Origin: Rhodanobacter sp. B05
GTDB taxonomy: Bacteria; Pseudomonadota; Gammaproteobacteria; Xanthomonadales; Rhodanobacteraceae
Reading direction: 5' to 3'
Length of the DNA: 64,000 nt
NCBI RefSeq assembly: GCF_002001085.1
Contig: NZ_MUNU01000014.1
Coordinates: 1 to 64,000, forward strand
Each line of letters opens with the position of its first letter. Position 1 is the stretch's first letter. Below, piece by piece: positions 1 to 64,000 of the stretch. Below the pieces are notes generated by a model. It saw only the letters and a list, made by a program, of their open reading frames with translations. It searched no databases and was not told the origin of the DNA. Position numbers and translations under genes: made by a program.

Positions 1-180
1 GAACGGGGCGGGTTTGCTTATTGCCGCAGTCCAGATGGGATAAGTTGGCCTGATCCCGTTCCTGAAAGGGCACTCTGATACGCGTTTTGAACCCGGGTTT
101 TGCGGGATTTTAAATAAACAAAGACAATCCATACATGAATGTGTACAACCCAACTGTTTTTCAGTAGGCCTTTGCGAGCC

Positions 181-732
181 ATGAATAAATTGATCCGAAA
201 GAACAGTGGCTTAAAAAAATTCTTCCTGGGGCCTATGTGCGTTTTCTATTATTATTTCTATGAAAATTATCTACGCATGGGAAGAGCCGAAAGTTACGCA
301 AAAGGTTGGGCGTCAATTTCAGCTATTAATTTGTTCTTGGGTCCTCTGAGTCTGCTTATTATACCTGTGGACTTAGTTAATAATTTTGCCGCGAAAAATA
401 ATATGGTATACTTGCGCGATGGTGGCGAAATTTTATTTCTTATACTAGCTTTTTCATTAATGTTCTTAGGAAATTCGTTACTAAGAAGAAATCACTCGTT
501 TATATTGGCATCAATGACCGGTATTAATCTACCTGAACTTCCCGTAATTTTATCTGTTGTACTGCTATTTGGTATGCCATTAATTATGATTCCGGTGACG
601 CTATATAAAAACCACGCCATTTATGCATTCATATTCATATGCTTTTATTATAGTGCATTTTATGTGGCGTATTTTCGTCGACTTTTAAAAGATGACGAAT
701 CAAAGCCCGGACCAAAGTGCACTTTCACTTGA
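181..732 (+). CDS. Hypothetical AT-rich multi-pass membrane protein
   Basis: I do not recognise the family. The product is about 183 residues, with a lysine-rich N-terminus (MNKLIRKNSGLKKFF) followed by about four hydrophobic stretches (near residues 40-60, 80-100, 120-140 and 145-165 of the product) and a charged C-terminal tail, so an inner-membrane protein is likely. An upstream in-frame ATG at 139 exists, but the ATG at 181 gives a cleaner positively charged start. Base composition is strikingly AT-rich, with many TTT, ATT and AAT codons, unlike every neighbouring gene, which suggests recent acquisition. It has no obvious operon partner: the next gene starts almost 200 bases later and has typical high-GC codon use. 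Function unknown. Confidence 0.6.
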   Translation: MNKLIRKNSGLKKFFLGPMCVFYYYFYENYLRMGRAESYAKGWASISAINLFLGPLSLLIIPVDLVNNFAAKNNMVYLRDGGEILFLILAFSLMFLGNSLLRRNHSFILASMTGINLPELPVILSVVLLFGMPLIMIPVTLYKNHAIYAFIFICFYYSAFYVAYFRRLLKDDESKPGPKCTFT

Positions 733-831
733 TTTGCCTGTCCTGCGCGGGCAGCTGATCTTGGCGGGGCCGGCGCGGCGCTGCAGTTGGGTTTCAATAG
801 CGGAGAACGGGGTTAGCTTCACTTACGACCG

Positions 832-903
832 CAGTCCGGACTGAACAAGTGAAACCGATGCGTCTCTGACGCATGCCTTCGGACTGCAGCCGCCCGTTAC
901 AAT
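832..903 (+). promoter_or_regulatory. Palindromes and candidate promoter ahead of rsmC
   Basis: Two short palindromes lie here: CAGTCCGGACTG at 832-843, and ATGCGTC/GACGCAT arms (858-864 and 868-874) around a TCT centre. A TACAAT hexamer at 898-903 could be a -10 box, which would put the transcript start within a few bases of the TTG start of rsmC. Visual call only; no clear -35 is seen. Confidence 0.3.
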
Positions 904-915
904 GCCCCAATCGCC

Positions 916-2007
916 TTGCCGCCGAAGACCTTAGATGTGACCCCTGCCGGAGTTTTCGCGGCGGCGCCCGATGCGGCGCTGGCTGCCTTATTCGTTCCCT
1001 TTGAAACCGGCGAGCTGGCGTTGCCGGCGGATGGCCGGGCACTGTTCCTGCGCGCGCGGGCCGGCGTGCGCCTGCGTGAAATGGCGCGGCCAGGCTGGCT
1101 GTGCGAGCAGAGTTTCCTGCCGTTTGCGGACGAGCTGGCGCGCAATGGCCTGCGCGTGGGCGAGCCGGAGCCGGGTGAGCGGTTTTCGTTGGTCATGCTG
1201 TTGCCGCCACGTCAGCGCGACGAGGCGCGTGCGCTGTTTGTGCGTGCGCTGAACCTGCTCGCGCCGGGCGGCACGCTGCTGGCCAGCATGGCGAATACGG
1301 AAGGTGCGAAATCGGGCGAGGCCGATCTGGCGCGGCTGACTGGCGGCGCGCAGCACCTGTCCAAGCACAAGTGTCGGGTGTTCTGGAGCACGCCGGGTGT
1401 AACCAGTATCGATCAGGCGTTGCTCGCCGAATGGCTGGTGCTGGATGCGCCGCGCGAGATCGCCGACGGCCACGTCAGCCGGCCGGGGCTGTTTGCGTGG
1501 GATCGCGTCGATCGCGCCTCGGCGTTGCTGGCTGGGCATCTGCCGCCGGACCTGCATGGCCGGGTGGCGGATCTGGGCGCGGGTTATGGCTATCTGGCCG
1601 GCCAGGTGATCGCACGTTGCCCGCGGGTCGCGGCGATCGACCTGTACGAGGCCGAGGCGCGTGCGCTGGAGCCGGCGCGGATCAACCTGGCGCGGGCGCA
1701 GCGCGCGTGTGGTCGCGAGGTGGCGGTGGCGCTGCACTGGCATGATGTGACGCGCGGCTTGCCGCAGCGCTACGACGCGATCGTCAGCAATCCGCCGTTC
1801 CACCAGGGTCGCGCCGACCTGCCGGAGCTTGGCCGTGCCTTCATCACCAGCGCGGCGGATGCGCTGGTGCCGGATGGCCGTTTGCTGCTGGTGGCGAACC
1901 GGCACCTGCCATACGAGGCGGTGCTGGGCCAGCGCTTTCGCGAGGTGCGCACGCTGGTGACGCAGGAGGGATTCAAGGTGATCGAGGCGACGGGAGTACG
2001 CGCATGA
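916..2007 (+). CDS. rsmC: 16S rRNA (guanine(1207)-N2)-methyltransferase RsmC
   Basis: RsmC/RlmG-family class I SAM-dependent methyltransferase that modifies a guanine of 16S rRNA in the 30S subunit. The product is about 363 residues, close to the family's ~340. It has the usual duplicated layout: a degenerate N-terminal MTase-like half, then a catalytic half with SAM motif I (VADLGAGYGYLAG) and the N2-guanine MTase signature SNPPFHQGR. The open start is a TTG at 916; a GTG a few codons in is an alternative, and no strong Shine-Dalgarno decides between them. The stop overlaps the ATG of rsuA (ATGA), so the two rRNA-modification genes are translationally coupled. Family assignment is firm; the exact target base is taken from the family. 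Confidence 0.88.
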   Translation: MPPKTLDVTPAGVFAAAPDAALAALFVPFETGELALPADGRALFLRARAGVRLREMARPGWLCEQSFLPFADELARNGLRVGEPEPGERFSLVMLLPPRQRDEARALFVRALNLLAPGGTLLASMANTEGAKSGEADLARLTGGAQHLSKHKCRVFWSTPGVTSIDQALLAEWLVLDAPREIADGHVSRPGLFAWDRVDRASALLAGHLPPDLHGRVADLGAGYGYLAGQVIARCPRVAAIDLYEAEARALEPARINLARAQRACGREVAVALHWHDVTRGLPQRYDAIVSNPPFHQGRADLPELGRAFITSAADALVPDGRLLLVANRHLPYEAVLGQRFREVRTLVTQEGFKVIEATGVRA

Positions 2008-2717
2008 AGCTGGTGAAGCTGATCGCCAACCTCGGTTACGGCAGCCGCAAGGACGTGACCCAGTTGTTCCGCAGCGGGCGCATCACCGATGCGGATGGCG
2101 AGGTGCTGTACGCGGACGATGTGGTGGCGTACGAGACGATCCGCGTCGACGACGAGCCGCTGGATCCACCGCCGGGCCTGGTGCTGATGATGAACAAGCC
2201 GCTGGGTGTCACCTGCTCGCGCAAGGATCCGGGCCGTCTGGTCTACGACCTGCTGCCGCCGCGCTACAGCGTGCGTTCGCCGGCGCTGTCCACGGTGGGC
2301 CGGCTCGATCGCGATACCTCGGGCCTGTTGCTGTTCACCGACGATGGCGCGCTGCTGCACCGAATCATCGCGCCGAAGGCGCAGGTGACCAAGGTGTACG
2401 AAGCCACCCTGGCGCAGGATCTGCGCGGCGACGAAGGCCAGTTGTTTGCCAGCGGCACGCTGCTGCTGGAGACGGAAAAGGAACCGCTGGCGCCGGCCGT
2501 GCTCGACGTGCTGGGGCCGCGCCATGCGCGCCTCAGCGTCACCGAAGGGCGTTACCACCAGGTGCGCCGGATGTTCGCCGCCGCCGGCAATCACGTCGAA
2601 AGCTTGCAGCGGATCTCGGTGGGCGCGCTCGCACTGGGCGATCTGCCCGTGGGTGAATGGCGTGCCCTGCCTCCGGAAGAGGTGGTCTCGATCTTCGCCG
2701 CCGCCCCCGACCGGTAG
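2004..2717 (+). CDS. rsuA: 16S rRNA pseudouridine(516) synthase RsuA
   Basis: Converts uridine 516 of 16S rRNA to pseudouridine during small-subunit assembly. The 237-residue product begins with an S4 RNA-binding domain (about residues 1-55) followed by a RsuA/RluB/E/F-type catalytic domain. The catalytic aspartate lies in GRLDRDTSGLLL, and the downstream signature GRYHQVRRMF is present. Translation is coupled to rsmC by a four-base overlap. The TAG stop codon is also the TAG of the GTAG end of a REP-type palindrome, so the repeat directly abuts and terminates the gene. Confidence 0.93.
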   Translation: MKLVKLIANLGYGSRKDVTQLFRSGRITDADGEVLYADDVVAYETIRVDDEPLDPPPGLVLMMNKPLGVTCSRKDPGRLVYDLLPPRYSVRSPALSTVGRLDRDTSGLLLFTDDGALLHRIIAPKAQVTKVYEATLAQDLRGDEGQLFASGTLLLETEKEPLAPAVLDVLGPRHARLSVTEGRYHQVRRMFAAAGNHVESLQRISVGALALGDLPVGEWRALPPEEVVSIFAAAPDR

Positions 2718-2820
2718 GAGCCTGCTCGCGGGCGATGCTCTTTGCAAGGAATTTGGGATGACCAGACGTTCGTCTGTTGAAAACCGGGATTTGCAAGAGC
2801 ATCGCCCGCGGGCGGGCTAC
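2714..2820. repeat. REP doublet (GTAG type) filling the rsuA-ykgJ gap
   Basis: Two inverted copies of a REP-like palindrome occupy the whole intergenic space. The left copy starts GTAGGAGCCTGCTCGCGGGC at 2714 and continues into GATGCTCTTTGCAA. The right copy is its inverted counterpart, ending GGGCGGGCTAC at 2820. Between them is a small hairpin (CAGAC-GTTC-GTCTG). The GTAG at each end contains the stop codon of the flanking gene on that strand. GTAG-headed REPs of this kind are known from Xanthomonadales and pseudomonads. As RNA, the doublet would fold into a strong hairpin suitable for stopping both convergent transcripts. Confidence 0.85.
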
Positions 2821-3149
2821 AGGATGTGCACCGCGGTGGGGATGTTCGCGCCGAACCATTTGTGCCGCTCGTCGCGGCAGCTCGGGCTGCCCATCGCGAA
2901 CTTGCGGCAGATCGTGGGGCGGTCTTCGTAGATGGTGCAGCGGGAGGTGTTCGGATCGACCGCGGCGCACCAGCCGTCCTCACCCTTGGCGAGGGTTTCC
3001 ATGCCGCGCTCGTCGCGCGCGATCAGCCACGTCGGCACATGGTCCTCGGGCATCAGCACCACGGTGAGGCGGCAGCACACGGCCTCGCACGTCGTGCATT
3101 GCACGCTGGGGTCGACGGCTTGTTCATAGGGGTCGGCAGAGGTGATCAC
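2817..3149 (-). CDS. YkgJ family cysteine-cluster protein
   Basis: Small (110 residues) UPF0153/YkgJ-type protein, presumed to bind a zinc ion or an iron-sulfur cluster through conserved cysteines. The N-terminal cluster C-x2-C-x3-CC (QCTTCEAVCC) and later cysteines in WCAAV, RCTIYEDRPTICRKF and SPSC match the family pattern. The RCTIYEDRPTICR segment is especially characteristic. Biochemical role is not established for the family. The gene converges on rsuA, and its TAG stop is provided by the right-hand REP copy. The ATG at 3149 gives the usual family length. Confidence 0.85.
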   Translation of the reverse strand: MITSADPYEQAVDPSVQCTTCEAVCCRLTVVLMPEDHVPTWLIARDERGMETLAKGEDGWCAAVDPNTSRCTIYEDRPTICRKFAMGSPSCRDERHKWFGANIPTAVHIL

Positions 3150-3196
3150 GCGTCAGCATGACGATACCGGCCTGAACGCTTTGTTGCGCTGCCGGT

Positions 3197-3787
3197 TCAG
3201 TCGGTCTCGTCGCGCCACAGCGCCTGCCAGCCGTCCCGGCCAAGCCGTTGCAGGGTCTCTATGTTGCGCCGGTAGATCGCGTCGGTGTCGCTCATCTGTT
3301 CCATTGCGCGCTCCACGCTGGCTTCGCGCAGCAGGTGCAGGGTGGGGAAGGGCGAGCGGTTGCTGAAGTTCTCGATCGCATCGGGGGCGCTGTCGGCGAA
3401 CTGGTATTGCGGGTGGAAGCTGGCGACCTGCCATGTGCCTTCCAGCCCCAACGTCTGCAGCGCGGCATCGGCCACGTCGAGGAAATCGTTGTAGTCGAGG
3501 AAATCGTTCAGCACGAACGGGTGGATCAGCAGGCCGGTCTCGCATTCGTCCGCGCTCAGCGCATCGAGCGATTGCAATTCGCCGCACAGATCATCCAGCA
3601 AGGCGTCGGTGTCGCGCGCCTGGCTCACCCGCAGCCGCAGCTTGCCCTGCACATGCGGCGCACGGGCGAACGGGCACAGGTTCAGTCCGATCACCGCCCG
3701 TTCCAGCCAGCGGACGGTGTCGGCCAGGTAAGGCGCGTCGGCGGGCAGGGCGTCGGCGTTGAGTTCACTGCCGGACAGGGAGTTCAT
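3197..3787 (-). CDS. DUF1415 domain-containing protein
   Basis: Conserved protein of about 196 residues, assigned to DUF1415 from ERAVIGLNLCPFARAPHVQGKLRLRVS near the N-terminus and the later HPQYQFADSAPDAIENFSNRSPFPTLHLLRE segment (shown here to identify it, each part well conserved in the family as I know it). The reading frame stays open a further 47 codons upstream, but that extension is proline/glycine-rich and low in complexity; the ATG at 3787 (MNSLSGSELNAD) fits family length. Function is unknown. It is followed after a short gap by ykgJ on the same strand and may be co-transcribed with it. Confidence 0.85.
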   Translation of the reverse strand: MNSLSGSELNADALPADAPYLADTVRWLERAVIGLNLCPFARAPHVQGKLRLRVSQARDTDALLDDLCGELQSLDALSADECETGLLIHPFVLNDFLDYNDFLDVADAALQTLGLEGTWQVASFHPQYQFADSAPDAIENFSNRSPFPTLHLLREASVERAMEQMSDTDAIYRRNIETLQRLGRDGWQALWRDETD

Positions 3788-4483
3788 GCAGATTTTGCCG
3801 GAGTCGGGCGGGCCACTATAACGGCTGTCGAGCGGGTGGCGCGGGCGGCTTGCGCCTGTCCCCCCGACACCCGGAAGGCAAACCTGATCTAATGACGACC
3901 CCGCGCAAGGTTCGCCGGGCGGCTCCACCTCATCGGCGCGGCCGCATGCCCGCCACGATGGCGTCCCGATCTGGAATCACCTTTGGATGGCTTGACCCGC
4001 ACAATCCGAGACGACTTGCGCGACCGCGGCCCGGAGTTCCCGGCAGCCGCAGGCCGCGCGCTCGTGCACGGTGCGGCGAAACCCTCGCCGGCGCAGAACG
4101 ATGTGCGTGGCAGGCCGGGTCGTGCTGGCGACATGCCGCTGGCGCCTCGTGTCGTGGTGGGACGTCCCCGGCCGCGCCCCGATGCCGGCGCATGCCAGGC
4201 ATCGGGCAGGGCCCGGCCGGTGCCTGCGGATTTTCCGGCAGCGCAACGCCGCCGCGGTCAGGCGTTGCGGATTGATTTGAAGTCGTGGTGGCGCGCCTGT
4301 CTTGCGCACGTGCAGAAACGCTGGTCGAGTCCTGCCACGCTGCTTCCGTTGTCTGCTGCCGCTTCGTCGATCCACCCGCGGCCCGCGCGCGGCCGCACCC
4401 CGCCGACCGCGTTGCGGCCACTGGCGGACGGCTGGTTGCTGCCGCCGGCCTGGCCGCTGGATGGCTTGCAATCGGCCTGCGGG
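3788..4483. other. Long gap with no supported gene
   Basis: About 700 GC-rich bases between the divergent DUF1415 gene and the transglycosylase gene. The transglycosylase frame stays open back to an ATG at 3983, but the translated stretch is Arg/Pro/Ala-rich with no recognisable domain, and competing open frames exist on both strands, as expected for GC-rich non-coding DNA. A TATAGT on the minus strand near 3812 could be part of the DUF1415 promoter. I see no RNA gene or repeat. Confidence 0.4.
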
Positions 4484-5371
4484 ATGCGCATCGCGGCGTG
4501 GGCGCGGCGAGCGTTCGCGCTTCCACGGTTGGCCGTCGCCCGGCAACGGCTCGCGATGGGCCTCGTCATCGCCGGCGTGGTCGCTGCCGCCCTGATCGGG
4601 TGGCGGATCGGACCTGCGCCAACGCCGGCGCGATCGTCATCATCATCGGTGGCGCTGGCCGGGGTATCCGTTCGCTCAACCGTCGCTGCACGCATGCCGT
4701 CGTTGTTGCCGCCGCGGCCGGTGCCGGCGTCGAGTCGAGCGGTCGCTGCGTCGGCGAGCGGACCGGCCCCGGCGTTGTCCGCCGACCGTGCGCCGACCGC
4801 TGCTGCCCGCAACCTGCTCGCCGATGTCAGCACGATGGATCTGATGATGCCGGTCGCCGAGCCCGATCTGGACATCACCTCCCGGCACAGCCTGTGGTCG
4901 CAGGTCGGCAAGGCGTCAGGTGTCGATCCGCTGCTGCTCTACAGCGTGGCCCTGGTGGAATCGAAGGCGTTGTATCCGGATGGCAAGGTTGCCCCGACAC
5001 CCTGGTTGTTCCGCGTCAACGATCACCTGGTGCGCGGCGACCGCCATGACGTGCAACTGGCGATGGCGGCGGCGAGCCAGTTTGGTTCGGCCGTGCAGGA
5101 TGTCGGCATCATGCAGGTCTACTACCCGATGCACCGGGATGCGGTGCGCGACCCGCTGGCCCTGCTCAATCCGCGCACCAACATCACGGTGGCGGCGAAA
5201 ATCCTGCGCGACGGCATGCACGAGACCCATGACCGGGTGCTCGGCGTGGGCTATTACCACAGCCATACGCCGGCGCTGGCGCGCGACTACGGCACCCTGG
5301 TGCTGACTGTCTACAAGCGGCTGAAGACGATTTATCGCCCGGCGGCCGGCCAGGAAGTCGTGGCGGGCTGA
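4484..5371 (+). CDS. Secreted/membrane-anchored lytic transglycosylase (SLT domain)
   Basis: Predicted peptidoglycan lytic transglycosylase, cleaving the MurNAc-GlcNAc bond in the periplasm. From the ATG at 4484 the product is about 295 residues: a short basic N-terminus, one hydrophobic helix (MGLVIAGVVAAALIGW), an Ala/Pro/Ser-rich linker, then a C-terminal goose-lysozyme-like SLT domain. Signature elements are the putative catalytic Glu in SVALVESKALYP, the GIMQ motif (DVGIMQVYYPMH) and the NPRTNITVAAKIL helix. The start is uncertain: 3983, 4484 and 4556 are all in frame, and I prefer 4484 because it leaves a normal signal anchor. It stands alone, upstream of selO. Confidence 0.75.
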   Translation: MRIAAWARRAFALPRLAVARQRLAMGLVIAGVVAAALIGWRIGPAPTPARSSSSSVALAGVSVRSTVAARMPSLLPPRPVPASSRAVAASASGPAPALSADRAPTAAARNLLADVSTMDLMMPVAEPDLDITSRHSLWSQVGKASGVDPLLLYSVALVESKALYPDGKVAPTPWLFRVNDHLVRGDRHDVQLAMAAASQFGSAVQDVGIMQVYYPMHRDAVRDPLALLNPRTNITVAAKILRDGMHETHDRVLGVGYYHSHTPALARDYGTLVLTVYKRLKTIYRPAAGQEVVAG

Positions 5372-5464
5372 GTCGCATCGCGGCGATGCCGGGCGCGGCC
5401 CGACCTTGCATCGGACGCGTCGCGCCCGGATATAGGTGGCAGTGTTTCCCCCGGTGCGCCTTGC

Positions 5465-7024
5465 ATGCCTGACCTGCAGTTCGACAACACGTTCGTGCGC
5501 GAGCTGCCCGGCGATCCGGAGCAGGGACTGCGCCTGCGCCAGGTCGAGGGTGCGCTCCATTCAAGTGTGCAGCCAACGCCGGTCGCCGCACCGCGCCTGC
5601 TGGCGCATTCGACGGAGATGGCTGCGCGCCTGGGTTTCAGCGAGGATTTCGTCGCGTCGCCGCGTTTCGCCGAGGTGTTCGGCGGCAACGCGTTGCTGGA
5701 TGGCATGCAGCCGTATGCGGCGAACTACGGTGGCCACCAGTTCGGCCACTGGGCCGGGCAGCTCGGCGATGGCCGCGCCATTTCGCTTGGCGAGGTGATC
5801 AATACTGCCGGCGAGCGCTGGGAACTGCAGTTGAAAGGTGCGGGGCTGACGCCGTATTCGCGCGGCGCGGATGGTCGCGCGGTGCTGCGTTCGTCGGTGC
5901 GCGAATTCCTGTGCAGCGAAGCGATGCATCACCTGGGCGTGCCGACCACGCGCGCCCTGAGCCTGGTCGACACCGGCGAGCCGGTGCTGCGCGACATGTT
6001 CTACGACGGCCATGCGGCACCGGAACCGGGTGCGATCGTGTGCCGGGTGGCGCCGTCGTTCATCCGTTTCGGCAATTTCGAGCTGCCGGCCTCGCGCGGC
6101 GACGTCGGCTTGCTGCAGCAACTGGTCGAATTCACCATCCGCCGCGATTTTCCCGAACTCGCGGGGCAGGGCGAGGTGCTCTACGCCGAATGGTTCGCCC
6201 AGGTCTGCGAACGCACCGCCACCATGCTCGCGCACTGGATGCGGGTGGGCTTCGTGCATGGCGTGATGAACACCGACAACATGTCGATCCTCGGCCTCAC
6301 CATCGACTACGGCCCGTACGGCTGGATCGACAACTTCGACCCGGATTGGACGCCGAACACCACCGACGCGCAGCGTCGCCGCTATCGCTTTGGCCAGCAG
6401 CCCAATGTGGCGTGGTGGAACCTGAGCCGGCTGGCCGGCGCGCTGGCGCCGCTGTTCGCCGACGTGACACCGCTGCAGGCCGGGCTGGACCGCTATGCGC
6501 AGGCTTATGCCGCAGCTGATCGCGCCAACATCGCGGCCAAGCTGGGGCTGGCCGAGTGCCGCGACGCGGACGTCGCGTTGATGCAGCAGTTGCACGAGCT
6601 GATGAGCACCGCCGAGATCGACATGACGCTGTGGTTCCGCGCACTGGCCGAGGTCGATCCGCAGGCGCCGACGCTCGAACCGATGCACGAGGCGTTCTAC
6701 GACGAGGCGAAACGGCGCGAGGCCGAGCCGGCGCTCGCGGACTGGCTGGCCCGTTATGCGGTGCGTGTGACCGACGATCGGTGGTCGGAGTCGGAGCGCC
6801 GTGCATGCATGCGGGCGGCGAACCCGCGGTATGTGCTGCGCAACTATCTGGCGCAGCAGGCGATCGATCAGGCCACGCAAGGCGACCCTTCCGGCATCCA
6901 CGAACTGCTCGCCGTGCTGCGCCACCCCTACGACGATCAACCCGGTCGCGAAGCATTTGCCCGGAAGCGGCCTGACTGGGCCCGGCACAAGGCCGGTTGC
7001 TCGATGCTCTCGTGCAGTTCGTGA
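5465..7024 (+). CDS. selO: Protein adenylyltransferase SelO (YdiU/UPF0061), cysteine form
   Basis: SelO is a pseudokinase-fold enzyme that transfers AMP from ATP to Ser/Thr/Tyr of target proteins and is linked to redox stress. The 519-residue product matches full family length and carries hallmark segments: [57 protein letters not shown] and the metal/nucleotide region [20 protein letters not shown]. The C-terminus ends SMLSCSS; the cysteine three from the end occupies the place of the selenocysteine in animal SELENOO. An ATG start follows closely on a short intergenic gap; no operon partner is seen. A hairpin just after the stop is shared with the convergent tRNA gene. Confidence 0.93.
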
Positions 7025-7041
7025 GCCCGCGCCGCAGCCGG

Positions 7042-7075
7042 AAAAGCACAAGGGCCGGCATGGCCGACCCTTGTG
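7042..7075 (-). terminator. Rho-independent terminator of tRNA-Arg (possibly bidirectional)
   Basis: Stem CACAAGGG (7047-7054) pairs with CCCTTGTG (7068-7075), extended inward by CCGGC/GCCG around CATG. On the minus strand it is followed by TTTTCC (complement of 7040-7045), giving a classical terminator directly downstream of the tRNA. It also lies just after the selO stop on the plus strand. Confidence 0.8.
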
Positions 7076-7086
7076 TTCGTTGCAGT

Positions 7087-7163
7087 TGGTGCCCCCGATA
7101 CGATTCGAACGTACGACCTGTCCCTTAGGAGGGGACCGCTCTATCCAACTGAGCTACGAGGGC
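7087..7163 (-). tRNA. tRNA-Arg (anticodon CCU)
   Basis: A complete 77-nt tRNA on the minus strand including an encoded CCA. The acceptor stem GCCCTCG pairs with CGGGGGC, the discriminator is A, and CCA follows. D-loop GTAGCTCAGTTGGATAGAGC, anticodon loop with CTCCTAAG (anticodon CCU, reading AGG) and T-arm GTTCGAATC are all as expected. It decodes the rare AGG arginine codon. A rho-independent terminator follows at once. Confidence 0.96.
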
Positions 7164-7248
7164 GGGGCTGCGATTTTCGCATGGATCGCGCGGCGGTGCG
7201 ATTGAGCGCGCTCGCCGAAGAGCAGGATCACGAGCGACCCCGCCCCGG

Positions 7249-7298
7249 CCCTCCCCTGCGGGCAGGGAGGGAGTCACTTGGTCCACCCCTGCTAGAAT
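7249..7298. promoter_or_regulatory. GC-rich hairpin and candidate -10 box ahead of the ALDH gene
   Basis: CCTCCCCTG and CAGGGAGG arms around CGGG form a hairpin at 7250-7270; the sequence resembles half of the CTCTCCCC-type repeats near 19.0 and 45.2 kb but is degenerate. TAGAAT at 7293-7298 could be a -10 hexamer for the dehydrogenase gene; I see no convincing -35. Confidence 0.35.
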
Positions 7299-7358
7299 GG
7301 GCAATTTCCCGCTTTCCATTCACGGTGCCGGCAGGCATCGCACGTCCAGGAGACATCC

Positions 7359-8894
7359 ATGTCCCATGCAATTCTCAGCGCGCTCGGCCTTGCCGGCGAG
7401 CAGTCCGGCAGCTACCTCGGTCAGGGCGAGTGGTCGAAGACCACCGACGCCGGCGCGCTGCAGCCGGTGAACCCGGCCACCGGCGAGGTGCTCGGCACGG
7501 TGCATGCGTCCAGCGCGGCCGATTATGAAGTGATCGTCAAGCGCGCCCAGGCAGCGTTCATGGTGTGGCGCACCACGCCCGCGCCGGCACGGGGCGAAGC
7601 GGTGCGCCTGTGTGGCGAGGCGCTGCGCAAGCACAAGGATGCGCTCGGTTCGCTGGTCGCGCTGGAGATGGGCAAGATCAAGCCCGAGGGCGATGGCGAA
7701 GTGCAGGAGATGATCGACATCGCCGATTTCGCGGTGGGCCAGAGCCGCATGATGTACGGCGCCACCATGCATTCGGAGCGTCCCGGTCATCGCATGTACG
7801 ACCAGTACCACCCGCTCGGCCTGGTCGGCATCATCAGCGCGTTCAACTTCCCGGTCGCGGTGTGGGCGTGGAACGCGATGCTGGCGACCATCGCCGGCGA
7901 CATCTGCATCTGGAAGCCGTCGCCGAAGACGCCGCTGTCCGCCATCGCCACCATGAAGATCTGCAACGACGCGCTGAAGGCAGGCGGTTACCCGGACCTG
8001 TTCTTCCTGTTCAACGACGCCGGCACCGATCTGTCGCAGGCCTTCGTCGACGACCGGCGCGTGGCACTGATCAGCTTCACCGGCTCGACCAAGGTCGGCC
8101 GCATGGTCGGCGAGCGCGTGGCGCAGCGCATGGGCCGTTCGCTGCTGGAGCTGGGCGGCAACAACGCGATCATCCTAGACGAGTCGGCCGACCTGAAACT
8201 GGCGATCCCCGGCATCGTGTTCGGCGCGGTCGGCACCGCCGGCCAGCGCTGCACCACCACGCGCCGGCTGTTTGTGCACGAGTCGATCTACAAGAACGTC
8301 TTGGAGACCCTGGTCAAGGCGTACAAGCAGGTCGAGGGCAAGATCGGCGATCCGACCCTGGCCACCACGCTGATGGGCCCGCTCAACAGCCAGGAAGCGG
8401 TGCAGGGTTACCTCACTGCGATCGAGAAGGCCAAGGCAGCCGGCGGCACGATCGCCACCGGCGGCGCGGCATTGACCGATCGCAAGGGCAACTTCGTGCT
8501 GCCGACGATCGTCACCGGCATCGCGAACTCGCATGAAGTCGTGCAGACCGAGACCTTCGCGCCGATCCTCTACGTGATGAAGTTCAAGCACCTGGACGAG
8601 GCGATCGAGCTGCAGAACGGCGTGCCGCAGGGCCTGTCGTCGGCGATCTTCACGCAGGACCTGAAGTCGGCCGAGAAGTACCTGTCGGCCGCCGGTTCGG
8701 ATTGCGGCATCGCCAACGTCAACATCGGCACCTCGGGCGCCGAGATCGGCGGCGCGTTCGGCGGCGAGAAGGAAACCGGCGGCGGTCGCGAATCCGGCTC
8801 GGATGCGTGGAAGGTCTACATGCGCCGCCAGACCAACACCATCAACTACTCCGATTCGCTGCCGCTGGCCCAAGGGATCAAGTTCGACCTGTAG
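7359..8894 (+). CDS. ALDH7-family aldehyde dehydrogenase (alpha-aminoadipic semialdehyde / piperideine-6-carboxylate type)
   Basis: NAD(P)-dependent aldehyde dehydrogenase of 511 residues. The catalytic cysteine is C298 in [11 protein letters not shown] and the general base E264 in [10 protein letters not shown]. The NNAI segment and the [20 protein letters not shown] region are typical of the ALDH7/antiquitin group, which oxidises alpha-aminoadipic semialdehyde in lysine catabolism; relatives also act on betaine aldehyde and lipid aldehydes, so the substrate is inferred only. A good Shine-Dalgarno (AGGAG near 7348) precedes the ATG. The stop codon TAG lies in a GTAG that begins a hairpin sequence (8891-8942). 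No lysine-pathway neighbours are present. Confidence 0.88.
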
Positions 8895-8942
8895 GGGACA
8901 ACGCGCTCGCGGGCAGTTCACCGCCCGCGGGCGATCACGCTA
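8891..8942. repeat. GTAG...CTAC hairpin at the end of the ALDH gene (REP relative or terminator)
   Basis: The segment opens with GTAG (containing the ALDH stop codon) and closes with CTAC. Inside, CGCGGGC (8908-8914) pairs with GCCCGCG (8923-8929). It shares GCTCGCGGGC with the REP doublet at 2714-2820 but is otherwise diverged. It probably acts as a transcription end. Confidence 0.55.
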
Positions 8943-8985
8943 CGATGCGCATCACGCCGTCCCGGCGCGATGAGTGAGCAGACAG

Positions 8986-9288
8986 ATGAGCTATCAACCG
9001 TCGTATCGTTCGGCGCCAGCGACCAGCAGCCTGGCGGTGGTGAGCCTGGTGTTCGGCATCCTGGCCTGGTGCGTACTGCCGTTCGTCGGCGCGATCGTGG
9101 CGATCATCTGCGGCCATCTGGCGCGTGGCGAAATCCGCCACAGCAGTCCGGACCAGCGCCAGGATGGCGATGGCATGGCGGTCGCCGGCCTGGTGCTTGG
9201 TTACGCGCAACTGGCCTTGTGCGTGCTGGCCATGTTCCTGTTGATCGCCGTATTGTTCTTCGGTTTTGCGATCGCCGGCTGGCATTGA
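8986..9288 (+). CDS. DUF4190-type small membrane protein
   Basis: About 100 residues with two transmembrane helices, each following a soluble piece: LAVVSLVFGILAWCVLPFVG then a conserved charged/Gly stretch (ICGHLARGEIRHSS, DGDGMAVAGLVLGY) then a second helix (LALCVLAMFLLIAVLFFGFA). The pattern 'IxGHxA...G..A..GL.LGY' is what defines DUF4190. Function unknown. ATG at 8986 is preferred over a GTG at 8974 because it begins the tyrosine/proline-rich leader typical of the family. The next gene starts six bases after its stop, suggesting co-transcription. Confidence 0.8.
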   Translation: MSYQPSYRSAPATSSLAVVSLVFGILAWCVLPFVGAIVAIICGHLARGEIRHSSPDQRQDGDGMAVAGLVLGYAQLALCVLAMFLLIAVLFFGFAIAGWH

Positions 9289-9293
9289 TCGAC

Positions 9294-10070
9294 ATGGCGG
9301 GCAAGGCTGGCTCCGTTCCTTTCGATTTCAGCGGTTATCGCGTGCTGGTGGCCGGCGGCAGCCGTGGCATCGGGCGCAGCATCGCGCTCGGGTTCGCGCA
9401 GGCAGGGGCGGCGGTGTCGATCTGCGCGCGTGGCGCGGCGGCGCTGGAAGAGACGCGCCTGGAAATCGCCGCGCACGATGTGGTGGCGCATGCGCAGAGC
9501 TGCGATCTGGCCGAGCCGCAGGCGATCGAGGCCTGGGTCGGCGCGGCGGCGGCCGCGCTGGGCGGCATCGATGTGCTGGTCAACAATGCCAGCGGCTACG
9601 GTTTCGCCGAGGACGACGCGGCGTGGCTGGCCGGCTTCCAGGTCGACCTGATGGCGGCGGTGCGCGCTTCGCGGGCGGCGCTGCCGCAGCTGGCCCGTTC
9701 GGGCCACCCCAGCATCCTGCACACCAGTTCGATCGCGGCGCTGCGCCCGCGCCCGGGCGGACCTTCGTATGGGGCGATCAAGGCAGCGCTGAGTCACTAC
9801 ACCATGTCGCAGGCACAGGCTCTCGCGCCGCAGCGCATCCGCGTCAACGCCATCGCGCCGGGCTCGATCGAGTTTCCCGGCGGCCTGTGGGATCGCTGCC
9901 GCAAGGACGACCCGACGCGCTATGCCGACGTGCTGGCAAGGATTCCGTTCGGCCGCTACGGCACGCCGGAGGAAATCGCCCACGCGGCACTGTTCCTGGC
10001 CTCGCCCTGGGCCGGCTGGATCACCGGGCAGACCCTGGTGGTCGACGGCGGCCAGTTGCTCAATGGCTGA
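9294..10070 (+). CDS. SDR family oxidoreductase
   Basis: Classical short-chain dehydrogenase/reductase, about 258 residues, NAD(P)-dependent; substrate not deducible. The cofactor motif GGSRGIGRS lies near the N-terminus, the NNASGYG structural motif is mid-protein, and the catalytic triad is Ser of HTSSIAAL with Tyr and Lys of SYGAIKAAL. The C-terminal SPWAGWITGQTLVVDGGQLL is typical. The ATG at 9294 is chosen because it starts the domain correctly; the frame is open further upstream through the preceding gene. The stop lies eight bases inside the next gene's start, so the two are coupled. Confidence 0.9.
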   Translation: MAGKAGSVPFDFSGYRVLVAGGSRGIGRSIALGFAQAGAAVSICARGAAALEETRLEIAAHDVVAHAQSCDLAEPQAIEAWVGAAAAALGGIDVLVNNASGYGFAEDDAAWLAGFQVDLMAAVRASRAALPQLARSGHPSILHTSSIAALRPRPGGPSYGAIKAALSHYTMSQAQALAPQRIRVNAIAPGSIEFPGGLWDRCRKDDPTRYADVLARIPFGRYGTPEEIAHAALFLASPWAGWITGQTLVVDGGQLLNG

Positions 10071-10842
10071 GGCGCGTGACCCGCTGGATTCGACCGCGCG
10101 CTTCAGCAGCCGCGTCGACGATTACGTGCGCTACCGGCCCGATTATCCGTCGGCTCTGCTTGGCTGGCTGCAGCGCGAACAGGGCGTGGACAACCGCTGG
10201 CGGGTGGCGGACATCGGTGCCGGCACCGGCATCTCGTCAAAGATGTTTCTCGATGCCGGCTATCGCGTCACCGCCGTGGAGCCGAATGGCCCGATGCGCG
10301 CCGCTGCCGAACAGTGGCTTCGTGGTTACGAAAAATTCGACGCCGTCGATGGCCATGCGGATGCCACCGGCTTGCCCGACGCCAGCGTGGGCCTGGTCAC
10401 CGTGGCACAGGCGTTCCACTGGTTCGACGAAGAGGCGACTCGTCGCGAGTTCGCGCGCATCCTGCGTTCCGGCGGCCTGGCGGCGATCTGGTGGAATTCG
10501 CGCCGACTCACCGGCACGCGCTTCCTCGAAGGCTACGAGGCGCTGCTGCAGCAATTCGGTACCGACTACACCAGCGTGGCCGAGCGCTACGCGGACGATG
10601 CGCGGATGCGTGCGTGGTTCGGTAACGGTTTTCGCGGCAATGCCAGCTTCGAGCACGCTCAGCGGCTGGATTTCGACGCCCTGCGCGGGCGCCTGATGTC
10701 GTCCTCGTATGTGCCGCAAGCCGGCCACCCACAGCACGAGCCGATGCTGCGTGCGCTGCGCGAACTGTTCGACAACTGCGCCGAGCGCGGAACGGTAAGC
10801 TTCGATTACGACACCCGCATCTTCGCCGGAGAGCTGGCCTGA
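10063..10842 (+). CDS. Class I SAM-dependent methyltransferase
   Basis: Methyltransferase type 11-like protein of 259 residues. SAM motif I is VADIGAGTGISSKMFLDAG, with the acidic residue ending the next strand in TAVEPNGPM. The FSSRVDDYVRYRPDYPSALL start and the VTVAQAFHWFDEEATRREFARILRSGG segment are characteristic of a broadly distributed group of small-molecule or lipid methyltransferases (substrate unknown). The ATG at 10063 overlaps the end of the SDR gene by eight bases, and pyrD follows two bases after its stop, so SDR-methyltransferase-pyrD-murB looks like one transcription unit. Confidence 0.85.
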   Translation: MAEARDPLDSTARFSSRVDDYVRYRPDYPSALLGWLQREQGVDNRWRVADIGAGTGISSKMFLDAGYRVTAVEPNGPMRAAAEQWLRGYEKFDAVDGHADATGLPDASVGLVTVAQAFHWFDEEATRREFARILRSGGLAAIWWNSRRLTGTRFLEGYEALLQQFGTDYTSVAERYADDARMRAWFGNGFRGNASFEHAQRLDFDALRGRLMSSSYVPQAGHPQHEPMLRALRELFDNCAERGTVSFDYDTRIFAGELA

Positions 10843-10844
10843 CC

Positions 10845-11885
10845 ATGTACGACTTCCTGCGCCCGCTGCTGTTCAGGCTCGATGCCGAGACCGCCCATCG
10901 GCTCACCCTGTACGGGCTGGGTGTGGCCCAGCGCAGCGGTTTTGCGCACCGGATCGCCAGGCTGCCTGCCGACCTGCCGACCACGGTATTCGGCATCACT
11001 TTCCCGAACCCGGTCGGCCTCGCGGCCGGGCTGGACAAGAATGCCGAACATCTCGATGCGTTGAACGCGCTCGGCTTCGGCTTCATCGAAGTCGGCACGG
11101 TCACGCCGCTGCCGCAGCCGGGCAACGACAAGCCGCGCATGTTCCGGCTACCGTCGCACGAGGCGATCATCAACCGGCTCGGTTTCAACAACGGCGGCGT
11201 CGATGCGCTGGTGCGCAACGTGCAGCAGTCCAGCTACCACGGCGTGCTCGGCATCAACATCGGCAAGAACAAGGACACGCCGAACGAGAAGGCGGTCAAC
11301 GACTACCTGGCCTGCCTGCACAAGGTGTACGACCACGCCACCTACATCACGGTGAACATCTCCTCGCCGAACACCCAGGGCCTGCGCGACCTGCAGCAGG
11401 AGGCGACGCTGTACAAATTCATTTCAGTACTGCGCGCGGCGCAGGAGCGGCTGGGTTCGCAGGCCGGGCGGCGCAAGCCGATGCTGCTGAAGATCGCGCC
11501 GGATCTCGGCGAAGGCGAGCTCGACGCGATCGCCGAAGTGTTGCTGCGCACCGGCATCGACGGCGTGATCTGCAGCAACACCACGATCGACCACACCGCC
11601 GTGGCCGACGATCCGCATGGCGGCGAGACCGGCGGCCTGTCCGGCAAGCCGTTGTTCGAACGCTCCACCGCCGTGCTCGCCGGCATGCACAAGCGCTTGC
11701 AGGGGCGCATCCCGTTGATCGGCGTGGGCGGCATCCTCGATGGCAGCGACGCGGCCGAAAAGATGGACGCAGGCGCCTCGCTGGTGCAGATCTACTCGGG
11801 GCTGATCTATCGTGGCCCGCACCTGGTCGCCGAATGCGTCAATGAAATCCGCCGCCAGCGCGATGAGGCCGGCCATGTCGGTTGA
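10845..11885 (+). CDS. pyrD: Dihydroorotate dehydrogenase (quinone), class 2
   Basis: Fourth step of pyrimidine synthesis: oxidises dihydroorotate to orotate using FMN and passes electrons to membrane quinone. The 346-residue product has the N-terminal amphipathic helix of class 2 enzymes (MYDFLRPLLFRLDAETAH), the FMN-binding segments GLAAGLDKNAEHLDAL and VGTVTPLPQPGNDKPR, the catalytic serine in NISSPNTQGLR, and the C-terminal phosphate-binding GVGGI and YSGLIYRGP. It overlaps murB by 11 bases in this reading. Confidence 0.96.
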   Translation: MYDFLRPLLFRLDAETAHRLTLYGLGVAQRSGFAHRIARLPADLPTTVFGITFPNPVGLAAGLDKNAEHLDALNALGFGFIEVGTVTPLPQPGNDKPRMFRLPSHEAIINRLGFNNGGVDALVRNVQQSSYHGVLGINIGKNKDTPNEKAVNDYLACLHKVYDHATYITVNISSPNTQGLRDLQQEATLYKFISVLRAAQERLGSQAGRRKPMLLKIAPDLGEGELDAIAEVLLRTGIDGVICSNTTIDHTAVADDPHGGETGGLSGKPLFERSTAVLAGMHKRLQGRIPLIGVGGILDGSDAAEKMDAGASLVQIYSGLIYRGPHLVAECVNEIRRQRDEAGHVG

Positions 11886-12924
11886 GCGGGTGGACATGGG
11901 CGGCTACACGCTGATCGAGCACGCCTCGCTGGCCAGGCTGAATACCCTGCGCGTCGACGCCCGGGCGAACCTGCTGGCGGATATCCGCGATGCGGCCAAG
12001 TTGCCCGAGCTGCTGGATTTCCCCGCCGTGCGCCAGGGTCGCCTGCTGGTGCTGGGCGAGGGCAGCAACGTGCTGTTCACCGGCGACTTCGACGGCACCG
12101 TGCTGCTGATGTCGACCCGCGGCGTGCAGGTGGAAAGCGATGGCGACAGCGCACGCATCGCGGTCGCCGCCGGCGAACGCTGGGACGACTTCGTGCGCTG
12201 GACGCTGGGGCAGGGCTACGCCGGGCTGGAAAACCTGATCCTGATTCCCGGCACCGTAGGCGCCGCACCGATCCAGAACATCGGCGCCTACGGCTGCGAG
12301 GTGGCCGAGTTCATCGAAAGTGTGGAAGCGTGGGATATTCGCGAACGCCGCGTGGTGACGCTCGATCATGCGACCTGCGCATTCGCCTATCGCGACTCGC
12401 TGTTCAAGCACCAACCCGGCCGCTACATCGTCACCGCCGTGCGCTTCGTGCTGCCGCGCAGCCGCCCGTTGCGCACCGACTACGCCGGCATCGCCGAGCA
12501 ACTGGCCAGGATGGGCGTGGACAAGCCTGCACCCTTCCATGTGGCCGAAGCGGTGGTGCACCTGCGCACCAGCAAGCTGCCCGACCCGGCGGTGATCGGC
12601 AACGCCGGCAGCTTCTTCAAGAATCCGATCATCGATGCCGCGCTGGCCGATGCGTTGCAGCAGGCGCATCCGGGCTTGCCTGCCTGGCCGCAGCCCGGTG
12701 GCCGCTGCAAGATTTCCGCCGCATGGATGATCGAGGCGGCCGGCTTCAAGGGCCTGCGCGAAGGCGATGCCGGCATCTCCAACCGGCACGCGCTGGTGCT
12801 GGTCAACCACGGCAGCGCCAGCGGTCCGCAACTGTGGGCGTTGGCGCAGCGGGTGATGACCGGTGTGCACGACCGGTTCGGCGTGCAGCTCGAACCCGAA
12901 CCCGTGGTGATCGCCGCGGGCTGA
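11875..12924 (+). CDS. murB: UDP-N-acetylmuramate dehydrogenase MurB
   Basis: Reduces UDP-GlcNAc-enolpyruvate to UDP-MurNAc in peptidoglycan precursor synthesis, using FAD and NADPH. The product is about 349 residues, the length of type I (E. coli-like) MurB. It has the N-terminal NTLRVDARA motif, GEGSNVL and GTVGAAPIQNIGAYG for FAD binding, the YRDSLFK segment with the conserved Tyr/Ser, the proton-donor serine in NAGSFFKNP, and a C-terminal glutamate (LEPEPVVI). Starts at 11863, 11875 and 11896 are all in frame; 11875 is a compromise that overlaps the pyrD stop. Confidence 0.94.
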   Translation: MSVERVDMGGYTLIEHASLARLNTLRVDARANLLADIRDAAKLPELLDFPAVRQGRLLVLGEGSNVLFTGDFDGTVLLMSTRGVQVESDGDSARIAVAAGERWDDFVRWTLGQGYAGLENLILIPGTVGAAPIQNIGAYGCEVAEFIESVEAWDIRERRVVTLDHATCAFAYRDSLFKHQPGRYIVTAVRFVLPRSRPLRTDYAGIAEQLARMGVDKPAPFHVAEAVVHLRTSKLPDPAVIGNAGSFFKNPIIDAALADALQQAHPGLPAWPQPGGRCKISAAWMIEAAGFKGLREGDAGISNRHALVLVNHGSASGPQLWALAQRVMTGVHDRFGVQLEPEPVVIAAG

Positions 12925-12980
12925 ACCAGGGGCGACACGGGCCTTCAGTCGGCGATTCGGCCTGCACCGATCAGACCCGC

Positions 12981-13015
12981 CCGTTTTTTTACGATATCTA
13001 TATGGCGTGGCGGTT
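12981..13015 (+). promoter_or_regulatory. Candidate kdp promoter region
   Basis: A seven-T run followed by TACGATATCTATATGGCG is the only AT-rich patch between murB and the kdp genes. TATCTA or TATATG could serve as a -10 hexamer. In enterobacteria KdpE binds a T-rich site at this position relative to kdp; I cannot show that here. Confidence 0.3.
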
Positions 13016-13082
13016 TTCCGCTACCCCGTTGTTATGCGCCGCTGCCCAGAATGCCCGCCGTCGCCATGACGGAGTCGGAGCC

Positions 13083-13172
13083 TTGGACCTCATCTATCTG
13101 CTGCTGATTGCCGCGCTGGTCGCCGCAACGGTCGGCTTCGTATTCGTCTGCGATCGCCTGGGCCGGCACTGA
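13083..13172 (+). CDS. 29-residue membrane peptide ahead of kdpF
   Basis: A tiny reading frame starting at TTG encodes one transmembrane helix (MDLIYLLLIAALVAATVGFV) ending in a short cytoplasmic tail with CDRLGRH. A GGAG-containing stretch (GACGGAGTCGGAGCC) sits just upstream. Similar one-helix peptides ending in a C-(D/E)-R-L motif occur immediately before kdpF in other proteobacterial kdp operons, as I recall, so I take it to be real. It may be an extra small subunit or stabiliser of the Kdp complex; that is inference. Too small for most gene callers. Confidence 0.55.
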   Translation: MDLIYLLLIAALVAATVGFVFVCDRLGRH

Positions 13173-13212
13173 TCGCCCTTTGCCCCGGCGCCACCTTCTG
13201 ACGGATATCGGC

Positions 13213-13305
13213 ATGACTTTCATCTACGGACTTGCCATTGCGGTGGCCGTGCTGCTCGCGGTCTATCTGTGCGTGGCCCTGCTCAAACCGGAGTGGTTCG
13301 AATGA
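13213..13305 (+). CDS. kdpF: K(+)-transporting ATPase subunit KdpF
   Basis: A 30-residue single-helix peptide (MTFIYGLAIAVAVLLAVYLC, then VALLKPEWFE). The ALLKPEWF ending is the conserved KdpF C-terminus. KdpF stabilises the KdpABC complex in the inner membrane. Its TGA overlaps the kdpA ATG (ATGA), so translation is coupled, as is usual for kdpFA. Confidence 0.9.
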   Translation: MTFIYGLAIAVAVLLAVYLCVALLKPEWFE

Positions 13306-15101
13306 CCGCCAACGACTATCTGCAGATCGGCCTGTACCTGGCCGTGTTGCTGCTGCTGGTGAAGCCGCTGGGCGCCTACATGGCGCTGGTCTTCGCTGAT
13401 ACGCCCAATCGGGTCACCCGCGCGGGCGGCGGCATCGAGCGTGGCATCTATCGGCTGTGCGGCATCCAGGCAGACGAGGACATGGGCTGGCGTCGCTATG
13501 CCGGCGCGATGCTGCTGTTCAACGTGTCGGGACTGCTGGTGGTGTACGCGCTGCAGCGCCTGCAGCTGTGGTTGCCGCTGAATCCGCAGCACTTCGGTGC
13601 GGTGTCGGCGGATTCGGCGATGAATACCGCGATCAGCTTCGCCACCAACACGAACTGGCAGGGTTACGGCGGCGAGTCGACGATGAGCTACCTGACCCAG
13701 ATGCTGGGGCTGGCGGTGCAGAACTTCCTGTCCGCCGCCACCGGCATCGCGGTGCTGATCGCGGTGATCCGCGGCTTCAGTCGGCGTAGCGCCAGCGGGC
13801 TGGGAAACTTCTGGGTAGACCTGACCCGCAGCACGCTGTACCTGCTGCTGCCGTTGTCGCTGCTGATGACCCTGCTGCTGGTGTCGCAGGGCGTGGTGCA
13901 GAACTTCAGGCCCTACCTCGACGTGCCGGTGGTGCAGACCGCCACGGTCAGCGAGCCGGTGATGGATGCGGCGGGTAACCCGGAAAAAGACGCGGCCGGC
14001 AACGCGGTGATGAAGCCGGTTCGGGTCAGCACGCAGACCCTGCCGATGGGGCCGGCGGCCTCGCAGATCGCGATCAAGCAGCTGGGCACCAACGGTGGCG
14101 GCTTCTTCAACGTGAACTCGGCGCACCCGTTCGAGAATCCCACGCCGCTGAGCGACTTCCTCGAGCTGCTGGCGATCCTGCTGATCCCGGCATCGCTGTG
14201 CTACACGTTCGGCGCGATGGTCGGCGACCGGCGCCAGGGCTGGTCGCTGCTGGCGGTGATGCTGGTGATCTTCATCCCGCTGCTGCTGGCCTGCACGGCG
14301 GCCGAGCAGGCGGGCAATCCGTTGCTGACCCAGCTGGGCGTCGACCAGCACGCCTCGGCGCTGCAGGCCGGCGGCAACATGGAAGGCAAGGAGACCCGCT
14401 TCGGCATCGTCGATTCCACGCTGTGGGCGACCGCCACGACCGCCGCCTCGAACGGCTCGGTGAATGCGATGCACGACTCGTTCACGCCGCTCGGCGGGCT
14501 CGTGCCCATGTGGCTGATCCAGCTCGGCGAAGTGATCTTCGGCGGGGTCGGTTCGGGCCTGTACGGGATGCTCGCGTTCGCCGTGGTCGCGGTGTTCATC
14601 GCCGGCTTGATGGTGGGCCGCACGCCGGAATACCTGGGCAAGAAGATCGAGGCCTACGAGATGAAGATGGCCAGCCTCGCCGTGCTGATTCCCTGTGCGC
14701 TGGTGGTGATCGGCACCGCTATCGCGGTGATGGTGCCGGCCGGCGCGGCGGGCGTGGCCAATCCGGGGGCGCACGGTTTCAGCGAGATGCTGTACGCGGT
14801 GAGCTCGGCCTCCAACAACAACGGCAGCGCGTTTGCCGGCTTGTCCGCCAACACGCCGTTCTGGAACGTGCTGCTGGGCGTGTGCATGTTCCTGGCGCGC
14901 TATCCGCTGATCGTGGCGATGCTGGCGATGGCCGGTGCGCTCGCCGCCAAGCGCCACGTGCCCGAATCGGCTGGCACGCTGCCCACGCACACGCCGCTGT
15001 TCGTCACCCTGCTGGCCTGCGTGGTGATCGTGGTGGGTGCGCTCACCTTCCTGCCGGCGCTGGCGCTGGGTCCAATCGTCGAATCTCTTTCGGGGCACTG
15101 A
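13302..15101 (+). CDS. kdpA: K(+)-transporting ATPase subunit KdpA
   Basis: Potassium-channel-like subunit of the high-affinity KdpFABC pump. The 599-residue product has about ten transmembrane helices and the selectivity-filter-like loops of the KdpA family, for example TNTNWQGYGGESTMSY, LGTNGGGFFNVNSAHPFENP and SSASNNNGSAFAGLSANTPF. The ATG at 13302 overlapping the kdpF stop is the natural start; an in-frame ATG-like start 33 bases upstream lies inside kdpF. kdpB follows after three bases. Confidence 0.96.
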   Translation: MTANDYLQIGLYLAVLLLLVKPLGAYMALVFADTPNRVTRAGGGIERGIYRLCGIQADEDMGWRRYAGAMLLFNVSGLLVVYALQRLQLWLPLNPQHFGAVSADSAMNTAISFATNTNWQGYGGESTMSYLTQMLGLAVQNFLSAATGIAVLIAVIRGFSRRSASGLGNFWVDLTRSTLYLLLPLSLLMTLLLVSQGVVQNFRPYLDVPVVQTATVSEPVMDAAGNPEKDAAGNAVMKPVRVSTQTLPMGPAASQIAIKQLGTNGGGFFNVNSAHPFENPTPLSDFLELLAILLIPASLCYTFGAMVGDRRQGWSLLAVMLVIFIPLLLACTAAEQAGNPLLTQLGVDQHASALQAGGNMEGKETRFGIVDSTLWATATTAASNGSVNAMHDSFTPLGGLVPMWLIQLGEVIFGGVGSGLYGMLAFAVVAVFIAGLMVGRTPEYLGKKIEAYEMKMASLAVLIPCALVVIGTAIAVMVPAGAAGVANPGAHGFSEMLYAVSSASNNNGSAFAGLSANTPFWNVLLGVCMFLARYPLIVAMLAMAGALAAKRHVPESAGTLPTHTPLFVTLLACVVIVVGALTFLPALALGPIVESLSGH

Positions 15102-15104
15102 TCA

Positions 15105-17177
15105 ATGACTTCGCATACGCAAACGACGAGCCAGTTCAACCGGGAGCTGGTGCTGGCCGCCGTCGCCGATTCATTCCGCAAGTTTTCGCCGCGGCTGCAG
15201 TTCCGCAACCCGGTGATGTTCGTGGTGTTCGTCTGCAACGTGTTGACCACGGCGCTGTGGGCGCAGGCGCTCGCCGGACATGGCGAGGCGCCGACCGGCT
15301 TCATCTTCTGGGTCAGCCTGTGGTTGTGGTTCACCTTGTTGTTCGCGAATTTCGCGGAGGCATTGGCGGAAGGTCGCGGCAAGGCGCAAGCCGACGCGTT
15401 GCGCAGCTCGCGCAAGGACGTGATGGCCAAGAAGCTGGCCACCGCCGCCCGCGATGCGGCGATCGTCTTCGTGCCGTCAAGTGAACTGCGCAGCGGTCAC
15501 CACGTGCTGGTCGAGGCAGGCGAACAACTGCCCGGCGACGGCGAGGTGGTGATCGGTGCGGCCAGCGTGGACGAGAGCGCGATCACCGGCGAATCCGCAC
15601 CGGTGATCCGCGAATCCGGCGGCGATCGCAGCGCGGTCACCGGTGGCACCCGCGTGCTGTCGGACTGGCTGGTGGTGCGCATCACCAGCAATCCGGGCGA
15701 GAGCTTCCTCGACCGCATGATCGCGATGGTGGAAGGCTCGAAGCGGCGCAAGACGCCGAACGAGATCGCGCTGACGATCCTGCTCGCCAAGTTCACCCTG
15801 ATCTTCCTGCTGGCCTGCGCCACCTTGCTGCCGTATTCGATCTACAGCGTGCAGGCGGCAGGCGGCGGCCATCCGATCACGCTGACCGTGCTGGTCGCGC
15901 TGCTGGTGTGTCTGATCCCGACCACGATCGGCGCGCTGCTGTCGGCGATCGGCATTGCCGGCATGGACCGGATGATCCGCGCCAACGTGATCGCCACCTC
16001 CGGCCGCGCGGTGGAGGCCGCCGGCGACGTCGACGTGCTGCTGCTGGACAAGACCGGCACGATCACCCTGGGCAACCGCCAGGCGGTGGCATTCCAGCCC
16101 GCCTCGGGGGTGGACGAACGGGTGCTGGCCGAGGCCGCGCAGCTGGCATCGCTGGCCGACGAGACGCCCGAAGGGCGCAGCGTGATCGTGCTGGCAGGCG
16201 AGCGCTACGGCCTGCGGGAACGCCGGCTGGCCGAGGGGGAGGCGCAGTTCGTGCCGTTCACCGCGCAAACCCGCATGAGCGGCGTGGATCTGGGCGAGCG
16301 GCATATCCGCAAGGGCGCACTGGACGCGGTGGAGAAATACCTGCAGGCGCAGGGCAGCCAGCTGCCGCTGTCGGTGCGACGCATTGCCGAGGAGATCGCG
16401 CGGCGCGGCGCCACGCCGCTGATCGTCACCGAGGGCTCGATCGCGCTCGGCGTGATCGAGTTGAAGGACATCGTCAAGAGCGGCATCAAGGAGCGCTTCG
16501 CCGAGATGCGCAAGATGGGCATCAAGACCATCATGATCACCGGCGACAACCCGCTCACCGCTGCCGCCATTGCAGCGGAGGCCGGTGTCGACGATTTCCT
16601 CGCCGAGGCCACGCCCGAAGCCAAGCTCAAGCTGATCCGCGACATCCAGGCCGAGAACCGGCTGGTCGCGATGTGCGGCGACGGCACCAACGATGCGCCG
16701 GCGCTGGCCCAGGCCGACGTGGCGGTGGCGATGAACACCGGCACGCAGGCGGCGAAAGAGGCCGGCAACATGGTCGACCTCGATTCCAACCCGACCAAGC
16801 TGATCGAGGTGGTCGAGATCGGCAAGCAGATGCTGATCACCCGTGGCGCGCTGACCACGTTCTCGATCGCCAACGATATCGCCAAGTACTTCGCGATCAT
16901 TCCGGCCGCGTTCGCGACCACCTACCCGGCGCTCAACACGCTCAACGTGATGCATCTGGCGACGCCGCAGAGCGCGATCCTGTCGGCGGTGATCTTCAAC
17001 GCGCTGATCATCATCTTCCTGATCCCGCTGGCACTGAAGGGCGTGAAGTACCGCGCACTCGGCGCCGGCGCGTTGCTGCGCCGCAACCTGCTGGTGTACG
17101 GGCTCGGCGGCATCGTGGTGCCGTTCCTCGGCATCAAGCTCATCGACATGTTGCTGGTGCTGTGCGGACTGGCCTGA
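15105..17177 (+). CDS. kdpB: K(+)-transporting ATPase ATP-binding subunit KdpB
   Basis: P-type ATPase subunit that energises potassium uptake. The 690-residue product is full length. The phosphorylated aspartate is D315 in [13 protein letters not shown]; the actuator-domain [10 protein letters not shown], the phosphatase-domain [14 protein letters not shown] and the hinge [17 protein letters not shown] are all intact. The next gene is not kdpC as in most kdp operons: a palindromic repeat, a 70-codon gene and a porin gene come first. Confidence 0.97.
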
Positions 17178-17184
17178 TTTTTTT

Positions 17185-17275
17185 GCTCGTCATTCCGGCG
17201 AAGGCCGGAATCGCTTTTCGGCAGCCTCGTGCATCACGGAATGTGGGTCCTGGCCCCGCTGGGATGACGGTTTCT
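17185..17275. repeat. TCATTCCGGC-type palindromic repeat between kdpB and the 70-codon gene
   Basis: The first 31 bases (GCTCGTCATTCCGGCGAAGG, continuing CCGGAATCGCT) contain a CCGGCGAAGGCCGG stem-loop. They match exactly, in inverse orientation, a second copy at 30598-30628. The far end, CTGGGATGACGG near 17260-17271, matches the usual opposite terminus of this dispersed repeat type. It could be an mRNA-processing or attenuation point inside the kdp transcript. Confidence 0.7.
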
Positions 17276-17292
17276 CTTCATGGAGTCATGTC

Positions 17293-17505
17293 ATGCAAAC
17301 GCTGAAAGTATCCGTATCGCTGCCCGACGCCACCCATCCCGACATCGAGCTGCGCCTGTCGGCCAACGACTCCGACTGCGACGTGGTGATCGCACTGCCG
17401 CTTGCCCAGCGCAGCAAACCGGTGGTCGTCGCCGAGACCAGTTTCAACGATGCCGCAAGCGCTGCCGATGACGAATACGTGCTCGGCGGTTACGCCGGCA
17501 TCTGA
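17293..17505 (+). CDS. 70-residue hypothetical protein inside the kdp operon
   Basis: Unrecognised soluble protein of 70 residues (MQTLKVSVSLPDATHPDIEL onward) with alternating hydrophobic residues suggesting beta strands, and an acidic C-terminus (DEYVLGGYAGI). It has no signal peptide. It is flanked upstream by a repeat and downstream, 65 bases on, by the porin gene; codon use is like that of its neighbours. Position inside the kdp operon suggests co-expression with the pump. No function can be assigned. Confidence 0.5.
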   Translation: MQTLKVSVSLPDATHPDIELRLSANDSDCDVVIALPLAQRSKPVVVAETSFNDAASAADDEYVLGGYAGI

Positions 17506-17570
17506 AGTTGCTATCTCGATCCCCTTGATATGCGTCGCCTGCGACAGGCAGCGACGCCGGAGTTATCGCA

Positions 17571-18383
17571 ATGAAGTTGCGTTCCATCGCTGCCGCGGCA
17601 GCTTTCCTCTCCATCGGTTGCGTTGCCATTGTTCATGCCGACGACGCACCGGCCAGCCCGGTCACCGGCAATGTTGCCGTGACCTCCGACTACATGTTCC
17701 GCGGCCTCACCCAGACCTGGGGTCGCCCGGCGATCCAGGGCGGTGCCGACTACGCCAATCCGAACGGTTTCGCCGCCGGCTTCTGGGGTTCCAGCATCAG
17801 CGAGCGCAGCTATCCGGGCGGCGCGATGGAACTGGATCTTTATGCCAGCTACGGTCAGTCGATCAACAGCGACTGGTCGTGGCGCGTCGGCGTCTATGGC
17901 TATGTCTATCCCGGCGCCAATCTCGACCGGGCCGGGCTGGCATCGCGCTCGCTCAATACGGTCGAGGCCAACGCCGCGTTGACCTGGAAACAGTTCACGC
18001 TGAAGTACAACCAATCGCTCACCGACTACTTCGGCGTGGACACTGAGCAGGGCTATCGCGGCGATTCCAGAGGCACCGGTTATCTGCAACTGGACGCCGC
18101 GTTCCCATTGAGCACTGCATGGAGCCTGGCGCTGCATGCCGGCCACACGCACTACACCACCATCCTGGTCACGCCGCTGGCCAGTGGCGCACGCGACCCC
18201 GGCTACAGCGATTTCGGCGCCACGCTGAAATACCAGCTCGCCACGCACTGGTCGCTGAGTGCGGGTCTTACCCATGCCACCAATGCGGATTTCTACCGCC
18301 GCACTTCCAGCTTCCTCGACGCAGGTGACACGCGCAATGTTGGCGGTTCGCGCGGCTTCGTGATGCTGCAAGGAAGTTTCTGA
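17571..18383 (+). CDS. TorF family putative outer-membrane porin
   Basis: The 270-residue product begins with a signal peptide ([20 protein letters not shown], cleavage after HAD or nearby) and continues as a beta-barrel: [25 protein letters not shown] is the defining start of the TIGR02001/TorF family. It ends with aromatic residues (GFVMLQGSF), as in outer-membrane barrels. A Shine-Dalgarno GGAG lies about nine bases before the ATG. The gene is set between kdpB and kdpC, with only 11 bases to the kdpC start, so it should be co-transcribed. It might let K+ reach the pump across the outer membrane; that is inference from position. Confidence 0.85.
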
Positions 18384-18394
18384 GGAGTATTCCC

Positions 18395-18997
18395 ATGAGC
18401 AAACTGTTACGCCAATCCTTCGTCCTGCTGTTGCTGATGACCGTGATCACCGGCGTGCTCTATCCGCTGGCTGCCACCGGGCTGGCCCAGCTGATCTTTC
18501 CGCGGCAGGCCAACGGCAGCCTGATCGTGCAGGACGGCAAGCCGGTGGGTTCGGTGCTGATCGGCCAGTCGTTCACCGACCCGAAGTATTTCTGGGGCCG
18601 GCCGTCGGCGACTACCCCGAATCCGTATAACGCCAGCGCGTCGAGCGGTTCCAATCTTGGGCCGACCAACCCGGCGCTGACCGACACGGTGCGGCAGCGG
18701 ATCGCCGCGCTGCGTGCGGTCGATCCCGGCAACACCGCGCCGGTGCCGGTGGACCTGGTCACAGCCTCGGGCAGCGGCCTCGATCCGGAGATCAGTCCGG
18801 CCGCGGCGCAGTACCAGCTGGCGCGAGTGGCGAAGGCGCGCGGGCTCGGTACGGCGCAGGTGCAGGCGCTGGTCAGCGAATTTACCCGCGGCCGCCAGCT
18901 TGGGGTGCTCGGCGAGCCGCGGGTGAACGTGCTGCAGCTCAACCTCGCGCTGGACGCACATCGCTTTGCCTCCTCTCCCCCTCGGGGAGAGGATTGA
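18395..18997 (+). CDS. kdpC: K(+)-transporting ATPase subunit KdpC
   Basis: Periplasm-facing assembly subunit of the Kdp pump, 200 residues: one N-terminal helix ([20 protein letters not shown]), then conserved [36 protein letters not shown] and [10 protein letters not shown]. The body ends as in other KdpC proteins at about 'LALDAH'. The last residues, SSPPRGED, and the TGA stop are encoded by the left end of a CTCTCCCC-type repeat, so the native C-terminus has been replaced or extended. A clear Shine-Dalgarno (GAGGAG) precedes the ATG. Confidence 0.95.
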
Positions 18998-19106
18998 GGT
19001 GAGGGGCGGGAGCTCGCATCGACGCTGATCGAAGCGTGCTCTGATGCAAGAATGGCGCGAGCACCGGCCCCTCTCCCCAACCCTCTCCCCGAGGGGAGAG
19101 GGAGCC
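18970..19106. repeat. CTCTCCCC-type double-hairpin repeat between kdpC and kdpD
   Basis: The left end is CCTCTCCCCCTCGGGGAGAGG (a self-complementary hairpin), then TTGAGGTGAGGGG; the right end is CCCCTCTCCCCAACC then CTCTCCCCGAGGGGAGAG. The two ends are also complementary to each other. A related copy lies at 45117-45246. The left end is translated as the KdpC tail. In RNA this would be a very stable structure that could reduce read-through from kdpC into kdpD. Confidence 0.75.
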
Positions 19107-19131
19107 AAAACTTGGCGAAGATGGGACACCT

Positions 19132-21816
19132 ATGACCGAACCCTCCCGCGAAGCGCGTGCCGATGCCTTGCTGAGTACCGGGCAGGATGAGCGCACCCAT
19201 CGGCTGAAGATCTTTCTCGGCGCCGCGCCCGGAGTCGGCAAGACCTACGCGATGCTGTCCGCCGCGCGTGAGTTGAAGCGGCAGGGCGTGGATGTGGTGG
19301 TCGGCGTGGTCGAGACACACGGTCGTGCCGAAACGGCGGCCTTGCTGGAGGGCATGGAAGTGCTGCCGCGGCGCCAGGTGAGTTACAAATCGTCCGACGG
19401 CAGCGATCGTGACTTCACCGAATTCGATCTCGACGCGGCGCTTGCGCGCAAGCCGGCGGTGCTGCTGGTCGACGAGCTGGCGCACCGCAACCTGCCGGGT
19501 GGCCGGCATGAGCGGCGCTGGCAGGACATCGCCGAGCTGCTCGATGCCGGCATCGAGGTCTACAGCGCGCTCAACGTGCAGCACCTGGAAAGCCTCAACG
19601 ACCAGGTGCGCCGCATCACCGGCGTGGCGGTGCGCGAAACGGTGCCGGATGCCTTCCTCGATCGCGCACGCGACATCGTGCTGGTCGACCTGCCGCCGCG
19701 CGAACTGATCGACCGGCTCAAGCAGGGCAAGGTCTACGTGCCGGAGACGGCGGCGGCGGCGCTCAACGCCTTCTTCGTGCCGACCAACCTCGCCGCCCTG
19801 CGCGAGCTGGCGCTGGAAACCATTGCCGGCCATGTCGACAACGATCTGCGCGAACACATGCAGGCGCGCGGCGGCGCCATGCCGGTGCGCCGCCACGTGC
19901 TGGCGGCGATCGACGGGCAGGGCCAGAGCGAATACCTGGTGCGGGTGGCGCGGCGCATCGCCGAGCGGCGTGGCGCACCGTGGAGCGTGGTCTTCGTCGA
20001 CACCGGCGCCAGCCTGGGCGGGGCGCGGCGCGAGCGGGTGGAGGCGGCGATGCGACTGGCACGCCGGCTTGGTGGCGATGCGGTGGTGCTGCGCGGCCAC
20101 GCGATCGCCGATGAGCTGATCGCGCATGCCGATCGCGAAGGAGTGGGCCAGATCATTCTGGGGCGCACCCGCGAACGCCCGGTCGCGCGCATGCTCGGCC
20201 GTTCGCTGACCCAGCTGCTGTTGCGCCGTGGCGCCCACCTGGAGCTGACCATCATCGCGACGCCGGCCGAGCGCGTTCGCTCGCGTCGCCTCCTGCATCT
20301 GCCGGGCGGGCGCGGGCGGCGCAGCGAATACCTCTACGCGACCATCACCACCCTGGTCGCGTTCGGCCTGTCCTTCATCGCCGATCACTACCTGTCGGTG
20401 GCGAGCCTGTCGCTGATCTTCCTCACCGCCGTGCTGGTGGTGGCGGTGCGCACGCGGATGGCGGTGGCCGTCTATACCGCCATGCTGTGTTTTCTCGGCG
20501 ACAACTTTTTCTTCGCCCCGCCGCGCTACACCCTGGAGATCGCCAGCCCCGACGACGTGTTGACCGTGGTGCTGTTCCTGCTGGCCGCGCTGGTGTGCAG
20601 CCGGCTGGCGACGCGGCTGGCCAGCCAGGTGGAATCGCTGCGCGGCGCGCATGCGCATGCGCGGGCCCTGCTGGATCTCGGCCAGCGGCTCACGGCCAGT
20701 GCGGACGCCGACGGGGTTCGCCAGGCCGGTGCCCATGCGTTGGCGCGGGCGCTGGGGGCCGACGTCGCGCTGCTGCTGCGTGACGCCAGCCAGACCCTGC
20801 ATCCTGCCAGCAGCGCACCGCATGCCTTCGCGCTTTCGCATCAGGATCTCGCGGCTGCCGACTGGTGCGAGCAGCATGCCGAGCCGGCCGGTCGCTACAC
20901 CGATACGCTGAACGGCGCCGCCTGCTGGATGTTGCCGCTGGGCGCGGACGGTCACCGGCTCGGCGTGGTCGCGCTCCGTTTCGATGCCGCCGCGGGCGCG
21001 CCCGATCCCGATCGGCGCAGCCTCACCCTGGCCATGGTGCAGGACATCGGCCGGGCGCTCGAACGTGCGCGCCTGGCCGACGAGCTGGAAGGCGCGCGCG
21101 TGCAGGGCGAGACCGAGCGCCTGCGCAGTGCGCTGTTGTCGTCGGTCTCGCATGACCTGCGTTCGCCGCTGGCGTCGATGATCGGCGCGGCGGAAACCCT
21201 GCTGAGCTATCGCGGCAAGCTGCCCGAAGCGGAGCAGGTCGAGTTGCTGCAGGCGATTCTTGGCGAGGGCCAGCGGCTGGATCGCTACATCCAGAACCTG
21301 CTGGACATGACCCGGCTCGGTCACGGCACGCTTCAGCTCGTCCGCGGCTGGACCGATAGTGAGGAAATCGTGGATGCCGCGGTCGCCCGTCTGCGCAAAT
21401 CGTTTCCGGACCTGCGCGTGGAGACCCAGGCGCCGGCGCAACCCGTCCTGCTGCATGTGCATGCCGCCCTGATCGAGCAGGCGCTGTTCAACATCCTTGA
21501 AAATGCCGCGCGTTTTTCTCCTCCCGAACAACCGGTGCGCGTGGAGGTGCATGTCGACGAAGGCTTCCTGATCATCGACGTCAGCGATCGCGGCCCGGGC
21601 ATACCCGAGGACGAACGCGCGCGCGTGTTCGACATGTTCCATTCGGTGGCGCGGGGCGATCGCTCGGCAAGAGGCACCGGGCTTGGCCTCGCCATCTGCA
21701 GGGGCATGATCGGTGCTCACGGCGGCAGCGTCGTGGTCATGCCGGGCGACGGCATCGGCACGATCATCCGTGTCAGCTTGCCGTTGCCGGAGTCAACCGG
21801 GCCGGCTGGCGATTGA
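19132..21816 (+). CDS. kdpD: Sensor histidine kinase KdpD
   Basis: Membrane sensor kinase of 894 residues controlling kdp expression in response to potassium/turgor. Domains in order: an N-terminal KdpD domain with Walker A GAAPGVGKTYAML (about residues 28-40) and LVDELAHRNLPG; a universal-stress-protein-like domain (about 255-375); four closely spaced transmembrane helices (about 400-500); a GAF domain; then HisKA with phospho-acceptor H674 in SSVSHDLRSPLASMIGAAE; and HATPase with NILENAARFS, DRGPGIPEDE and GTGLGLAIC. All kinase motifs are intact. The usual response regulator gene kdpE is absent: the next gene is an unrelated M16 peptidase. Confidence 0.95.
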   Translation: MTEPSREARADALLSTGQDERTHRLKIFLGAAPGVGKTYAMLSAARELKRQGVDVVVGVVETHGRAETAALLEGMEVLPRRQVSYKSSDGSDRDFTEFDLDAALARKPAVLLVDELAHRNLPGGRHERRWQDIAELLDAGIEVYSALNVQHLESLNDQVRRITGVAVRETVPDAFLDRARDIVLVDLPPRELIDRLKQGKVYVPETAAAALNAFFVPTNLAALRELALETIAGHVDNDLREHMQARGGAMPVRRHVLAAIDGQGQSEYLVRVARRIAERRGAPWSVVFVDTGASLGGARRERVEAAMRLARRLGGDAVVLRGHAIADELIAHADREGVGQIILGRTRERPVARMLGRSLTQLLLRRGAHLELTIIATPAERVRSRRLLHLPGGRGRRSEYLYATITTLVAFGLSFIADHYLSVASLSLIFLTAVLVVAVRTRMAVAVYTAMLCFLGDNFFFAPPRYTLEIASPDDVLTVVLFLLAALVCSRLATRLASQVESLRGAHAHARALLDLGQRLTASADADGVRQAGAHALARALGADVALLLRDASQTLHPASSAPHAFALSHQDLAAADWCEQHAEPAGRYTDTLNGAACWMLPLGADGHRLGVVALRFDAAAGAPDPDRRSLTLAMVQDIGRALERARLADELEGARVQGETERLRSALLSSVSHDLRSPLASMIGAAETLLSYRGKLPEAEQVELLQAILGEGQRLDRYIQNLLDMTRLGHGTLQLVRGWTDSEEIVDAAVARLRKSFPDLRVETQAPAQPVLLHVHAALIEQALFNILENAARFSPPEQPVRVEVHVDEGFLIIDVSDRGPGIPEDERARVFDMFHSVARGDRSARGTGLGLAICRGMIGAHGGSVVVMPGDGIGTIIRVSLPLPESTGPAGD

Positions 21817-22012
21817 TCTCGCGCGGGATGGGTGTTGCGCCAGAGCACGCGCGAGCTTGCCGACCCGTTGGTGATCGGCGCGCCCTGATCGCAAATTCAT
21901 GCGGAAAACGGCTGAACTTCTGGCACGCTTGACGACGATCGGGCTGTGTCAGGATCGGCCGTTGCCCGCGCGCTGGCGACCTCTGTCCCATCAACTGGAA
22001 GGAATCGGCACG

Positions 22013-24715
22013 ATGACATTGAACAAACTCAAACCACTTGCACTGGGCCTGATGCTGGGTATGGGACTGCTGGCAATCGGTGCGACGAACGCACAGGCAG
22101 CGATCGCGTCGGCGGAGGCGTCCGGCAGCGTGCTGCGTGCCACCCTGGACAACGGCCTGCGCGTGGTGATCGTGCATGACTCGCTGGCGCCGATGGTGAC
22201 CACCCAGATCACCTACCTGGCCGGCGGCTACCAGACACCCAAGGGCTTCCCCGGCACGGCGCATGCGCTGGAACACATGATGTTCCGTGACAGCAAGGGC
22301 ATGAGCGGCGCCCAGCTCAACGAGATGACCGGCAAGATGGGCGGCGACAACAACGCCTTCACCACCAACGACGCGACCCAGTATTACTTCGTGGCCCCGG
22401 CGGCTTATCTCGACGTGCTGCTCCACATCGAAGCCTCGCGCATGCGCGGGGCCGAACTGGCGCCGAAAGACTGGGGGCTGGAGAAGGGAGCGATCGAGCA
22501 GGAAGTCTCGCGCGACATTTCCGACCCGGGCTTCCTCGCGTTCGAGAAGGCCGAGGGGATCCTGTATGCAGGCACCGGGTATGCGGCCGATCCGCTGGGC
22601 ACGCGCCCCTCGTTCGACAAGACCACCTCGGCCACGCTGCAGAAGTTCTACAACGACTGGTACCAGCCCAACAACGCGATCTTCGTGATCGTCGGCGACG
22701 TCGATCCTGCGGCCACGCTGAAACAGGTGAAGCAACTGTTCGGTGGCATCGCGAAAGGCGACGTGCCGGCGCACACGCCGGTCAAGCTGGCACCGTTCAA
22801 GGCGCAGACGATCAGCAGCACCACGCCCGACGCCACCGGCGCCGTGCAGTTCCTCTATCGCGCGCCGGGTATGAAAAGCGCCGATGCAGCGGCGGCGACC
22901 GTGTTGATGGATGTGCTCAACAATGCGCGCAGCCCGCTGTCGGAACTGGCCGTGCAGGGCAAGGTGCTGAGTGCCGATGCGCAGGTGCAGCCCTTCAGTT
23001 ACGGCGGTATCGGCGCGATCGAAGCCGGCTTCGCCAAGGGCGCCGATCCGAAGCAGGCGCAGGCGGATCTGGATGGTGTCATCCGGCAGGTGCTCAAGGA
23101 CGGCGTATCCGCCGACCTGGTCGAGGCGGCCAAGCGTTCCGAGCAGGCCCAGTTCGAGTTCAGCAAGAACAGCGCCGTGAGCCAGGCCAGTGCCTGGTCG
23201 CAGGCGCTGGCCTGGCAGGGCTTGAACTCGCCGGAGGAAGCGGAGCAGCAGATCCAGGCGGTCACCGTCGACGACGTCAACCGGGTGGCACGCGAGTACC
23301 TGAAAGCCGACCAGCGCGTCACCGTGGTGCTGACCCCCGACCCGAACGGCAAGCGCCCACCCAACAGCAATGGCTTCGGCGGCAGCGAGTCCTTCGGCGG
23401 CGACGACAAGCTCGACGTGCCGCTGCCGGTCTGGGCCACCGATGCGCTGGCCAAGCTGGACATGCCGCACTGGACGCTGGACCCGACCAGCATGAAGCTG
23501 GCCAACGGCATCACCCTGATCGTGCAGCCCGAATCGGTCAGCAAGACCGTCACCGTGGTCGGCCACGTCGATCACGACGACAAGCTGCAGGAGCCGAGCG
23601 GCCAGGACGGCGTGGGCAAGTTGCTCACCGCATTGTTCGACTACGGCACCACCAGCCTGGACCGCAACGCGTTCCACAAGGCGCTGGATGCGATTGCCGC
23701 CAGCGAGAGCGGCGGCACCGACTTCTCGCTGGCGGTGCCGAGTGCGCATTTCGACGAGGGCATGCAGCTGCTGGCCGACAACGAACTGCATCCGGCGCTG
23801 CCGCAGCAGGCGTTCGACGTGCAGCAGAAAACCCTGGCCCGCACGCTGGCGGGGGAACTGCAGTCGCCGCGCTACAAGATGATGCGTGCGCTGTTCAAGG
23901 GGCTGTATCCGGCGGCCGACCCGGCCCTGCGCGAGGCGACGCCACAGACGGTCGGCAAGCTGACCCTGGCCGACGTGAAACAGTATCGCGACAGCGCCTA
24001 TCGTCCCGACCTGACCACCATCGTGGTGGTGGGTGACGTCACGCCGGACCAGGCCAAGGCTGCCGTGGAGAAGTATTTCGGCGGCTGGCAGGCCCACGGC
24101 GCCAAGCCGGACGTGATCCCCAAGCCGGTACCGCTGAACCCGCCGAGCTATGAGGTGGTGCCGAACGCCTACGCCTCGCAGGACGAAGTGCTGATGGGGC
24201 AGACGCTGGGCCTCGACCTGCACAATCCCGATCGCTACGCGCTGGAACTTGGCAATGACGTGCTCGGCGGCAATGGCTTTGCCTCGCGGCTGATGGTGGA
24301 TATCCGCGTCCGCCACGGCTTTGCCTACGGCGCCGGCTCGGGCATGGACTTCGAACGCTCGCGTTCGCTGTTCTACGTGCAGTACGGCAGCGACCCGGGC
24401 AAGGTGGCACCGGTGGACGAGCTGGTGATGCAGAACCTCAAGGCCATGCAGGACACCGCCGTGACCGCACCCGAGCTGACCAATGCGCGGCAGTACCAGA
24501 TCCGCTCGATCCCGGTGCAGGTTTCCAGCGTCGATCGCATCGCCCGCTCGCTGCTGTCGTGGAGCTGGCATGGCGAGCCACTCGACCAGCCGATGGTCGC
24601 GGCGAAGTACTACCTCAACCTCACCGCCGGCGAAGTGCAGGCGGCGTTCAAGAAATACCTGAAGCCGCAGCATCTGGCCCAGGTGGTGCAGGGCCCGGCA
24701 CCGGCCAAGCACTGA
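22013..24715 (+). CDS. Secreted M16 family zinc metallopeptidase (pitrilysin-like)
   Basis: Periplasmic or surface peptidase of about 900 residues made of two M16 repeats. A signal peptide (LALGLMLGMGLLAIGATNAQA) is followed by the active half, with inverted zinc motif HxxEH at residues 84-88 (TAHALEHMMF) and the downstream glutamate in EKGAIEQEVSRD. The second half (from about residue 500) lacks HxxEH and serves as the closing lid, as in other single-chain M16 peptidases. The ATG at 22013 is preceded by GGAAGGAAT; the open frame upstream to 21899 has no signal sequence. A strong hairpin follows the stop. Confidence 0.92.
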   Translation: MTLNKLKPLALGLMLGMGLLAIGATNAQAAIASAEASGSVLRATLDNGLRVVIVHDSLAPMVTTQITYLAGGYQTPKGFPGTAHALEHMMFRDSKGMSGAQLNEMTGKMGGDNNAFTTNDATQYYFVAPAAYLDVLLHIEASRMRGAELAPKDWGLEKGAIEQEVSRDISDPGFLAFEKAEGILYAGTGYAADPLGTRPSFDKTTSATLQKFYNDWYQPNNAIFVIVGDVDPAATLKQVKQLFGGIAKGDVPAHTPVKLAPFKAQTISSTTPDATGAVQFLYRAPGMKSADAAAATVLMDVLNNARSPLSELAVQGKVLSADAQVQPFSYGGIGAIEAGFAKGADPKQAQADLDGVIRQVLKDGVSADLVEAAKRSEQAQFEFSKNSAVSQASAWSQALAWQGLNSPEEAEQQIQAVTVDDVNRVAREYLKADQRVTVVLTPDPNGKRPPNSNGFGGSESFGGDDKLDVPLPVWATDALAKLDMPHWTLDPTSMKLANGITLIVQPESVSKTVTVVGHVDHDDKLQEPSGQDGVGKLLTALFDYGTTSLDRNAFHKALDAIAASESGGTDFSLAVPSAHFDEGMQLLADNELHPALPQQAFDVQQKTLARTLAGELQSPRYKMMRALFKGLYPAADPALREATPQTVGKLTLADVKQYRDSAYRPDLTTIVVVGDVTPDQAKAAVEKYFGGWQAHGAKPDVIPKPVPLNPPSYEVVPNAYASQDEVLMGQTLGLDLHNPDRYALELGNDVLGGNGFASRLMVDIRVRHGFAYGAGSGMDFERSRSLFYVQYGSDPGKVAPVDELVMQNLKAMQDTAVTAPELTNARQYQIRSIPVQVSSVDRIARSLLSWSWHGEPLDQPMVAAKYYLNLTAGEVQAAFKKYLKPQHLAQVVQGPAPAKH

Positions 24716-24727
24716 GTTGTCGGACGC

Positions 24728-24762
24728 GTGGACAGCATGGCTGCAACGGCCATGCTGTCCAC
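24728..24762 (+). terminator. Hairpin terminator after the M16 peptidase
   Basis: Perfect 14-bp stem GTGGACAGCATGGC / GCCATGCTGTCCAC with a 7-base loop (TGCAACG). There is no T-run after it, so it may be a pausing or mRNA-stabilising element, not a strict rho-independent terminator. Confidence 0.65.
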
Positions 24763-24884
24763 GGCACCGCAGCTGTCATCGCCTCCGCGGGCGTGAAGGT
24801 CCGGATTCGCTGGTGGGGCGCCTGCGTTCATCCCCGGGACATCCGCTGGACGACAGACTTCGGCATTTCGCGCCCGGAGCGTCC

Positions 24885-26009
24885 GTGCATTTCGTCAATG
24901 CGTATCGCCGCGTGGCCGGTTCCCGGCCAGTCCCTGGATATGCACGATGGTGCGTGTTGCTGCTGCTATGCGCCAGCGCGTCGGTGCCTGGCAGCCCGAC
25001 ACATGACCGTCGCGACGGTTTGAAGATCGATGTGATCCGTGACCGCCTGACCCTGGCCATGACCGGCTACCCGCAGGTCTACCTGCATGGCGAAATCGAC
25101 GCCGACGCAGCGCAGCGCTTCCGCGGCATGCTCGACTCCGGGCGCATTTCCTTCGGCTCGGATATCTATCTCAATGCCGCGGGCGGGGATGCGGATGCCG
25201 GCATGGCGCTGGGGCGGATGTTTCGCGCGGCGGGCATGGCCACGCATCTGGGTACGCCGCGACTGCCGAAGCACGCCAGCGTGGCGGCGAAGACCGCCGT
25301 GTGCACGGACGCCTGCGTCTACGCCTATCTCGGTGGCCTGTATCGGTGGGCGCCCAGTGGCAGGGACCGCATCGGGTTCAGCACGCCGCCGGCAGGCGGA
25401 GCGACCGTTCCATCCGGCGTGTCTGCGTACCTCAAGGACATGGGCATCGACGCCGCTGCGCTGGCCGCGGCAGTGACGACGTCCAACGTCGGCCCCGCAT
25501 GGATGACTGCGGACCAGATGACGGCCCATAACCTGGCCAACAACGGCAAATTGCCGCTCACCGCGACCGCTCAGTTATCCGCGCCGATGCCCACCATCGA
25601 ACTGCGGCAGGTCGAGCGCAAGGGCACCCATCGCCTCACGATCCAGTGCAGCCCCGGCAAGACCATCGTGACCGCCTTCGACGAGGTCGGTGTCGTGCGC
25701 GCGAGGCAGGTCGCAGCGCGCGACGCGCGCTCCTACTTCCAGCTCGGTGACAAGCCGGTGCTGGACCAGGCCAGCGATGGTGCCGTCGTCGAGGGCAATG
25801 CCCTGGTGATCCGTCGTGCGTACCCGCCCGCCGATCTGGTGGATCTGGTGTCGGCATGGTCAGTGGGTGCCTGGGTCGACGGCCGCAGCAACGCGTTCCG
25901 CGACGGCTTCCGCATGCCAACCCACCTGGTGCACCAGCAGCTCAGCGATTATTTCTACGCCTGTTGGCGTGCCGCACCGTGGCCGCCGCGGCAGAAGAAG
26001 CCGGGCTGA
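24885..26009 (+). CDS. Secreted ClpP/crotonase-fold protein (COG3904-like), catalytic serine doubtful
   Basis: About 374 residues. The GTG start at 24885 gives a normal signal peptide (basic VNAYRRVAGSR, then CVLLLLCASASVPGS); the frame is open further upstream from a TTG at 24717, but that part is Arg/Pro-rich without features. The next ~200 residues resemble periplasmic ClpP-like proteins: YLHGEIDADAAQRFRGML, then IYLNAAGGDADAGMALGRMF (the 'SPGG' position), and CTDACVYAYLGGLYRW, where family members usually read xSACxxxFLGG with the nucleophile serine. Here Ser is replaced by Asp (T-D-A-C), so proteolysis is doubtful. The C-terminal ~120 residues are unassigned. Ends at a small terminator. 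Confidence 0.65.
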   Translation: MHFVNAYRRVAGSRPVPGYARWCVLLLLCASASVPGSPTHDRRDGLKIDVIRDRLTLAMTGYPQVYLHGEIDADAAQRFRGMLDSGRISFGSDIYLNAAGGDADAGMALGRMFRAAGMATHLGTPRLPKHASVAAKTAVCTDACVYAYLGGLYRWAPSGRDRIGFSTPPAGGATVPSGVSAYLKDMGIDAAALAAAVTTSNVGPAWMTADQMTAHNLANNGKLPLTATAQLSAPMPTIELRQVERKGTHRLTIQCSPGKTIVTAFDEVGVVRARQVAARDARSYFQLGDKPVLDQASDGAVVEGNALVIRRAYPPADLVDLVSAWSVGAWVDGRSNAFRDGFRMPTHLVHQQLSDYFYACWRAAPWPPRQKKPG

Positions 26010-26033
26010 GCCGCCCCGCGACTCGACTGAAAT

Positions 26034-26056
26034 GGGCACGGCCGGCAAGCGTGCCC
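26034..26056 (+). terminator. Short hairpin after the ClpP-like gene
   Basis: GGGCACG (26034-26040) pairs with CGTGCCC (26050-26056) around GCCGGCAAG, followed by TTGATG. It is a plausible transcription end for the ClpP-like gene before the cloverleaf element. Confidence 0.5.
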
Positions 26057-26161
26057 TTGATGTCCACGACTGTTGGTGCCGCTCGATCAGCGCGAAGCGC
26101 GTGCCTGAAAGCGTGATCGCCCGGTGGCACGGCGTGGATCCGCGGACCTTGCGGAACAACA

Positions 26162-26457
26162 CTAGGGATACTCTGATCCATTCTACGCAGGCGTCACCGT
26201 GACTGTCTGTCCGCAGGCCACAGGGCCGTTGGTGAAGGCAGACTGGCCGTCTGTCGAGACGGCGGACCGAAGGCCTGCGGACAGACAGTCATGGCCCCAA
26301 CACATTGAATTCAAAATGATGGGGTGATGTCCAGAAGGCGCGCAGGGTGCGCCGCGCAGCTTGGCAAGACGGCCAGTCTTCCCTGCGCCGCGCAACACAC
26401 CCTGCGCGCCTTCTGGACATCATGCCGCCTGCGTAGAATGGATCAGAGCATCCCTAG
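26162..26457. repeat. Cloverleaf-shaped nested inverted-repeat element (unclassified)
   Basis: A 296-bp structure with no plausible gene inside. The outer arms are 26162-26193 and 26426-26457: 32 bp, inverse complements with one mismatch, each ending in CTAG. Enclosed are three hairpins separated by only 1-6 bases. Hairpin 1 has a perfect 20-bp stem (26200-26219 with 26272-26291). Hairpin 2 is an imperfect stem around GAATTC (26295-26324). Hairpin 3 has a perfect 24-bp stem (26326-26349 with 26398-26421). The loop of hairpin 1 contains AGACTGGCCGTCT (26240-26252), and that of hairpin 3 its exact reverse complement AGACGGCCAGTCT (26367-26379). TGCGCCGCGCA occurs twice in loop 3. The right end supplies the stop codon of the phospholipase-D gene. 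Confidence 0.9.
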
Positions 26458-28022
26458 AGCAGGCTTTCCAGCGGCAGCAGCTTGAACATTTGTACCTCGA
26501 CCCGACGGCCGGTGGAGACGCCTGGTTCGTGGTCGTAGCTCACCGGTTTGCCATGATCGGTGGCCTGCCATTGTATCGCGCCACCGTGCGCCGAGCCGTC
26601 CGCCTTCAGCGTCACCCGGTAGGCATATTCTGGAAGCGTGGCGGTGTCGAAGAACTCGGTGACCGCGGCGGCCAGCGGCGGACAGTCGACGATGATGCCC
26701 ATCTCGGTGTTGAGCAATTTCGAGCGGTCGTCCATGTTCATCGAACCGATGAACACTTTTTGCCGATCCACCACGATGGCCTTGGCATGCAGGCTGACGC
26801 CTGACGAAGTGCCGCCGGAGGTGGCCGTTTGCGACGCGCCGCTGGCGGGTTGCAATTCGTACAGTTGCACGCCGCTTTCCAGCAGCGGACGGCGGTAGCG
26901 CGAATAGCTCGCGTACACCATGGGCTCGTCGCTGGAGGCGAGCGAGTTGGTCAGCACCTTGACCGTCACGCCGCGTTTGGCCAGCGCGTCGAGGTAGGCG
27001 GTGCCACGGTCGCCGGGAATGAAATAGGGCGAGATCAGCAGCAACTCGTGTTGCGCGGCGTCGGTCATGACCTTGATGTCCGGGCCGATGCGCAGCTGCG
27101 GCTGGTCGGTCCCGGCGTCGATTTTGGAGGGCTGGTCGGCCACCAGGGTAGCCGGCCCCCAGAACCAGTCGCCGGGGCGGTCGGCGGAAGCACCACCGGG
27201 CAGCTCGTCGAGCGTTGCCTGCGCATAGTCCGATTGCGCGAACGCGCGGGCGTCGTGCGCCAGCTCCACCCGCAGCTTCGCCAGATCGTAGTGGTCGGCA
27301 TGCTTGCCGTGGAAGGCCTTGACCGGGTAAGCCGCGTCGCAGTTCCAGTATTCGTCGAAGGCGTGTTCGGCCTGTTGCACCACCGGGCCGATCGCGATCA
27401 GGTCGAGGTCGCGGAAATTCGTGTTGTTGCCTGCATCGAAATAGGCGTTGCCGATATTGCGGCCGCCGACGATCGCCACGTTGCCATCGGCGATGAACGA
27501 CTTGTTGTGCATGCGCCGGTTGAGCCGGTGCGTGTCGAGCAGGAACTGGGTGGCCCTGGACGGCAGCGATGGATTCCTGGTGGCGAACGGGTTGAACAGG
27601 CGCACTTCGATGTTCGGATGGGTGTCCAGTGCATCGAACAGGTCGATCGCCTGGCTGGCATTGATGTCGTCCACCAGCAGGCGCACGCGCACGCCGCGGT
27701 CCGCCGCGGCCAGCAGCCGTTGCGCCATCAGCCGTCCGGTCGCGTCGTTCTCGAAGATGTAGTACTGCAGGTCGAGCGAATGCTGCGCATGGTCGGCCAG
27801 CGCCACGCGGCTCATCAGGGCATTCGTACTGCGCATCAGCAGGCGGAAGCCGGATTCGTCCTGATGTCGGTCCGCTTCGGCATGTACGTAGCGCGCGGCG
27901 GGCGTGCCAACGGTAGGTGGCAACGCCCTCGACGCCTGCTTGACCATGGGCGCCGGCGGCGAACAGGCCGTCAGTGCCACGGCAAGCAGCGCCGATCCGC
28001 CCATCTTGATGAAGTGCCGCAT
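26454..28022 (-). CDS. Phospholipase D-family lipoprotein (cardiolipin synthase-like)
   Basis: About 522 residues. The N-terminus is a lipoprotein signal (GGSALLAVALTAC, lipid-attachment Cys at residue 20), so the protein is membrane-anchored in the periplasm. Two HKD motifs of the PLD superfamily are present: HNKSFIADGNVAIVGGRN and HAKAIVVDRQKVFIGSMN, each followed by the GG/GS-N element. This layout resembles cardiolipin synthase C-type (YmdC/ClsC) enzymes, which transfer phosphatidyl groups between phospholipids; hydrolase activity is an alternative. ATG 28022 is preferred to GTG 28028 given the upstream AGGTGG. The final TAG comes from the end of the cloverleaf element, so the C-terminus may be slightly altered. 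Confidence 0.88.
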   Translation of the reverse strand: MRHFIKMGGSALLAVALTACSPPAPMVKQASRALPPTVGTPAARYVHAEADRHQDESGFRLLMRSTNALMSRVALADHAQHSLDLQYYIFENDATGRLMAQRLLAAADRGVRVRLLVDDINASQAIDLFDALDTHPNIEVRLFNPFATRNPSLPSRATQFLLDTHRLNRRMHNKSFIADGNVAIVGGRNIGNAYFDAGNNTNFRDLDLIAIGPVVQQAEHAFDEYWNCDAAYPVKAFHGKHADHYDLAKLRVELAHDARAFAQSDYAQATLDELPGGASADRPGDWFWGPATLVADQPSKIDAGTDQPQLRIGPDIKVMTDAAQHELLLISPYFIPGDRGTAYLDALAKRGVTVKVLTNSLASSDEPMVYASYSRYRRPLLESGVQLYELQPASGASQTATSGGTSSGVSLHAKAIVVDRQKVFIGSMNMDDRSKLLNTEMGIIVDCPPLAAAVTEFFDTATLPEYAYRVTLKADGSAHGGAIQWQATDHGKPVSYDHEPGVSTGRRVEVQMFKLLPLESLL

Positions 28023-28271
28023 ATCCACCTGCCGTTTGCGCCGAGTACCAGAAGTTCGCGGCTGTCACCCTCTACAGCAGGCGCACTTTGCGAGGTGGGT
28101 CGTGAATTCCGCGCGACTGCGCCGGAAGGATGTTTCGGGCTCGGCCGGGTAGAACAGACAAGCTGCCCTGAGCCGGATATTTCCAGGATCGCTATCGGCA
28201 AACGGTCTGGGTCGTTTGCACCTACGCCCCCTCCGCTGCGCTATCCTCGCAGGAACTTTCGGGGGAAAGGG

Positions 28272-28913
28272 ATGCCCATGCAACGCTGGCTTATCGCTGC
28301 CGCCGTCACTTGCGTCGCCGCTGCAGGCTGCAGCGAAACGCCAGACGGGAAAACCGCACAAACCACACGCCGGCCGCAGCAGGCCGGTTCGACCAGGCCA
28401 CTGGTCACCGCCAGTCATCTCGCCGGCATCGAAGTCGCGGGCCTGACCGGCGACCAGCGCGCCATGCAGGGTCATGTCGAAGCGATGCACAAGGACATGA
28501 TGCGCTCCATGCATCTGGCCGACCCGTCGCGCCGCATCGACCACGAAGCCGCCCGCGCCGCCGTGCGCCCGTTGCCAGGCGTGCAATCCGCCGTGTGGAT
28601 CGACAACGCGAACCTGCTGGTAATGGTCGGCGGCGGCCAGTACCGCAGCATGGCCACCATCGACAACGTCTGCCTCGCGCTGGAGCCGCTGGGCGACACG
28701 TTGAGCGTGGTCGTTAATGTGCAGGACGTGATGGCGACAACGTCGGAAGGCGCGGATACGTTGTCGCGGAACTGCCAGCTCGGGGCAGGGGAGCGGGCGA
28801 TGTTTCAGCAGAAGCGGCAGGTGGATGTGCTGGATCCGGAGGTGAGGCGGGTGTTTCGGGCGCAGCAGGGTGGGGGAAGTGACCCTGACCCAGATCTTGG
28901 ACCCAGATCTTGA
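28272..28913 (+). CDS. Hypothetical lipoprotein
   Basis: The 213-residue product begins with a lipoprotein signal (MPMQRWLIAAAVTCVAAAGC, lipid Cys at residue 20), followed by a low-complexity linker and a compact domain (from about residue 55) with GVQSAVWIDNANLLVMVGGG, a pattern seen in secreted proteins of this order, but I do not recognise a named family. The last ~25 residues (QQGGGSDPDPDLGPRS) are disordered. GGGGGAAAGGG immediately upstream is a good ribosome-binding site. The frame is open for about 1.4 kb further upstream, but that is only the antisense shadow of the phospholipase gene. Confidence 0.7.
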   Translation: MPMQRWLIAAAVTCVAAAGCSETPDGKTAQTTRRPQQAGSTRPLVTASHLAGIEVAGLTGDQRAMQGHVEAMHKDMMRSMHLADPSRRIDHEAARAAVRPLPGVQSAVWIDNANLLVMVGGGQYRSMATIDNVCLALEPLGDTLSVVVNVQDVMATTSEGADTLSRNCQLGAGERAMFQQKRQVDVLDPEVRRVFRAQQGGGSDPDPDLGPRS

Positions 28914-29040
28914 ATGCAGACCTTGATAAATCCGTTGAGCCAACGCAGGCGACGCACCCGATGGGGTTTGCTGTGTTATTTCTTAGACTTCGGGTTTTAC
29001 TCGGCCTTAGATAAGCTCTACCGAGCTTCGGAGGGTGTCC

Positions 29041-29634
29041 ATGCGTGACCTGACACAGATTGCGGAATCGGCGACTGCCGCGCTAAAGATGAAGTTGCAA
29101 GGCAGCTTGTTCGCGGGTGAGCAAACTGCGCTTCGCTGCCACGCCAGTACAGGTCAGGGAGGAGCCACGATCAAAGATGTGCTCAATCAGTACGAGAAAG
29201 CACTGCGCGACTTAAGTGCGCTTTATGTCGACAAATATCGATGGATCAGTACACAGGCACTCATTGCCAATTGGGTGCATTCAGTGACACCTGCTCTGAT
29301 GCGAAGGTGCTTCCCGAGGTGGAGGCCATCGTCGTCATTGGCGCTCATGGCAAAGAGCGATTTACGATCGCTTTACGAGTTTTGCGAAGCCCGGCTGAGA
29401 AACGTTCTTCCAAATACCGGAATCACCAACCCTAGCATGTTCGACGCTTACGTCAACATACTTGCCGGTATATATACCGATGTGCAGGAGGGGATGCTCC
29501 TGAGCTTCGATGAAGCCAGCGCGGAGATTGAGCGATCCATGATTAGGAAAGGGCTCGGCCCGCTCCAGAAGCTCAGTTGGCTGGTAACCGGCGCCGCAAT
29601 CGGGGCGCTCACTACTGGTTATTTTAGGAAGTAG
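29041..29634 (+). CDS. Hypothetical protein with C-terminal membrane helix
   Basis: No family recognised. The product is about 197 residues: a helical N-terminal half (TIKDVLNQYEKALRDLSALY), a helical C-terminal part (SMFDAYVNILAGIYTDVQEG) and a terminal hydrophobic helix (WLVTGAAIGALTTGYF), suggesting a tail-anchored protein. GGAGGG lies eight bases before the ATG at 29041. The central piece (ALMRRCFPRWRPSSSLALMAK) is out of character, and in another frame the same bases read KVLPEVEAIVVIGAHGKERF, so two compensating frameshifts are possible here. Base composition is more AT-rich than the surroundings. A stem-loop follows the stop. Confidence 0.5.
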   Translation: MRDLTQIAESATAALKMKLQGSLFAGEQTALRCHASTGQGGATIKDVLNQYEKALRDLSALYVDKYRWISTQALIANWVHSVTPALMRRCFPRWRPSSSLALMAKSDLRSLYEFCEARLRNVLPNTGITNPSMFDAYVNILAGIYTDVQEGMLLSFDEASAEIERSMIRKGLGPLQKLSWLVTGAAIGALTTGYFRK

Positions 29635-29673
29635 CGCTGTTCCTTTTACAACTGGATAATTCCCCAAGGTTCT

Positions 29674-29693
29674 GAATCAGTTTGGGCTGATTC
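29674..29693 (+). terminator. Stem-loop after the orphan gene
   Basis: GAATCAG/CTGATTC 7-bp stem around TTTGGG. No T-run follows. The rest of the 29635-29883 gap shows no gene. Confidence 0.45.
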
Positions 29694-29883
29694 GACCATG
29701 CGGAAGTGTCCAGCTGGTGAGCATGCGAAGTTCTGGCCGATGGCCGGCTCTGGTGCCGCTCGTGTGGCCATCATTTCCGCGCCATGGTCAGAGCATGGGC
29801 AGGCGCGTGGTTAAGCGCGACTGAGAAGCACCAGCTCATCGGCGAAGCAACCGAGTCAGAGATATTTATTTGGCACCAGTAAC

Positions 29884-30183
29884 TCACGCCGCCCGCGGCT
29901 CCACCCGACGCATGATTTCCTTGCGCGTGGGCAGCGTCTTGAGGTCGTACATGGCCTGCAGATTCAGCCATGACACGGCATCACCGCCGAAGTAGCGGGC
30001 CAGGCGCTCGGCGGTGTCGGCGCTGACGCCGCGACGTTCGTTGACGATTTCATGGATGCGCGTGGCCGGTACGTTGAGCGCGACGGCCAATGCGTTGGCA
30101 CTCATGTCCAGCGGCGCGAGATAGTCCTCGCGCAGGATTTCGCCGGGATGAACGGGGCGCATGCGATTGACTGGTGGGTTCAT
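29884..30183 (-). CDS. higA: HigA-family addiction-module antitoxin
   Basis: About 99 residues with an XRE-type helix-turn-helix: RPVHPGEILREDYLAPLDMS, then ANALAVALNVPATRIHEIVN, which is the signature start of the HigA/VapI antidote family. It should neutralise the toxin encoded just upstream and repress the shared promoter. The ATG at 30183 (MNPPVNRMRPVHPG) is chosen over an upstream frame extension that is only Arg-rich. Eight bases separate it from the toxin gene; toxin-first order is typical of higBA. Confidence 0.9.
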   Translation of the reverse strand: MNPPVNRMRPVHPGEILREDYLAPLDMSANALAVALNVPATRIHEIVNERRGVSADTAERLARYFGGDAVSWLNLQAMYDLKTLPTRKEIMRRVEPRAA

Positions 30184-30191
30184 GGCAGTTC

Positions 30192-30470
30192 TCAGTGGTA
30201 GTCCACGATTTCGACGTCTTCGGGGCCGGCGGCTGTCCAGACGAAACATACGCGCCATTGCCGATTGATGCGGATACTGTGCTGGCCGGCGCGGTCGTGT
30301 TTCAGTGCTTCCAACTGGTTGCCTGGTGGCGAGCGCAGGAACTCCAGCGTGTGCGCGGCGTCGAGTTGGGACAGTTTGCGGATGGCTGCGTCCTTGATGG
30401 CGCGGAATCGCCGTGGATCGCCGCCCTCGAATAACGCCTGCGTATCCTTGCAGTGGAAGCTCCGTATCAT
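30192..30470 (-). CDS. higB: HigB/RelE-family toxin
   Basis: A 92-residue ribosome-dependent mRNA endonuclease of the HigB group: MIRSFHCKDTQALFEG, then RRFRAIKDAAIRKLSQLDAA, and the C-terminal SIRINRQWRVCFVWTAAG that forms the RelE-like active-site strand. It acts in the cytoplasm by cleaving mRNA on translating ribosomes unless bound by HigA. It is transcribed first in the higB-higA pair from a promoter with a palindromic operator directly upstream. Confidence 0.9.
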   Translation of the reverse strand: MIRSFHCKDTQALFEGGDPRRFRAIKDAAIRKLSQLDAAHTLEFLRSPPGNQLEALKHDRAGQHSIRINRQWRVCFVWTAAGPEDVEIVDYH

Positions 30471-30480
30471 CGATTGAGAC

Positions 30481-30499
30481 TATTACGTTTAGCGTAATA
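30481..30499 (-). promoter_or_regulatory. Palindromic operator of higBA
   Basis: TATTACG (30481-30487) and CGTAATA (30493-30499) form perfect 7-bp arms around TTTAG, eleven bases upstream of the higB start. Position and symmetry fit the binding site for HigA or HigBA autorepression; TATTACG could double as a -10 element. Confidence 0.65.
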
Positions 30500-30597
30500 C
30501 GTCAAAGAGGGTGCCGCATGTCGTGACGAGAAACGGCGCCGCATTGCTGCGGCGCCGTTGTTGTTTTGCCATGAAACCAGCTTCACTGTTAGTGAAG

Positions 30598-30628
30598 AGC
30601 GATTCCGGCCTTCGCCGGAATGACGAGC
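30598..30628. repeat. Second copy of the 31-base TCATTCCGGC repeat
   Basis: Exact reverse complement of 17185-17215, with the CCGGCCTTCGCCGG stem-loop. It lies just downstream of fadA (minus strand) and may act as its transcription end. Confidence 0.75.
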
Positions 30629-30647
30629 TAGGCCGGAACGACGGGCT

Positions 30648-31853
30648 TTAGAGCGCTTCGAAAATCCCCGCCGCACCCATGCCGGTGCCAATGCACATCG
30701 TCACCATGCCGTACTTCTGCTTCCGGCGGCGCATGCCATGCACCAGCGTGGCGATGCGCACGGCGCCAGTGGCACCGAGCGGATGGCCGAGGGCGATGGC
30801 GCCGCCGAGCGGGTTGACCTTGCTGGGGTCGAGCTTGAGGTCGCCCATCACGGCGAGGGCCTGGGCGGCGAAGGCTTCGTTGAGTTCGATCCAGTCGAGC
30901 TGATCCTGGGTGATGCCGGTCTGCTTGAGCGCTTTCGGGATCGCTTCCTTCGGGCCGATGCCCATCACTTCCGGCGGCACGCCGGCGACAGAGAAGCCGA
31001 CGAAGCGGGCGAGCGGCTGCAGGTTGTATTCCTTGATCGCCTTTTCGCTGGCGAGCAGCACGGCGCCGGCGCCGTCGGACATCTGCGAGGAGTTGCCGGC
31101 GGTGACGGTGCCGCCGAACTGGCCGTTGCGGAACACGGTCTTGAGCTTGCTCAGCACTTCCAGCGTGGTGCCGGCGCGCGGGCCTTCGTCGGCGCCGATG
31201 CTCCGGCTGTCGGTGATGATGCCGCGCGTGGCGAGGTTCGGGTAGTGGTCGTCCAGCGCGAACGGGCTGATCTCGTCGTTGAATTCGCCGGCGGCCTGGG
31301 CGGCCAAGGCGCGGCGATGGCTTTCCACCGAGAACGCGTCCTGCTGCTCGCGGCTGACCTTCCACTGCTTCGCCACGTTCTCGGCGGTGATGCCCATGCC
31401 GTAGGCGATGCCGATGTGCTCGTTGGTGAAGATCGCGGGGTTCATCGCGACCTTGTGTCCCATCATCGGCACCATGCTCATGCTCTCGGTGCCGCCGGCG
31501 AGCATCAGGTCATCCTCGCCGAGGCGGATGCGGTCGGCGGCCATCGCCACGGCCTGCAGGCCGGACGAGCAGAAGCGATTGACGGTGACGCCGGGCACGG
31601 TGTCGGGCAGGCCGGCCAGCAGCAGGCCGATGCGCGCCACGTTCATGCCTTGCTCGGCTTCGGGCATGGCGCAGCCGATGATGACGTCACCGATGCGATG
31701 CGGGTCGATGCCGGGGTATTGCGCCATCACGCGGCGGATCACGTGGGCGAGCATGTCGTCCGGGCGGGTGTTGCGGAACACGCCGCGCGGCGCCTTGCCG
31801 ACCGGGGTGCGGGTGGCGGCGACGATATAGGCGTCTTGCACTTGCTTGGTCAT
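30648..31853 (-). CDS. fadA: Acetyl-CoA C-acyltransferase (3-ketoacyl-CoA thiolase, FadA type)
   Basis: Last step of fatty-acid beta-oxidation: thiolytic cleavage of 3-ketoacyl-CoA into acetyl-CoA and a shortened acyl-CoA. The 401-residue product carries the three thiolase signatures: nucleophile C95 in VNRFCSSGLQ, H357 in GHPLGATGA, and the acid/base C387 in CIGTGMG. Good match throughout to degradative thiolases. It is the last gene of a psrA-fadB-fadA unit; the ~100-bp gap to fadB contains a direct/inverted repetition of GAGAAGTGAGAG-like sequence and a GCGCGCGAAGCGCGC hairpin. Confidence 0.94.
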   Translation of the reverse strand: MTKQVQDAYIVAATRTPVGKAPRGVFRNTRPDDMLAHVIRRVMAQYPGIDPHRIGDVIIGCAMPEAEQGMNVARIGLLLAGLPDTVPGVTVNRFCSSGLQAVAMAADRIRLGEDDLMLAGGTESMSMVPMMGHKVAMNPAIFTNEHIGIAYGMGITAENVAKQWKVSREQQDAFSVESHRRALAAQAAGEFNDEISPFALDDHYPNLATRGIITDSRSIGADEGPRAGTTLEVLSKLKTVFRNGQFGGTVTAGNSSQMSDGAGAVLLASEKAIKEYNLQPLARFVGFSVAGVPPEVMGIGPKEAIPKALKQTGITQDQLDWIELNEAFAAQALAVMGDLKLDPSKVNPLGGAIALGHPLGATGAVRIATLVHGMRRRKQKYGMVTMCIGTGMGAAGIFEAL

Positions 31854-31955
31854 GGTGAAACTCCAAAAGCGAGAAGAGAGTGGAGAGGAGTGAGAAGTGA
31901 GAGAAAGCGCGGGCTTCGACTCTCACTCCTCACTTCTGCGCGCGAAGCGCGCTCA

Positions 31956-34343
31956 CTAGTTCCTCAATGGTTTGCCGGTGGTCATGGTGTGGGCGATGCG
32001 GGCCTGGGTTTTCTCGGTCTGCGCCAGTTCCACGAAATGCTTGCGCTCCAACGCCAGCAGCCATTCCTCGTCGACCGTCGAGCCACGCTCGATCACGCCG
32101 CCACACAAGGTGTCGGCGATGCGCGTGGCGATGTCCACGTCGTGCTCGGAGGCGAAGTAGCCCGCCTGCAGGTTGGCCAGCGAGGCCTTGAACGTGGCAG
32201 TGCCGACATCGCCGGCGACCGGGATCGCACGGGCCGGCAGCGGCGGACGGTAGCCGCTTTCGGCCAACGCGTTTGCCACCTGCTTGGCCACGTAGAGCAG
32301 CTCGTAGGCGTTGAACACCACCACGTCGCTGTCGCGCAACAGGCCGAGCTGCTTCGCTTCGAACGCGCTGGCGGAAACCTTGGCCATCGCCACGGTCTCG
32401 AACACCTTCTTCAATTCCTCGAACGGGTCGCCCGGGTTTGCCTTGGCAGCGCGCACGGCCAGCTCATGCAGGCCACCGCCGGCCGGCAGCAGGCCGACGC
32501 CGGCTTCGACCAAGCCGATATAGCTTTCCAGTGCCGCGACGGTGCGTGCCGAATGCATCTGAAACTCGCAGCCGCCGCCGAACGCCATGCCACGCACGGC
32601 GGAGACCACCGGCACCAGCGAGTACTTGATCGCCATGCTGGTGCGCTGGAAGTTCTCCACCATCTTCTCGAAGTCGGCGATCTTGCCTTCCTTGAGCAGG
32701 CCCAGTGCGCCCTTGAGGTCCGCGCCAGCGGAGAACGGCTCGCCGGTCTGCCAGATCACCACCGCCTTGAGCTTCTCCTCGGCCAGCTTGATCGCGTGCT
32801 GCACGCCGTCGAGCACGAAGTCGTTGACCGTGTTCATCTTGGTCTTGAACGAGAGGATGCCGACGCCATCGTCGCCCAGCGTCCACAGGCGCACGCCGTC
32901 GTTCTCCCAAACCGTGACGCCCTGGTCGAACTTCTCGCCGAGCAGCGGATCGGGGAATAGCTGGCGCTTGTAGACCGGATGCTGCGAACGCGGCTTGTCG
33001 GCGTTGGCGCTGGCCGAGTACGAGCCGTCCTTGCCGTGGACGCCTTCGCGGCCATCGGTGACCCACGCCGGCAGCGGCGCCTTGCTCATGGCCTTGCCGG
33101 CGGCGATGTCCTCGTTGATCCAGCCGGCGATCTGCTGCCAGCCGGCGGCTTGCCAGGTCTCGAACGGGCCGAGCTTCCAGCCGTAGCCCCAGCGGATCGC
33201 GAAATCCACGTCGCGCGCGGTGTCGGCGATATCGGCCAGGTGATAGGCGGTGTAATGGAACAGGTCACGGAAGCTGGCCCACAGGAACTGGGCCTGCGGA
33301 TCGCCGGACGCGCGCAGCTTGCCGAATTTCTCGGCCGGGTCCTTGATCGCCAGGATCGCGGCGACTTCATCGGACGGCTTCTGCTCGGAGGCGCGGTAAT
33401 CCTTCGCGGCCGGGTCGAGTACCACGATGTCCTTGCCGGCCTTCTTGTAGAAGCCGGCGCCGGTCTTCTGGCCCAGCGCGCCCTGGTCGATCAGGCCCTG
33501 CAGCCACACCGGCGCCTTGAAGTACTGGTGCCACGGATCGTCCGGCAACGTATCGGCCATGGTCTTGATCACGTGCGCCATGGTGTCCAGGCCGACCACG
33601 TCGGCGGTGCGGTAGGTGGCACTCTTCGGACGGCCCAGCGCGGGACCGGTCAGCGCGTCGACGGTGTCGAAGCCGAGCTTGAACTGGTCGGTGTGGTACA
33701 TCGCCGCCAGCATCGAGAACACGCCGATGCGGTTGCCGATGAAGTTCGGGGTGTCCTTGGCGATCACCACGCCCTTGCCGACGGTGGTGACGAGGAAGGC
33801 TTCGAGGCCTTCGATCACGGCCGGGTCGGTGAGCTTGGTCGGGATCAGCTCGACCAGATGCATGTAGCGCGGCGGGTTGAAGAAGTGCACGCCGGTGAAG
33901 CGATGACGCATTTCTTCCGGCAGCGCTTCGGCCAGGCTGTTGATCGACAGACCCGAGGTATTCGAGGCAAGGATCGCGGTCTTCGACAGATGCGGCGCGA
34001 TCTTCTTGTACAGGTCCAGCTTCCAGTCCATCCGCTCAGCGATCGCCTCGATCACCAGGTCGACGTCCTTCAGATGGTCCATGTCTTCGTCGTAGTTTGC
34101 CGGGATGATCGCGGCGGCGAGGTTCTTGTCGGCCAGCGGGGCAGGTGACAGCTTGGCGAGGTTGGCGATGGCCTTGAGCGCGATACCGCTCTTCGGGCCT
34201 TCCTTCGCGGGCAGGTCGAACAGCACGGTCTCGACGCCGGCATTGGTCAGGTGCGCGGCAATCTGCGCGCCCATGACACCGGCGCCCAGCACGGCGGCCT
34301 TGCGGATGCGCAGCGCTGATGTGGGTGAGGATGCAGCGGTCAT
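31956..34343 (-). CDS. Bifunctional 3-hydroxyacyl-CoA dehydrogenase / enoyl-CoA hydratase (FadN-like order)
   Basis: Catalyses hydration and NAD-dependent oxidation in beta-oxidation. The 795-residue product places the dehydrogenase first (Rossmann motif KAAVLGAGVMGAQIAAHL; HFFNPPRYMHLVELI) and the crotonase domain last (oxyanion segments FSAGADL and RGMAFGGGCEFQMHSA). This is the opposite order to E. coli FadB and is the arrangement of B. subtilis FadN. The ATG at 34343 (MTAASSPTSALRIRK) begins the domain properly; the frame extends upstream without features. It lies 75 bases after psrA and 100 bases before fadA on the same strand. Confidence 0.93.
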   Translation of the reverse strand: MTAASSPTSALRIRKAAVLGAGVMGAQIAAHLTNAGVETVLFDLPAKEGPKSGIALKAIANLAKLSPAPLADKNLAAAIIPANYDEDMDHLKDVDLVIEAIAERMDWKLDLYKKIAPHLSKTAILASNTSGLSINSLAEALPEEMRHRFTGVHFFNPPRYMHLVELIPTKLTDPAVIEGLEAFLVTTVGKGVVIAKDTPNFIGNRIGVFSMLAAMYHTDQFKLGFDTVDALTGPALGRPKSATYRTADVVGLDTMAHVIKTMADTLPDDPWHQYFKAPVWLQGLIDQGALGQKTGAGFYKKAGKDIVVLDPAAKDYRASEQKPSDEVAAILAIKDPAEKFGKLRASGDPQAQFLWASFRDLFHYTAYHLADIADTARDVDFAIRWGYGWKLGPFETWQAAGWQQIAGWINEDIAAGKAMSKAPLPAWVTDGREGVHGKDGSYSASANADKPRSQHPVYKRQLFPDPLLGEKFDQGVTVWENDGVRLWTLGDDGVGILSFKTKMNTVNDFVLDGVQHAIKLAEEKLKAVVIWQTGEPFSAGADLKGALGLLKEGKIADFEKMVENFQRTSMAIKYSLVPVVSAVRGMAFGGGCEFQMHSARTVAALESYIGLVEAGVGLLPAGGGLHELAVRAAKANPGDPFEELKKVFETVAMAKVSASAFEAKQLGLLRDSDVVVFNAYELLYVAKQVANALAESGYRPPLPARAIPVAGDVGTATFKASLANLQAGYFASEHDVDIATRIADTLCGGVIERGSTVDEEWLLALERKHFVELAQTEKTQARIAHTMTTGKPLRN

Positions 34344-34418
34344 TGGCTTCTCCGATGGTGCGATGGTGACAACTCGATGAATGGTGGCAAGTTGGCCGTT
34401 ACTGGCCGGTGACAAAAT

Positions 34419-35048
34419 CTACGGATGGCTGAGCCCCGCCGCGGCGAAGCGGATCAGGTGCTGCACGGTCTGTTCGCGATGGGCTTGTTCGCTGACGCCG
34501 CCCTTGCGCTGGATCATGCCGAAGCCGGACATCGCATGGGTCAGCGCGCCGGTGACCAGGTCGATGCGCCAGTACAGCTCCGGCTTGCCCAGGTGGGGCA
34601 ACAGGCGGGCGAATTCGGCGGTGAACTGACGCATCACATGGCCGTAGTTCTCGGACAGGAACTGGCGCAGGGTGTCGTCGTGCTCGGCGAATGCCCGCGC
34701 CAGCACGCGCATGAACAGGGCGCCGTTGCCTTCATGCGACAGCTCCAGGGCCGGGCGGATGTAGGCGGCGAGCACTTCTTCCAGCGTAGCGGGATGGTCG
34801 CTGCCGAGCCGCGCCAGCGCAGCCAGGCGGTCGGCGTTCAAGGCATCCAGGCGGCGGCGGAACACTTCCTCGACCAGCTTTTCCTTGGAGCCGAAGTGGT
34901 AATTGACTGCGGCCAGGTTGACGCCGGCGGCGGTGGTCAGCTGACGCAGGGAAGCGCCATCGAACCCGCGCTGTGCGAACAGCTGTTCGGCGGCGCCGAG
35001 GATGCGGTCCCGGGTGGAACTGGCAGTGTTCACGGAGGAGGCTGACAT
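34419..35048 (-). CDS. psrA: TetR-family regulator, PsrA-like
   Basis: About 209 residues: an N-terminal TetR helix-turn-helix (RDRILGAAEQLFAQRGFDGA, then SLRQLTTAAGVNLAAVNYHF and GSKEKLVEEVF) and a C-terminal ligand domain with YIRPALELSHEGNGALFMRV. The AGVNLAAVNYHFGSK segment and the match to the PsrA operator upstream suggest it is the fatty-acid-responsive repressor PsrA. In pseudomonads and Xanthomonas that protein releases fad genes when long-chain acyl ligands bind. ATG 35048 is chosen on domain start. It heads the fad operon, so it likely controls itself and the two enzymes together. Confidence 0.85.
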   Translation of the reverse strand: MSASSVNTASSTRDRILGAAEQLFAQRGFDGASLRQLTTAAGVNLAAVNYHFGSKEKLVEEVFRRRLDALNADRLAALARLGSDHPATLEEVLAAYIRPALELSHEGNGALFMRVLARAFAEHDDTLRQFLSENYGHVMRQFTAEFARLLPHLGKPELYWRIDLVTGALTHAMSGFGMIQRKGGVSEQAHREQTVQHLIRFAAAGLSHP

Positions 35049-35069
35049 CCTTCGGGTGGCGGCAGAATT

Positions 35070-35124
35070 CAAACGATCGTTTGAGCATACGTGAAGCCGT
35101 TCCCGCGCGTCAAACGATCGTTTG
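35070..35124 (-). promoter_or_regulatory. Two perfect PsrA-type operators
   Basis: CAAACGATCGTTTG occurs at 35070-35083 and again at 35111-35124, 41 bases apart. It fits the published PsrA half-site pattern (G/C)AAAC-N2-4-GTTT(G/C). The first lies 22 bases upstream of psrA; the second is closer to the divergent ndk promoter region. Confidence 0.85.
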
Positions 35125-35175
35125 CCAAGCCCTGCGCGCTCCTTGCAGATGAGCTAGAATCTGTCAGACTTTAGT

Positions 35176-35210
35176 GGGCTAAATCCTCAATCCTTGTCAG
35201 GTTTAGTCCC
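35176..35210 (+). other. Leader stem-loop ahead of ndk
   Basis: GGGCTAAA (35176-35183) can pair with TTTAGTCCC (35202-35210) with one bulged base. It lies about 60 bases before the ndk start. Weak evidence for regulation; recorded because the arms are distinct from the GC-rich background. Confidence 0.3.
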
Positions 35211-35271
35211 TTTGCCGGTCCAGGCCGGCCCGACCACCTTCCTTGAAATCCGTTTGCCGGAGCAGATTCCC

Positions 35272-35697
35272 ATGGCGCTGGAGCGCACCCTTTCCATCAT
35301 CAAGCCCGATGCCGTCGCCAAGAACGTCATCGGCGAAATCTACGCACGTTTCGAAAAAGCTGGCCTGAAAATCGTCGCCGCCCGCATGAAGCAGTTGTCG
35401 CGCCAGGAAGCCGAAGGCTTTTATGCGGTGCATCGCGAGCGTCCGTTCTTCAAGGCGCTGGTCGAGTTCATGATCTCAGGTCCGGTGATGATCACCGCGC
35501 TGGAAGGCGAGAACGCCGTGCTTGCTCATCGCGACCTGATGGGCGCCACCAACCCGAAGGAAGCCGCGCCGGGCACGATCCGCGCCGACTTCGCCGACTC
35601 CATTGACGCCAATGCCGTGCATGGTTCCGACGCCGTCGACACCGCCAAGGTGGAGATTGCGTATTTCTTCGCCGCGACCGAAATCGCTTCAAGGTAA
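35272..35697 (+). CDS. ndk: Nucleoside diphosphate kinase
   Basis: Balances nucleoside triphosphate pools by ping-pong phosphate transfer. The 141-residue product is full length, with the phospho-histidine H117 in NAVHGSDA and the nucleotide-binding RERPFF and RDLMGATNP segments. The ATG at 35272 begins the standard [15 protein letters not shown]; the frame extends upstream without meaning. rlmN follows two bases after the stop: ndk-rlmN-pilF-rodZ are tightly packed. Confidence 0.97.
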
Positions 35698-35699
35698 CC

Positions 35700-36830
35700 A
35701 TGCACGAAGTTGTCGCCAGCTCCACCAAGGTCAACCTGCTCGATTTCGATCGCCAGGGTCTGCGTGATTTCTTCACGCAGATCGGCGAGAAGCCGTATCG
35801 CGCCGAGCAGGTGATGAAGTGGATCTACCACGACCTGGAAGACAACTTCGAGAACATGACCGACGTGGGCAAGGCGCTGCGCGCCAAGCTCACCGAGGTC
35901 TGCTACATCGGCGCACCGAAGACGCTGCTGGACAAGGCCGCCACTGACGGTACCCACAAGTGGCTGCTGGGCATGGACAGCGGCAACGCGATCGAGACGG
36001 TGTACATCCCCGAGCCGACCCGCGGCACCTTGTGCGTGTCCTCGCAGATCGGTTGCGCGCTGAACTGCAGCTTCTGCTCCACCGGCGCGCAGGGTTTCAA
36101 CCGCAACCTGTCCACCGCCGAGATCATTGGCCAGGTGTGGGTGGCGGCGAAGTATCTCGGCAACATCACCCATCAGAATCGTCGCATCACCAACGTGGTG
36201 ATGATGGGCATGGGCGAGCCGCTGGCGAACTTCGAGAATGTGGTGCGGGCGATGAAGTTGATGCGCGACGACCTGGGCTTCGGCCTGGCCGCCAAGCGCG
36301 TCACGCTGTCCACCGCCGGCATGGTGCCGCTGATCGACCAGTTGTCGGACGCGATCGACGTGTCGCTGGCGGTCTCGCTGCATGCGGCCAATGACGAATT
36401 GCGCACCGAGCTGGTGCCGATCAACAAGCGTTATCCGATCGCCGAGCTGCTGGCGGCCTGCCAGCGCTGGGTCGCACGCAAGCCGCGCACCTCGATCACC
36501 TTCGAATACACGCTGATGAAGGGCGTCAACGACCAGCCCGAGCACGCCCGCCAGCTGATCAAGCTGATGCGCAAGCTGCCGACCTGCAAGGTCAACCTGA
36601 TTCCGTTCAATCCATTCCCCGGCACCCGCTACGAGCGCTCGGACGCGAACGACATCCGCGACTTCCAGACGCAGCTGTTGAATGCGGGTGTGCTGACCAT
36701 GCTGCGGCGTACCCGCGGCGACGATATCGATGCGGCCTGCGGCCAGCTGGCCGGGCAGGTCACGGATCGCACACGGCGCAGTGCCGATCTGCGCAAACGC
36801 CAGGACGAGGGAGCTTTGCATGCGATTTGA
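35700..36830 (+). CDS. rlmN: Dual-specificity 23S rRNA/tRNA (adenine-C2)-methyltransferase RlmN
   Basis: Radical-SAM enzyme methylating C2 of A2503 in 23S rRNA and A37 of some tRNAs. The 376-residue product has the cluster-binding CxxxCxxC at C119, C123 and C126 ([12 protein letters not shown]) and the SAM/substrate segments [13 protein letters not shown] and [11 protein letters not shown]. The C-terminal cysteine that is transiently methylated lies in [13 protein letters not shown]. It overlaps the next gene, pilF, by 11 bases. Confidence 0.97.
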
Positions 36831-37608
36831 CCGGGCCTTGATTCTCTGCCTGCTGCTGCCGCTGGCAGGCTGCATCACCACGCACACCAGCAGCAACAGC
36901 CTGGGCAAGCCCTTGCCGCAGGAAAGCAAGGCCGACCAGGCCAAGGATGCCGCCCGCGTGCATACGGAGCTGGGCCAGCATTACCTCGCCAGCGGCGACC
37001 TGCAGACGGCCTTGGCCAAATTGCAGATGGCGCTCCAGTTCGACCCCAACTACGCCCCGGCGCACACGGTCATTGCCTACATCTACGAGCGCATCGGGCG
37101 AACGGCAGACGCCGAAATCAACTACCGCAAGGCGGTCGAGCTTGAGCCGAACAAGGGTGACCCGAACAACAATCTCGGCCAGTTCCTGTGCTCGACCGGC
37201 AAGTATGCCGAGGGTGAAACCTATTTCCGCAAGGCGGTCACCGATCCGTTCTATGCCACCCCCGCCGTTGCCCTGACCAACGCCGGCGTTTGCCAGTTGC
37301 GCGCCGGCGACAAAGTCAGGGCTGAAGCCGATTTTCGTGACGCCATCGCGCGAAATCCCAACGATGGCGAGGCACTCTTCCAGCTCGCCGACCTGCTGTA
37401 TCAGAGGAAGGACGCGTTTCGTGCAAGGGCCTTCCTGCAGCGTTTCGACGCGCTGGGCAAGCCGACTGCCGCTTCGCTCAAACTGGGGCACGACATCGAA
37501 ACAAGCATGGGCAACCCGGAGGGGGCCCGAAATTACAGCAAGCGACTGCTTGGCCAGTTCCCGGACTCGGAACAGGCGCACGCTCTTGAATCCGCCAACA
37601 GCCCATGA
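36820..37608 (+). CDS. pilF: Type IV pilus biogenesis/stability lipoprotein PilF (PilW)
   Basis: Outer-membrane lipoprotein pilotin needed for secretin assembly of type IV pili. The 262-residue product has a lipoprotein signal ([13 protein letters not shown]) and about four to six TPR units (for example [20 protein letters not shown], then [20 protein letters not shown]). Its place between rlmN and rodZ is a well-conserved gene order in gammaproteobacteria. ATG 36820 overlaps the rlmN end; the stop overlaps the rodZ ATG (ATGA). Confidence 0.93.
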
Positions 37609-38603
37609 CGCCCATCCAATCCGACACACCCGAGCAGGTACCGAGCAACGCCGAGCTGTTCGGGGATCCTCTGCGCGAGCGCAGCGCAATTCCTGCCGAG
37701 GCCCATGAGCCGAGCTTTGGCAGCCGCTTGCGTGCGGCGCGCGAAGCCCGCGGGCTGGATCTCGAAGCCTGCGCCAACACCTTGAAACTGCCTGCCCGCG
37801 TGCTGCGGAAACTCGAGCTGGATCAGCGCGACGGCATCGACTCAAAGATCTACCTGGGCAGCTACATCGCCAAATACGGGCGTTATCTCGGCATCAACGA
37901 CGCGTCCGTCCAGGTGGAGGTGGATCGCATCCGCCAGATCGAGGCGCCGCTGGTAGCCACCGGCGGCATCTCGCACTCGCGTTTCCTGTTAGATCGCTAC
38001 GCCACCGCGGCCACATACCTCGTGCTGACCCTGGTGATCGCGGTGCCGACGGTCTGGTTCGGCGTGCGCAGCACGCTGGACCGCGATCTCAGCCATCTGG
38101 CCCCGCTGGATGCCGCGCCGGTAGCGCAGCAGGACGCGCCAGGCAACTCCGGCGCGACGGTTGCCGACAGCCAGGTCAGCCATGCGCTGCCTTCGCCGCC
38201 GCCCGGCGCCGCCACGGTGGCGGAGTCGGATCAGCCGCTGATGGCATCGATGGCACCGTTCCCGAACTTGTCCAACGACAACAGCCCGGCCTTGCCCAAG
38301 CCACCCGTGGCGGCGGTCGACGCCGGTCGTGGTGACCACAGCCTGGATCTGACGCTCTCGGCACCGAGCTGGGTCGAGGTGATCCAGGCCGACGGATCGC
38401 GCCTGGAATATGGCCTGTTGCCGGCCGGCAGTCACAAGACTTATCACAGCGACCAGCCGCTGGATGTGCGCATCGGCAATGTCAGTGGCACCCAGGTCGA
38501 GATCGATGGCCAGGCGGTCGGACTGGACGATTTCCGCCACGCCAACGTGGCGCATTTCCGCATGCAAATGCAGGACGGCAAGGCCTCCGCCGCCAGTCTC
38601 TGA
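37605..38603 (+). CDS. rodZ: Cytoskeleton protein RodZ
   Basis: Bitopic membrane protein linking MreB filaments to the elongation machinery and keeping rod shape. The 332-residue product has an N-terminal HTH_25 domain (SFGSRLRAAREARGLDLEAC and onward, residues ~36-105), one transmembrane helix (YLVLTLVIAVPTVWFGV, ~138-155), a Pro/Ala-rich linker, and a C-terminal periplasmic DUF4115 beta domain (LTLSAPSWVEVIQADGSRLE). Translationally coupled to pilF. Confidence 0.93.
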   Translation: MTPIQSDTPEQVPSNAELFGDPLRERSAIPAEAHEPSFGSRLRAAREARGLDLEACANTLKLPARVLRKLELDQRDGIDSKIYLGSYIAKYGRYLGINDASVQVEVDRIRQIEAPLVATGGISHSRFLLDRYATAATYLVLTLVIAVPTVWFGVRSTLDRDLSHLAPLDAAPVAQQDAPGNSGATVADSQVSHALPSPPPGAATVAESDQPLMASMAPFPNLSNDNSPALPKPPVAAVDAGRGDHSLDLTLSAPSWVEVIQADGSRLEYGLLPAGSHKTYHSDQPLDVRIGNVSGTQVEIDGQAVGLDDFRHANVAHFRMQMQDGKASAASL

Positions 38604-38750
38604 TCGCGTGGCGGACCGCTCGGCGCGACCCATTTCGGTTATGCTTGCGCATTGCCTGCCCGACGATAAGGCGGGCAGGCTCCGTACACCCTTTTGTTTA
38701 CCGCGCTGCACCGCGCCGAGCGGGTGCGCAGCCTCTTGAACGGTGATTGC

Positions 38751-39401
38751 ATGGCTTTTGAAGAATACGACAAGTACGAACAGAGCGAGTTGGTGCAGAA
38801 ATGGCTGCGCGAGAACGGTGTTTCCATCGTCGTTGGCGTGCTTATCGGTCTGGTCGGCATTTTCGGGTGGCAGCAATGGCGCAGTCATCAGGCTCGCAAC
38901 GAGAGCGCCGCATCGCAGCTTTACCAGCAGGCGCGGATCGCCCAGTTGTCGGGCAAGTCGGATGTCGCCGCACAGTCGGTTGACCAGTTGATGAAGGATT
39001 ACGCGAAGTCGCCCTACACGGTGTTCGCCGTCACCGATCGCGCCCAGCAGCAGGTGCAGGACAAGCAGTTGGACAAGGCCGAGGCCTCTTTGCAGTGGGC
39101 GGTGAGCCACGCCACGGAGGCGCCGCTGAAGTCGTTGACGCTGCTGCGGCTCGCACGCGTGGAGTTGGCCCGCGACCAGGCCAAGACCGCGTTGGCCACG
39201 CTCGAGCAGGTACCTGCCGACAGCTTCCAGGGGCTGGCGCAGGAACTCCGCGGCGATGTGCTGGTCAAGCTTGGACGCCCGGACGACGCGCGCAAGGCCT
39301 ACCAGACGGCCATGTCGGTACTGAGCGAGGATGCGCCGCAACGCGGCGTCTTGCAGATGAAACTCGATGATTTGGCCGTGGCCGGGAAGCAGGGTGCATG
39401 A
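38751..39401 (+). CDS. yfgM: YfgM family tetratricopeptide protein
   Basis: Inner-membrane protein with one N-terminal helix (GVSIVVGVLIGLVGIFGWQQ) and a periplasmic TPR-like domain; known partner of the SecYEG-PpiD export apparatus in E. coli. Length is 216 residues. The ATG at 38751 (MAFEEYDKYEQSELVQKWLR) matches the family start, and the upstream open frame is not conserved. Its stop overlaps the start of bamB (ATGA). The ispG and hisS genes found between rodZ and yfgM in enterobacteria are not here. Confidence 0.92.
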   Translation: MAFEEYDKYEQSELVQKWLRENGVSIVVGVLIGLVGIFGWQQWRSHQARNESAASQLYQQARIAQLSGKSDVAAQSVDQLMKDYAKSPYTVFAVTDRAQQQVQDKQLDKAEASLQWAVSHATEAPLKSLTLLRLARVELARDQAKTALATLEQVPADSFQGLAQELRGDVLVKLGRPDDARKAYQTAMSVLSEDAPQRGVLQMKLDDLAVAGKQGA

Positions 39402-40594
39402 AAAGATTTCTGTGGGTCACACTGGCTTCGCTGGTAACCCTCGCCGGTTGCCATTCGTTCAAGAAGGAAAACGTCCAGCCGCCGATGCCGCTGGCCAAGG
39501 ATTTCAAGCCGACCGTGCAGGTCACCCGCCTGTGGCGCACGCGGGTGGGCGACGGTGCCGCCGAGAGCGGTGTGCGGCTGCGTCCGACCGTGGTCGATGG
39601 CGTGCTGTACGCCGACAGCACGGACGGCAAGCTGGCAGCGATTGACGCGGCCAGCGGCAAGACCTTGTGGTCGAAGAGTTCGAGCACCCATGGCTGGTTC
39701 GGCTGGGGCGACAAGAAGCGCAAGGATGCCATGTATGCCGGCGGCCCGGCGGTCAATGGCGACCTGCTTGCCGTCGGCACCCTCGATGGCCACGTCTATG
39801 GCGTGAACGCCAAGGACGGCAGCCCGCGCTGGGAGGCCGAGCTGGATACCCAGGTGCTCACCTCGCCGGTGATTCTCGGCGATCTGGTGGTGGTGCGCGG
39901 TGGCGATGGCCGGATCTATGCGCTGGATGCCGCCACCGGCAAGCGCCGCTGGGTTTACGACCAGGGCAACGTGCCACTGTTGAGCATACGAGGCAACGGT
40001 GAGCTGCTGGTGGCCAATGGCGTGGTGTTCTACGGCAGCGATGACGGCCTGCTGGTGGCGCTGCGCCTGGACAATGGCGCCAAGCTGTGGGAGCAGCGCC
40101 TGGCCAGCGGCGAAGGCCGCACCGATATTGAGCGGCTGGACGACGCCGACGGCAGCATCCTGCTGGATGGCAGCACGCTTTATGCCGCGGCTTATCACGG
40201 CAACCTGGTGGCGGTGGATGGCCCGAGCGGGCGCCCGCTGTGGACACGTCAGTTCTCCACCTACACCTCGCTGGCGGTCAAGGACAACAGCATTTTCGGG
40301 GTCGATGACAATTCCGAGGTGTGGGCGTTCGACAAGAGCGCCGGCGCCGACATGTGGAAGAACGCCTCGCTCAAGTACCGCTGGCTCACCGGGCCGGCCG
40401 TGCAGGGCAACTACGTGGTGGTCGGCGACATGGAAGGCTATGTGCACTGGCTGCAGGTCGGGGACGGCGCGCTCGCCGCACGCGAACGGCTGTCCAAGAA
40501 GGCTATCCGCGCGCAGCCGCTGGTGGTGGGCGACACTGTCTATGTCGAGGACGTGAAGGGCCATATCGGCGCCTATCGCCTGTCCTCGCCCTGA
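39398..40594 (+). CDS. bamB: Outer-membrane protein assembly factor BamB
   Basis: Lipoprotein of the BAM complex that folds outer-membrane proteins. The 398-residue product has a lipobox (LASLVTLAGC, lipid Cys at residue 18) and an eight-bladed beta-propeller of PQQ-like repeats (for example AAIDAASGKTLWSKS, YALDAATGKRRWVYD and VAVDGPSGRPLWTRQF). It is coupled to yfgM by a four-base overlap and lies 22 bases before der. Confidence 0.96.
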   Translation: MKRFLWVTLASLVTLAGCHSFKKENVQPPMPLAKDFKPTVQVTRLWRTRVGDGAAESGVRLRPTVVDGVLYADSTDGKLAAIDAASGKTLWSKSSSTHGWFGWGDKKRKDAMYAGGPAVNGDLLAVGTLDGHVYGVNAKDGSPRWEAELDTQVLTSPVILGDLVVVRGGDGRIYALDAATGKRRWVYDQGNVPLLSIRGNGELLVANGVVFYGSDDGLLVALRLDNGAKLWEQRLASGEGRTDIERLDDADGSILLDGSTLYAAAYHGNLVAVDGPSGRPLWTRQFSTYTSLAVKDNSIFGVDDNSEVWAFDKSAGADMWKNASLKYRWLTGPAVQGNYVVVGDMEGYVHWLQVGDGALAARERLSKKAIRAQPLVVGDTVYVEDVKGHIGAYRLSSP

Positions 40595-40616
40595 TCGCCG
40601 GAACGAAGTCACCATC

Positions 40617-42020
40617 ATGCTGCCCGTCGTTGCGTTGGTTGGTCGTCCGAATGTCGGTAAATCGACCCTGTTCAACGTGCTCACGCGCAGCCGCGACGCC
40701 CTGGTTGCAGACATGCCGGGGGTTACCCGTGATCGTCATTACGGTGCCTGCCACGGCGGCGAGCGCCCGTTCCTGGTAGTCGACACCGGCGGCTTGTCCG
40801 GGGTCGAGGAGGCCATGGACGTGCTCACCGCGAAGCAGGTACGCCTTGCGATCGAGGAAGCGCAGGTGCTGGTCTTCGTGGTCGATGCGCGCGACGGGCT
40901 ACTGCCGCAGGACCACGTGATCCTGGCCGAGCTGCGGCGCAGCGGCAAGCCGATCGTCGCTGCGGTCAACAAGACGGACGGCCTCGACGAGCAGGCCGCG
41001 CTGGCGGAGTTTGCCGCGTTCGGCATCGCCACCACCGTGCCGTTGTCCGCCGCGCACAATCGTGGCACCGACGATCTGATCCAGGTCGTGCTGCCGCTGT
41101 TGCCTGCCGATGAGGACACCACGGACGACGCAGCGAACGAGGATGGCAGCATCCGCGTGGCCATCGTCGGTCGGCCGAACGCCGGCAAGTCGACCCTGAT
41201 CAACCGACTGCTGGGCGAGGAGCGGTTGATCGTCTCCGACGTGGCCGGCACCACGCGCGATCCGATCCGGGTGCCGCTGGAGCGCGACGGCAAGCGTTAC
41301 ACCCTGATCGACACCGCCGGCATCCGACGCAAGGCGCGGGTCGAGGAGGCGGTGGAGAAATTCAGCGTGATCAAGACGCTGCAGTCGATCGCCGCCGCCC
41401 AGGTGGTGGTGATGATGATCGACGCCCGCGAGAACCTCGCCGACCAGGATCTCACCCTGATCGGCCATGCGATCGACGAGGGCAGGGCGCTGGTGATCGC
41501 GCTCAACAAGTGGGATGGCCTGGATGCCTATCAGCGCGACGAGTGCCTGCGCGCGCTTGATCGCCGGCTGGTCTTCGTTGAATGGGCCAAGCGGGTGCAC
41601 GTCTCGGCGCTGCACGGTTCGGGCCTGCGCGAATTGATGCGTGCGGTGGTGCGTGCGCATGCCTCGGCGACCAAGGTGCTGGTCTCGTCTGATCTGACCA
41701 AGACGCTGGAAACCGCCTACGAGAGCTACCAGCCGCCGCTGGTCAACGGTCATGCGCCGAAGCTGCGTTTTGCGCATCCCGGCGGCACCAACCCGCCGAC
41801 CATCGTGATCCACGGCACGCGCACCAAGCACATCGCACCGGCCTACCAGCGCTACCTGGAGAATTTCTTCCGCAAGCGCTACAAGCTGGAAGGCACGCCG
41901 ATCCGGATTGCCTTCCGCGAAGGCGAAAACCCGTACGCGGGGCGCAAGAAGGTGTTGACCAAGGAACAGCAGCACAAGGCCCGGCGCCGGTTGAGCGAGC
42001 TGATCAAGCGCACGCGCTGA
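40617..42020 (+). CDS. der: Ribosome biogenesis GTPase Der (EngA)
   Basis: Essential GTPase for 50S subunit maturation. The 467-residue product has two tandem G domains with P-loops GRPNVGKSTLFN (near residue 9) and GRPNAGKSTLIN (near residue 185), both with DxxG and NKxD motifs (NKTDGLD; NKWDGLD), then a C-terminal KH-like domain rich in basic residues (FFRKRYKLEGTPIRIAFREG). It converges with a GNAT gene 20 bases after its stop. Confidence 0.97.
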   Translation: MLPVVALVGRPNVGKSTLFNVLTRSRDALVADMPGVTRDRHYGACHGGERPFLVVDTGGLSGVEEAMDVLTAKQVRLAIEEAQVLVFVVDARDGLLPQDHVILAELRRSGKPIVAAVNKTDGLDEQAALAEFAAFGIATTVPLSAAHNRGTDDLIQVVLPLLPADEDTTDDAANEDGSIRVAIVGRPNAGKSTLINRLLGEERLIVSDVAGTTRDPIRVPLERDGKRYTLIDTAGIRRKARVEEAVEKFSVIKTLQSIAAAQVVVMMIDARENLADQDLTLIGHAIDEGRALVIALNKWDGLDAYQRDECLRALDRRLVFVEWAKRVHVSALHGSGLRELMRAVVRAHASATKVLVSSDLTKTLETAYESYQPPLVNGHAPKLRFAHPGGTNPPTIVIHGTRTKHIAPAYQRYLENFFRKRYKLEGTPIRIAFREGENPYAGRKKVLTKEQQHKARRRLSELIKRTR

Positions 42021-42039
42021 GCGGCGGCAGCGGAACCTC

Positions 42040-42630
42040 TCATCCAGGCCTGGTTCGGTCGAGATCCTGCGGGATCAGGCCGTATACCGCCGCATCGCGT
42101 GCATGTCCGTTCACCCATAGCCGGTTGCGGGCGATCGCCTCGCAGGTCGCGCCGATCCTTGCGGCCGTGGCGCGACTCGGCCGATTGTCCGGCAACACGA
42201 CGATCTCGATGCGGATCAGGCCGAGCTGCTCGAAGCCGAAGCGCGCCACCAGCCGCCCTGCCGCGGCCGCCAGACCTTGCCGCTGGCTCGACTGGCGCAC
42301 CCAGTAGCCCAGGTTGGCGCGACGATGGAGTGGTTCGACCTGGTTGAGCCCGACGCCGCCAAGCAGGCGTCCCGTGCTGGCGTCGAACATCGGAAACGCA
42401 AAATGTTCGCCGGACTGCCAGCCGGATCGGCAGTGGCCTACCCAGGCGACAGCCTCGTCCCGCCCATAGCCCGCATGGCACCACGGCAGCCAGCGCCCGA
42501 CGCTGTCCATCGACTCCTGCACCGCCTCGACCAGTTGCGCCACATCATCGTCACGCCACGGCCGCAGCTGCAGCTGCAGCCGTCCGTCGTGAAGTTCGAT
42601 GGCCTCGTCCAGCTTCTCGTTCGCAACCAT
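42040..42630 (-). CDS. GNAT family N-acetyltransferase (RimJ/RimL type)
   Basis: About 196 residues. It shows the RimL-like order: LQLRPWRDDDVAQLVEAVQE near the N-terminus, HFAFPMFDASTGRLLGGVGL (beta strands 2-4), and the acetyl-CoA binding segment YWVRQSSQRQGLAAAAGRLV (Q/R-x-x-G-x-A). The downstream IRIEIVVLPDNRPSRATAAR segment is characteristic. It probably acetylates an N-terminal or small-molecule amine; substrate unknown. Single gene, convergent with der. Confidence 0.88.
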   Translation of the reverse strand: MVANEKLDEAIELHDGRLQLQLRPWRDDDVAQLVEAVQESMDSVGRWLPWCHAGYGRDEAVAWVGHCRSGWQSGEHFAFPMFDASTGRLLGGVGLNQVEPLHRRANLGYWVRQSSQRQGLAAAAGRLVARFGFEQLGLIRIEIVVLPDNRPSRATAARIGATCEAIARNRLWVNGHARDAAVYGLIPQDLDRTRPG

Positions 42631-42705
42631 GCCTGCCTCCCGTTGGCGCGTTGTGCACGTGTGGTCCAGCCCGGATAATGCACGACTTCACACCCAGGCA
42701 TCCGC

Positions 42706-43575
42706 ATGAGCGCACGCATACTCGACGGCAAACGCATCGCACAGGAACTGCTGGGCCAGTTGAGCCTGCGAGTTGCTGCACGGGTGGCGCAGGGGTTGCC
42801 CGCGCCCGGTCTGGCCGTGGTGCTGGTCGGCAGTGATGCCGCCTCGTCGGTGTACGTGCGCAACAAGCGCAGGGCCTGCCATCAGGTCGGTTTTCGTTCG
42901 TTCGACCATGACCTTTCCGCCGACACCACCCAGGCCGAGCTGTTCGCCCTGATCGACCGCCTCAATGCCGACCCGGACGTGCACGGCATCCTGGTGCAGT
43001 CGCCGTTGCCCGCACACATCGACGAGGATGCGCTGGTCGATCGCATCGACCCCGACAAGGACGTGGACGGATTCCAGGCAATCAACGTGGGGCGGCTGGC
43101 CCTGCGCCGGTTCGGCCTGCGCCCGTGCACCCCGCGCGGCGTGATGACCTTGCTCGGGCATACCGATCGTCCCGTGCGCGGCCAGCATGCCGTGGTGGTA
43201 GGCGTGTCCAACCACGTCGGGCGGCCGCTGGTGCTGGAACTGATGATCGCCGGCTGCACGACCACCTCATGCCACCGCTTCACCCGCGACCTGGAGGGCT
43301 TCGTGCGCCAGGCCGATATCGTGATCGTGGCCGTCGGCAAGCCGGGACTGGTCCGGGGCGAATGGATCAAGCCCGGGGCGGTGGTGATCGATGTCGGCAT
43401 CAATCGGCTGGATGATGGTCGGCTGGTCGGTGACGTGGAGTTCGAGCCAGCCGCGGAACGCGCCAGCTGGATCACGCCGGTGCCCGGCGGCGTCGGCCCG
43501 ATGACCGTGGCCACGTTGATGGAGAACACGCTGGAAGCGGCCGAGGCGCGTGCAAAAACGCACGGGAACGGCTGA
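42706..43575 (+). CDS. folD: Bifunctional methylenetetrahydrofolate dehydrogenase/cyclohydrolase FolD
   Basis: Interconverts 5,10-methylene-, 5,10-methenyl- and 10-formyl-tetrahydrofolate. The 289-residue product contains the catalytic Tyr/Lys region ([20 protein letters not shown]), [20 protein letters not shown] with the DVDGF motif ([11 protein letters not shown]), the NADP-binding [10 protein letters not shown] and the C-terminal [20 protein letters not shown]. Two segments differ slightly from E. coli FolD (GVSNHVGRP in place of GASNIVGRP), which is common. Followed by the guaB promoter. Confidence 0.95.
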
Positions 43576-45114
<1,539 letters not shown>

Positions 45115-45116
45115 AG

Positions 45117-45246
45117 TCCTCTCCCCGTGCGCAGCTCGGGGAGAGGGTTGGATGAGGGGGCTTTCGCTCTTCACCCGTAACCAAAACGCAAAAGCGCCCC
45201 CTCACCCCAGCCCTCTCCCCCGGCTGTGCCGGGGGAGAGGGAGCAC
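45117..45246. repeat. CTCTCCCC-type double-hairpin repeat between guaB and guaA
   Basis: The left hairpin is CCTCTCCCCG ... CGGGGAGAGG followed by GTTGGATGAGGGGG; the right part is CCCCCTCACCCCAGCC then CTCTCCCCC ... GGGGGAGAGGGAG. It is related to the copy at 18970-19106. The terminal GAGGGAG is placed about nine bases before the guaA ATG and is the best Shine-Dalgarno for that gene. Confidence 0.75.
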
Positions 45247-45252
45247 AAAGCC

Positions 45253-46845
45253 ATGACCGACCTTCACGCCGACAAAATCCTCATCTTCGATTTCGGTGCG
45301 CAGTACACCCAACTTATCGCACGCCGCATCCGCGAGCTTGGCGTGTACTGCGAGATCTGGGCGTGGGATCACGATCCGGCCGAGATCGCAGCGTTCGGCG
45401 CGAAGGGCATCATCCTGTCCGGCGGTCCGGAATCGACCACGCTGGCAGACGCGCCGAAGGCACCACAACAGGTGTTCGATTCGGGCCTGCCGATCCTCGG
45501 CATTTGCTACGGCATGCAGACCCTGGCCGCGCAACTCGGTGGCGCCACTGAGGCGGCCGATGCCCGCGAGTTCGGCCACGCCTCGGTGGATATCGCCGCA
45601 GCCAGCCGTCTGTTCGATGGCCTCAGCGATCATGCCGGCAGTCACAAGCTCGACGTGTGGATGAGCCACGGCGATCACGTGTCGAAAGCACCGCCAGGCT
45701 TTGTTGTCACTGGCACCACCGAGCGCATCCCGGTCGCCGTGATGGAGAACGAGGCCAGGCGCTGGTACGGCGTGCAGTTCCACCCCGAAGTCACGCACAC
45801 GAAGCAGGGCGGGGCACTACTGAAGCGCTTCATCGTCGAGATCTGCGGCTGCGCCACATTATGGACCGCGGCCAACATCATCGACGACCAGATCGCCCGC
45901 GTGCGCGCCCAGGTCGGCGACGATCACGTGCTGCTGGGCCTGTCCGGCGGCGTCGATTCCTCGGTAGTCGCCGCGCTGCTGCACAAGGCGATCGGCGACC
46001 GGCTAACCTGCGTCTTCGTCGACACCGGCCTGCTGCGCTGGCAGGAAGGCGACCAGGTGATGGCTACCATGGCCGCCGCGTCTGATGAGCATGGCATGGG
46101 CGTCAAGGTGATCCGCGTCAACGCCGCGGACCGCTACTTCAAGGCACTCGAAGGCGTGGCCGATCCGGAAGCCAAGCGCAAGATCATTGGTGGCCTGTTC
46201 GTGGAGATCTTCGACGAGGAGTCGGGCAAGATCGCCGCCGACGGCAGCAAGGTGAAGTGGCTGGCGCAGGGCACGATCTATCCCGATGTGATCGAGTCGG
46301 CCGGCAGCAAGACCGGCAAGGCCCACGTCATCAAGAGCCATCACAACGTCGGCGGCCTGCCGGCGCACATGAAGCTCAAGCTGGTCGAGCCGCTACGCGA
46401 ACTGTTCAAGGACGAAGTGCGCCGTATCGGCGTCGAACTCGGCCTGCCGCGCGCAATGGTCTACCGCCACCCGTTCCCGGGCCCGGGCCTGGGTGTGCGC
46501 ATCCTGGGCGAAGTGAAACGCGAATATGCCGAGCTGCTGGCCCAGGCTGATGCGATCTTCATCGAGGAACTGCGCAAGGCGGACCTGTACGACCAAACCA
46601 GCCAGGCGTTCGCGGTATTCCTGCCGGTGAAATCGGTCGGCGTGGTTGGCGATGCACGCGCCTACGAATGGGTGATCGCGCTGCGTGCGGTGGAGACCAT
46701 CGACTTCATGACCGCCCACTGGTCACACCTGCCGTACGAATTTCTAGGCAAGGTTTCAAACAGAATAATCAATGAGTTGCGTGGTGTTTCTCGTGTCGTT
46801 TATGACATAAGCGGCAAGCCGCCCGCCACGATCGAGTGGGAATAA
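45253..46845 (+). CDS. guaA: GMP synthase (glutamine-hydrolysing)
   Basis: Converts XMP to GMP using glutamine and ATP. The product is about 530 residues: an N-terminal class I glutamine amidotransferase with catalytic Cys in [10 protein letters not shown] and the His/Glu in [10 protein letters not shown]; an ATP-pyrophosphatase domain with PP-loop [12 protein letters not shown]; and a C-terminal dimerisation domain ([17 protein letters not shown]). ATG 45253 fits the family start ([20 protein letters not shown]). Near the 3' end (from about 46740) base composition drifts toward AT, ending in a terminator. Confidence 0.96.
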
Positions 46846-47403
<558 letters not shown>

Positions 47404-47405
47404 GT

Positions 47406-47882
47406 CTATGGCGCGGCGATCCGCGTGCCTGCCGGTCGGCTGATCAGCTCCACGCGCAGACCCCATGGTGCAATGAGATCCACCTCCGTCTGGCCCGATG
47501 CCAGGCGGCGCGGTTTGCCGAGGGCGTTCACTCCCTTTTGCCGCAGTGAGCGCGCCGTGGCGACCAGATCGTCGGACCGCAGTTGAATCGGATGGTCCCG
47601 CCAGGCAAGAACGGCGCCCGCGGGTGCCGTCGTGAGTTCGACGACGGAACCGGGGCCGCATGCCAGCAACATGGAACCGGGGGAGGTGGCTTCGGATCGC
47701 GGGCCGATCGGCTCGCAACCCAGCACATCCGCAAAGAACTGCACTGCTTGCGCCATTTCGGGTACCTCGATGCTGGCGTAGTCACTGTCCTGGAATGTTG
47801 CCGCGCGGCCATCCGGTGGAACAACGCCGGCAAGCGCGCCCAGCGACACCATCGCCAGCAAGGTCAGGAAAGACTTTTTCAT
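47406..47882 (-). CDS. Secreted VOC (glyoxalase/dioxygenase-fold) domain protein
   Basis: A 158-residue protein with a Sec signal peptide (MKKSFLTLLAMVSLGALAGV, cleavage near GRAA) followed by one VOC module: YASIEVPEMAQAVQFFADVL is the first beta-alpha unit, and VEVDLIAPWGLRVELISRP-like sequence the last strand. VOC proteins bind a metal with residues on these strands and include glyoxalases, dioxygenases and resistance proteins; export is unusual for them. Substrate unknown. It faces a long gene-free region upstream and converges with tadA. Confidence 0.78.
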   Translation of the reverse strand: MKKSFLTLLAMVSLGALAGVVPPDGRAATFQDSDYASIEVPEMAQAVQFFADVLGCEPIGPRSEATSPGSMLLACGPGSVVELTTAPAGAVLAWRDHPIQLRSDDLVATARSLRQKGVNALGKPRRLASGQTEVDLIAPWGLRVELISRPAGTRIAAP

Positions 47883-48497
47883 GATGTACAACCCGCTGCT
47901 CATTGCTCTTCGGTCGGGAGTTGGGCACGGATCGGGGCCGAAAAAGGCCACGCCAGGAATCAGACCGTTTCTGCGGGAGAACGGTCCACGGGAGCGTCGT
48001 GTCAACCCGGAAGACCATGCTCTCGTTCGTGGAGGGAAACGAACCGTTTGAGACAGCCAGCTTGGGCGGCGTCGCGGCCGACCTGATTTCTGTCTGATCT
48101 GTCGATCGGAACGCCCAGGCAGGGTTGCCTGGCCAGTCCCGGCCATCCATGTTGAAAGGGAACGAGCTCGATGAAACATCATGCAACCGCATCGCTGCGC
48201 CGCCATCGCGCAGAACAGGGGGACGCCTCGGGTACGAAGTACCGCGCGGCTCCATTCGCACGTTCCGCCAGTGTCGGCCTGGGGGCCGAAGATGGTTACG
48301 ACTGGCTATCCCGGGTCGCGCGACATCGGGCAATCTCGACCTTCAGACTGACCGGTCGCTGATACCGGTCGCCATACCTTCCCGGCGGGCTTCTGCCGGG
48401 CGATGGCGCATGGGCGGGCACCCTGCGCAAACCCTCGGCCGGCGATTTGTTACGGCGGCCGCGATGGGTCGCGCCCGTTCGTGACCAATCCCGTTGA
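47883..48497. other. Gap between the VOC gene and the sugar locus
   Basis: No convincing gene. It holds a perfect hairpin CCAGGCA-GGGT-TGCCTGG (48115-48132), a doubtful 63-codon frame at 48171-48362 on the plus strand (weak GGGAACGAG ribosome site, no recognisable domain) and, 17 bases after it, a CCCGGC/GCCGGG hairpin (48380-48399). The frame plus hairpin could be a small gene; the residue composition (Arg/His/Ala-rich) argues for non-coding. Confidence 0.4.
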
Positions 48498-48605
48498 ATG
48501 ATGCGTTGCATCATGATACATCAGTTTGTGTTCAAGCATGAGAGATAATAGACATATAAATCAATATATTTGATCATTAATTTGCTGTTGATTATATCTA
48601 TTGCT
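48498..48605 (+). promoter_or_regulatory. Palindrome and AT-rich promoter block ahead of the kinase gene
   Basis: ATGATGC-GTT-GCATCAT (48498-48514) is a perfect palindrome with 7-bp arms, followed by GATACATCA. From about 48540 to 48605 the sequence is strongly AT-rich, with several TATAAT-like hexamers (GATAATAG, CATATAAA, CAATATAT, ATTATATC). This is the most promoter-like stretch in the locus and a candidate operator for the LacI-family regulator encoded at 57.7 kb. Confidence 0.5.
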
Positions 48606-48666
48606 TCGCAAGTTGACACCGGTGACAATGACTCGCAAGCTGATCCCCGTTCCGATGCGGGGAGGC

Positions 48667-49734
48667 ATGGTGAGCGCAGCAATCGACCATCTGGATCAAC
48701 CAGCGAGTGTCCCGACCATGCCGTTTCTGGCGGCGGACATCGGTGGCACGCACGCCCGCGTCGCCTTGATGCAGGCCTCGCCAGACGAGGGGCGTGGGGT
48801 CGAGGTTCTTGCCTATCGCAAGTTTGTTTGCGCGGATTTCCCGGGGCCGGCGGAGCTGCTGCAGGCGTTCGTCGCCGACGCGATGCGGACTCCGGTGCGG
48901 CACTGCGTACTCGCCTGTGCCGGCCAGGTGATGGGCGACGAGGTCCTGAACGACAACCTCGCCTGGCCGATCCGCCTGTCGCCACTGCGTCAAGCGCTGG
49001 CACTGGACGAGGTGACCGTCCTCAACGATTTCGAGGCGCTGGGATACGCGCTTGACCGCCAGCTTGCCAGCAGCGGTCGTCTCCTGCGCGGACCGAACGT
49101 CCATGTCGATGGCCCGACGATGGTGATTGGACCGGGGACCGGCCTTGGCGCGGCGGTGCGCTTGCCTGACCACGCGGGCGGTCACGTGCTCACGACGGAG
49201 GCCGGCCAGATGGATTTTGCGCCGAACTCGATTCGCGAGCGCGAGATCCTCGCGCATCTGGCGCCGAATGGCGGTTACGTGGCGTATGAACACATCGTGT
49301 CGGGCCCGGGCCTGCTGACCTTGTACGCAACCCTGTGCGAATTGCGCGGGGAAACGCCACGGCTGGCGACACCCGAGGCCGTCACCGCAGCGGCGGCCGC
49401 GTGCAGCGACGCGCAGGCCGTGGAGGCGCTGGAGATCTTTTGCGCATCGCTGGGAAGCTTTGTCGGCAGCCTTGCCATGGCCTTCATGACCACCGGTGGC
49501 GTGTATCTGGCCGGAGGCTTCCTGTATTCCATGTTCGCGCTGCTCGAGCGCAGCGCTTTCGAAGAGCGATTCCTGCACGGGCGCAGCGCGCGCGCGTTCC
49601 TGTCGGGGGTTCCGGTGTGGGTGACGGAGCACGGTCGCCAGGGAGTGCTGGGTGCGGCCCGTTGGTACCTCCGGCGCGGCGTGCCTGGTGCAGCGGCACC
49701 GTGTCCGGCCGGGGCAGGCGGGTCGACCCGATGA
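48667..49734 (+). CDS. glk: Glucokinase-family sugar kinase
   Basis: ATP-dependent hexose kinase of the Glk family, about 355 residues. It has the phosphate-binding FLAADIGGTHARVALM, the sugar-contacting NDFEALGYAL, the adenosine motif GPGTGLGAAVR, and EHIVSGPGLLTLYATL. The normal EGGHVDFAP sugar-binding segment reads EAGQMDFAP here: the histidine that contacts the sugar in E. coli Glk is Gln. The start is uncertain: in-frame TTG 48601 and ATGs at 48628, 48655 and 48667 exist, and GGGGAGG just before 48667 favours the last two. First gene of the sugar locus. Confidence 0.85.
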   Translation: MVSAAIDHLDQPASVPTMPFLAADIGGTHARVALMQASPDEGRGVEVLAYRKFVCADFPGPAELLQAFVADAMRTPVRHCVLACAGQVMGDEVLNDNLAWPIRLSPLRQALALDEVTVLNDFEALGYALDRQLASSGRLLRGPNVHVDGPTMVIGPGTGLGAAVRLPDHAGGHVLTTEAGQMDFAPNSIREREILAHLAPNGGYVAYEHIVSGPGLLTLYATLCELRGETPRLATPEAVTAAAAACSDAQAVEALEIFCASLGSFVGSLAMAFMTTGGVYLAGGFLYSMFALLERSAFEERFLHGRSARAFLSGVPVWVTEHGRQGVLGAARWYLRRGVPGAAAPCPAGAGGSTR

Positions 49735-50139
49735 GCTACAGCACGACATCGACGCCGAAAATTTTCCCGCGGCGGGCAGGGTGCTGCACAGGTCCGCAAG
49801 CGTGCGTGCGAAAAGTGCGCAGGGGCGGATTACCCACGCGAAGCCAGCCTCGGCGCAGGTATTTCGCCGCCGAAGGGCAGGCGCGCCCGCAGCCTGTGCA
49901 TCTTTGCCACCGGCGATCCGCGCAACAGCCAACGGGCGCTGGCCCGAATCGCACTTTCGAATCAGCTCGTCCGCGGAATTCGCCTTCCGCGGGGGAACAC
50001 TGAATGGAAGCGGTCATGACGATGCATAGAGACGGCCGTGCAACGACCGGCCACGCAGCAGGTTTGGCCTTGATACGTACCTGTTGAAGCACCGCGGAGC
50101 AGCTGAGATCTGGCAGACACCACCCGAGAGGTAAAGCCC
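49735..50139. other. Gap between glk and the TonB receptor gene
   Basis: No gene supported. It contains a perfect stem-loop CCGCGGAA-TTCGCC-TTCCGCGG (49971-49992), which may terminate glk or act in the receptor leader. GAGAGG at about 50128-50133 is the probable ribosome-binding site of the receptor gene. Confidence 0.5.
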
Positions 50140-53100
50140 ATGTCCACCGTACAACGCAAGCACCCTTTGTCATTTGCCATCTCCATGTCGCTGTGCGCCG
50201 CCATGGCGACGTCAGCCATGGCGGCGCCGCGCCCGGGAGTGCAGGCGGACAGCCCGGGAACGCAGGCCGCCACCGCGCAGGACGCGTCGGCGACGCCATC
50301 GACTGATGCCCAAAAGGCCAAGTCCAGGACCGATGGCACCGGGACAGTCAAGGGAACCAGGCAGGCGGTCAACTTGTCCGCGGTCACCGTCGTCGGCGTG
50401 CGTGCGTCGCAGATGCGCGCGATCGATGTGAAGCGCCAGGCACCGGACATCCAGGACAGCATCACGGCGGAGAGCATCGGCGAATTGCCCGACGTGACCA
50501 TCACCGACGCCCTGCAGCGTGTCACCGGCGTGCAGATCAACCGCGACGCGGGCGTGGGAACTTCGGTGGACGTGCGCGGCCTGCCCGAGGTCGGCACCAT
50601 GCTCAACGGCGAAGCGTTCATCACGCCGGACCAGATCGACTCGCAACAACCCGACTTCACCATGCTGCCTGCCACGCTGTTCCATCAGGTGGACGTCATC
50701 AAGTCGCCCACTGCCAGCCTGACTGACGGCGGTATCAGCGGTTCGCTCAACCTGCACACCAATCGGCCATGGGATCTTCCCAACGGATTCACGTACAGCT
50801 ATTCGGCCAATGCCGAGCGCGGCTCGACCACCAGGCACACGGGTCCCGAGGGAAGCGGCCTCGTCTCGTACAACGACAATGGCCGCTGGGGCTTGCTGGT
50901 ATCCGCCGATTTCTCCAACACCACGCGAATGAACGCGACCGAGGGGCTGGATCAGTATGGCGCCGTGCTGAACGGCGAGAACGCCGCCAGCGCCGGCAGC
51001 TACAACGGTTTCCTGACACCGTGGAACGGCGCGCCGATCCCGTCCAGCATCGTGCAGAACGCCGATGGCAGTGTCGATGTCAATGGCGACGGGAAGTCCA
51101 ACGGCGTCTTCATGGGCAGCCAGGATATCTTCCTGTACAACACCATCACCCAGCGCAAGCGCAAATCGGGCAATGCCTCGTTCCAGATGGATCTTGGCAA
51201 CGGGCTCACCTTGACCAGTGATTACTTTTACGCGCAACAGCACCAGTTCGACCGCAACGTCGGCATCCAATTCAATTCCACCAACTGGCAGGGTGCGACC
51301 TACGTGCCATTGCAGTCGCGCAATACCGGCAGCCCCGCCCTCGGCTCCTATGGCACGCCGGAGCCAGGCTGGGAGAGCTCGCAGATATTCACCACGCAGG
51401 TGTACGAGAAGTGGCCGGGCGATGTGGAGTCGTTCTCGCAGATCACGCGGAAGGATTCCGTCGCGAAGAACTTCAATCTCCAGCTGGATTTCGACAATGG
51501 CGGGCCCTTCACGGGAGGCATTCGCGGCATCCACGACACGGCCAGCCAGTCGAACGTGGAGACCGATCTCAACATTTCCGATTCCGATGGTGCGCTGTGG
51601 CCCAACGTGCTGATGGACGGCGTCCCTGATAACGCCGTGCCGCCAGGCACCTTCATCTTCCCCTCTCAGCTGGGCGGAAATCGCGTGTTCAATGCCAACG
51701 GCGTTCCCCAGAACACGGTTCCGCTCATCGCCAACTTTGGCGGCCGCTACCTCTCGGTCAGCATGCCTCCATCGCTTGCCGCCGACTTCGCCAATCCCAA
51801 CGGCTGGACGATGAAAACGCTGGAGTCCTCCGGCGATTACGACCGCAAGGTCGATCTCAACGCCGTGCGCTTCGACGGGCAGTACGACTTTCAGGACGGC
51901 TTCAAGCTCAAGTTCGGCGTGCGCGACAGCATCCGCAGCGCCAACAACGTCGGCTGGACCCTGGTCACGCCGGTCTACGCTGGCATGGGCGCCAGCGATC
52001 CGAATGGATGCCTGGTGCGTTATGTCGGCGCCGACGTGGTCCTGAACAGCGGTTCCTGCACCGCGGGCAATGACCAAGGTTACTTCCGCGCCGGGCCGAT
52101 TTCCGCACTGCAGATACCGAATACCCCGGCACCGCTGTCGGGCAACTGGCAGAAATACACCAATCTGCTCGGGTCCGGCATCACCTTCTGGGCGGTCAAT
52201 CCCGCCGCCATGGACGATCCCGAAGCGTTCTGGAAGTCGCTCTACCCCGGCACCATCCGGCAGGGAGAACCGGGCACCACCTGGGGGGTGGGGCTGAAGG
52301 AGATGTCGGGATACCTGCAGGGGGACTTCGACGGCAACATTGCCGGCATGTCGTACAGCGGCAACGTCGGCGTGCGCATCATCCACACCGACTTGAACGT
52401 CAACCAGCACCTGACCGGGGACCCGGGCGCCTATGGCACCGAGCCGGCCGATGTCGGCAGCGATATCACCAGACGCAGCTATCGGGACATCCTGCCGGCA
52501 TTCAATTTCGCGCTGGACCTGACCGACAGCCTGAAATTCCGCCTGGCCTATTCGAAGAACATGATGCCACTCGACCTCAGCACGTGGGGTGGCGGCCTGC
52601 AACTGAACTACTCGCTGACGGAAACCCCGCAAGGGCCGCTGTTCCGCGTGTCGGACGGCACCTCGACGGGCAATCCGAACCTCAATCCGTGGCGCTCCAC
52701 CAACTACGGCGCATCGCTCGAGTACTACATCAACCCCACCAGCATGCTCAGCCTCGCGCTGTTCCGCATCAACATGCAGAGCTTCATCAAGAGCGGCAGC
52801 GTGATCAACTGCACCTTGCCGGATGAAGATGGTGTGGTCCGCAACCATTGCATCGTGATCACCCAACCGGTCCAGGGCTCCGGCAACAGCATCCAGGGTG
52901 CGGAGTTCGATTACCGCCAGGGTTTCACGTTCCTGCCTGGCATCCTGTCCAAGACGGGCATGGAGATCAACGCCACGTACGCGCCCAGCGATTCGGGGCA
53001 AAGGGATCTGGGTGGCAACAAGATTCCGTTCCAGGACAACTCGACCAGATCCGGCAACTTCATCCTGTGGTACCAGGACGATCGCTTCCAGGCACGCCTC

Positions 53101-53355
53101 GCGTACAACTACCGCTCGCGGCGTGCAGTGTCGGAGGACGTGGGCGGCATCACCGGGATGGAGATGTACGAAGCGCCGCAGAAGTACCTCGACGCGTCGA
53201 TCTCGTACAAGCTCAACAAGTACGCCCAACTGTTCGTGGACGGCACCAACCTCACCAACGAATATCAGCGGTATTACCTGGTGTGGCCCGACCAGCCGGC
53301 GCATTCGAACTTCTCCGAGCGCATGTTCATGGTCGGCGTCCGTGGCCAGTGGTGA
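50140..53355 (+). CDS. TonB-dependent receptor (Xanthomonas/Caulobacter type)
   Basis: Outer-membrane transporter of 1071 residues. It has a signal peptide (SFAISMSLCAAMATSAMA), a ~45-residue Ala/Thr-rich spacer, a TonB-box-like LSAVTVVGVRAS, and a plug domain (ITAESIGELPDVTITDALQR, VTGVQINRD, SVDVRGLPEVGTMLNGEAF). The 22-strand barrel has extensive loops and ends in the aromatic-rich ERMFMVGVRGQW. The long form and the SIGELPD...QR.TGVQI pattern belong to the TIGR01782 subgroup, most of whose members import plant or microbial oligosaccharides. With the exo-glucosaminidase beside it, a chitosan-oligosaccharide ligand is the best guess. Confidence 0.93.
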   Translation: MSTVQRKHPLSFAISMSLCAAMATSAMAAPRPGVQADSPGTQAATAQDASATPSTDAQKAKSRTDGTGTVKGTRQAVNLSAVTVVGVRASQMRAIDVKRQAPDIQDSITAESIGELPDVTITDALQRVTGVQINRDAGVGTSVDVRGLPEVGTMLNGEAFITPDQIDSQQPDFTMLPATLFHQVDVIKSPTASLTDGGISGSLNLHTNRPWDLPNGFTYSYSANAERGSTTRHTGPEGSGLVSYNDNGRWGLLVSADFSNTTRMNATEGLDQYGAVLNGENAASAGSYNGFLTPWNGAPIPSSIVQNADGSVDVNGDGKSNGVFMGSQDIFLYNTITQRKRKSGNASFQMDLGNGLTLTSDYFYAQQHQFDRNVGIQFNSTNWQGATYVPLQSRNTGSPALGSYGTPEPGWESSQIFTTQVYEKWPGDVESFSQITRKDSVAKNFNLQLDFDNGGPFTGGIRGIHDTASQSNVETDLNISDSDGALWPNVLMDGVPDNAVPPGTFIFPSQLGGNRVFNANGVPQNTVPLIANFGGRYLSVSMPPSLAADFANPNGWTMKTLESSGDYDRKVDLNAVRFDGQYDFQDGFKLKFGVRDSIRSANNVGWTLVTPVYAGMGASDPNGCLVRYVGADVVLNSGSCTAGNDQGYFRAGPISALQIPNTPAPLSGNWQKYTNLLGSGITFWAVNPAAMDDPEAFWKSLYPGTIRQGEPGTTWGVGLKEMSGYLQGDFDGNIAGMSYSGNVGVRIIHTDLNVNQHLTGDPGAYGTEPADVGSDITRRSYRDILPAFNFALDLTDSLKFRLAYSKNMMPLDLSTWGGGLQLNYSLTETPQGPLFRVSDGTSTGNPNLNPWRSTNYGASLEYYINPTSMLSLALFRINMQSFIKSGSVINCTLPDEDGVVRNHCIVITQPVQGSGNSIQGAEFDYRQGFTFLPGILSKTGMEINATYAPSDSGQRDLGGNKIPFQDNSTRSGNFILWYQDDRFQARLAYNYRSRRAVSEDVGGITGMEMYEAPQKYLDASISYKLNKYAQLFVDGTNLTNEYQRYYLVWPDQPAHSNFSERMFMVGVRGQW

Positions 53356-53386
53356 TCGGGAAGGGCGGCTTCGGAGCCGGGCGCGT

Positions 53387-53509
53387 ATGACACGCGCGCC
53401 CGGCGCATGGCTGATCGCCATGGCGGCGGGCAGTCTCCCCGCGGCTGGTTACGCACTCGGCAAGCCAGGCGACCAGGACATGCTGGACGAGGTGTTGAAT
53501 GGGGGCTGA
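53387..53509 (+). CDS. Possible 40-residue secreted peptide or gene remnant
   Basis: An ATG 31 bases after the receptor stop opens a 40-codon frame: basic start, hydrophobic core (AWLIAMAAGSLPAAGYAL), then KPGDQDMLDEVLNGG. It looks like a signal peptide plus a truncated mature part, so it may be the remnant of a larger exported protein. No Shine-Dalgarno is evident. Low confidence that it is translated. Confidence 0.3.
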   Translation: MTRAPGAWLIAMAAGSLPAAGYALGKPGDQDMLDEVLNGG

Positions 53510-53602
53510 CACGCGCGGCGGGCGTGCCCGCACGCGCATCGGTGCTTCGCGCAAGCCGCTCCACCACGCACCCGGATCGGGTCCGACCACAGCAGGGTAG
53601 AC

Positions 53603-54994
53603 ATGCAGGATTCCAACACCACCCCAGCCACCCGCGACGACGGCTTCCGGCGCTCGATCGGCCTGTTCTCGGGAACGGCGATCAACATGACCCAGATGTG
53701 CGGCATCGGGCCGTTCATCACGATCCCGATCATGGTCGCCACCATGGGCGGGCCGCAGGCCATCATCGGCTGGATCGTCGGCGCCATCCTGGCGGCGGCC
53801 GATGGCATGGTCTGGGCCGAGCTGGGCGCGGCGATGCCGGGCTCGGGCGGTACCTACGTCTACCTTCGCGAAGCCTTCCAATACCGTACCGGCAAGCTGA
53901 TGCCGTTCCTGTTCATCTGGACGGTGCTGCTGACCATCCCCTTGCTGATGTCGACCGGCATCATCGGCATGGTCGAGTACCTGGGGTTCTTTTTCCCGCA
54001 CCTCAGCTGGACGGCCGTGCACCTCATCAGCGTGATCGCGTGCTTCCTGGTCGTGTTCCTGCTGTATCGACGCATCGAATCGATCCGTGCGATCACGATC
54101 GGGCTGTGGGTCATCATGCTGATTGCCGTCGTGGGCGTGTCCGCGGCCGGGTTCTGGGATTTCCACCCGGAGTGGGCTTTCACCTACCCGGCCGGCGCGT
54201 TCGCCGGCAGCCAGTTCTTCGTGGGCCTGGGGGCCGGGCTCATCATCGGCATCTACGATTACCTCGGGTATTTCACCACCGCGTACATGGGCGATGAGCT
54301 GCGCGATCCGGGCCGGACGATGCCCGGGTCGATCATCATCTCCGTGGTGGCGATGATGATCATCTATCTCGTCCTCAACATCAGCGTGCTCGGCGTGGCA
54401 CCGTGGCAGGAGATCGCCCAATCCACATCGGTGGCCTCATTCGTGGTCGAACACAGCTGGGGCCATGGCGCCGCGTCGGTGATGACGGTCCTGATCATCG
54501 TGACGGCCTTCGCCTCGGTGTACACCGGCCTGCTCGGCGGCTCGCGGGTGCCCTATCAGGCAGCGCATGAAAAGGTGTTCCTGTCGGTGTTCGGGCGACT
54601 GCACGCCAAACACAGATTCCCGCACATTGCGTTGCTGACGATGGGCGTGGTGATGGCGGCGGGGACGTTTTTCGATCTGACCGAAGTCATCAACATGCTG
54701 CTGGCGGCGACGATCATCGTGCAGTCGGCCGCGCAAATCGTCGCGCTGGTGGTGTTGCGCAAGCGCCAGCCCGGTCTCAAGCGGCCATACCGGCAGTGGT
54801 TGTATCCAGTACCGTGCGTGATCGCGCTGCTGGGGTGGATCTACGTTTACGCGTCGGCCTCGACGCTGTCGCTGATCCTGTCCGGTGCGTGGATTGTCGC
54901 GGGGCTGGTGGTGTTCGTGATCTGGGCCAAGGCCAACAAGTCCTGGCCGTTCGCGCCCGTGCAAATACGGGAAGTCTATCTCGGGAGCAAATGA
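53603..54994 (+). CDS. APC-superfamily permease
   Basis: Inner-membrane secondary transporter of 463 residues with about 12 transmembrane helices. The TM1 region GLFSGTAINMTQMCGIGPFI and the AELGAAMPGSGGTYVYLREA segment (the conserved helix 2-3 region) identify the amino acid-polyamine-organocation superfamily. The GDELRDPGRTMPGSI loop is typical of amino-acid permease-type members. Within this locus it is the only inner-membrane importer, so the substrate may be glucosamine or an amino-sugar oligomer; family precedent favours amines and amino acids. GH2 follows four bases after its stop. Confidence 0.88.
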   Translation: MQDSNTTPATRDDGFRRSIGLFSGTAINMTQMCGIGPFITIPIMVATMGGPQAIIGWIVGAILAAADGMVWAELGAAMPGSGGTYVYLREAFQYRTGKLMPFLFIWTVLLTIPLLMSTGIIGMVEYLGFFFPHLSWTAVHLISVIACFLVVFLLYRRIESIRAITIGLWVIMLIAVVGVSAAGFWDFHPEWAFTYPAGAFAGSQFFVGLGAGLIIGIYDYLGYFTTAYMGDELRDPGRTMPGSIIISVVAMMIIYLVLNISVLGVAPWQEIAQSTSVASFVVEHSWGHGAASVMTVLIIVTAFASVYTGLLGGSRVPYQAAHEKVFLSVFGRLHAKHRFPHIALLTMGVVMAAGTFFDLTEVINMLLAATIIVQSAAQIVALVVLRKRQPGLKRPYRQWLYPVPCVIALLGWIYVYASASTLSLILSGAWIVAGLVVFVIWAKANKSWPFAPVQIREVYLGSK

Positions 54995-54998
54995 CGCC

Positions 54999-57707
54999 AT
55001 GCGAACTATTGTGAGTCGTGCGGTCTGGTCGATGGCGGCGGTGGCATGGGTGGCCGCAACGGGTGCTCATGCCGCAAGCGTCTACGCGCCCACGCCCATT
55101 GGCCAGGATGCCGGCCAGGCGGCCGAGATTGGCCATTGGCAAATCCAGTCGAATGCCAAGGCGCAGCAGGGTGGGGCGGAGATTTCGGCCGATGGCTTCC
55201 CGACCAGTGACTGGTATCCGGTGAGTGGTCGCGCCACGGTCATGGCCGGGTTGCTGGAAAACGGCAAGTACCAGGACGTGTTCCACGGCGACAACCTGCG
55301 CACGGTGGCGGTGCCCGATACCAATCAACACCAGTTCGTGGTTCCCTGGTGGTATCGCACGCAGTTCACGCTGGCCACGATCGCGCAGGGTCGGCATACG
55401 CTGTTGCGCACCAACGGGATGGTTGGCGGTGCGGACGTGTGGCTCAACGGGCACGAAATTGCGGCACGGGCCGATCTGCGCGGCGCGTATCCCGTGCACG
55501 TGTTCGATGTCACGCCGTGGGTGCATGAGGGCGTGAACACGCTGGCGTTGCGCGTGCATCCGGCGGATCCGCAACTGGATTTTTCCATGGGCTGGGTCGA
55601 CTGGAATCCGCCGCCACCCGACAACAACATGGGCCCCTGGCGAGGCGTGGACATCGTGCAGACCGGGCCGGTCGAGCTGCGCTTCCCCGCAGTGACATCG
55701 AGTCTTTCACTGCCGGACCTCGCGCACGCGGCGTTGACGGTGAAGGTGGATGTGCGGAATCTCGACCGCGTGTCACGCGATGCCACGGTTACCGGAAAGG
55801 TGGCCGGGGTGACGTTGCACCGGGTGGTGCACCTGCAGCCCGGGCAGAGCGAAACCGTGGCGTTTTCGCCCAGCACCGATCCGGGCCTGGCGTTGAACCA
55901 GCCCAAGGTCTGGTGGCCGATCGGCATGGGCGCGCAGCCGTTGTACCAGCTGCAATTCACCGTCGCCGTCGGGGGCGTGACCTCCGATCAGGCGAGTGCG
56001 ACATTCGGCATACGCAGAGTGCAGTCTGCGCTGACCAGGCAGGGCTACCGCCAGTTCTCCATCAACGGCAAGCCGGTCCTGATCCGTGGCGGCGGCTGGG
56101 CACCCGACATGTTCCTGCGCCATGACCCCGCGCGCGTTGCCACCGAATTCGACTACGTCCGCAATCTCGGGCTCAACACGATTCGCAGCGAAGGCAAGCT
56201 GGAAGACCAGCACTTCTACGACCTCGCCGATCGCTACGGCATCCTGATCCTGCCGGGCTGGGAATGCTGCGACAAATGGGAGTCCGCCGCCAAGACGGGC
56301 GGCGAGCCGTGGAACGCCGCGGATGAAAAGACCGCCGCCGAATCGATGGCGAGCGAGGCCAGGTTGCTGCGCAACCATCCATCCGTCATCGGCTTCCTGA
56401 TCGGCAGCGACAATGCGCCGCCACCCGCGCTGGCCAAAATGTACGTGAACACGCTGCGCGCCGCCGATTGGCCCAACCCGATCATCTCCGATGCGGCGGA
56501 GCAGGAAACTGCCGTGACCGGCCCGTCGGGTTTCAAGATGCGGGGTCCCTATGCGTGGGTGCCGCCCGCATACTGGTACGCCGACAAACTTGGCGGCGCG
56601 TTCGGGTTCGATTCCGAAGTGGGTGCCGGCGCCGACATCCCGCGCCTGGAGGATATCGAACGCATGCTGTCGCCACAGGAGCGCGAGGCGCTGTGGAAGT
56701 ATCCGGATGTCAGACAGTTCCACGCCGCATCGGCGTGGTCGCCATTCTCGAGCATCGAGCCATTCGATACGGCGCTGGCCAGGCGCTACGGACCACCCAG
56801 GAGTCTCGAAGACTTCGTCGCCAAGGCCCAGCTTGAAAACTACGACAACGTCCGCGCGCAGTTCGAGGCGTTCAACGCCCACATGGATGCAGCCAATCCA
56901 TCCACCGGCGTGATCTACTGGATGCTCAACAACGCTTGGCCTTCGCTGCACTGGCATCTTTACGACTATTACCTCAACCCGGCAGGTGCGTATTTCGGCG
57001 CCAAGAAGGCCAACGAGCTGGTGCATATTCAGTACTCGTACGACACACGCGCCATCGTGCTGGTCAACCACACCCTCATCGACGAGCACGGCCTGCAGGC
57101 GCGAATCCGCGTGCGCAACCTTGATGGCAGCGTGCGCTATGACAAGCGCCTGACGGGTATCGACCTCGCCGGGAACCATACGTCGCGCCTGCTGACACTG
57201 CCCAGGCTTTCCGGGCTGTCGCCCACCTACTTCGTCGAGCTCAGTCTGGAGTCGAGCGGCGGTCAACCCGTCAGCCGCAACGTCTACTGGCTTCCGACGC
57301 AGGCCGATGTGCTCGACTGGGCGCACTCCAACTGGTACCTCACGCCGGTGACGCAATACGCGGACCTGACCGCGTTGCAGTCCCTGCCGACCGCGACGAA
57401 CCAGGTGCACGCGACACTGCGACGCGCTGGCGACGAGAACGTGGTGACGGTCACGCTGACGGTACCCGCATCGTCGAAGGCGGTGGCGCTGCTCCAGCAC
57501 GTGGCGATCCGACGGGCCGCGCACGGCGACCTCGCGCTGCCGATCCTGTGGAGCGACAATGACGTTACGCTGTGGCCCGGCGAGTCGCTCACCCTGACCG
57601 CGCGTTACGCAGGGCAGGGGACGGCGACGCCGGTCGTCGAAGTCAGCGGGTGGAACGTTCCCGACCGGAGCGTGCCGGTAGACGCTACGCAGGGAACCAA
57701 GCATTGA
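54999..57707 (+). CDS. GH2 exo-beta-D-glucosaminidase (CsxA-like)
   Basis: Secreted glycoside hydrolase of 902 residues, predicted to release glucosamine from the non-reducing end of chitosan oligosaccharides. A signal peptide (AVWSMAAVAWVAATGAHA) precedes a jelly-roll sugar-binding domain (~40-215), an Ig-like domain, the TIM barrel (~345-650) and C-terminal beta domains. The putative acid/base is D471 in LIGSDNAPPP, an Asp in place of the usual GH2 Glu, as in CsxA. The nucleophile is E540 in FGFDSEVGAG. ILPGWECCDKWE is also typical of exo-glucosaminidases. Four bases after the permease gene, so co-transcribed. Confidence 0.85.
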   Translation: MRTIVSRAVWSMAAVAWVAATGAHAASVYAPTPIGQDAGQAAEIGHWQIQSNAKAQQGGAEISADGFPTSDWYPVSGRATVMAGLLENGKYQDVFHGDNLRTVAVPDTNQHQFVVPWWYRTQFTLATIAQGRHTLLRTNGMVGGADVWLNGHEIAARADLRGAYPVHVFDVTPWVHEGVNTLALRVHPADPQLDFSMGWVDWNPPPPDNNMGPWRGVDIVQTGPVELRFPAVTSSLSLPDLAHAALTVKVDVRNLDRVSRDATVTGKVAGVTLHRVVHLQPGQSETVAFSPSTDPGLALNQPKVWWPIGMGAQPLYQLQFTVAVGGVTSDQASATFGIRRVQSALTRQGYRQFSINGKPVLIRGGGWAPDMFLRHDPARVATEFDYVRNLGLNTIRSEGKLEDQHFYDLADRYGILILPGWECCDKWESAAKTGGEPWNAADEKTAAESMASEARLLRNHPSVIGFLIGSDNAPPPALAKMYVNTLRAADWPNPIISDAAEQETAVTGPSGFKMRGPYAWVPPAYWYADKLGGAFGFDSEVGAGADIPRLEDIERMLSPQEREALWKYPDVRQFHAASAWSPFSSIEPFDTALARRYGPPRSLEDFVAKAQLENYDNVRAQFEAFNAHMDAANPSTGVIYWMLNNAWPSLHWHLYDYYLNPAGAYFGAKKANELVHIQYSYDTRAIVLVNHTLIDEHGLQARIRVRNLDGSVRYDKRLTGIDLAGNHTSRLLTLPRLSGLSPTYFVELSLESSGGQPVSRNVYWLPTQADVLDWAHSNWYLTPVTQYADLTALQSLPTATNQVHATLRRAGDENVVTVTLTVPASSKAVALLQHVAIRRAAHGDLALPILWSDNDVTLWPGESLTLTARYAGQGTATPVVEVSGWNVPDRSVPVDATQGTKH

Positions 57708-57723
57708 ATCAGGCCAGACCTTC

Positions 57724-58731
57724 ATGACGCGCGTGACCATCGGCGACGTCGCCCGCATCGTCGGGACATCGAAGAAGACCATTTCGCGCGTGCTCAACAA
57801 CGAGCCGAACGTGAGCGAGTCGATGCGCCAGCGCGTGCTGTCCGCCATCGCCACGCTCAACTACCGGCCGCTTACCTCGGCGCGCAGCCTGGCCACCAAC
57901 CGTTCCTTCATGATCGGCCTGCTGTACGACAACCTTTCGCCCAGCTACATCATGGAAGTGCAGGCCGGCGTGCTGGAAGCGTGCGAGGCGAGGCACTACA
58001 GCATGATGGTGCAGCCGCTGGTCTCGACGGCAGCGGACTTCGTCGAGCGGGTCGAGGAGATTCTGTCACGGCACCAGCCCGATGGACTGATCCTCACCCC
58101 GCCGATCACCGATCATCCGCAGTTGCTGGATTGCCTGCGCAAGCACGGCCTGCCGTTCGCCTCGATCGCGCCTCGCCACCCCGAGAACTGCATCGGCGTG
58201 ATGCTGCACGAGCGTGAGGCGGCCGCGGCGATGGTGGAACACCTGGTCTCGCTTGGCCACCGCCGCATCGCGCATATTCTTGGCGATCCCGAACACGGCG
58301 CCGGCATCTGGCGCCTGGCGGGCTATCGCGACGGCCTCAAGCGCGCCGGGCTGGAAGAAGACCCGATGTACATGGTCCAGGGCCGGTTTTCCTTCGAGTC
58401 GGGGGTGGCGGCGATGCGCCAGTTGCTGGCACTGAAGCAGCGGCCGAGCGCCGTCTTCGCGGCCGACGACGACATGGCGATCGGTGCGATCTGGGCAGCC
58501 GCGGAAGCCGGGGTATCGGTCCCGCGTGACATTTCCATCTGCGGATTCGACGATACGATGATCGCGACCCAGGTGTGGCCGCCGCTAACCACCATCCACC
58601 AGCCGGTGCGCGAGATGGGCCGGCGCGCCACCCAGGAACTGTTGCTGCGCGTGCTGGACAAGGGAGAACCGCGGATGGTCGAGGTCGACTACGAAATGCG
58701 CATCCGCGCCTCGACGGCGGCCACGCCGTAG
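57724..58731 (+). CDS. LacI-family transcriptional regulator
   Basis: DNA-binding repressor of 335 residues. The N-terminal LacI helix-turn-helix (VTIGDVARIVGTSKKTISRV, LNNEPNVSESMRQRV) with hinge helix NYRPLTSARSLAT is followed by a periplasmic-binding-protein-like effector domain (GLLYDNLSPSYIMEVQAGVL, FAADDDMAIGAIWAAAEAGV, ICGFDDTMIATQVWPPLTTI). It starts 16 bases after the glucosidase gene, so it is part of the locus it presumably controls. The effector is likely the sugar released by the GH2 enzyme or a phosphorylated product (inference). Confidence 0.93.
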   Translation: MTRVTIGDVARIVGTSKKTISRVLNNEPNVSESMRQRVLSAIATLNYRPLTSARSLATNRSFMIGLLYDNLSPSYIMEVQAGVLEACEARHYSMMVQPLVSTAADFVERVEEILSRHQPDGLILTPPITDHPQLLDCLRKHGLPFASIAPRHPENCIGVMLHEREAAAAMVEHLVSLGHRRIAHILGDPEHGAGIWRLAGYRDGLKRAGLEEDPMYMVQGRFSFESGVAAMRQLLALKQRPSAVFAADDDMAIGAIWAAAEAGVSVPRDISICGFDDTMIATQVWPPLTTIHQPVREMGRRATQELLLRVLDKGEPRMVEVDYEMRIRASTAATP

Positions 58732-58798
58732 CCCGGATTGCGTACCATCCGGGTACTTTTCTGCAAGCAACACCATTAATTCAAAGGAGGGTACCCGC

Positions 58799-59644
58799 AT
58801 GCCTGCCGCAGCCAACACCGCGAAGTCCGCCCGGAAGTTTCACTTCATTTCAGGGATGCCGCGCTCGGGCAGCACGCTGCTGGCCGCCATCCTCAACCAG
58901 AACCCGCGTTTCCGCGCGGGCATGACCAGCCCGCTGGCCGACATCATGGGTGTGGTGATCGCGGAGGCGAGCAGCAAGAACGACTTCTCGTTCGCCGTCT
59001 CCGATGACCAGCGCGTGGCGATGCTGCGCGGCCTGGTCGAGAGCTTCTATGCGGGGCAGGCGGACGCCGGTGTCGTGTTCGACACCAGCCGGCTGTGGTG
59101 CAGCCGGATGCAGTTGCTCGACACGCTGCTGCCGGGGGCGAAGGTCATCGCGTGCGTACGCGAGCTGTCATGGGTGCTGGACAGCATGGAACGGCTGGTA
59201 CGCAAGCAGCCGGTCGCGGTCAGCAAGGTGTTCCGCTTCGACACCAACACCACGGTGTACTCACGCATCGAGGCGCTGACCGACCCGCGGGGCATGGTGG
59301 GGTTCGCCTTCCAGGCCACCAAGGATGCGTTCTATGGCCAGTATGCCCCGGGTCACCTGCTGGTACTGACCTACGAAAGCCTGGTGCGCAACCCGTCGGC
59401 AGCCATGCGCGCGGTCTACCAGTTCATCGGCGAACCCTGGTTCGAACACGATTTCGACCACATCGCCTACAACGCCGACGAGTTCGACGCGCGGGTCGGC
59501 ATGCCCGGCCTGCATACCGTGCGCCCGAAGCTGGAGCCGATCGAGCGTACCTCCATCCTGCCGCGCGAAATCTTCAGTCGCTTCGTGCACGAATCGTTCT
59601 GGATGGATCCGAAGAACAACGTCAGCCAGGTGCCCATCGTGTAA
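58799..59644 (+). CDS. Sulfotransferase family protein
   Basis: A 281-residue PAPS-dependent sulfotransferase-like protein: 5'-phosphosulfate loop SGMPRSGSTLLAAILNQNP near the N-terminus, a conserved KVIACVRELSWVLDSMERL segment corresponding to the 3'-phosphate-binding region, and the later LLVLTYESLVRNPSAAMRAV. It has no signal peptide. A strong Shine-Dalgarno (AAAGGAGG) lies eight bases before the ATG. It follows the LacI gene by 67 bases on the same strand and may be transcribed with the sugar locus. Acceptor unknown; no PAPS-synthesis genes are nearby. Confidence 0.87.
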   Translation: MPAAANTAKSARKFHFISGMPRSGSTLLAAILNQNPRFRAGMTSPLADIMGVVIAEASSKNDFSFAVSDDQRVAMLRGLVESFYAGQADAGVVFDTSRLWCSRMQLLDTLLPGAKVIACVRELSWVLDSMERLVRKQPVAVSKVFRFDTNTTVYSRIEALTDPRGMVGFAFQATKDAFYGQYAPGHLLVLTYESLVRNPSAAMRAVYQFIGEPWFEHDFDHIAYNADEFDARVGMPGLHTVRPKLEPIERTSILPREIFSRFVHESFWMDPKNNVSQVPIV

Positions 59645-59791
59645 TGACCCGGTGAATTCCTGCTCGGGCGCCACCTTTTTGCCGACGTAGTCGGGTCGGA
59701 TGCTGCGCGTGGCATCCCCGTTAATCCACGTCTTTGGCCTACCAGGTAAGGCACCATGCCGTGATTGACTACATGGCCATTGACCATCGGG

Positions 59792-60100
59792 TCAGTAATA
59801 GCGCGGGATGGGACCGAGCCGAGGCGTCATGCGGTCGCGAAGATCGAACGAGACTTCGTCGACATAGCACCAGCCCCAGCCTTCCGGCGGGTCGTAGCCC
59901 TCGATGATCGGATGCTGCGTGTGGTGGAAATGCTTGCTCGCGTGACGGTTTGGTGAATCGTCGCAACAACCCACGTGACCACAGGTACGGCAGATGCGCA
60001 GGTGAACCCAGGTATCTCCGGATTTGAGGCATTCCTCGCAGCCACGCGCACTGGGCGTGACGTCACGGATGGAAGCAAGATGGGTGCAATGGTCGGGCAT
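59792..60100 (-). CDS. UBP-type zinc-finger protein
   Basis: A 102-residue protein that is almost entirely one ZnF-UBP domain: GCEECLKSGDTWVHLRICRT, CGHVGCCDDSPNRHASKHFH, HTQHPIIEGYDPPEGWGWCY. The cysteines and histidines that hold zinc in this fold are present, as is the WCYVDE ending. In eukaryotes the domain binds the C-terminal Gly-Gly of free ubiquitin; bacterial versions have no proven ligand. It is divergent from the flavoprotein gene at 60.4 kb, and I recall the two domain types occurring together in other bacteria. Confidence 0.9.
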   Translation of the reverse strand: MPDHCTHLASIRDVTPSARGCEECLKSGDTWVHLRICRTCGHVGCCDDSPNRHASKHFHHTQHPIIEGYDPPEGWGWCYVDEVSFDLRDRMTPRLGPIPRYY

Positions 60101-60363
60101 GGGGGAACTCCGTTGTCAGCAGGAGGGGGGATCTATGCTTGCTGGTGCGCAAGGATCATAGTCCGGCGACGGTGGCTTCGGCATCGGGATGATGAAACCC
60201 GTACTCAACGGGCAAGCCCACGAAATCGTCGAGTTGGCACGCACGGCTTCGGGCGCTGACCGGTCACGGAGGTACGCTGCGGCAGAGGAGGAAGGTACTT
60301 GATTCTCTGCAGTGTCGACCCGATCAGTGTTTCACGTTCCTGCCCCCGCCAGTGGGAGGCGCC

Positions 60364-62040
60364 ATGCAAGACGAGACGCGCAACGCTTCGTACGACCCGG
60401 TCGATCCGGACCCTCATTCACGCGACGCGCAGCGATTTCCTCGCCTGAGCGACGACATGGCCGAACGTGTCGCGGCTTATGGCGAGGCTGAGCAGGTACC
60501 CACCGGTACCGTTCTGTTTGAACGCGGTCAACGCGGCGCGGATTTCTTTCTTGTGCTGGAAGGTGGCATTGAAGTTGTCGATCTCGACAGTGATGGCCAT
60601 CCGCGAACGGTCACCACGCATACGCGCCATGGATTCACCGGCGAACTCGATCACTTCAATCAGCGCAAGATCCTGGTATCGGGCCTGACGGTGGCCGAGA
60701 GCCGCCTGATCCGCATCACTCGCGACAACTTCCGCAGGCTGATCAGCGCCGAGCCTGACATCGGCGAGATCATCATGCGCGCGTTCATTCTTCGCCGCGT
60801 TGGCATCATCCAGCAGGGTATCGGCGGCGTCGTGCTGATCGGGCCGGAGCATGGCGCGGACACGCTGCGACTGCAGCGATTCCTGGTCCGGAACGGTTAC
60901 CCGCATCGCCTGATCGATACCGATCTCGACCCGAAGGCAGCCGGACTGCTCGACACGTTCGAGCTCCAGCCGCGGGTATTTCCCGTCGTGGTTTCGCCGG
61001 ACCATCAGATGTTGATGAACCCGACGACGGCGGAGCTTGCCGACAGCCTGGGGCTGACCGAATCGCTCGAACCCGGCCACGTCCATGACGTCGCCGTGGT
61101 GGGAGCGGGGCCGGCAGGGCTGGCGGCGGCGGTGTACGCCGCCTCCGAGGGGCTGGATACCATCGTGATCGAGGGCATGGCGCCCGGAGGTCAGGCGGGT
61201 ACGTCGTCGAAGATCGAGAACTATCTGGGATTTCCCACCGGCATTTCGGGTCAGGCCTTGGCGGGCCGTGCGCAAATTCAGGCGCAGAAGTTTGGTGCTC
61301 GCCTGGCCATCTCACGCAATGTGGTGAGGCTCCACTGCGCGTCGCAGCCTTACCAGCTGGAACTGGACGATGGACAGCGGGTGGCGGCGCGTGCCGTGGT
61401 GATCGCGACGGGAGCCCGCTATCGCAAACTGGATGTGCCCAACTACGACCGCTATGAAGGGCAGGGTATTCACTACGCGGCCACGCCGATGGAAGGGAAG
61501 CTTTGCACGGGCGAGGAAGTGGTGGTGGTGGGTGGCGGAAATTCCGCGGGACAGGCGGCGGTGTTCCTGTCGCGCATCGCCGCGCATGTGCACGTGCTGG
61601 TGCGTGGGACCGGATTGGCAGCCACGATGTCCGACTATCTCATCCAGCGTATCCAGCAATCGCCCCGCATCACTTTGCACACCGAAACGCAGATCGTTGG
61701 CCTTGAGGGAAATGACCGCCTGCAACAGGTGACCTGGTCTGGACGGCACGATGGCTCACGCGAAACCCTGGCAATCGCCAATGTGTTCGTGATGGTCGGC
61801 GCCGAGCCGAACACGGATTGGCTTCATGACTGTCTCGCAATGGATGCGAAGGGCTTCGTCAGCACTGGCGTCGATGGCGAGGGCAGGCCCACCTCCGGGC
61901 TGTTCGCTACCAGCATGCCCGGCATCTTTGCGGTGGGCGATGTGCGCAGCGGTTCGGTCAAGCGTGTGGCGTCCGGCGTCGGCGAGGGGTCGGTGGTGAT
62001 CCAGGCGGTGCATAAGTTCCTGAATCCCGAGTCGAGTTAG
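60364..62040 (+). CDS. Cyclic-nucleotide-domain FAD oxidoreductase (thioredoxin-reductase-like)
   Basis: A 558-residue soluble fusion protein. The N-terminal cNMP-binding domain (about residues 15-150) includes PTGTVLFERGQRGADFFLVL and GFTGELDHFNQRKIL. A middle domain (about 155-240) looks thioredoxin-like (LRLQRFLVRNGYPHRLIDTD), and a C-terminal thioredoxin-reductase-type module has the FAD loop VAVVGAGPAGLAAAVYAASE, NADPH loop VVVVGGGNSAGQAAVFLSR and FAD motif GIFAVGDVRSG. The CxxC redox pair of true thioredoxin reductases is missing from the expected place, so electrons go elsewhere. ATG 60364 follows GGGAGG by five bases; a GTG lies four codons upstream. Confidence 0.88.
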   Translation: MQDETRNASYDPVDPDPHSRDAQRFPRLSDDMAERVAAYGEAEQVPTGTVLFERGQRGADFFLVLEGGIEVVDLDSDGHPRTVTTHTRHGFTGELDHFNQRKILVSGLTVAESRLIRITRDNFRRLISAEPDIGEIIMRAFILRRVGIIQQGIGGVVLIGPEHGADTLRLQRFLVRNGYPHRLIDTDLDPKAAGLLDTFELQPRVFPVVVSPDHQMLMNPTTAELADSLGLTESLEPGHVHDVAVVGAGPAGLAAAVYAASEGLDTIVIEGMAPGGQAGTSSKIENYLGFPTGISGQALAGRAQIQAQKFGARLAISRNVVRLHCASQPYQLELDDGQRVAARAVVIATGARYRKLDVPNYDRYEGQGIHYAATPMEGKLCTGEEVVVVGGGNSAGQAAVFLSRIAAHVHVLVRGTGLAATMSDYLIQRIQQSPRITLHTETQIVGLEGNDRLQQVTWSGRHDGSRETLAIANVFVMVGAEPNTDWLHDCLAMDAKGFVSTGVDGEGRPTSGLFATSMPGIFAVGDVRSGSVKRVASGVGEGSVVIQAVHKFLNPESS

Positions 62041-62072
62041 GTTTCCGACTGTCTCTATACGCCACGTGTGAT

Positions 62073-62091
62073 ATATTATTTTACATAATAT
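62073..62091 (+). promoter_or_regulatory. AT-rich palindrome upstream of a small accessory gene
   Basis: ATATTAT (62073-62079) and ATAATAT (62085-62091) flank TTTAC in a local AT-rich block, about 80 bases before the start at 62173. Probably promoter/operator sequence. Confidence 0.4.
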
Positions 62092-62172
62092 ACATTATGC
62101 GAAATCTAGCAGTCGTGATTATCCTCACCCTCGCGGCATATGCCGCGATCAGGAACGGGGGTTCCACGCACC

Positions 62173-62466
62173 ATGCACGGATTCTGGAGTGAGACGAACT
62201 GGCGTCTGGACGGCGACGCCCTGTTGATGCCCAACGGCTGGCGCCTGCCGCTGCGCGACGTGCTGCAATGGCGCGACGACCTCATGCAAGGCCGGCACGA
62301 CCTGGGCGGCCGCTGGTCAGGCTGGCGCGTCCGCCAGCAATGGTTGATCGCGCCCGGCGGCAGCGTGCGACAACACCGCATCGCCGAACACGTCATGCGC
62401 CAGCACATACGCACGGCCGACTGGGATCGGCAGGAACTCGGCCGGCGCCAACTGACGCTGTTCTAG
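62173..62466 (+). CDS. Small Trp/Arg-rich protein, possibly phage-derived (DUF3653-like)
   Basis: A 97-residue protein rich in Trp and Arg: MHGFWSETNWRLDGDALLMP, then NGWRLPLRDVLQWRD and RWSGWRVRQQWLIAPGGSVR. The 'WxVxxxWLIAPGG' element recalls a family of small proteins from Xanthomonadaceae prophages (DUF3653), but I am not certain. ATG 62173 is chosen because MHGFW begins the conserved part; an ATG 33 bases upstream is alternative. The stop TAG overlaps the stop of the minus-strand pseudogene by two bases. Confidence 0.6.
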   Translation: MHGFWSETNWRLDGDALLMPNGWRLPLRDVLQWRDDLMQGRHDLGGRWSGWRVRQQWLIAPGGSVRQHRIAEHVMRQHIRTADWDRQELGRRQLTLF

Positions 62467-62819
62467 CGAATCGGGCGATCCGCGTAGCCACCACTGCAGC
62501 GTACCGGATTGCCCACACCGCTCAGTTGCGTGTAGCTCGACCCGCGCACCACCACGACGACACCGCCGACACACCCCTGCCCGTCCAGCAGCTCACGACG
62601 GCGTCAATCCTCAAGGAGCTTTCGACGCTGAAGTTCACGACCGTATGCATCTTGAGCCTGGCTCTGGGCGACTACTTGCCTGGCACTATCGTTGAACTGC
62701 TGGATAGCCGCCGCTTGGTCGATATCGCGTTGCCGCTCAAACTCGCGGTAGCCCACAAAGCCGACGATCAGCAGCAACGCGGCGGCAACGATGGCAGCAG
62801 CAATCTTCGTTAAAGACAG
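62463..62819 (-). pseudogene. Small membrane-anchored protein gene broken by an in-frame TGA
   Basis: Reading the minus strand from about 62819 gives SLTKIAAAIVAAALLLIVGF (one transmembrane helix), then a helical region with REFERQRDIDQAAAIQQFN and AQSQAQDAYGRELQRRKL, then a TGA at 62604-62606. The same frame continues RRRELLDGQGCVGGVVVVV, RGSSYTQLSGVGNPVRCSG and ends DRPIR at 62463. The two halves read as one protein of a type I associate with Xanthomonadales accessory regions: anchor, coiled helix, small Cys-containing C-terminal domain. There is also no ATG/GTG/TTG at the upstream end. Either the gene is dead or the sequence has an error. Confidence 0.55.
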
Positions 62820-62851
62820 GGGGAGCCTGGAGCCAGATCAAAAGAAGAAAG

Positions 62852-63187
62852 CTAGCCAGAAGCCCTATGCGCGTGAACGCGCCACCATCCAACAGTACCG
62901 CGGGCGGCGACGCAGAACTCAACGGGCTCCGTCGACGCCCAAAAGCTCGTCACGAGCGGCAAATCCGCTTCGGGGCGCCCGTCGTAAAGTGCGGTTGCTT
63001 TCCAGTCGTACACTGTTATCACGTTGCCCCGGATATCGATAAAGGTGTAGGAGCCGGATACCTTCCGAGTCCCCGATCCAGGTAACGGTGAACCAAAGCG
63101 CTCGACCAGATCACGAGGCGAGATGTGCAACAAGCGACTGCGCCGGATGGTTTCCGCTGTCGACGCATGGGGTGACAGAGTGAACAT
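62852..63187 (-). CDS. Hypothetical protein
   Basis: About 111 residues; family not recognised. The central part reads as a genuine fold: SPRDLVERFGSPLPGSGTRK, then VSGSYTFIDIRGNVITVYDW and KATALYDG, with many aromatic/beta residues, then PLVTSFWASTEPVEFCVAAR. ATGs at 63187 and 63193 are both possible; the latter overlaps the start of the plus-strand gene at 63192. It lies upstream of, and on the same strand as, the pseudogene, so both may have formed one small accessory operon. Confidence 0.55.
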   Translation of the reverse strand: MFTLSPHASTAETIRRSRLLHISPRDLVERFGSPLPGSGTRKVSGSYTFIDIRGNVITVYDWKATALYDGRPEADLPLVTSFWASTEPVEFCVAARGTVGWWRVHAHRASG

Positions 63188-63191
63188 ACAC

Positions 63192-63416
63192 ATGGATTCC
63201 GGCTTGTGTCGCTGGCGAGGCAGGCCGAGCAAACTATCGGGAGTCGCTGCCGCTGGCGCACTGGCAGATCGCGATATACGTATCGCCGAACTCGAATCTC
63301 AAGTTGCACTACTGACAGCATCGCATGTCGCCATGATTCGCGCCGTGGGTGAATTGGGCGGCTTCAGCAAGTGGGCACAGTTCTATGACTCGTATGACCG
63401 TCCCTACCCTCCTTGA
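63192..63416 (+). CDS. Small hypothetical protein with coiled-coil segment
   Basis: About 74 residues. The last two thirds look genuine: ADRDIRIAELESQVALLTAS (short coiled coil), then HVAMIRAVGELGGFSKWAQF and YDSYDRPYPP. The beginning is uncertain: the frame is open back to 63123, and the ATG at 63192 overlaps the start region of the divergent gene. A later TTG or GTG start is possible. No function can be assigned. Confidence 0.45.
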   Translation: MDSGLCRWRGRPSKLSGVAAAGALADRDIRIAELESQVALLTASHVAMIRAVGELGGFSKWAQFYDSYDRPYPP

Positions 63417-63531
63417 TTGACGATCATTCTCGGTTGGGCACTGCAAGATCCGATGACTTCAAGCCAAGAACGGCCGCTCACTCTTAGCGTCGTCGTGTGC
63501 TTGATGTGCTAGCGAATTCTTCAAGGACGAG

Positions 63532-63549
63532 TATCATTCACGAATGATA
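63532..63549 (+). promoter_or_regulatory. Candidate Fur box
   Basis: TATCATTC-AC-GAATGATA: perfect 8-bp arms with a two-base centre, close to the Fur consensus GATAATGATAATCATTATC and its core NAT(A/T)AT repeats. It overlaps the first codons of the iron-uptake gene. TATCAT may double as a -10 element, implying a nearly leaderless transcript. Confidence 0.65.
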
Positions 63550-64000
63550 ACGAATCGTATTCGCGGCATTTTACGCGACCTTTCTATGGCAATGCTTCTG
63601 CTTCTCGGCATGACGGTCTTCCCGGTCATGGCTCAGGATGCGATGACCTCGGTTCCGCAGACCTGGCAAATGCTCGACTACCTGGCCACCGACTACGCCG
63701 GTGCCGTGAAGGATGGCGCTGTGATCAGCACCTCCGAGTACGCCGAGATGCGGGAGTTCACGAGGACGGCTCGATCACGTATCGGTGCGTTGAAGCCGAC
63801 CGCTGCAATGCCTTCACTGTTGAAGCAGGCTGACACGCTGGTGGCGTCGGTTGATGCCAAGGCTGCACCCGCTCAGGTCGCGACACAGGCACATGCGCTG
63901 GCCGATGCGTTGCTGCAGGCGTACCCGGTCCCGACCGCACCGGAACGCGCTCCCGATCTGGCGCGCGGGGCAACGCTCTATCAAAACCAGTGCGCCGCCT
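63544..64000 (+). CDS. FTR1-family iron permease / cytochrome c fusion (5' part, runs off the window)
   Basis: Open reading frame without stop to the edge, 152 codons so far. The N-terminus is an export signal (NRIRGILRDLSMAMLLLLGM, cleavage near VMA-QD). A helical segment follows (WQMLDYLATDYAGAVKDGAV ... STSEYAEMREF) that I associate with FTR1 iron permeases carrying an N-terminal cytochrome c. The last visible residues, PDLARGATLYQNQCAA, are the run-up to a CxxCH haem motif. ATG 63544 is preferred over 63586 because it supplies the basic n-region; it sits inside the predicted Fur box. A role in ferrous-iron uptake is inferred. Confidence 0.7.
   Translation, partial: MITNRIRGILRDLSMAMLLLLGMTVFPVMAQDAMTSVPQTWQMLDYLATDYAGAVKDGAVISTSEYAEMREFTRTARSRIGALKPTAAMPSLLKQADTLVASVDAKAAPAQVATQAHALADALLQAYPVPTAPERAPDLARGATLYQNQCAA

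Follow-up and report, generated by a model that had tools for sequence, protein, structure and literature searches.

What is the large nested palindrome that occupies 296 bases of a 64,000-nucleotide stretch of the Rhodanobacter sp. B05 genome (hereafter the window), and what keeps its arms paired? A first-pass annotation had described three hairpins enclosed by a long outer stem, and re-reading together with a script check reproduced this cloverleaf. The two outer arms, 26162-26193 and 26426-26457, are complementary apart from a single A opposite C, with 31 of 32 positions paired. The basal stem of hairpin 1 is perfect over 20 bp (26200-26219 with 26272-26291). That of hairpin 3 is perfect over 24 bp (26326-26349 with 26398-26421), or 25 counting the next T-A pair. 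Hairpin 2 is closed at its base by CCCC/GGGG, and the tip of hairpin 3 is the exact reverse complement of that of hairpin 1 (Table 1). Folded as DNA, the structure has a predicted energy of -131.7 kcal/mol, compared with -57.8 (sd 4.0) in 100 shuffles (z -18.7). The CTAG at either extremity is most simply taken for a duplicated target site, which leaves 26166-26453 (288 bp) as the element proper, with terminal repeats of 28 bp. It holds no ORF of 100 aa or more and, at 288 bp, is too short for a transposase. One sigma-70-like promoter match, by consensus only, is found in the element stretch where 0.1 would be expected; there is none in copy L026.

Table 1. Features of the element and its immediate context in the window.
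Feature	Position	Strand	Basis or remark
Left target-site duplication, CTAG	26162..26165	.	CTAG/TTAA on both sides in better-preserved copies
Left terminal inverted repeat, outer arm, type A	26166..26193	+	Like the ends of IS5-family element L056
Putative sigma-70-like promoter, outward through left arm	26180..26209	-	Consensus match only
Hairpin 1 (basal stem of 20 bp, perfect; 26240-26252, tip AGACTGGCCGTCT)	26200..26291	+	Fold, copy comparison
Hairpin 2, short CCCC/GGGG stem around GAATTC	26295..26324	+	Sequence, fold
Hairpin 3 (basal stem of 25 bp, perfect; 26367-26379, tip AGACGGCCAGTCT)	26325..26422	+	Fold, copy comparison
Right terminal inverted repeat, outer arm, type A	26426..26453	-	Sequence, script check
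Right target-site duplication, CTAG, including the TAG stop of the minus-strand neighbour	26454..26457	.	
Phospholipase-D-like gene, ending in the target duplication	26454..28028	-	Context, outside the element

The structure is not unique to this locus. The 19 contigs of the same genome carry six full-length copies, the window's included, plus shortened remnants. One copy on another contig is 98% identical to that of the window, which points to recent movement; four others are 74-78% identical. In a sample of 60 genomes, 16 had a match: the genome itself and 15 of 35 from the same genus, one of which (G014) rests on just 24 bases. None of the 24 genomes from the rest of the order matched. Within the family, 61 of 147 genomes, belonging to 17 of 26 genera, gave matches (own included), some of them weak and partial; copy numbers per genome are lower bounds there, five candidates having been scored in each. 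The earlier proposal of a mobile palindromic element is thus borne out by dispersed copies in the genome and the family. Because the matches extend to 17 of 26 sampled genera, a recent origin of the structure, which the first-pass annotation had offered as one reason for the perfect stems, is unsupported. A pattern scan of the GTDB set returned 74 stretches. Among these, 53 come from Rhodanobacter, Dyella, Frateuria or Rhodanobacteraceae/Lysobacterales (several are partial), and 21 come from other bacteria and archaea, with surroundings judged unlike the element by ends and fold energies. Residence on a plasmid or phage was rejected, as neither collection gave a match. A description of the element was not found in the literature searched, among the matches listed, most subscription journals lying outside its coverage.

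For comparison of the copies, 117 distinct full-length ones were picked by profile (at least 85% of the model and at least 60 bits), so degenerate copies are under-represented. The predicted fold has three branches inside the outer stem in 111 of them, two branches in 5 and four in 1. These predictions show one cloverleaf conserved across the copies of the family. In the 33 copies from the window's genus, both sides have changed at 46 of 93 consensus pairs. There, 98.0% of cells are paired, against 86.2% with shuffled partners and 33-41% once the partner is slid by 1-3 columns. Across all 117 copies, at least two Watson-Crick types occur at 25 of 34 pairs of hairpin 1 and 17 of 28 pairs of hairpin 3. 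All four Watson-Crick pairs, each in at least two copies, are seen at 7 of 27 outer pairs and 6 of 34 pairs of hairpin 1. A chance juxtaposition of unrelated palindromes, expected to leave neither further copies nor covariation, carries no weight here: both were found, and 111 of the 117 copies have one predicted layout.

The complementary tips had been read as possible kissing loops or as a possible trace of an inverted duplication. Loop pairs able to pair number 76 of 106, against a shuffled mean of 68 and maximum of 76, and this lends little support to kissing. Hairpin 1 and the reversed hairpin 3 have a common tip, the 13-base tips being identical in 51 of 117 copies (shuffled mean 33, maximum 46). 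Support for an inverted duplication is confined to the tips.

How does the element move? Two outer-arm types, A (GGATGCYCTGATC...) and B (GGCAACGCTGATCAAG...), occur on the same body, and the window copy has type A on both sides. The best-preserved copies are flanked by CTAG/CTAG or TTAA/TTAA, and L110 by CTAA/CTAA, in line with the early reading of the terminal CTAG as a target duplication. Many copies have unequal or decayed flanks; L145 has TTAG on one side and CTAA on the other. A 1.19-kb IS5-family element in the sister genome G003 (L056) has ends TAAGGATGCYCTGATCTA that match type A copies L004 and L005 over 17-18 bases, a stretch from which the window copy differs at one or two bases. 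Type A ends thus have terminal repeats in common with an autonomous IS5-family element. The protein of L056 scores 343 bits against NF033581 (IS5; cut-off 140), with the DDE domain present. The flanks of L056 are themselves unequal (CTAA and TTAG); neither these nor those of L145 are predicted by a clean 4-bp duplication. Two further IS5 elements, from G012 (same genus) and G038 (another family), carry the non-palindromic duplications CTAA/CTAA and TTAG/TTAG, evidence in favour of a length of four bases. PMC10359306 reports the IS5 target duplication as YTAR.

The likeness to IS5 elements concerns the terminal repeat over 17-18 bases, the YTAR duplication and the host lineage. In contrast, the element has no transposase gene, and its body is unlike that of the insertion sequences. 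Terminal repeats were sought in seven IS5 hits and seen in four (L180, L181, L185, L186); the IS5 elements examined have only short ends in common. By eye, the likeness stops at the terminal repeats, and an internal-deletion derivative of an insertion sequence was rejected. No insertion sequence with type B ends was found in the 147 genomes with one exact pattern, which returned MITE-sized pairs and single ends only. In the 19 contigs of the B05 genome, the search for an intact partner transposase gave only a 135-base match of 57% identity.

The search for empty sites, suggested at the outset, found spanning counterparts for at least 6 of 14 insertions tested (L003, L006, L009, L012, L013, L037). 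Two are clean: L012 has a single TTAA, and L009 a single CAAG with 94% identical flanks. The other four show diverged bases or small gaps at the junction. Further matches also span the junctions of L002, L010 and L024. For the window's own insertion, no empty allele is among the matches listed. Its IS5-like ends, YTAR duplication, dispersed copies and empty sites identify the element as an IS5-type MITE whose body, built of nested palindromes, is unusually elaborate. It probably borrows the transposase of another element.

REP and REPIN sequences are short palindromes without terminal repeats or target duplication, and are linked to a RAYT transposase. The first-pass annotation had placed the structure near this class, and repeated intergenic palindromes in a gammaproteobacterium do recall it. 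Movement by a REP-associated tyrosine transposase is nevertheless highly improbable for an element whose terminal repeats measure 28 bp, whose target duplication is 4 bp long and whose ends resemble those of a DDE-type IS5 element. We rejected a REP-type assignment because of the terminal repeats and the YTAR duplication.

According to the review PMC2229807, bacterial MITEs measure about 100-200 bp and have long stem loops. Among them, the Correia/NEMIS elements of Neisseria are likewise small, with terminal repeats and strongly paired transcripts; their duplication is TA, whereas the element described here has 288 bp, a four-way junction and a YTAR duplication. The Caulobacter CIR repeats, as presented in the same review, are also small intergenic sequences with multiple hairpin arms. 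They consist of two arms and a linker and are MITE-like only in part; unlike them, the present element has an outer stem around three hairpins and a target duplication.

Another close counterpart is a 270-bp MITE of G045, a genome from another family of the same order. It has IS5-like ends TAGGGAAGCTCTGATCAA and an outer stem around two large hairpins, but hairpin 2 is nearly absent and the interior is only doubtfully related. With an interior-only profile, all 15 copies match at the same place and strand, the best E being 0.011; two of the 15 score no better than the best of four hits among 300 shuffled controls. Besides the query, 14 full copies were analysed, with identities to it of 87-96%. 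The G045 stretches (L068-L070, L328-L347) represent a recent burst of this MITE, with enclosed hairpins and ends TAGGGAAGCTCTGATCAA. In some of its copies the middle differs or is longer, as in C27 (400 bp). In another genome (G048), a 159-bp element (L073:1496-1654) has ends like GGAAGGTCTGATCAA, the left one with mismatches, and a row of hairpins, not a cloverleaf.

Where does the element insert? None of the 117 copies lies inside a called gene, the calls coming from a custom codon-usage script trained on the window and not from an annotation. A neighbour's stop codon falls exactly in the duplication in 26 of the 117, the window's phospholipase-D-like gene among them. Of 52 YTAR sites in the window, only 5 lie within called genes and 6 at stop codons, so that target choice accounts for much of this placement. 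Copies lie a median of 2 bases from a neighbour's 3' end and 45 bases from a 5' end, with a start codon within 60 bases in 78 of 126 five-prime flanks. Orientation relative to genes has no clear bias among the 110 copies flanked by called genes left and right (tandem 37 and 27 in the two directions, divergent 31, convergent 15). At copy L024, both convergent neighbours terminate in the duplicated TTAA. To the left of the window copy, the called ORF 24717-26009 (+) has no Pfam match at E 0.001.

The copies are mosaics. Hairpin 1 of the window copy, which has type A arms, is 76-85% identical to that of 15 type B copies and 59-73% identical to that of 15 other type A copies, the sisters L002 and L009 being left out. 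A simultaneous swap of both arms would be easiest if one arm served as template for the other. Two reduced forms were also seen. A 116-bp derivative (G000:C13:359429-359544; L043:1977-2092) has intact type A arms around a shortened interior, and an arm-only remnant (G000:C11:458476-458506; L044) consists of a 31-base match to the outer arms on both strands.

What, then, keeps the arms complementary? On 57 short terminal branches, changes from one Watson-Crick pair to another number 24 in the outer arms, 9 in hairpin 1 and 8 in hairpin 3; if the two sides mutated independently, 0.64, 0.81 and 0.66 would be expected. One-sided breaks on the same branches number 24, 26 and 33, respectively. Four of the 24 outer double changes are at the target-site pair 5/302. 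Over the full set of terminal branches, the outer arms of 66 of the 117 copies have undergone 127 double changes, 11 of these at the target-site pair. Paired changes far exceed independent mutation. Among the 127, 45 are transversions, which involve no G-U step en route. Adjacent double changes are clustered only at the border of significance (14 against 8.7, p 0.05). Double changes occur even in the CTGATC core that the element has in common with the insertion sequence ends (for example L132, L147, L110 and L083), and one-copy double changes are also found in the G045 burst.

A second kind of event would be an inversion in place. L029 and L020, from two genomes of the genus, occupy the same insertion site to the base, with matching flanks left and right as far as the duplication, and the element is reversed; two independent insertions into one site are a possible alternative to a flip. 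A second pair, L102/L078, is a probable flip. Among the other site pairs, five keep one orientation, and L314/L257 and L025/L273 are different insertions. Template switching between inverted repeats is described in PMC8604942 as homogenising the arms and inverting the spacer; PMC7202029 deals with template-switch mutations at an E. coli quasipalindrome. The paired changes and the apparent in-place flip fit template switching between the inverted arms as the mechanism.

Selection for pairing could also yield double changes, and is a live alternative to template switching. A palindromic DNA shape, as a cruciform or as single-strand hairpins, could be bound by the transposase or a host protein and kept on that account. 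The arms are indeed terminal repeats that form a palindrome, and Watson-Crick pairs make up 96% of cells in both the outer arms and hairpin 3. We nevertheless consider such selection unlikely as the main cause, as the double changes strike the core shared with the insertion sequence ends, many are transversions, and the IS5 elements read have only short ends in common.

The mispairs offer a view of the strand on which a constraint might act. In the outer arms, G-U and A-C mispair events are balanced (38 and 32, p 0.55), as expected for DNA, and the early suggestion that the perfect palindrome reflects the DNA level stands for these arms. Hairpin 1 differs: read on the plus strand, it has 90 G-U against 27 A-C events (p 4e-9), and 20 against 3 columns (p 5e-4). 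Its G-U cell count owes much to three columns, in which 39, 26 and 45 of 58 copies have G-U. Hairpin 3 leans the other way by events (24 G-U against 52 A-C, p 0.002), with 8 against 12 columns (p 0.5). These p-values are optimistic, because events counted on a tree depend in part on one another when the elements are mosaics. The preference in hairpin 1 is not predicted by template switching alone. There may thus be an extra single-strand constraint on this hairpin, as RNA or single-stranded DNA, and its strong preference for G-U over A-C makes a single-strand role possible. Events in Rhodanobacteraceae suggested a two-strand model, with hairpin 1 read on the plus and hairpin 3 on the minus strand; we do not claim it, because the G045 element has a one-strand G-U excess in both hairpins.

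One could go further and regard the cloverleaf as a structured noncoding RNA or a folded single-stranded DNA whose fold is selected, the IS5-type ends merely spreading it. The retention of the predicted fold in 111 of 117 copies and the G-U excess of hairpin 1 would agree with this, and the start codons close to many five-prime flanks make read-through transcription plausible. Against it stand the balanced mispairs of the outer arms, the lean of hairpin 3 to A-C (not significant by columns), the lack of a clear orientation bias and the presence of the same body on two different outer-arm types. With Rfam 15 at gathering scores, the window yields a single match, a tRNA (7090-7163), and a known RNA family was rejected for the element. 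An intrinsic terminator was likewise rejected, with no terminator-like match in the two stretches scanned. Overall, we regard a selected RNA or single-stranded DNA fold as doubtful. More speculatively, the element could be a structured nucleic acid that is mobile throughout the family. Hairpin 1 of the plus strand would be selected as RNA or single-stranded DNA and act on neighbouring genes or on the element's own transposition, and an outer stem copied from arm to arm would have let the body change its transposase partner, both ends at once. We hold this extended version, too, to be improbable.

The reading that we prefer, with considerable confidence, is that of an IS5-group MITE moved in trans by an IS5-type transposase, with palindromes kept mainly by template switching. 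A transposase made elsewhere would bind the two outer arms, cut the element out and insert it at YTAR. Insertion would be close to harmless, because YTAR sites in the GC-rich window lie almost only between genes or at stop codons. During replication, a strand would fold back so that one arm is copied from the other. Such template switching would change both sides of an arm pair together and could flip the interior in place.

More than 100 copies of a single palindrome occur naturally, and for some an empty counterpart is known, so that arm-to-arm copying and in-place flipping become measurable in bacteria. The element also carries a warning: covariation is commonly read as a sign of functional RNA, yet it may originate at the DNA level. 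The outer arms are a case in point, covarying strongly without a G-U preference, next to a hairpin 1 that has one.
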